Assembly: GCF_002234675.1 (NCBI RefSeq) | Contig: NC_019879.2 | Location: 16,434,464 to 16,498,463, forward strand | DNA: 64,000 nucleotides | Reading direction: 5' to 3' | Source of the DNA: Oryzias latipes | Lineage: Eukaryota; Chordata; Actinopteri; Beloniformes; Adrianichthyidae | Shown: positions 1-64,000 of the stretch, one piece after another | Position numbering within the stretch: the first letter of the stretch is position 1 | Layout of the letters: each line of letters begins with the position of its first letter | Notes under the pieces: model-generated | Databases searched by the model: none | What the model was told of the DNA's origin: nothing | Seen by the model: only the letters and a program-made list of their open reading frames with translations | Program-made: the position numbers and the translations under genes

Positions 1-168
1 ACCAAGAAATAAAAAATGGAACTTACATTTTTCTTAGTGAATTTTTAAAACCAAATAATAAAAAACCTGATTGAATATATATTTTAGCTTAACAGACCTC
101 AAGTGTATTCATTTCATGTTTTCAAATCTATCCTAGTTCTTTATTCACGTGTGTTACATGTTCTCTAG

Positions 169-3100
169 GATGCACACGAGTTTCTGAGTCAGTGTCTCGA
201 CCAGTTAAAAGATGACGTGGAGAAAATCAGCAAGAGCTGGTCAAATGGTGCAGCGCCGCCCGCTTCAGCAGCATCCGAACTGGGTCAGGAATCGACGGCA
301 GTCAAGGCAGAGCCCGCAGAAGAAGCTGACACCTCACACATCTTCACTTGCCCGGTTGTGGCCAACATGGAATTTGAGGTGCAGCACACAATCACATGCA
401 AAGGGTGAGGCCTGTCCCCTCTTTGGGTTTACTCATCAGTCCTGTGTCCTCACGGGGCTCTGGAAGCAGTGTTTTTGGTAAAGATGCGAGCTGTGATGCC
501 TGTTCTGTGTTGCAGCTGCGGCGAGGTGGTAACCAAACGCGAACAATTCAATGACTTATCCATCGACCTGCCACGCCGAAAGAAGACCATCCCACTTCGC
601 TCTATTCAAGACTCGCTGGATCTCTTTTTTAGGGTAAGACTTTTATCTGTGTCCAGAATATAATATAGATTGAACTCAGTTATTTAGTTTAAACAAACAT
701 TTCAAAACAAAGTCCTGCAGCATATACATGTTTACTTAAAGGTGTTTTGTATTTGCAGATGGAGGAAATTGAATATTCGTGTGAAAAGTGCAATGGGAAA
801 GCAGCAACTGTGGCACATAAATTCAGCAAATTACCCAGGTATCTGCTCGTACACAATAACACGCACACCCACAGCACTTCGAGGTCAATTTATAGGTCAT
901 CTTTGAGTTGAAACACTCTGAAGTGCATTCTCTCCCCACAGGGTGCTCATCCTACACCTGAAACGGTACAGTTTTAACGCCCAGCTGTCCCTGAACAGCA
1001 AACTGGGCCAGCAAGTGGTGATCCCGCGATACCTGACCCTACTGTCCCATTGCACTGAATCCACAAGACCTCCTGTCAGTCTTGGCTGGAGCTTCCCAGC
1101 TTCTGTGTAAGACAAGAAGACAATCTTTGTTACTAATTGCTGATATTTTTTATTTTAAATTCTTTTAATCTAAGCAACAGAAATGGCCAACTTAATGTGT
1201 TCACAGTGATTAGGCTCTTTATTCACCTATTAATGTAGGTTCCTTGTGGAAGTTCAAATACAGCAAATCTGACCATCACAATGTTTCAGTGTTTGCATTA
1301 ACACAATTATTGATTCATGTCAGTCCACACTAAACACAAAATCACAAACAAGATCGACTAAGCTAACTGAGAAGCTAAACATAAGGTGGGATGAAGGTGA
1401 TTTCATATTATAATTTTGCTCATTGCTTTTTCGTAATCATTTACCAAAAAGTGACAGACACTGTATCACCAGCTTATAATGTATGTGTGTAAGCAACATT
1501 TACCTATTTTTCTTAAAAGGTCCAGAACAGTCAAGACGTCATCGCTGGTTAACTCTTCTACAGCACCTCATCGGTAAGTTCTGTACAAAAGTTCAATATA
1601 GTTTAACACGATAAATCACTGTGTTTTGCTATTAAACAAAGGCGTATCTTTAGGAAACAAGAATTAAACCAAATGAACAGTTTGATTAAATATGGTAACT
1701 ATGTGTCTTACAATACTGTATTGACCAGCTGGTATGTTACAATGCTAACATATGTTTGCCATCCTTTCTTAATGGTAAAGAAAATGTGCAAGTATTGTTG
1801 GGTTAATTTCAATTCTATTAGGGGGAAAAAAAGCATTTCCAGTGAGCTAAAATATGTAAAAAAAAAAAATACTGCTCCTTTGTAGCAACTTTTTGTTCCT
1901 TTTTGCAGAAGATTTGGAGGAAAAGCTGCCTTTTCCAATAGCTCCTGTGTTCTCTTGGACTCTGACTGCGAGGAGGAGCTAAACAGGAAGGTGAGCACAA
2001 GCCACAAGCGACGCCTAAGCAGTTGTTTGTCCGAGCAAGACAGTCATCCAGAAGAGGTGAGTGGATTTTACTCATGTTCCTACTGTGTTGTCTATGTTAG
2101 TGATGTGATACAGATGATGGTTTTCAGAGGGGGGCAATGGAATCGGGAGACTTCAGTGGCATAAATGATGACGAAATGCTGGCTGCTGTGCTGGAGATGA
2201 GCCGTCAGGAGGCGGGGCTTTCTGCGCCGCCCCCTTTGGAGGATGAGCCAACAAGCAGCCCAGATACAGGGTTTGGGGACTCTGATATTAATGACCTGAC
2301 TTACCATACAGATCAGCTTGAAGGGGACACTAAACAGTCTGCAGGTATTCCTTCAAATATGGGGTGTCTTTGTATACATTACTTAAAGCGGATTTGTTTT
2401 TTTCACTGCCAGATGTTTGGTAACCAAATGTTTTCTTGATGCGTAGATGTGCTGGGCTCCTTGGACATGACCATGGATGATAACAAGGAGAACCAGACTC
2501 CAGAGAGTGTGCAGCAGCAAGGGGAGCTAGACTGGGTGCAGCAGTATAACCTGGATCAGGAGCGAGAAGAACAGGAGCTGCAGCAGGCTTTGGCCCAGAG
2601 TCTCCAGGAACATGTGAGACCAACACACTCTTGAACCCTTTTTAAACGATTATACTGAACAAAAGGGCCCTACCCCACAAGAAACAGGAATATTTCCATG
2701 AGAATTATCATGTAAACTGCTGCAACCACCAGACATTCACAGCTATGGTGGAGAACACATTCAGCTGTTGGAAAGAATTCATCGGTTTAAAAATAACTCC
2801 TGCTAGGCAGTTAAATCCTCTTGGTGACAATTTGCCAACATGTTGACATAAAGATCATTTTGTTGGGAAGTGTAACTAACATTTTGTTTTCTTCTATTGT
2901 TGCTTTGTTGTTCCTCCCCTCAAACAGGAAGCCCAGGAGATGAGAGAAGACGATGATCTGAAGAGGGCTACTGAGCTCAGCTTGCAAGGTATAAACATTT
3001 TTACTCAAACTTGTGGGTTTTTCCCCCAGATATTTTTATGGAATCCCATCAGCCATTCTTTTCACTGTACTTAAAGGCAGGCCTGCCTCAAGAGCAGCAG

Positions 3101-4729
3101 TTATTAACATTAACAATGTTGTTTTTCTTTTTAAATAATATGGAAAGAATTTGCTAAGGTAGTCGCTTGAAATGGATCATTTATCTTAATTACATTCTTT
3201 AAAATTTTGGTTATATGCATAGGCCTGAAAATAAAACCCCTTTTTCTTCTTCATCTTGGGAAAACAAACATATTTTACGATCTAAACTCCTGAAAGCCAT
3301 TTCCATTTCTGTTAAAAGTCGACATTAATGCTAATGTTCTCTCTCCCCCTACAGAGTTTAACAATTCTCTTCCTGAGCTGCTGTGTTCAGATGAAGATTC
3401 TGGAAACGAGGATGTGCTGGACATGGAGTACACTGAAGCTGAAGCAGAGAACCTCAAGAGGAACGCTGAGGTTAGACACTGAGCTAAAGTGTTAAAAAAA
3501 CTCTTTTGTTGCATACAAAGTTTACAAGTTTACACAACCTATCAACCACTAACAACAACCACTAACAATATACTGCACATTTTAAATATTTATACCTTCT
3601 TACGGGTTTAAAACTAGTATTCTAGTTTTAAATTAAATTATTTTGTGAATATATTTGATTTTAAATTGGGGAAACGCAAATATAATTAAATATTTAGCAT
3701 TTATTTGATATTACTGCTGTACTTTCAGTTACAAAAGCCCTAAATTTCCATGTATGAGATGCTGTTGAATGACCTGATTACTGACTTCTCTGTTTGGAGA
3801 CGTTTGTGTATCTTTTACTTATTTGCTGGGAGTGCTGGCATATTTGAATTGAAAGACTGTCGTTTTATATCCTTTCATTTACAGACTGGAGACCTGGCCA
3901 ACTCTTACAGACTGATCAGTGTTGTCAGCCACATCGGCAGCAGCTCCTCCTCTGGTGAGTCTTTACCTCATCAATTCTGATTTACAAACACTAGAGAGAT
4001 GGAAAAGGGAAAAAATAACACATTTAAATCTTGCTATTCTAGAGTATAAAAGATTGGTTTGCTTTGCCTGGTTTGGAATCTTTTTTCTTTTTCGCACCAC
4101 TGTGACTTTACATTTCTTGTTTCTGTGAAAATCACAAATGTTTAACCAAACTTCTTAACGTAAAAGTGCAACTTCTGAAAAGCTTTGAAAAAACTTCAAC
4201 TTCAATGTTTTTGGAGTTTTGTACAAAACCAAAAGACATAACAAACAAAACAGCATGTGGTATGTCGTTTGAAGCCCTCCCTATAAAAAGCATCCTGCCA
4301 GTCATGGCACCTCAAATGTATCCTTGTGTACACGTGTTTCACTTCACACTTGTTTCTTCGTTCAAATACTTTTTTCTTTGTATCCAGGACATTACATCAG
4401 TGACGTCTACGACATGAAGAAACAGTCATGGCTGACCTACAACGACCTGGATGTCTCGCGTACACAGGAAGCAGCGGTCCAGCGAGACCGGGACCGCAGT
4501 GGATACATCTTTTTCTACATGCACAAGTTAGTTTTTGTGTGTTGACACAAGTTTCCTGAAACGATATGTTGCGACACATTAAGTGTGTGTAACAGAGGTG
4601 GCTTTGAGACAAATCCTTGTCTGTGACTTTTGTCTCCTCAGAGATGTGTTTGAGCAGCTGTCAGAGATGGAGCGATCCGGGGCCAGTGGGGCCTCCGAGG
4701 CAGTGAGGAATGTCCTGCAGCCCCTGTGA
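169..4729 (+). CDS. usp37: Ubiquitin carboxyl-terminal hydrolase 37, 3' part (13 exons)
   Basis: This is the C-terminal 552 codons of the deubiquitinase USP37; the 5' exons with the catalytic Cys lie left of the window. Exons: 169-404, 516-633, 759-838, 942-1106, 1520-1573, 1909-2056, 2128-2344, 2447-2613, 2928-2988, 3355-3470, 3885-3954, 4388-4526, 4642-4729. The reading frame stays open through all junctions (1659 nt). The first exon opens with DAHEFLSQCLDQL, part of the USP core. The core is interrupted, as in the family, by an insert holding three ubiquitin-interacting motifs (around MLAAVLEMSRQE, ELQQALAQSLQE and LKRATELSLQEF). The core resumes with the catalytic His segment SSSGHYISDVYD across 3940-4410. 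A KEN degron-like triplet (NKENQTPE) lies near 2480, matching the known APC/C-CDH1 control of mammalian USP37. AATAAA signals follow at 5067 and 6150. Identity is very secure; exon ends are by eye. Confidence 0.95.
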
Positions 4730-6165
4730 GCTGGCTTCCAAAGCTGGGTCCTAGTGGAAGAACCCCAACAACCATCTATACTACTGATCCTCCTATCACT
4801 GTCAAGTGTTTTCTTTGTTCCTCTGCTCGCTTTTCATTCATCTTGCTTCAGGTGTCCGTTGTAAAGACTCTTTTTAAAGCTATAAGCCACAGCTGAAGTT
4901 TCAGTTCATCTACGTTCAGCTCTGATTTTGGGGCCCAATTTTTCTTTTCTTTCAAGTTTTTTGTTTCTCAACACACTTCTTTAAATCGACATAAAAAAAA
5001 TCCTTCACCACGTGGTACTGGTGCTGCGTGAATTGTTTTGAGATCCTTTATTTCACATATAACCTGAATAAAGATATATTCTATGTTGGGAGTATAAGCT
5101 GTTATCGTTTTAGGCGGTTGCTGTATTTAGCGAGTACATTTGGTGCAATATTTGTGTTGCGGCACAAACCTGCCGGTTCAGATTAGCTTTGTTTGGTGCG
5201 GATGGGTCCCCCCCCCCCTGCTTCGTATGCATCACTTGCCACCTGAATTCTGTGTCTGGCTGACTTTTCCATATTTATAAACGTCCAAGCGGAAATCCAC
5301 ATTAGTTACTGAGCTTTTCTCAGTTGATCCCCAAGTTTTGATTCAACCTTGTGCCTCCTAAGAAAACTTTTATAAATATGTGTACAAGCTTTACTTTGAA
5401 AGGTGTACAAGCTTGTTTCTGAATGTTTGTCAGACTTTAATGTGCAAATCAGATGTTCTTATATATATATAATATATATAGTTGACTGATTTTCCTTTTT
5501 ATCTTTTTGAATTGCAGAGTAGGGTTTGTCTTCAATAGACCAAGATGAGCCACAAGCAAATACTAGTCAAGAATAGAACCACCAGGGAAGTTATTTATAT
5601 TAAAATGTCATATTCACGCCTTTAGGGTCACTATACAGTATTTAACACCAAGAACTCCAGGATTTGGTGTTGAAGTAGTTTCTGTCAGGCATGTGTGCTT
5701 CTAGAATACAGGAAAGTATTCTTGTACTGGTTCCAGTACTAAGCAGCCGCTGTATTACTTATTTTGACAACGTATACATAAAATGTCAAATGTCGCAATT
5801 TCAACAGCATTAATAATAACCCACTTTCAAATTTGCACAACTAACTGAGTTTGAAACCAGTTTGGAGTGAATGTGGCTTATGATCCAGTCCTGTATGTCA
5901 TTGAGGAATCGTACACCATTATTAGCTGACTTTGTGGAAGTACGTAATGCTAATAATGAGGACCTGTTGAGTATATAAATGGCTAGTGACCAATTTCCCC
6001 TCCTCCCTTAGCGCCGATCTCCATTTCTGTCACCTGAACATCCTGTCGTCAATGCGATGTAGAGAGGGAAGCTAAAATGTATTTGTGAAGTCACTATGAA
6101 ATGCTTTTTCTACCCTTCATACACAACTGACTTCTTTAAGCAGATTTTTAATAAAATATTGACAA
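4730..6165 (+). other. usp37 3' UTR / convergent intergenic stretch
   Basis: No open coding sequence is visible. AATAAA at 5067-5072 and AATAAAA near 6150 are the candidate poly(A) signals for usp37. The stretch holds a short TA-rich tract near 5459-5480 and a C-run near 5208. The ybey gene converges from the other side, its stop codon lying at 6334. Confidence 0.5.
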
Positions 6166-6333
6166 AACACATTTTTGGTTTGATTTTTACATTGTACGAT
6201 TGTGTCCAGTGTGAATGCTGTTAGTCCAGGCCCTCAGAGTACATATAATCCTGTGGGAATAAGGCAATGATCCAAAATTTGAGAGAACAATAAAACGCAG
6301 AAATATAGTGAAGATGTTGGACTGTGGTCACTG

Positions 6334-8942
6334 TCAACCGTCTTCGTGTCTTCTCATCAGGGGTTCCAGCTGGCGGCCTGTGAGTCTGCTGTACTCGCTT
6401 GAAATGTAGCTTTCCTTCTGCAACATCTGGAAGAAAAATCCATTTTTATAGCTATTCACATGGAAACCTTTTAATTGAAGTTCCTTAAAGTAAGTTTTAG
6501 AAACATGACTGATGGGGGGAAAACTTTGTTTAAAAAAAGTGGGGTTTATTTACATATGTGGTCATTATTTAAAAAAAAAATACTAAAAAGTATCTACAAA
6601 TGTATTCTAAAAAATACTCTGCCATAAGTCACCTAATATACATGATATGATTCAGGTCAGGACTCTGTGCAGGCCAAAGCTCATCCACTCCAGACTTTGT
6701 CATCCATGTCTTGCTGTAGGCACTGGTGCACAGTCATGTTGGAAGAGGAAAGGCCCCCCTCTGAAATGTTCCCACAAGGTTGCATTGAGCATTGAATTGT
6801 CCAAAATGTTTTGGTATCCTGAAGCATTCAGAGTTTCTTTCTCTGGAACTAAGGGGCCGACCCCAAGTCCTGAAAAACAAGCCCACACCATAATTCCTCT
6901 TCCACCAAATTTCAAAACTTGGCACACTGCAGTCCAAATTGTACAGTTCTCCTGGCAACCTCCAAACCCAGACTCGGCCATCAGATTACCAGATGGAAAA
7001 GCATGATTCATCATCCCAGAGAACGTGTCTCCACTGCTCTAGAGTCCAGTGGTGGCATTCTTTACACCACTGCATCGAACAGTTTTCCCTGCATTTGGTG
7101 ATGTGTGGCTTGGAGGCAGCTGCTCGGCCATGGAAACCCATCCCATGAAGCTCTCTGCTGAACTTGGGCTACTCTAAAGGTCACATGAAGTTTGGAGCTC
7201 TGTAGCAATTGACTGTGAAAAAATATGGCGACCTCGTTGCACTATATACTTCAGCATCCGCTGACCCCTCTCTGTCAATTTGCATGATCTACCACTTCAT
7301 GGCTGAGTTGCTGTTGTTCCCAAACTCTTCCATTTTGTTCTTATAAAGCTGACAGTTGACTGTGGAATATTTAGGAGTGAGGAAATTTCCCCACTGGATT
7401 TGTTGCACAGGTGGCATCCTATGACAGTTCCACGCTGGAAGTCACTGAGCTCCTGGGAGCGGCCCATTCTTTCGGAAATGTTTTTAGAAACAGTCTGTAT
7501 GCCTGAGGGCTTGATTTTATACACCAGTGGCCAGGCCATGCAGGTGATTAGGACACCTGATCAATTGGATGGGTGAGCAAATACTTTTCATAATACAGTG
7601 TATCTTTCAAAAAGTTCGGCGCATTTTTTTTTTTTTCCTACTGACTTACATTAGTAATAGAACAACTAAAAGAAATGCTGTTTTAATATGAATCATAATT
7701 TTAAACAGTTTGAAATATGTATTTCTGATCCTTTATTTGTAATGGCCTTCCACTCTGCTGCTCTTCTGACCCCCCATAAATGTTTTAAATTTCACCACAG
7801 ACATGAACTTACAGAAGTAATAATATAGAATTTCTTATAAGCTGCCTTTTACACACTCTAGGACAGTTTACAATTAAATTAGTAAAAACAGTGGGGGGGG
7901 GGGGGGGGGGGGACTGTTTAAAACAAAACCAGATAGGATACAATCCAAAAAAAGACATGTAATACAATGCAAAACTCAAAGATACTTTTTTTAGTTTAAA
8001 AAAATAAGTGAAACAAAGTGTGGTACAGGAATTGAAAAGCCTTACTTGATTTAGTTCCTCTTTTAGAATTCCATTAAATAAAGCTTCTGGACTTCACAAT
8101 ATTTGTTAATAGTGCTAATATATTAATAAACCTGACTTCTATATTAAACACAACTTAATGTGAAATGAGAAAACACTTTGCATCATATTTTGCGTCAGAA
8201 ATTGATATAACAATGTATTACTGCTCATCAAAAAACAATTTCACTATTTTAAAACCCAGCCTGGTCCTTCATAATGACTGATTTGGTGTTTTAATGGAAA
8301 CAAACCTCAGTCCATTCTTCCTCTGTCTCATGTCTGTAGCCCAACAGGTGACAGATCCCATGTGCAGTGACGATCTGAAACAAGAACATTGAGCAACTGT
8401 TTGCAAAAAAGATTGATGGCTAGCTGAAATTTTAAATATGATTTTCTGTGCGATTAAGTTTTATAGACCCAGCATACAAAAGCTCACAGTTAGAGCATCG
8501 TGAAGATCCACTGATTCCTCCTGACATCTCTTCATCACAAACTCAACGCCAAGAAAGATGTCTCCGAGGTTCAGCTCATCTCTGTGGAGTGTGCAAGGAA
8601 GCTTCCCCGGTCGCAGATCCTTAAAAAACATACACAGATAACTTATTAAAAAAAAATCTAAGAAGAACCAACAACCACAGTCTGTACGTGTATGACTGTT
8701 GGAGGCATATATCTTCACGTGCACTGTTTTACCTCGTAGAAGGGAAATGAGAGGACGTCTGTAGGCATGTTCTTCTTTCTGTAAATGTGATTAATTTGCT
8801 GAATTCTGCGATTGTCCACGCAAATAACACCTAAATCGAATTTCTGAATACCGAGAATGTGTCTCAGGGTATTAACATCCCTGCGCAGTCTCGCGCGGCG
8901 AATAGGAACTATTTTCTGGAGATTCCGCAGCACGACTCCCAT
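6334..8942 (-). CDS. ybey: YbeY endoribonuclease, mitochondrial type (4 exons)
   Basis: YBEY is a single-strand-specific, metal-dependent endoribonuclease needed for mitochondrial small-subunit ribosome maturation. Coding exons in transcript order are 8942-8733, 8619-8488, 8374-8306 and 6426-6334, summing to 504 nt, or 167 codons plus stop, the same length as human YBEY. The N-terminus [20 protein letters not shown] aligns with human MSLVIRNLQRVIPIRRAPLR. The zinc-binding signature HxxxHxxxxxH is present in exon 3 as [11 protein letters not shown]. The conserved [11 protein letters not shown] and [12 protein letters not shown] blocks are intact. The start is fixed by the human alignment. The gene is head to head with mcm3ap, as in human. 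The last intron (6427-8305) is enlarged by a Tc1 relic and a long G-run. Confidence 0.94.
6640..7602 (-). mobile_element. Degraded Tc1/mariner transposon in ybey intron 3
   Basis: Reverse-strand reading gives a Tc1-type transposase. The N-terminal helix-turn-helix segment [20 protein letters not shown] starts near 7465. Later segments include [17 protein letters not shown] and [10 protein letters not shown] around 6720-6920. Frame is broken at least once between these blocks. The catalytic-domain tail after the second Asp region is missing. The 5' end with motif gagcaaatacttttcataatacagt is recognisable near 7575-7600, but I could not find a matching left inverted repeat, so the element looks truncated at about 6640. 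The strand is the same as the host gene. Confidence 0.85.
7892..7912. repeat. Poly-G tract in ybey intron
   Basis: About 20 consecutive G residues follow 'acagtg' here. It is a simple mononucleotide run whose length is unreliable in sequencing; no gene overlaps it. Confidence 0.85.
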
Positions 8943-9512
8943 TTTAAAATATGAAGAGTAAATAGATAACGTTGCGCTCGAAACAGTCTCGACACATGGA
9001 TAAAAGCTAAAGTCTCAACGCCACATGTGACACTAAACAATTACGAGAACTATATAATAGTAAACTGCAATAATTACTTATGAATCGGCACACAGCTCGC
9101 CACTTTACAGTCAACGTTAGCTTCTGGTGATGACGTTCATTCATTCCTGGCCGGTAGAATTCAAGGTGACACTATTCTTAAAAGTACACCAAAACACGCC
9201 TTCGTTTGACTAAAATATGTTTCAAAACTTAATTTAAAAAAATCGAAGTCCATAAATGTATGATTGAATTAATGTACTGCTTGTTTAACACATCTTCGAG
9301 TAAATTGAAAGTACGCGGAACGCTAGTTTAGGTTAAGCACGGACGAGATTGTTCGTCGGCCCGGTGCATTGTTAGAAGAGTTTCCTACTCCAGACCGATA
9401 GGTGGCAGTAGCAGCATTGACTTTTGGTTTTAAACAAAGAAAAGGACACAAACAACTGTAAAACAAGAAAAAAAGAAAGCATCCAGCAAAACATGGCTAA
9501 AGAATAAATTTG
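8943..9512. promoter_or_regulatory. Bidirectional ybey/mcm3ap promoter region with CTCF-like motif
   Basis: The ybey start codon (8942) faces mcm3ap. The first mcm3ap non-coding exon probably ends at 9513 before a GTAAGT donor, with another UTR exon leading to the ATG at 9821. At 9395-9408 the motif ccgataggtggcag matches most of the vertebrate CTCF core consensus. No TATA box is evident, in line with a housekeeping bidirectional promoter. The arrangement is the same as for human YBEY and MCM3AP. Promoter activity is inferred from position only. Confidence 0.5.
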
Positions 9513-9820
9513 GGTAAGTATTGTTGCATTGTTAAATAGCATCAACTTTATATTGAATGTACATATTCTTTCTAAATAAGAAAAACAACAACGAAATTTA
9601 CAAAACCAGAGAGTGATTTAACTCGTGTCTGTGTTTTTGCCGAGTTTTGAAATAAAAGAAAAACTGTGTTTTGTTTTGTTTTTTTAGATTTTTAAGAAAG
9701 AGCATTTTTTAAATCACAAGTAAGTACTGGGCGGACCACGCTTCCCCTGACAAATGCTGTTTGAATCAAGTGGAGACTGGCTTTAGCGAACACGAACATT
9801 CGCTAGCATTTTGCGCCATC

Positions 9821-23911
<14,091 letters not shown>

Positions 23912-25882
23912 CCAGCTCAGAAAGAAGTGTCCCATCAACTTCAACATAGATCTTATATTCTATGAAAGATGATTTTAGATTTGTCCTTCTTGTTTTTTTG
24001 TGTCAAATTCACTATTAGCAAATGAGTTTCTATTAAAGTCTTTGTGTTTGAGAGAACAAATCAAAGATTTTTGCTTTATTTTATTTTATTTTAATGCTGA
24101 CTTTGACGATATTCTTGGTCTGCTTATGTCTGAGGAGAGAAAGGAGAAATGTTGAATAAATGAGAACGTAAAACACTGAAATTGTTTGAATCTTATTCTT
24201 TATTAAAAAAAATAATCAATGATTACATCTATTTAAAAAAAGAAAAGGCTTTTGTATTTCTGCTTTGTAGCCTGCGAGTGCCTCCCTGTGGATAAGTGTA
24301 GCTGAATGTGGGTGATCTTAAGGCCCACAGTGACCAGATAAAAAACTTTATCTGCAGGGTTTGAATCACAATGATATTTGAAAGGTTTTGAAAGACATGT
24401 CATCTTGCTTGTAGATAAGTAAATAATAGCTTTTAAAGGTCAGACTAACATACTTGGTGTTTTCATATATCTGCACATCCACTCTTGTCACAATAAGAGT
24501 GCATAAGTGAGACAAAATGGAGATTACCATAATCTTTTTTGAAAAACTCTAAAGGAACGTCTTTGTTGGACACTATGCCAAAATAGAGGATAAATTATAG
24601 ACAGACGACAGTCTGGTTATGCAGTTTGAAGACTGGAATTATAGCTTACCATGGAAAAGGCTGCGAAAGTGAAGGGGGGATGTGTTTTTTGAACAAACAC
24701 ATGATGACCCTCAGGCTTTTCCAGTGCCCGCCATGATGTGGCTCTCTCATGGTTTCTGATGTCTTTTGATTAGATTGTCTCCTTGTCCTTCGAAGAGGGG
24801 ACTGAATGCCAGACAAATCAGACTGTAACTGTTTTAAATGACTTCTTGGTTCTTTTGGTAGCAGACAACCGTGTCAGATATCAAATGAACCAAGAATTCA
24901 GTTAATAATACAGACACTAAAGTCTTTTTACTCCAGATCCCTCGTACCTTAACTTATCCATAAGTGTTTTTATGAGCTTACAAAAAGAAGGGGGGGGGGG
25001 GGGGAATTAAGACCCACTACAGAATTAGTTTTTCTTAAATAAGATAAACAATAAAAAACTGAATCCACATGTCAGGATCAAGAAAAAAAGGAGAAAGCAC
25101 TACAATGTTCTTTTCATCTTGTCACGATTATACAATGTTGTATTTGTTATTGGCTACATTTCGTTTGTGGCTTTTGATCATGCTATTAATTAAAAGCCTC
25201 TCTAAAAGTTTTTTTTCTTTCTAGTCTTTTCTAGTCCTTTACTTACCTAAAATTATTATTCTATAACTTTTGTATAATAATCTTAACATTTCTGAAGCTT
25301 GTGATTTTTCATTTTTCACTATCGTAATGCTGTTGGTTCTGGGTTGACCTTTTTGTGATAGACAACCAGAGATACAGTATAAGACCCAGGTTTCAGATGT
25401 AAAACACATTTTTTAAAAAGCATTAAAAAAGGTTTAGATGGACCCAAGTTTTTATTTGATCACAAAAAGAAATTGTTCAGAATACATGAATTGGTGGAAG
25501 GAGCAAATCTGGGATTGAATAGTTGAAGAGTGGTTCAAGAATAAGTGGGAAGTTGGAAGAGTTACACGATTTCAAGCACAAATTAGGGACAAAGCATATA
25601 AGATTGATGGTAAGACCACCAATCTTGTGTTGTTTAGGGACTGAGGAAACAACGCTGATCATGCTGAGGTTTTCTATATTGAAAGAGTCAGAGAAAGATA
25701 AGATTGATGTATATACCAAAAAAGAACACGAACTTAGTTTCAATCAGAGAAGACAAAGACATTTCTCCTCCTCCACCTCACTCCTCCTCTTTAGTGAAGG
25801 TCTTGATAAATTCAGTTTGCGGAGGGACAAGACATTTTATTTAGATCAAGAGTAACCCACCCCCATATTGAGAGACGCAGCC
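23912..25882 (+). other. mcm3ap to lss-a intergenic region
   Basis: An ATTAAA near 24030 and an AATAAA near 24157 are candidate mcm3ap poly(A) signals. A run of G occurs near 24990. A 110-codon open frame at 25523-25855 has no similarity I recognise and overlaps the likely lss-a promoter, so it is probably chance. Just before the lss-a start is the C-rich stretch gtaacccacccccat, which loosely resembles a sterol regulatory element. Confidence 0.4.
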
Positions 25883-28800
25883 ATGACTGAGAGAACGTGA
25901 ATAAAAACTGTTTTATTGTTTGAAAATCTTTCATTAATGTTCAAACAAGCACTGTTGGGTCTTTATTCAAAACCAATACATTTTTAATCTTTATTAAAAT
26001 AATAGTCTTTCAATGTCTTTCTGTTTGTAACTTTGCAATCAAAGATAAAAAAATGACTTAAAGTTTTCATTTAAATACTGTAAATAAAGATATTTATTTA
26101 CAGTAGTTGCAAACTTTTAGGGAGTAAAGCTCCAATAAAGGAAAAAAAGAGACATGCAGAGTTGAAATAGTGTATTTTCTGCTTCTTTTCAGTGTTTCAT
26201 TGTATAGTAGAGTAGAAAAATCTGACCAGTTCAATCATGGTGCAGTATGATCACCTTATGTTATATGATCTTTTGTTTTGGAGTATCCGGAGGAGAGGAG
26301 GACCTTAAACGACTATTTTTAGCTAGTTTTGTCTATTAATTTATTGTTTTTAACGGTGCGATTTTCACTTGCTGTAATATTTGACAAAAATGTGCATTTC
26401 CTGAAGAAGACTTTATCCTCGACTCAAAAGATCTTGAGATGATCTTAGGTGTGATGTTATGTACAGACACCTGAGAAGGAGAGGAGGACCTTACAAGACA
26501 GAACCAGCCACAGACCTGAGCCGCTGGAGGCTGACCAACAATGAAGGCAGACAGACCTGGAGCTATGTGGAGGAAAACGACACCCCAGACAGAGAGCAGA
26601 CCATGCTAGAAGCATTTAGTCTTGGCTTGGATACTGTGCGTCCACCATCAGCTTGTATTTTGGAACAGTGGTATTTTGTCAAATAAGCTCAAATCAATAT
26701 GTTTGCTTTTACTTTTGGAACTTTTCATGTGTCTTCAGAGCAAGTTTGTTTCTGATAGTCCAGCTGCCGTCACTGCTTCTGATGCCTCTGTGAAAGGTAT
26801 GCAGTTCTACAGTCTACTCCAGGCTGAAGACGGTCACTGGGCTGGGGACTATGGTGGACCCCTCTTGCTGCTCCCAGGTACATCAAATGATTCCTATATA
26901 AATGTTTAAATGCTGCTCTTTTCAATTCCAGTTCTATTCACCCATAGTAGATTTCCAAAGCCAATGTTAGGAAAAGTTATTTATAGTCTCTTATTCTTCC
27001 AGATCTCCATGGCGTCTTTTACAAATATCTTGTACAAAACCTAAAGCATCGTGTAGAGCTTCACAGGAAGCTCAGTTGTATTTGTCTGAATCTCCAATTG
27101 AGGTTTATCCACCAATGTGTTTATGTGAACTTATCGTCTTTCTGCTTGTCCGTATTTTTTTTCCAGGCCTCCTTATAACATGCCATGTGGCTCAGATCCC
27201 GTTGCCTGAAGCCTGGAAGAAAGAGATGGTGAGATACCTTCGCTCAGTTCAGCTGCCAGATGGAGGCTGGGGTCTGTAAGTGACCAGTTTCATGACATAA
27301 ACAACTTTCAGAGGTGAAAACGTGTACTTTGCACTTTTTGTTTATTGCAAATGAAGCATTCTGACATAATCAAGACAAACACAGCGTGAAACTAAAAAAA
27401 TCCTTTTTAAAATCGAAACTAAGTTACTGTTTTTAAAAGTGGTCCATGTTGTGTGGTGTAGTGGAAAAATAATATTTTGTGTCAAATATATTGACTTTCA
27501 ATTTTTAGTTCTCTTTCATTGTCGTCAACCAATAAACAATAAATGCAAATAATCCAAATTTAATATAAATAAACCAAAACTATATTTTGATAGCCGTGCA
27601 TTAGTGTCTCCTAATACACTTCACTCTGCTCTGCATGTTTCACTTTGTTCACCTATTTTACACTCTTTATTCAAATACAATCCCTTGCAAAAGTATTCGG
27701 CCCCTTTGAACTTTTCACCCTTTTGCAAAATTTGAGGCTTCAAACATAAAGATATATAAAACTGTATGTTTTTGTGAAGAATCAACAACAAATGGGACAC
27801 TATCATGTGGAAGTGGAAAGAAATTTATTGAATGTTTCAAACTTGTTTAATTTGCTGATTGTGATTGGCTAATTAGAGGTTTGAATTAATGAGCAGTTGG
27901 TCAGGTGTGCCTAATAAAATGACCAATGGGTGTATGTAACCTTTTCTTAAATCTATGCCAATAGGCTGTGTGAAGATGTGATGTTAAACAGTTAACAGAT
28001 CAGAACAGAACATGATACAGACTGAGTTTCTTCTGTTATTTGAAGTAGAGTTTAAGGCTGATTTTGTGTGTTCATGTTTCTCTGCAGACATATAGAAGAT
28101 AAGTCAACAGTTTTTGGCACTGCATTGAGTTATGTATCCCTGAGAATCCTGGGTGTGGATGCTGATGATCCAGATATGGTCCGTGCCAGAAACAACCTGC
28201 ACGACAAAGGTCAGATTATAAACTCACACAGTCAGGGAAGATCACTGCTGACCCACTGCTGCAGAAACACAAACTGTAAAAAATCTGTGCAAAATGAATA
28301 ATATCCACAACTAAATCGTGTTACATGCTATCAACCCTATTTGTATTTCGTTAAATGTAAAGATATTTAAGTGGTGAGTTTCTTGCAGGTGGAGCAGTTG
28401 GAATTCCCTCTTGGGGTAAATTTTGGTTGGCCATTTTAAATGTCTACAGTTGGGAAGGAATCAACACGTTACTACCAGAGATGTGGTACGTATTGAAAGT
28501 GTCCTCTGCACAAAGGAATTCTCACCAGCTGTTTAATACAGCAGAGCAGAGGGACAGACTTCCATGAAAGGCTGTTTTCCACAACTCCACATTCATTTAG
28601 CATGTTTCAGGCTGTTCCCCACCTGGATGCCAGCCCACCCCTCTACGCTGTGGTGTCACTGCCGCCAAGTCTACCTTTCCATGAGCTACTGTTACGCCCT
28701 CAGACTCAAAGCACAGGAGGATTCCCTCGTTCTTAGCCTCAGACAGGTATGGAAGAGAAAACCAACCACAAGAGGGCGTCTTAATGTGACGTTCATATTT

Positions 28801-31800
28801 TATGGCTGTCTAAAGAAACATCAAGCTGAGTGAGGTGCCTGCTGGCGTATTGGTTAGCACTTGTGCCTCACATTGAGAAGACCTTGGTTTGAACCCTGAT
28901 TGGGGCTTTTCAGTGTCAAACTTGCATGATCTCCTTGCGTATGCATGTTTTTTTTCTGGGCACTCCTGCTTTCTGTGTGTTGTTGTCCATTTCTGTGTAG
29001 CCTGGTGAGTCATCCAGGTCAGCATGTACCCCTACACACACTTGGTTTTTTTTGTCTTTGCCCAGCAGTGGCTACAATCTTGTGACCCTAAAAGGGGTTG
29101 AGCAGCTTTAGAAAGCGAGTGGAGAATTTTGCTGTGAAATGTCAAAATAAATTTTTAAAAATAGTTCCTGCAACTTTCAATAGTTTAATATGGGGTGAGT
29201 TTACAAAATATTACGTGCTACAAATCGTAAATGTAATATACATTTGAAATAAAATAAATCAATTAATTTAACTGTCATTTTTTCATTTTTCTGCAGAAGT
29301 TTACTTTTGAACCGTGTTAACCAGAAAATACCTGTGCATATTTTGCTGCACCAAACAAAGCCTATATTATTACAAAGCCAAATTCTTCACTAAACTATAC
29401 ATCACCAGGCAATCGTTAATCCTAAATCGTAAAATAAATAAAATCAACTTTTTTCATTATATCTAGTAATGCATTTTTATGTTGCTGACTCTATAATTGA
29501 TCTTTGTTCTCAGGAGTTGTATGTTCAGGATTATGCTTCTGTTAACTGGCCTGCTCAGAGGAACAATGTGGCTCCATCCGACCTATACACGCCTCACAGC
29601 GCTCTGCTAACTGTCGCCTACAGTAAGATACTTAGCATTTAAATTCCTGCAAAAGAGGTGCCTTATAATGTGAATGAAAATGTAAATATTCTTTTATTGT
29701 TGTTTAGTAAAACATTTTGGAGAACTTTGTAAGTCATTAGACAGAATACTCCAGACAAACAAGACATTGTTGTTTTCTAATTTATAATAATTCTTTCCAT
29801 GTCTTAAGTGAACTGCGTTCTAAAATAAAACTCACCTAAATTCTATCTGTTATTTTCTCTGCAGTGGTGTTAAACATGTATGAAGCTCATCACAGTGCTG
29901 CGCTCAGAAAAATGGCGGTCAAAGAACTATACGAGCACATCCAGGCCGATGACCGCTTCACTAAGTGCATCAGCATTGGACCGGTACAAGACTCTAAAAA
30001 ATAACTCTAAATAAAAATTAAACTATGTTCATGGCATTAATTTGTAGGATAAAATCCAAACAAATGCAAACAAATGTCATTCTCCTCAGGTCACCAAGTC
30101 TATCCACATGCTGATTTGCTGGTATGTGGATGGGGCTTCTTCAGCAGCCTTTCAGGAACACGTTTCCAGAATTCCCGACTATCTCTGGTCTGTAAACTGC
30201 TGTCATTAAATACTATCAAAATAAATTCTGGCTGTCACTGCTTTCAGTTCGGTCAAAGGAGAGGATTTCTCTTGAATAAAGTGTATTAAAGATTTTTTTC
30301 AGGAAATATTTGCCCTTTCTTGATGTTGAGTAATAAAATATATCAAACATATGTTCTTTTTTTCCAGGTTGGGATTAGATGGCATGAAAATGCAGGTAGG
30401 AATTTCCCTTTGGTTGACTTTTATCTAAGACATCCTGCTTGAGCACAGTCTATAGACTATGTCAGTCGACAATGATGTGCAACAACTTGGAAACATATGA
30501 GGGACAGAAAGTACAAATCATAAACCTCCTCTTTTCTAGATTCACGCTGAACCTATAATGATTCCCTTGTTTGTTTGTTTTTTCTATTTTTCAGAGTTTA
30601 GTTGGATCTCAGCTCTGGGACACTTGCTTTACTGTGCAAGCTTTTCTTGAGGTGAACACATCTGAATAAGTAAAAACAATATTATTTGTGAATGATTCTG
30701 TGAAGAAACTGGTTTTGCTAGATAGGACTGTAAAGGAAAAAAGTTAGGTTCGTACCCTTTCAGTTTCTTGCACACAGAAATGAATGAATAGTGACTCAGA
30801 GACAAAACTTATCTTTAGTGGAAGTTTACTCCGTACAAGAAGCACAAATCAATTTGTACAAAGGGTTACAGACAGATGAACATTTTGCTGCGTTCAAAAG
30901 TCCGAACAACTGAGGCAGGGAGATGGGCTTGGTATAAGAACCCTGCATTTGCATATTCAGAGGATCAGACAGGACAATGGTGTGAATGAATGATGAATGA
31001 ATGGTTGTTGCAGGGAGATGCTCGAAGGTCAGGAAGCTTCAAGTGTCAGATCTCTCTTAAGTTCTCACAGACATTTACCAGAACACAGGCACTAGCACAC
31101 ACAAAGATGAAAAAGGGAGTATGCTGGAGGAATGTTATTAGAAGAATGGTTTTGGTTGTGCTGTCTTCAAATGTAATATAATTTTGAGATGACAATACAT
31201 GCTTAATGAATTAAGTTCAAACCATTAGTGTAATAAAAGTTAAAGGCAGTTTCTAACTATTCATCACAAATCCAGCATAGAAATGTGCTATATCATTCTG
31301 ATTAAGTATGAGTATTACTTGTAGGATATTTTTTCCATGTCAGATGGATAAAAATGTATGGATAACTAAAGGGATTTGAACCAGTTAATCTCTATTGATC
31401 TCTGTGGTACTCAGATCAACTCTATAGTTTTAATTTAGACATGGGGAAGACGAACAGAACACAATAGCCAGTCTGCATTTAAAACAGACTCTCATGTACA
31501 CTTTTCTAAAACAGACATACTAATTCTAATAGTAATGCAGTAAAGAAAAACATCTACATTAGTTGTAACCTTACATGTTAAGATGACATGACTTATTTCA
31601 GGCAGGAGCCCACAACGTCAGCAGATATACTGACTGTCTTCAGAAGGCCCATGGCTTTCTCAACATTACACAGGTATAGTAAATATGCATTTCGGGTTTC
31701 TATTCCCACAAGGCGTATGTGACTTTAATTATCTTTTTATTCTATTAAGGACACCACCAATAATTGTTTTAAATGTTGACATAAATGACTCTCATAATAA

Positions 31801-33648
31801 ATATTTCAAACACCTACTTTCTCTGATCATGCAGATACCTGAGAATCCTCCCGAATACCAAAAATACTACAGACAGATGAACAAGGTACAATATTTTCTA
31901 TATAATATGATATAGAAACAATAAATATTATATCATTATAATTGTAGTTTAATCTGTATATTTTTTTTAAAAAAAGTGAAAGGTTTATCAAAGTGCATGG
32001 ATGCAAATGCAGTAAATGCTCTCTAAATTTCTAAACACATCTGTGTTAGGGCGGCTTCCCCTTCAGTACTCGTGAATGTGACTGGATTGTGGCTGACTGC
32101 ACAGCAGAGGGCCTGAAGTCAGTGATGCTGCTGCAGGAACTCTGTCCCTTCATTAAGGATCACATCCCTTCTGAGCGTTTGTACGATGCTGTCAATGTGG
32201 TGAGTCTATTGGCAGAACCGATTGGTCATTTCCCTGTAAAGCCTTGTATACTGTATTACAATTTACTTGCTATCCTTTTAAGCTGCTGAGCATGAAAAAT
32301 TCAGATGGTGGATTTGCTGCATATGAAACTAAAAGGGGAGGGAGACTCTTGGAGCTGCTAAATCCCTCTGAGGTGTTTGGTAGGTCTACAGCATCATACT
32401 TAACACCACATGTTACTCTATTGTTTGTTTTCACAAAACTCTGTCAGTAAGACACATGCTGAGGGCTTGCTTGTTAGCAGTTCCTCAATTAAAAACTGTC
32501 AAGTACAGTTGATGAAATGGTTGCTCTCTGTGTTCTCCTCTGTGTTCAATAGGTGACATTATGATAGATTACACATATGTGGAGTGTACTTCAGCAGTGA
32601 TGCAGGCTCTGAGGCACTTCCAGAAGGTGTACCCAAATCACCGTGCAGAGGAGATAAGGTTCAAACACAGCAGATATTTTGGATTGGAGGTTGGGAATGA
32701 CATCTAAATTCTGAATATACATTTTGTGATTTTTCAGGTCAACTCTGCATGAAGGACTGGAGTACTGCAGGAGGGTACAAAGGCCTGATGGATCCTGGGA
32801 AGGGTGAGAATTCACTTTTTGTTTTGCTGCAAGATTCCTTATGTCATTACATGCTCAGTAATTTAGTGCTTGTGCTCAGATCTTGGGGAGTTTGTTTCAC
32901 GTATGGGATCTGGTTCGGACTGGAAGCTTTTGCTTGCATGGGACACACTTACAAGCAAGAGTAAGTTCTGCAAAAAATATGCTGGAAAAAAATTGCAACA
33001 ACACTTTTAGTGAAGTCCTTGTGGGATAACAAAATAGTTTTTATTTTCTTTGTTAGCAGTGGTGTGTGTGAGGAGGTGCAGAAAGCTTGTCAGTTTCTGC
33101 TGGACTGGCAGATGTCAGATGGAGGGTGGGGGGAAGACTTTGAGTCATGCGAGCAGCGATGCTACGTCCAAAGCAGTGCCTCACAGATACACAACACCTG
33201 CTGGGCTTTGTTGGGGCTAATGGCCGTCAGGTAAAGCATTTCTTTCTATAAACATCAGTAGTTATGCAGAAATAAACAAATCCTTATTTAGAAATCTATG
33301 TTCTGTTTTACTTTAATCTAAAATGGTGTGTAATCAGGCATCCAAACAGACAAGCCATTGAGAGAGGAGTTCAGTTGCTGGTTAATAAACAGCTTCCCAA
33401 TGGAGACTGGCCTCAGGTGACTGAATATTTGTTCCAAATCTACTTTAAAATACAATGTAGTACTTTATCAAATATTTAAATGTAATGTGATTTTGTTTTC
33501 CTTCTTGCAGGGAAACACCGCTGGTGTTACTTGCAAAAATTGTGCAGTCAGTTATGTGTCCTACAAGAACATTTTTCCAATCTGGACCCTGGGCCGCTTC
33601 TCAAAGCTTTACCCCAATAATCAGTTGGCTGGAAGGATGAAGCTGTGA
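25883..33648 (+). CDS. lss: Lanosterol synthase paralogue lss-a with altered active site (22 exons)
   Basis: An oxidosqualene cyclase. Exons: 25883-25896, 26467-26635, 26739-26877, 27167-27275, 28088-28209, 28389-28485, 28611-28746, 29514-29622, 29865-29983, 30090-30187, 30368-30395, 30595-30651, 31602-31673, 31835-31885, 32050-32199, 32283-32379, 32553-32658, 32738-32803, 32880-32960, 33057-33230, 33338-33416, 33511-33648. Total 2211 nt, 736 codons plus stop, as in lss-b, with all introns GT-AG. The catalytic acid is kept in VADCTAE (Asp codon 32095-32097), as are [23 protein letters not shown] and the QxxDGxW repeats. Changes against human and lss-b (human numbering): P239S, I338V, V346I/R347C, G380S/T381L/N382V, G450D, F696T/N697C/S699N, and an R-to-W in exon 20. 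The tiny first exon (MTERT, donor GTGAAT) is the weakest part. An intact frame argues for an active gene; the product is unknown and may not be lanosterol. Confidence 0.9.
27680..27930. mobile_element. Tc1/mariner-type MITE fragment in lss-a intron 4
   Basis: The stretch begins cccttgcaaaagtattcggc and continues with the sequence typical of Tc1-mariner terminal regions in fish (gaggcttcaaacataaagat). It is absent from the matching intron of lss-b. I see no clear opposite end, so it is probably a solo terminal fragment. Confidence 0.55.
28845..29120 (+). repeat. tRNA-derived SINE in lss-a intron 7
   Basis: A degenerate copy of the same SINE family as at 12062: head ggttagcacttgtgcctcac, B-box-like ggtttgaaccctg, body cttgcatgatctccttgcg, tail ttgtgaccctaaaaggg. 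It is absent from the matching intron of lss-b, so it inserted after duplication or was removed there by conversion. Confidence 0.7.
30652..31601 (+). other. lss-a intron 12, contains unassigned inserted sequence
   Basis: This 950 bp intron shares little with the corresponding lss-b intron (44865-45498), apart from short patches near its 3' end. No protein-coding signature or clear repeat ends were seen. Confidence 0.4.
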
Positions 33649-34079
33649 AAACAGAAAATTGTACTTTAAAATTAGAAGACTAAATACTCTACAGATAAAG
33701 TAGAGTAAATCCACAGACTTAAAAAATGTGAAAGTTTTTAACCATCCAACCATATTGTGTTCCCAAATTTCCCAAATTCAAACAGGCACACATACACATA
33801 CAGACCCTTTTAATACTGTTAATATAATCTGGAAAAATCTGCCCAAATGTTGCAGGGCACAAATGTTTTAAGTTGAGTTTTTCCAGTTAATAATTTTATC
33901 AAACCCATACCAGCTGCACAGGTTCCACAGATGTAGTTAAATTGGTTCAGTTAGGTTCAATTGTCTCAGTTAGGTTCAGCATCAGGAAGACTTAAAACTT
34001 GACAACTAGCCAGACGACCATCACTGATCCCCATCATAGTCTTGGTAAACTGCAAAAGTTCACAGCTAAAAGAGACTGG

Positions 34080-34580
34080 CTGTTTACAGTCCAAGCAGAT
34101 CAATGGACAGTCTAATGGAAGGGCAAAATGTGGTAGGAGAAGATGAACCAGCAGAAGAGGTGACTGTGGGCTTCAGTGGATTATCAAAAGGACAAGATTC
34201 AAGAACATGGTAGACATCCATAAAGAGTAGAATGAGGTTTGAGAAACAACTTCCAAAATCACCACATTCAGACACTTCTGAGCCTGGGCCAATGGAGGAA
34301 AAACCTCAACTGGGCCAGGGAGAAAAAGGACTGGACTGTTGGGGGGTGGTAAGCATGCCTTTCATTTGGGAATCAAGGGTTTGGAGGAAGACTGATGAGG
34401 AGCAGAGCCCAAGCTGCATGAGGTGTACTGTGAAATCTCAGCAGTCAGTCATGATCGACAGTCAACCAGAATGTTTTTGAGGACTTCATGAATTTTTCTG
34501 CTGAGGATCTGGATGGAGATGCAGATTTTATCTTCCAGCAGGACCTGATTCTTGCCCATACAATTGAAGTATTCAAGGTG
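34080..34580 (+). mobile_element. Fossil Tc1-like transposase between the lss copies
   Basis: Forward translation gives broken Tc1-type transposase segments: LDCWGVV, FIWESRVWRKTDEEQSP, CTVKSQQSVMI, then in another frame YGDADFIFQQDL followed by AHT. These match the order of the central to C-terminal catalytic domain of fish Tc1 elements. There are several frame breaks and no visible inverted repeats, so it is an old, inert copy. Confidence 0.7.
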
Positions 34581-35229
34581 GACATATCATTTTGAAAACA
34601 CTTCATTTTGATTGATTTGATGTTAACAAAAACTTTATTTGCAAAAACTGAGAAGTAAATTGTGATTTCTCCATAGTATTGTGAAATCTTGTTTTTGTTT
34701 CTTGTTTCATAAGTTTCATTTTTCCATAAGTTTCTACTTATTTGGAAAGAGTCTGTACAATAATGGAATAGAAATAAATGGAACTAGTTTGTACTAATGG
34801 GAATCTCAGAACTGCAAACATTTAAAATTCATTTACACATAGCAAGATATCATACCCGTCACTTCTACTTAACTTAAAGGCTTTCTTTTCTTTCAGATTC
34901 ACTTGCTGTCTTTAAATGAGTTGGGCTTTTGCATTTTCTTTTTTTGTTCTTCCTTTCAAGATGAGAAAAATAAAAAGTTACTGCATTTTGCCCTTCAATG
35001 TACTCCCAAACTTTCCAGGGGCTACCCCGTATTCGTACATTCAGATGCTGGGTGGACTTCATACCTCAAATGAGAATAAAGCGGGTGTAGAAAATGAACG
35101 TATGGATTTTTTTGTTTCTCCGGATGATCAAACTGCACATGGTATGGTTGGCATTCACGGGGACCCTAGGAAGGGCAGTCTTTAACATTAGCAAAAAGGA
35201 CACAGACTTAAACTTTTTAAGTTTAAGTC

Positions 35230-35642
35230 ACCACCACGGTGGCGCAACCACTGCGCCACTGTGCGCAGTGGTTAGCCACTTGCCTCACAGCAAGAAGGCC
35301 CCCGGTGCAAGTCCCGGCTGGGGGACATGAAAAACACAACATCAATGGGGGACCTTTCTGTGTGGAGTTTGCATGTTCTCCCCGTGCATGCGTGAGTTTT
35401 CTCCGGGATCTCCGGCTTCCTCCCACCGTCCAAAAACATGCTACATAGGTTGATTGGCAACTCTAAATTGTCCATAGGTGTGAATGTGAGAGTGAATGGA
35501 TGTGTGATTGTGGATATTCTACCCTGCGACAGACTGGCGACCAGTCCAGGGCATCCCTTGCCTACGCCCAAGTGGCTGTGATAGGCTCCGGCAACCCGTG
35601 ACCCCGAAATTGGAATAAAACGGTTAAGAGGATGAATGATGA
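35230..35642 (+). repeat. tRNA-derived SINE, near full length
   Basis: The most complete copy of the family. Head ggttagccacttgcctcaca with B-box-like ggtgcaagtcccg; body ggagtttgcatgttctcccc and ggcttcctcccaccgtccaa; distal part gactggcgaccagtccaggg and gataggctccggcaac; A-rich tail near 35620. The first 25 bases (ccaccacggtggcgca...) form a short inverted head. It lies in the intergenic gap upstream of lss-b. Confidence 0.85.
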
Positions 35643-35729
35643 AAAGTAGTTTTTAATCGTACTTGGCATTTCTATGTAAAAGATTAATTCATCATCACAA
35701 AATCTTGATTTCTTATTTGATTTGAAAAT

Positions 35730-36050
35730 GTGTGGGTGGCGCAGTGATTAGCTCTCTTGCCTCACAGCAAGAAGGCCTGTGGTTCAAGTCCTGGCTGTGG
35801 GACCTGAAACAGAGCACCAGTGGGGGACATTTCTGTGGAGTTTGCATGTTCTCCCCATGCCTGCGTGGGTTTTCTCCAGGGTCTCCACCTTCCTCCCACC
35901 GTCCAAAAACAGGTTAATTGGTTAAGCTAAATTGTCCCTAGGTGTAAATGGGTGTGTGATCCCCTGCCTTCGCCCACAAGTGGCTGGGATAGGCTCCGGC
36001 AGCCCTGTGACCCTAAAAGGGATAAAACTGCAGAAGATGAATGAAAAAAA
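35730..36050 (+). repeat. tRNA-derived SINE, second copy next to 35230
   Basis: Same family and orientation as the neighbour: head gtggcgcagtgattagctct, B box ggttcaagtcctg, body ggagtttgcatgttctcccc, tail gataggctccggcagccctg. It lacks part of the internal region between 'aaattgtcccta' and 'cgcccacaag'. Confidence 0.85.
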
Positions 36051-36179
36051 ATGAAAATTTGTAAATGCAACAGCATATGGCTATATTTTTTGTCATCTTT
36101 ATATAAATAAATTGTGACATTATTTCCTTAATTACTTTATGAAAGTGTTTATTATTATTCTGGTCTATTATTTTGGAAC

Positions 36180-36527
36180 ATAGAAGTTCCAAGTCAAGTA
36201 TAGCACGTGTAATGTTTTCATTGTAATAATCTGATTGGTGGACCTTATCATAGACCCGCCCACTCTTAGGTATTCCTTCTGACAATTGGACAGCCAAGTC
36301 TCTGCTCATGTCTCTCCATGTCGCGAATACCTCGGAAGGCACCGCAAAGACTGCTGGGGATTGTAGTCAGTATGTCTCGATAACAGAACTTCAGTGCCCT
36401 GCTGTCACTACAGTTCCCACAAATGTAGAAAAAGGCGTGTCTTACTAACTCATCCACAGAGGTAAAATTAATGCATTTCAAGAGGCTGAAAAGTAAGTTA
36501 AGTCTGGGGTTGACAAACGTCGCAGCG
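36180..36527 (+). promoter_or_regulatory. Candidate lss-b promoter
   Basis: An inverted CCAAT box (ctgattggtgg, core 36234-36238) is followed by cccgcccac at 36255-36263, a GC-box-like motif. Together they resemble the NF-Y plus Sp1 layout common in sterol-pathway promoters. No good sterol regulatory element was found by eye. The matching region upstream of lss-a does not resemble it, so the two genes may be regulated differently. Confidence 0.35.
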
Positions 36528-51108
<14,581 letters not shown>

Positions 51109-52616
51109 AAACAGAAGACTGTACTTTAAGGGACAATTTACTCTGTAGTTAAAGTAGAGTAAACCAGCAGACATTAATAAGTATTTAATTAACAGAATGT
51201 GGAATAGCTTAACATTAAATCCACAAATTGAAACACAACACCTTATTTCTTTTTTTCTTCACTTGTTCTGTCCAACAGCTGGGCAAACAGATGAGAGCTG
51301 AAGGCCTCTTGTGTTAAACATATTTTATTTTAACAACAGGGGTTATGAATCTTCTGACAAACCAGAGGTATGTCTGAATAAACCCCTTTTGTAATCGAGG
51401 CCAAACTTTATTCATTTTAATTATATTTGGAAATCATTTTTTTGTTGGACTGGACGGAAAAGGAAAGGAGGGAAGAAGAGAGAGGGATATTAGAGAGGGG
51501 GAGATAGGAGGGTGATTATAAAGGGGGAGGGGGAGGTAAAACCATGAAGCAGCATAAAGCAACAAGTTTCTGGATGGTTATACTCATTACAGTCAGGTTC
51601 AGATGTAATATAAGTCTATAAGCGCGGGACCTGTCCACACACACACTCAAATGCAACAAACATACCTGTTGGCTCCAAAAATGTTCACATGTCAACATGT
51701 ATGCTATAAAAATAATGTTCACACACGCATACCTATGCATTCAAACCAACTAGTGTGAAACATTTCATTCTGTCACACAAACTATTAGTGCAAAGGTGAG
51801 CTAACACCTGTGCTCAAGTGAGTGTTTATGTTCTTCTAAAATGGATGATGGAATTTAAAAAGGAGGGAGAGTGCCCAGCCATCCCCACACCGAGAACCCC
51901 GCCACAGCGGCTGCCAGAACCCCCCAACACCCGCACAGCAGCAGAAAGAGAACCACCGCCCCCCGGGCGATCATATCCGCAACCCAGACCAGGGCCAGCA
52001 GGACCCCCACGGTGGCCCCCAAAGCCAGAGAGCAGAGAGTGCAAGCTCCAGCCCAACCAGGAGACAAGCCCCCCGCCGTGCCGGGAGGGCCCAACGCGGG
52101 ACCCTGCCCCAGAAGAGCGCCTACAAGCACCTAATCACCACCCAGGAGTTCTGGGCATCCCCCAACCCCAGGTACGAGGCAGGACCCCCCCAAGGGAGAC
52201 CCGCCCCGTGCTCCAGGCAGCCACCCACCCGGCCGCGGTTGGTCCAGGAGATAGCAAGGCAGGGGCCGGCCATCCCCGCCCAGGAGGAGGACACCCAGGG
52301 GAAGAGGGGGTCCACAGGAAGTAACAACACTTTATTTTTACACTCGGTCACCAGGAATGCCTTATTGTTTTTATATTTATAACTTTATTTACAGTGAAAC
52401 AATTCAATCAAGAAAAACAGTTGGAACCTAGTTTTACAGCCTGTATAACTGTGATGGTAAAGTGTAAAGTTGTTTTTTTTTCCATAAGAATTACAATAAA
52501 GCAATATTAAAGTCCCAATATTGTCATACATAATTGAGTAACAAAATTTCGCATATTGCCTTGGGAAGCAGTGAGCTGAAGACACATCTTGGTGGTTTAA
52601 CTCATCATCCAACCCC
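51109..52616 (+). other. lss-b downstream region with GC-rich repeat-like block
   Basis: After the lss-b stop comes a 135-bp sequence (51256-51390) that recurs at 52659-52790. Between them is a purine-rich stretch (51455-51535) and a C-rich block (51880-52310) whose open frames on both strands are proline/glycine low-complexity. The abrupt composition change suggests inserted repeat DNA, but I recognise no transposase or reverse transcriptase and call no gene. Confidence 0.45.
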
Positions 52617-54172
52617 TTAAAGACCTACTCCAATAAAATCTTTTTCTTTTTCTTTTAACTTGTTCTGTCCAACAACTGAGCAAACAGATGAGAGCTGAAG
52701 GCCTTTTGTGTTGGACAGGTTTTACTATCAGAAAAAGGGGTTATAATTCTTCGGATAACCAGGGTGTAAATTTGTAGAAACCCCTTTTTGTTTTTTTATA
52801 TTAAGGATTGTTGATGCATGGGCTAACAGGTCTGCTTACACTGTTCTTCGAGCTTTTGCATCATTCATAAGGAGCCGCACGGCAACGAGACGGACTCCGA
52901 TGATGACGGAGAAATTGAGCTCAGCTTTTCATTTTAGATACAAAAGATGAGGACTTTGATGGATTTTTGGATGCTGATTCGATGACTGAAAAAAAAAATC
53001 ACCACCAACTCAGTTTTGCTCCCAGAACCTTTATTAAAACACATGCGCCTTAAAACCCGTTGCGCCTTTTATATGTGTTAAATACAGAAAAAGCACTCAT
53101 AACTTTCAGACGACTTTGGGGCTGGAAAACTTGGACAGTATCTGGCAACACTGCACAGAGAACAAGAGTCCTGGGTATTTCAAAGGGCACTCCAAGACGT
53201 GGACGACCGGCGCTTAAAGAAAGCTCTTCTGTGGTGTGGTCCGCACGAACCTGTTGCTCAATGGCTTTCAAACTAGAAAAAACAGAGTTTGTTGATGTTT
53301 GCATTTTCTGCAGCAGTCAGATTGTCTGTCTATATTTGATCAGCTAATTTCAGCAAAGCCATGCAGATGTTGCCGAAATATGTAATCTTTGTAACTGGCA
53401 CACCACAGAGCGGGTATCTAGGAATACCAGTTGATTTAAAGGGATCAGCCAATGTGCATTTAGATCCCACCCACTTTCACCGATTGACAGACAGACTCAT
53501 TCCACTGAAAAAGCTCATTACGAAATAAATATTTAATTCTGAAAAACAGCAATGTGAAATAAAAACAAAGCTACTTTGGAAAATATTGACTTTGACATCC
53601 GAGTTTCTGTAAAAAGTCATAGAATTATATTAATATTCAACATGATTAAAAATGAATATTTTAAAATGCTGTTTTAAAATAATGAACAGGTTTTAAAGCA
53701 AAATGAAATATATTTAACAAAGTAATGGAGAATTTAAAATCTGTGTGCAGATTTTTAACAATTTTATGATCTTTTTCTATAGCGTATTTTATGAGAGATT
53801 TATTGGTTGATGGTGTTATTGCACAAGGCCATATTTATTTCTTTAATTACAAACAATTTGGGACTCCACAGACATCTGAATAAAAACTGCAGCTGGATAG
53901 CTCCAACAATGGTCATTTTTGTTACAACAGTAATGTTGGGTTGAGGTTGTGAGGGGCTGTGGGCTGGCAGGATGGATAATTGGAAATGAGCACATTTTTA
54001 CTCCTCGCCAACAGTCCCGTCCACAAGAGGCAAATTTCTAATAAATTACTGCCGCTCTACAGAATCTATGTCCTAGAAAATAACTGTATTTTTTATTTTG
54101 GCTCATAAACAGCATAATCATAATTCAAAGACCTTTAAGATAGATCAAAAGATGATCAGAGTGGGACTTTAA
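52617..54172. mobile_element. TTAA-flanked DNA element, probably piggyBac-like
   Basis: TTAA at 52617-52620 followed by agacctactccaa; at the right end gagtgggactttaa with TTAA at 54169-54172. The termini are imperfect inverted repeats and resemble the shorter element at 48539-48854. Around 52870-52990 a short acidic reading (DEDFDGFLDADSMTE) resembles the acidic N-terminus of piggyBac-type transposases, but no catalytic domain follows. Superfamily assignment is inference from TTAA ends. Confidence 0.55.
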
Positions 54173-56370
54173 TGCTGAGTATCAATCAGGGAGGCATTGG
54201 ATCCCACTTGAACCCTCGACCTCCATGTCTCAGGGCAGACACTCTACTACAAGGCCATTGAGGGAATATCAGACAGTCGTCGGTTTGCGTATTGTTTTTC
54301 TGTGTTTAGTGCCAACATTTCTAAAATCACACTGGCATGAAAACACATACAATCGTATATTTGTGCAATAGGGAGGAAGCTTGTGTTGTATTTATAAGTT
54401 TCAGAACTGCAATCTTGTCCAAAATATACTTAGAAATGTTAAACCTTTTCATTTAGTCTGCAGTTTAATATTAATTCCCTAAAAGCTTTTGAGGGAGGTC
54501 AGCAAAATATCAGTTTTGTCCAGAAATAGTTGTTCTCATCTTCTGGAGCTTAATATTTTGAGTGTGGTTATTAACTGATACAGGTGAAGTTGAGCCTTAA
54601 GACTTCAGTCTATTTTTCTATGTTTTCCATTTCCACTAAATTATGAGGATAACATATTTTACTATGATAAAAGTCCTGAAAGGCATTAAGTCTGACAAAG
54701 CAAAAGGAAGAGGTGTGATATCCAACATCTCATTTTTATCTACTTTCACGAATGAATGTTAAAATATCAAACATGTCACACAGGTGAGCTGACCCTGTGT
54801 TTTGTTTGTCCTTACAGTTTTTTTTCTATTTATACAATTTCAGAAAATGGTTCAGATTTACACGTTCACGACCTAAAACAAGGATGCCTGAAAACCAGAA
54901 GTGTTACAGAAATTCAGAGAAATCCGGTTCCTGTATTCAAGAGTTCTAATAGGATAAAAGGAACTTTTTTAAAAACACTTTTAAACAAAAGTGTGAGGAA
55001 TTGTGTTAATTAATTTTAAGGACTAGGTTGATTTCAATTCTGATTAAATGGGATCTGTTTTTCAAACAAATAAGTGATGACAGCAGGTTTTGCCTAACTG
55101 ATATCTTTACAGGAAGTGATGTCAGTTTAAACAAATAAAGGTAATACAGTTCTAAAGTGCAGGACTGTGCCTCAACCACCTGACAACATTGCCCAATCAC
55201 CTGACATGTCTATTCAAACTCAGGTGAATCAACCATCCATGTATTGATTTTTTTCCTCAACCCCACCCATTACCCCATCATTTGTTTTCTTAATCCCTTC
55301 TACCAGTAACTGCATGAAAACACCTTACTCACACAATTCTGTCATTCATTTAGTCATCTTTTTTTCTTACTCCTTTATTTCTTCCTGGTCTTTTTCTAAT
55401 ACTCCATCCCTTATCTTTTTAAAAACACCTACCTCCTGCTCACTCTTTATCATTAAAGTCACCTTGCCCTCTGACCTCTACAATTTTCCCACCATTCTCT
55501 GCTCCTGCCCACTCCAACATTTCATATGATCAAGTGTATTTGACTAATATCTAGTAAAATTAACCTATTACACTTTATATACAGACTGCAGATAACATTA
55601 TACTAAGACAAAATCTGACTTATCTTTAGAAAATGTATCCAAAAAAGGTCATTTTTACCTGTGAAAGTCTCCAACAATACAAATACAAAACAAAGGTAGT
55701 CTTGTTGAACTTACTTATTCAGAATATCTAAATTAGACTTTTAAGAGTCAGTACTTCAACTCATTTAAATAATTAATTTTACAATGGGAAGTTGTTTAAA
55801 AACTTTTCTGATTTTAAACAGGACAAACACATAGGAAGGCCATTGTTTGGGATTGAAAAAACAGCAGTGCACCAAGAAAAATTTATTTAAAAATATTTTT
55901 TAATAATGAACTAAATGCTTCTTTAACTTTGGATTTCTCTTAAAAAATGTCTTTTAAGAGATGAGATGTGCTCCTTTAAAACCTGAGATGACTTAAAATA
56001 TTCTTTTTCTTTTAGTTTCAATTACAAAATAAGCTCGATGTATTTTTTTGTCAGGCTTAAAATAGTGTGTTGAAAAGTCTTATTGTTTGCTCTGCAGTGC
56101 ATGACTGCAAGTGGATTGGAAAAATGCTACGACACTTGTTCTGTTATCTGATAGCATCAGAGATTTTGACAGTGAGAAAACACTGCAAAGTTTTTTTTTT
56201 TAAAGAATTCTGTTGTGAAAGCATTTTTAAAACAACATCAATCTCAAGCTTAATCTAACAGCAGATATGTCATTGTATGTGTGTGTTGTAAGGATGAAAA
56301 ACAACACTTTCACCATATCAGGATTTTCAGGTTTTGATGAAGAGGAGAGGACTGGGTCAGGCTGAGGTGT
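54173..56370 (+). other. Intergenic stretch with no recognised feature
   Basis: AT-rich DNA with short scattered open frames (54756-55013, 55314-55529, 56067-56258) that lack splice-supported extension or any similarity I recognise. A C/T-rich tract runs from about 55340 to 55520. Confidence 0.4.
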
Positions 56371-56376
56371 GGCTTC

Positions 56377-56671
56377 ATATTAAAAGAGCAGCAGGTTCTC
56401 TTCAGGTTTGCAGATTGGCTCACCTGTGCTCAGTAGGTTGACCTTTGTGGAACTGTTTTCCTGTGATGTACTGTAACAGTAAAAATGTAAAGTAGAACAT
56501 GATAATCTGGAAGCTGCAGTTTTGATTTGTGCAGAAATTCCACGGCACCTTTACTTTTGCATTTTAGATTTACTGTAAGTTATTGTGGTAAGTTAACTAA
56601 CATTTTATTTCTTTCAGACCAGGTGACTGTCTGGGTAAACTCTTGAGTGTGTGGGCAACTCTAAAATTAAA
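56377..56671 (+). promoter_or_regulatory. Promoter and 5' leader of His-rich gene A
   Basis: A TATA-like atattaaaag lies at 56377-56386. An acceptor-like tttctttcag at 56608-56617 would start the exon that carries the ATG at 56672, parallel to the structure of gene B. The non-coding first exon end is uncertain. Confidence 0.35.
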
Positions 56672-57430
56672 ATGGAGAGGCAGGGTATGTAATTTTATTT
56701 TGACATTTCTATTTTCCAGTTGTTAAGGCTACACATGGTGTAGTCAGCATTTGCTTTGGAGTACTCATTTGTAATATATTCCAGGAGGGCATTGTGATGG
56801 AGGCTTTGGCCCCGGACCTGGAACCTACCAAGGACAGAGCCATGGCTTTGGTCCCGGACCTGGAGCCTGTCAAGGACAGAGCCATGGCTTTGGCCCCGGA
56901 CCTGGACCCTACCAAGGACAGAGCCATGGCTTTGGCCCCGGACCTGGACCCTACCAAGGACAGAGCCATGGCTTTGGTCCCGGACCTGGAGCCTGTCAAG
57001 GACAGGGCCATGAACATGGACATGGACATGGACATGGACATGGACATGGACATGAACATGGTCACGGTCATGGCCACGGCCATGGACATGGACATGGACA
57101 TGGACACGGACACGGTCATGGTCATGGTCATGGTCATGGTCATGGTCATGGTCATGGACATGGGCACGGGCGTAGGTGCAAGCACAAGCAGGGTCACAAG
57201 CATAAAGGATGCCACAAGAAGGGCAAGGATTGTCACGGGGTGAGAAATTCATGGCAGCCTATTGTAGAGAGTGCATTATTTTTCTAAATGATGCATACGA
57301 GCAAACAACATTTATGCATTATAATCTCTAATTAGCTTGGTTGTTTCTGTGTTGAGAAATGTTAATAACCTGTTTCTCTTGTTTCCACCTATAGTCTTCC
57401 AGTAGTTCCTGCAGCAGTGACTCTGACTAG
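56672..57430 (+). CDS. PRR13-like His/Gly-rich protein A (3 coding exons)
   Basis: Exons 56672-56684, 56785-57239 and 57395-57430 give 504 nt, 167 codons plus stop. The protein begins MERQGGHCDGGF. Five tandem 14-residue units follow, of the type GFGPGPGxxQGQSH (x = TY, AC, PY, PY, AC), each 42 nt. Next comes a long Gly-His dipeptide run from GGACAT-type hexamers (about 57010-57160), a basic stretch RRRCKHKQGHKHKGCHKKGK, and the C-terminus SSSSSCSSDSD. The basic HKHxxKG block plus poly-Ser-DSD ending, and the same 3-exon layout, match human PRR13 (TXR1), whose ending is HKHGK followed by serines and DSD. The function of this family is poorly known; metal binding by the His run is inference. 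Poly(A) signal near 57583. Confidence 0.75.
56803..57010 (+). repeat. Coding minisatellite, 42-nt unit, five copies
   Basis: Units such as ggctttggccccggacctgg recur every 42 nt, in frame, encoding GFGPGPGxxQGQSH. Copies two and five share the gcctgtcaa (ACQ) variant, copies three and four share ccctaccaa (PYQ), so higher-order shuffling of units is likely. Confidence 0.9.
57011..57165 (+). repeat. Coding hexamer microsatellite encoding Gly-His
   Basis: Tandem ggacat / ggtcat / ggccac hexamers encode a Gly-His dipeptide run of roughly 25 units, with two Glu-His exceptions. Codon variants cluster (ggacat block, then ggtcat block), as expected from repeat slippage. Confidence 0.9.
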
Positions 57431-59260
57431 ACTTCTGGAAACCGTCCTTTAAAAGACACGTGTAACAAACAACGAGTCTCTTTCTGGTTTGAGCATCAAG
57501 TTTGACTATCCTGATATATCCTGATTGCTTTTAACTCAATTGCATCTGGCTTTTGCTGTTTTTTCTGGATTTATACTGAGTCATAAAATAAATGTTGAAA
57601 TATAACAAAGACTGGTGCAATGCTGTTTTTATTTTTTTTGAATGACACATGACACTTTAGATTACACTCCCTTCTCTTTGACTACATTGTGGCATTATAA
57701 ACAGGTCTGTTAAGACTTGTGCATGGAACCTAAAAACTTGATCAAACTGTGCCATCTTGCTGTCTAGAAAGACAACTGAAATGCAGAATTTATAGACTGA
57801 AGATTTCTATTGAAAACTGCAATGAGAGGACAGAGGTTAACAGACAGTTTTAATGTTTAGGGTTTGAAACTGTGGCCAATGGAATGTGTCACAACAATGT
57901 AAAATATTCCCAACCATAGACACACAATGTGGGTGTACTTGTTTTTGATGCCTTACTTGGACCTTTCCTGGAACACTGGCCACTTTTATTATAAAAAGCT
58001 GCACAGATGGGTTCAAAGACCATTCTAATCATGAATAAAAAGCAGCTTCTGTACACTGCAAAAAGGGAACATTAATAAAGCAAAAAGCCCCCTTTTTCAA
58101 GGAAATTTGTCTTATTTTGTGTTTTGCAAGAAAAATAATCTTATTGAGAAAGTTTTTAATAGCAAAATATTCTTAGTTTGAAAAAGCATGTCTCAAAGAA
58201 AAGATTTTTCCCTCACAATAAAAATTCTTGGTATGACCATTTTTCTTACTCCATTGGCATTTTTCTGTTTTACTAAAATTTGCCAGTAAGATTAGAATGT
58301 TTGACCTTTTTCTAAGAGACCTGTTTTCTGTTTTTGCAGTGTATTACTGCTCATGTTAAGGACTAATGTGAGAAAAACAATATTAAAGTCAATGTTAAAT
58401 GTGAAGTGATAAGCTTTAAGTTTAGCCACATACATATACTAATCTGCTAATATGTGAGAAGTACAAACTCTTTGTCAATTGTGTGCAAATTGCATCATGC
58501 TTAGTGCAGTTCCTGCATTTCACAATTTCATTTAATGACAAAGTAATACATTTTCCATGCCTGTTTTAATTTGCCCTTAAGATTTGTATTACTCTGTTTG
58601 CTTCTGTTTGATATTGATGAATGAGACAGGTTATAGACATTTGTGCCAAGGTGTTTTTCAGGTACACACCCTGACATTCCGTGTAAGGCACAGTCACATG
58701 ACATCAGTGATTTTAGCTTTAGCCAAAATCTACTCCCATAACATTCGTATACATTATAAACAGTTGTTTTCCCTTTTGTGGAATGAAATGGTACATTTTA
58801 AAATAATCTCAGCAAGACCTCTGATGTCTTCATTTTGCTTTCAATTGATTTCTTAGTCCATGTTGCAGCTTTGCACTTGAGTGTTTATGAATGGTGTTGA
58901 CTTTAAAAACATAAAACTCAGTCAGACAAAGGTCATCAAGGGTGTTAGCTGCTGCATGTAGGAAAACAAGCCTCTTTTATTTTTAACTGACATACTTGTC
59001 TTAATGCTGCAAATGAATAAACTACTAAAGCAGAAAAAAAGGGTGCATCTTTTTTGCAAAACTTATTATTGGATATATTGAAAAAAGGATGGAAAAAGAA
59101 AGAAAAGTGGGTGATTGGTCTGACCAAGTTGTAAAATCGGCATGTGTTTGCAGGTCTGTACAAAAGGCTATTTGTAATCTATATTGAGATGTTAATAATT
59201 AAACATGCTGATGTGTGAGGGTCATAAAGTAATAAATGCGTTGCCCCCTCACAGCTTTCC
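57431..59260 (+). other. Intergenic region between the two His-rich genes
   Basis: Contains the gene A 3' UTR with AATAAA near 57587. Beyond that I see only AT-rich sequence and one 90-codon open frame (58584-58856) without recognisable similarity. Confidence 0.4.
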
Positions 59261-59261
59261 A

Positions 59262-59311
59262 TAAAAAGGGGAAGCTGGTCACAGCTAGCAGAGGATCTGC
59301 CTTTCAACACG
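59262..59311 (+). promoter_or_regulatory. TATA box and non-coding exon 1 of His-rich gene B
   Basis: A TATA-like cataaaaag lies at 59270-59278. About 30 bp downstream a short leader ending ...ttcaacacg at 59311 is followed by a GTAAAC donor, joined to the acceptor tttctttcag at 59471-59480. Confidence 0.5.
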
Positions 59312-59508
59312 GTAAACTTACCTCTATCTATGTTGAACCTTTGCTAAATTTCCATTCTTTTATTGCAAGTTCTTTACACTGATTATTTAGAACTTTATTG
59401 TGTCACTCTTTTGTCAGTTGTTTTATATAAATGATTTCTTTGTTGTTTGATTTTTTTAAGGAAATTATCTTTTCTTTCAGAATCTACAGTTAGTTGTGAG
59501 GTTTCAGA

Positions 59509-60279
59509 ATGTACGGTCACAATCAAGGTAAAAAACCTTTACTAAAATATGGGAGTGAATAGTAATAAAGTTATGATTAAAAAAACATTTTAGATAACTC
59601 ATTCTTCCCTTCTCATTATGCTAAGGAAACCAGTGTCCAGGTGGCTACCCTGCCAACCCTCAGGTGCCTGGGGGCTACCCCAACAATCCTCAGATGTACC
59701 CTCCACCTCAGTCAAACTGCCCTCCCATTCACGGAAACCCTGCATATCCCCCTGCACCTGGTCATGGTCATGGGCAATGCCATGGACATGGTCATGGCCA
59801 CGGACATGATCATGGCCACGGACATGGGCACTCGCATGGCCATGAACAATGCCATGGACACGGACACAAGGACAAGCATAAGAAAAAGGACAAGGACAAG
59901 CACAAGCACAAAAATGGACACAAACATGGCAAGTGTCATAAGAAAGGAAAAGACACCCATGGGGTAAGAATCTTTTTCAAGAGCTTTCGAATTATATTTA
60001 AACGTATCTAAAAAAAATCACAACATGTAAATTTTAAACTCTTGCATGCAAATGAGTTTGATGCAAAATACAACCAAATGTAAAAGAAAGTATTCGATGT
60101 TTTAAATAGATACTGAATATTTTAGGGTACAGCAATGAAAAATAACTTGATATTCCTAGTGTTCCATTGCATTTTTACTACCTTTACGTACAGTGATTTA
60201 TCAGCCAATATTGTGTTTTGGTTTCATCCCTCTCTTATAGTCTTCCAGCAGCTCCTGCAGCAGCAGTGATTCTGACTAG
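59509..60279 (+). CDS. PRR13-like His/Gly-rich protein B (3 coding exons)
   Basis: Coding exons 59509-59527, 59626-59963 and 60241-60279 total 396 nt, 131 codons plus stop. The N-terminal third is proline-rich (MYGHNQGNQCPGGYP, then PGGYPNNPQMYPPP and IHGNPAYPPAP). This resembles human PRR13 (PGPNPYPPN..., HGNPAFPPGGPP) more closely than gene A does. A Gly-His run follows, then a lysine-rich block KDKHKKKDKDKHKHKNGHK, HGKCHKKGKDTHG and SSSSSCSSSDSD. Intron phases match gene A, so the two are a tandem duplicate pair. B looks closer to the ancestral form and A has gained the minisatellite. Cell location and role are unknown; poly(A) signal near 60507. Confidence 0.8.
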
Positions 60280-61277
60280 ATGAACTCTCGGACTGAACAG
60301 AAGAGGACCACTGATGACCAAAAACCCTGGAACCTCTACTGCTCGACATACTCAACATAATGAGCAAAAGTTATCATGTTGATTCTAAATGCTGAAACAA
60401 TCAGTCAGTTTGTAGTTTTCAAGTCATGTAAAAGATAAAATGTTTATTTTTTTAACAACATAGCAGACAGGACCTTTTCTGAAAACTGACATTCTGATGT
60501 AGAACAATAAATATCTTATATGTTGTAGTTTTGAAATTTCCTCCATAACTTTAAAAAAATAATAAAAGTGATTCATCTGTTCTACAAGAAAATAGTCTTT
60601 TCATTTGTTTATTCCGCTTTTCAGTTGCCCAAGTGAAGCTGGCTGACAATGTTTGCTTTCCTCCTCCCTGACTGTGGCACACCCTGCTGGCTTTATTGTT
60701 CTTATCGTCCTTTGATAGCTCGTGCAGTTAAAATATGCTTACAAATCACTATGTACAACATTTTATTATTGCACTGTAAGGGTTTGATATTTGCAGAGAC
60801 TAATAGAAATCAGCTATAAAGATTAAAAAGTATCTTGAAGACAATATTCTGCATCATAAGTTGTTTTAAAATCAAAGCCTGTTGCAAATTAAAATAACAA
60901 CATAACATATTTTTTAAAGATTGGTATATTAATTAAAACACATTCTGTAAATTTCGTGTTTTTATGGTAGTTACAGTCAATTTTTTTAAGAAGTCAAGTT
61001 TTTAAAAATAACATTTTCTTCTTTTTTTGGATCAACGGTCAAATTATTTTAGGACATGGTACTCCCTCATGGGCCTATAGGGGGCAGTGTGCGTAAAACT
61101 CACAATGGACGTACAGATTTTCGGTTCCTCTGTGGTGAGTACGGCCACCCTACGTCATCATGTTCTACCAATCAGCGAAAAATTTTGACGCCTGCAGGAA
61201 GGAGGCGTAAAAACAAAGTAAAGAGAAAAGTACGCTGTGCAAAAGTATTGCTTGCGTCCACGTTTTAATTGTTAAAC
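60280..61277 (+). other. Intergenic region before hibch, including its likely promoter
   Basis: Gene B 3' UTR with AATAAA near 60507, then AT-rich DNA. From about 61050 the composition becomes GC-richer, leading to the hibch start at 61278. A small open frame at 61056-61268 runs into this region and is probably chance. Confidence 0.4.
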
Positions 61278-62709
61278 ATGTTAAAGTCTCTAACGTCTGC
61301 CTGCAGGTATGTGAACGTTTGTACTCTTCTCTGTTCTGTGCTGTTGTCATGTTTCTGAGTACCGGTATGCTAACAGCTGAGCTGTGACTTGTTTACACTG
61401 ACTTTCACCTTAGTTCAGCCATACTGCTGGTAACAGAAACACAGTCAGATCATTTACAAGCATTAATACTTATAAAGGCAGATGGGAAGTTTTCAAAATA
61501 CATCCAAGTCTTACTTAGTTACGCATTAGGTTACCTATCCCATAGCCTAGGAGATATGCACACAGTCATTAGCCTAATTTGTTAAAGGCATTTTGTATAA
61601 CAATAAACAAAGTAGCTGCTTTGAAATTGAATAATTGTCATATTAGTTAGGAAAGCACATGTCTGCCTCTTCTTTTAAGAACGTCCTTTCATTTATGACA
61701 TCAAACAGAGCAATAACAGGTTAGGTGACTTACTATTGCCTCCACTCTCCCTTTGCTGTTTCTCCCAGACTGAGGTCCATTCACAGACTGCAACGAATTC
61801 AGGCACATATGGTGAGAAAACATGACAAAGATATTTGAATGTAGCTACTAGCATGCTCCCTTTGATTCTGAGGATAGGATGTCTTGTGCGTTGAACCTAT
61901 ATCAGTTTAATCTTTGTATCGCAAATTATTTGCCTTTGACAATCTTGACGTTGTTGCCTTAGGACTGATGAAACATTTCTTTGTACATTTTTACTTTTCT
62001 AAAGATGTCAAGTCATGGAGAACCTGAGGTTCTGCTGGACAAAGTGGGCAGGGCTGGTGTGATTACAATGAACAGACCTAAAGTTCTCAATGCACTTAAC
62101 CTGACAATGATCAGGCAAATTTTGCCACAACTCAAGGTACTAAAATATTTACATCCCCTGATTAACTGAACATTTTGAAAGTAAAAAAATTGAACACACT
62201 AATTTCAATGCATTTATCCAAAATGTATGATGAATTTCTCAGTTTTTTTTAAAGGAAACTCAAAATCCTATTTTTACATTCCAGAAATGGGAAAATGATG
62301 CTGAAACGGACATTGTGATCATTAAAGGAGCAGGTGGGAAAGCCTTTTGTGCTGGCGGAGACATTAGAGGTAATCTGCTATGTTGTGGGGTCACTCACTG
62401 GTCTGCTTTTATTCAACTCCATAACTGAAGCAGAGATGCACTTCTTTTTTCCTGTTTTGGTGTTTGATTCTTCTCAGCGGTAACAGAAGCGGGGAAGGTT
62501 GGTGACTCTCTTGCTCAGGACTTTTTTCGGGAGGAATATACTCTAAATAACACCATAGGTGGGCTTCATTTATTTTGAATTTTAAACAACATTAATTTAT
62601 TCTTATCTCAATGCATTTTTTAAAATGTTGAAGTTTTCCTGTTTTTGTATTTAAAGGATCATTCAAGAAGCCATATATTGCTTTTATTGGTGGCATAACA
62701 ATGGGAGGG
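61278..62709 (+). CDS. hibch: 3-hydroxyisobutyryl-CoA hydrolase, first six exons (partial)
   Basis: HIBCH hydrolyses 3-hydroxyisobutyryl-CoA in mitochondrial valine breakdown. Exons 61278-61306, 61769-61811, 62005-62136, 62285-62369, 62478-62558 and 62657-62709 give 423 nt (141 codons) in frame; the rest lies beyond the window. The N-terminus [20 protein letters not shown] is basic and hydroxylated, fitting a mitochondrial targeting peptide. The crotonase-fold body follows: [19 protein letters not shown], then [34 protein letters not shown] and FIGGITMGG, each close to human HIBCH. The Gly-Gly-Asp loop of the oxyanion hole is intact. A downstream in-frame ATG at 62005 could start a form without the targeting peptide. 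The intron after 62709 holds a LINE fragment. Confidence 0.92.
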
Positions 62710-63590
62710 GTAAGTATGTTTAAAAAAATAGCTCTTTGTCATCATACTGCCTCTTTATATTGTAATATTAAAAAAAAAGTTTGAAGAAATGTTATGTTAA
62801 GTTTAGACCAGTAGGTGTCAGTAGATATCTTTGCGTTGCTGCTGTCAGAAGAAGTGTTTTGTGATTGGTTACAGTGAGAGGTGACAAAGCATTGTTGCTG
62901 GCCCTGGTTTTTCCCTTCACATATGATTGGAATTTGAATAAGCACCTTTTACCCCACAAGCAGCAAGATTAAAAACAGTTAAGCCAGGGATAGAGGGTTA
63001 CTTTAATATCAAATCTGAATGTGATAAAAGAGCTGTACAACTTTTTTTTTTTCAAATCTTGTCAAAAGTGAGGAATTGCAATCCACAGACAAAAAAAAAG
63101 TCAGACTGGTGCCAAAGTGACTTAGGCATGATTAAGGTTTTGCTGTTTGGTACAAAAAATTTAATTTTTAAAATATTTTCGCACAAGCACTGCATTCCTA
63201 ACCAATTTACAGCTTGACCTCTAAATGACATCTGACTGTCTGATAGCATTTATTTATTTATTTATACATTTTGTGGGGCTGAGGCAGAGAAAGTTCAGAG
63301 GGCCAGTATGTCCTTTGCAACCTGAGCTGCTGCTTTACACTGGGGGGCATTTGTGGAATCTTCTTGGTCATTTCTCATTATTCCTCTCTCCTTGCATGGG
63401 ATGTTAATCTGCATACACTCTGACCCAAACGATCTTAATGTGAAATATGATTGTTTCTACTGTGAGGATATCCTTTGGGGTTAAGAATTTTGCAAATATT
63501 ATTTAACGGTTATCCTCAGGGGTAGTGGGAGGTGTGGGCTTTTAACTATTAAGGATTTAGAAATACATCATGAATTTATTCATCAATATA
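62710..63590 (+). other. hibch intron, unannotated part
   Basis: No further hibch exon was found before the LINE fragment. The stretch is AT-rich with short open frames and no recognisable motif. Confidence 0.4.
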
Positions 63591-63599
63591 ATAGGATTT

Positions 63600-64000
63600 T
63601 GTGTTAGTCCAGAATTAGATGTCAGAAACAACTTAAAGGTAAAATAGCTAAATAAAAAGCTAATTATACCCACTACAATGAAACCAATATTAACTAAAAT
63701 TTTTGTTATCGGTCCTAAAGCTAAAAGAGAGAAACAGTTTCTGAAGCTAAAAGAACTTTCGTTAAGGCATTCAGAAACAGTCAGGAACATGGGCATTATT
63801 TTTGACTCTAAGGTAACTTTTATCCCACGTATAAAACATGTGGTTAAAACTGGTTTTTATAATCTAAGAAATCTAGCTAGGGTTCGCCCACTACTCCGTC
63901 TTGATAATATGGAGATGCTAACGCATGCTTTTATCATGAGTAAAATTGATTATTGTAACGCCCTGCTTACTGGTCTTCCAAAAACTAACATTAAGAACCT
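63600..64000 (+). mobile_element. L2/CR1-type LINE fragment (C-terminal reverse transcriptase), runs off the window
   Basis: Forward reading from about 63690 gives segments typical of the C-terminal part of fish L2-like LINE reverse transcriptase: MGIIFDSKVTFIPRIKHVV, FYNLRNLARVRPLLRLDNME, HAFIMSKIDYCNALLTGLPK. The frame is open from the left of 63789 to the window end. The 5' limit near 63600 is uncertain. It lies in an intron of hibch in the same orientation. Confidence 0.8.

What the first reader, a model, noticed from the sequence alone, without database searches (positions are those of the whole stretch)
33511..33575. lss-a replaces the F696-N697 product-specificity segment
Human [11 protein letters not shown] is kept in lss-b but is [11 protein letters not shown] in lss-a (Thr codon 33529-33531). 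Human F696 (yeast Erg7 F699) lines the cavity near the late carbocation. From memory, yeast F699T gives protostadienol, and fungal protostadienol synthase differs from lanosterol synthase in the adjoining NKSCAIS segment. lss-a may therefore stop or redirect rearrangement and make a protostane or another triterpene.
Basis: partly seen in the sequence, partly recalled or inferred. Interest (0 to 1): 0.9.

Follow-up and report, generated by a model that had tools for sequence, protein, structure and literature searches.

The report
Fish lanosterol-synthase twin with altered pocket
A fish genome, probably medaka, carries two neighbouring copies of the enzyme that makes the first sterol, and one copy keeps its catalytic parts but has changed about a quarter of the residues that hold the product, so it may make a different triterpene.

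Summary
The window holds two tandem 21-exon oxidosqualene cyclase genes, lss-a (26459-33648) and lss-b (37398-51108), each open for 734 residues. A whole-genome search found no third. lss-a is F696T, N697C, S699N, I702V and T705V against human LSS. Of 34 human residues listed as within 5 A of lanosterol, lss-b matches human at 34 and lss-a at 26. lss-a differs at 103, 338, 380, 381, 502, 696, 697 and 702 (p 4.5e-5; p 0.0013 with the reported segment left out). The catalytic residues are unchanged.

The paralogs are old, but most exons have been recently homogenised. Exons 9-12 and about 60 bp at the start of exon 21, the reported segment, stay diverged.

In a plant cyclase, changing the Phe equivalent to F696 to Ala or Ser yields protosta-13(17),24-dien-3beta-ol. 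Two bacterial cyclases share the T696-V705 pair of lss-a.

Best reading: an active cyclase with a changed product, possibly a protostane. No product, expression or other-fish data could be obtained, so the product change is inferred, not shown.

The parts
26459..33648 (+). lss-a, 21 exons, 734 codons plus stop; tandem LSS paralog with altered cavity
   Evidence: Exon map against human 1W6K, splice sites and frame, Pfam SQHop_cyclase N and C
37398..51108 (+). lss-b, 21 exons, 734 codons plus stop; human-like LSS
   Evidence: Parallel exon structure; 34 of 34 cavity residues as in human
33511..33573 (+). Codons 690-710 of lss-a exon 21: the reported segment; diverged island with F696T, N697C, S699N, I702V, T705V
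   Evidence: 22 of 81 coding differences; 9.8 of 13.3 synonymous sites differ
33511..33648 (+). lss-a exon 21
30090..31673 (+). lss-a exons 9-12 with their introns: second diverged island; holds I338V, G380S, T381L
   Evidence: dS 0.36 in exons 9-12; introns 9-12 53-76% identical to lss-b
30595..30651 (+). lss-a exon 11, [14 protein letters not shown]380S, T381L, N382V beside W387
30368..30395 (+). 28-base micro-exon 10 of lss-a (44581-44608 in lss-b)
26739..26877 (+). lss-a exon 2; its single difference from lss-b is F103L (human number)
32283..32379 (+). lss-a exon 15; T502A beside the unchanged Y503
32050..32199 (+). lss-a exon 14; catalytic D455-C456 unchanged, G450D
50971..51108 (+). lss-b exon 21, [11 protein letters not shown] kept

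Best explanation
lss-a is an old tandem paralog of vertebrate lanosterol synthase that still folds as an oxidosqualene cyclase and still starts the reaction with D455 and its cysteine partners. Its product pocket has been altered around the D ring, the side chain and the site of final proton loss (696, 697, 702, 380, 381, 502, 338, 103). Most likely it carries oxidosqualene to the protosteryl cation and then loses a proton before the full series of hydride and methyl shifts, or at another carbon, giving a non-lanosterol triterpene alcohol. A protostane such as protosta-13(17),24-dien-3beta-ol is the leading single candidate (about 0.35). lss-b supplies lanosterol. Gene conversion keeps most exons of the twins alike, and selection probably keeps the pocket islands apart. 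Shown: gene structures, residue changes, mosaic pattern. Inferred: activity, product, selection.
For: Intact 21-exon gene with GT-AG introns. 8 of 34 cavity residues changed in lss-a and 0 of 34 in lss-b, still p 0.0013 without the reported segment. Y98, W192, H232, W387, F444, D455, C456, Y503, C533 and W581 unchanged. Diverged islands in a homogenised gene. dN/dS 0.28 in exons 9-12 and 21 and no indel there. Plant F728A/S gives protosta-13(17),24-dienol. T696 with V705 in two bacterial cyclases. T381 is the CAS Tyr410 position.
Against: No product or expression data. Tests against neutral change are moderate: p 0.05 or 0.0125 and 0.015. Catalytic residues 455, 456, 503, 533 and 581 lie in homogenised exons, so their identity may reflect recent conversion. 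In the same plant enzyme S533A and I734L (near the 502 and 702 positions) had only weak or moderate effects. I338V is the common state in bacteria (58 of 82). The two T696 bacterial enzymes have unknown products. Within the reported segment changes are not enriched at cavity positions (p 0.30).
Confidence: 0.6

Rival explanations
1. lss-a is still mainly a lanosterol synthase whose pocket tolerates the changes; the copies differ in tissue, regulation or kinetics.
For: Proton donor and the H232/Y503 pair unchanged. Yeast Erg7 Phe699Leu is viable although deletion is not (PMC5256870, passages), so change at this Phe need not abolish lanosterol. Proximal upstream similarity ends about 140 bases before the ATG, so regulation may differ.
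Against: Eight cavity changes against none in lss-b; F103 and F696 are nearly invariant in bacteria (81 of 81 and 79 of 81 covered rows).
Confidence: 0.2
2. lss-a is a decaying or catalytically dead copy, repeatedly patched by conversion from lss-b; pocket changes reflect lost constraint.
For: 25 derived changes in lss-a against 6 in lss-b; catalytic residues lie largely in converted exons; neutrality tests are only moderate.
Against: Open frame and splice sites in the diverged exons, dN/dS 0.28, no indel in 393 coding bases, excess of changes at cavity positions.
Confidence: 0.15
3. Assembly error: chimeric joining of near-identical tandem genes produced the mosaic.
For: Near-identical tandem genes are hard to assemble and identity steps are abrupt.
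Against: A frame-keeping 60-base block with near-saturated synonymous change is not an expected mis-join; four introns differ by about 1 to 2.3 kb between copies.
Confidence: 0.05

Closest known systems
Human lanosterol synthase (PDB 1W6K, 1W6J)
   Same: Same fold family and length; 535 of 725 aligned residues; catalytic residues kept
   Different: 8 of 34 residues within 5 A of lanosterol changed in lss-a
Sea cucumber parkeol and lanostadienol synthases
   Same: Animal LSS relatives, tandem, with cavity changes that alter product (PMC9236903, PMC6018497; passages)
   Different: There LSS was lost and residue 444 is the switch; here a human-like LSS remains and F444 is kept
Fungal protostadienol synthase (A. 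fumigatus, Cordyceps farinosa)
   Same: Extra cyclase beside lanosterol synthase in one genome; adjoining segment altered (PMC8227516, passages)
   Different: Fungal motif ACPGGMR against CKNCAVS in lss-a; product of lss-a unknown
Plant protostahopenol synthase mutants F728A, F728S
   Same: Small residue at the position equivalent to human F696; protosta-13(17),24-dienol made (PMC11951148, passages)
   Different: Laboratory mutants of a plant enzyme; lss-a has seven further cavity changes
Myxococcal-phylum cyclases L098 and L112
   Same: Natural T696 together with V705
   Different: F103, T502, N697 and I702 kept and Y381; products unknown

Membership tests
Oxidosqualene cyclase family | SQHop_cyclase N and C domains over the whole protein | tested here: met
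   190.3 and 148.1 bits, cut-offs 26.1 and 26.2
Oxidosqualene cyclase family | Catalytic Asp455 with Cys456 and Cys533 | tested here: met
   Unchanged in lss-a
Lanosterol synthase (orthologous function) | Conserved cavity residues, including F696 and T381 | tested here: not met
   F696T, T381L and six others; lss-b meets it, 34 of 34
Lanosterol synthase (orthologous function) | His232 and Tyr503 pair credited with final deprotonation | tested here: met
   Both unchanged; role from PMC9236903, passages
Lanosterol synthase (orthologous function) | Product is lanosterol | not testable with these tools
   Needs expression and GC-MS
Fungal protostadienol synthase | ACPGGMR-type segment after the Phe | tested here: not met
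   lss-a reads CKNCAVS; motif
Fungal protostadienol synthase | Protostadienol product | not testable with these tools
   No product data
Sea cucumber parkeol or lanostadienol synthase | Leu or Gln at residue 444 | tested here: not met
   F444 kept; rule

The most novel reading that the evidence does not exclude
A vertebrate has a dedicated second oxidosqualene cyclase that makes a non-lanosterol triterpene, such as a protostane, with its pocket kept distinct from its housekeeping twin by selection against gene conversion at two short islands. That would imply an undescribed vertebrate branch of triterpenoid metabolism in a genetic model fish.
Probability: 0.5. Interest if true: 0.9.

Novelty: new variant of a known kind. 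Interest (0 to 1): 0.78.

Why it matters
Animals generally use their cyclase to make lanosterol; the only animal exceptions in the papers I saw are sea cucumbers. If lss-a makes another skeleton, vertebrates have a triterpene branch that has not been looked for. The apparent host, medaka, is a genetic model, so knockout and lipid profiling are direct. The locus is also a natural experiment: conversion has erased most differences between the twins but not those at two pocket-forming islands, so it points at residues that may set the product.

Tried and rejected
Pseudogene by simple inspection: not preferred, because frames and splice sites are intact and the diverged exons have no indel. The statistics against neutrality are only moderate.

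Sterol-response promoter difference: a scan of 1 kb upstream for the SREBP consensus with up to two mismatches gave none for lss-a and one for lss-b; uninformative.

T696 unknown in nature: wrong. Two of 81 covered bacterial rows carry it, although a first panel had Phe in 15 of 15 covered rows.

Tailoring enzymes around lss-a: none seen, but only 10 of the 179 ORFs were scanned, and short exons would be missed.

Strict island test: with islands cut to exons 9-12 and codons 690-710, 6 of 9 conserved cavity residues changed against 13 of 74 others (p 0.0038); the broader cut gave p 0.0006. Island limits were chosen after seeing the data.

Literature on a second vertebrate LSS: searches; I saw their listings only, and no listed title or abstract start reported one. 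Structure prediction and fold search were not run.

Full report
Setting. The window lies in a genome of 734,051,031 bases in 25 contigs. MCM3AP/GANP domains lie upstream of lss-a on the + strand; human LSS is also next to MCM3AP (recalled). A whole-genome search with the lss-b protein gave 39 matches, all inside these two genes (only the best candidates are scored), so no third LSS was found.

Gene models. Exons were located by reading the lss-a region through in three frames against human LSS, then fixing splice sites. Both genes have 21 exons of equal lengths, 20 GT-AG introns and 734 codons. Four lss-b introns are about 1 to 2.3 kb longer than in lss-a, and a Tc1-type transposase remnant lies in lss-b intron 13.

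The pocket as a whole. A docking paper lists 34 residues of 1W6K within 5 A of lanosterol (PMC4191879, Table 3, passages); I used the list unchanged. Over 725 aligned positions lss-b equals human at 554 and lss-a at 535. lss-b differs from human at 171 positions, none in the cavity (8.0 expected). lss-a and lss-b differ at 36 positions, 8 in the cavity: F103L, I338V, G380S, T381L, T502A, F696T, N697C, I702V (p 1.2e-4). Among the 554 positions where human and lss-b agree, lss-a changed 25, of which 8 of 34 cavity positions (p 4.5e-5). Leaving out the reported segment, 5 of 29 cavity positions changed against 12 of 505 others (p 0.0013); within the segment alone there is no enrichment (3 of 5 against 5 of 15, p 0.30). 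By comparison with human, 25 changes are derived in lss-a, 6 in lss-b, and 5 are unresolved. Twenty-six cavity residues are unchanged in lss-a, among them Y98, W192, W230, H232, W387, F444, V453, D455, C456, Y503, C533 and W581.

Mosaic history. DNA identity between the copies runs in blocks: 97.5% around exons 1-3, 94.5% around exons 4-6, 69-73% over 29.5-32.0 kb, and 94.5-97.6% from just before exon 14 to the end. Introns 10-12 are 53-60% identical, introns 7-9 68-79%, and introns 1, 2, 4, 5, 14 and 16-20 93-100%; introns 3, 6, 13 and 15 were not aligned because of large insertions. dS is 0.006 in exons 1-6 and 0.36 in exons 9-12, while exons 7 and 8 are low (0.125, 0.045) between diverged introns. 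In codons 690-710 about 9.8 of 13.3 synonymous sites differ; codons 711-735 have dS 0.10. The simplest account is an old duplication followed by repeated conversion of most exons, with exons 9-12 and the first 60 bases of exon 21 left out. Within exons 7-13 and 21, 6 of 12 conserved cavity residues changed against 13 of 153 others (p 6e-4); elsewhere 2 of 22 against 4 of 367 (p 0.04). With the stricter cut the figures are 6 of 9 against 13 of 74 (p 0.0038), and 2 of 25 against 4 of 446 (p 0.036). The cuts were made after seeing the data, so these values are descriptive.

Is lss-a alive? For: open frame and splice sites, dN/dS 0.28 in exons 9-12 plus 21, and no indel in 393 coding bases where the intron rate gives p 0.015. 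A binomial test against neutral change gives 0.05 if all nonsynonymous change is put on lss-a and 0.0125 if 80% is. These are moderate. Catalytic residues sit largely in recently converted exons, so their identity is weaker evidence than it looks. No expression data were available.

Natural comparison. I examined 85 bacterial loci, 82 distinct proteins, 41-50% identical to lss-b. They are 16 of the 80 loci kept (the other 64 are 23-27% identical), the 30 best of 56 matches, 29 of 109 and 10 of 11; the loci left out of the last two fetched sets, L091 and L092, repeat genomes already present as L014 and L026. Residue 696 is Phe in 79 of 81 covered rows and Thr in 2; 103 is Phe in 81 of 81; 381 is Tyr in 81 of 82 and Glu in 1; 697 is Asn in 73 of 81 and Ser in 8; 502 is Thr in 63 and Ser in 19 of 82. 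Against my reading, Val at 338 is the common bacterial state (58 of 82) and Ser at 380 occurs in 2. The two T696 rows, L098 and L112, are 70% identical to each other and are the only rows besides lss-a with V705. A type 2 IPP isomerase lies beside L098 and a squalene-synthase-like gene, below its curated cut-off, beside L112. A kept T696-V705 enzyme line suggests that T696 is compatible with function. It is one bacterial lineage and one fish gene, so it is suggestive only.

Mechanism. In a plant protostahopenol synthase F728A and F728S lower or abolish the normal product and give (20R)-protosta-13(17),24-dien-3beta-ol; F728A also gives a parkeol-related compound; S533A and I734L, which by numbering fall near 502 and 702, had only moderate or weak effects (PMC11951148, passages). 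I equate F728 with human F696 from the shared spacing 728/734/736 and 696/702/704 (residue list in PMC5118845, passages). A yeast single substitution with the same product is known to me by title only (reference list); that it is F699T is recalled. Phe728His of a beta-amyrin synthase shifts its main product to germanicol (PMC8617677, passages). Residue 381 lies in KMQGTNGSQ of lss-b, which matches KMQGYNGSQ of Arabidopsis CAS1, where Tyr410 is a key residue (PMC7060231, passage); lss-a has KMQSLVGSQ. Yeast Erg7 Phe699Leu is a viable allele selected in nystatin (PMC5256870, passages). Together these make early or displaced proton loss the likeliest outcome for lss-a, with a protostane as leading candidate. 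The exact product cannot be predicted from eight changes.

Compared with known systems. Sea cucumbers lack LSS and carry two changed cyclases in tandem, with residue 444 as the switch (PMC9236903, passages); their products include parkeol and 9beta-lanosta-7,24-dienol (PMC6018497, passages). A fungus keeps lanosterol synthase and adds protostadienol synthase with an ACPGGMR segment (PMC8227516, passages). lss-a resembles the fungal arrangement, but in a vertebrate and with its own residues. Listings of searches showed no paper on a second vertebrate LSS; most subscription journals are not in that library, so absence from print is not shown.

Verdict.

Noticed in passing
L098:1-1878 (+) and L112:1468-3564 (-): Two cyclases from genomes of one bacterial phylum (that of L017, Myxococcus) carry Thr at human position 696 with Val at 705, next to isoprenoid genes; product unknown.
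   Followed up: partly
44847-45376 and 49341-49883: The end of lss-b exon 11 with part of intron 11 is duplicated (96% identical) inside lss-b intron 15.
   Followed up: no
45962-46180 and 47417-47641: Inverted repeats (93%) flank a Tc1-type transposase remnant, 46281-47464 (-), in lss-b intron 13.
   Followed up: no
29514-29622 and 29865-29983: lss-a exons 7 and 8 are about 97% identical to lss-b although the introns around them are strongly diverged, so conversion tracts there seem barely longer than the exons.
   Followed up: no
9761-20436: MCM3AP/GANP domains on the + strand upstream of lss-a.
   Followed up: no
35263-35495 and 35739-35959: Direct repeat, 81% identical, between the two lss genes; a related stretch lies near 12064-12282.
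   Followed up: no
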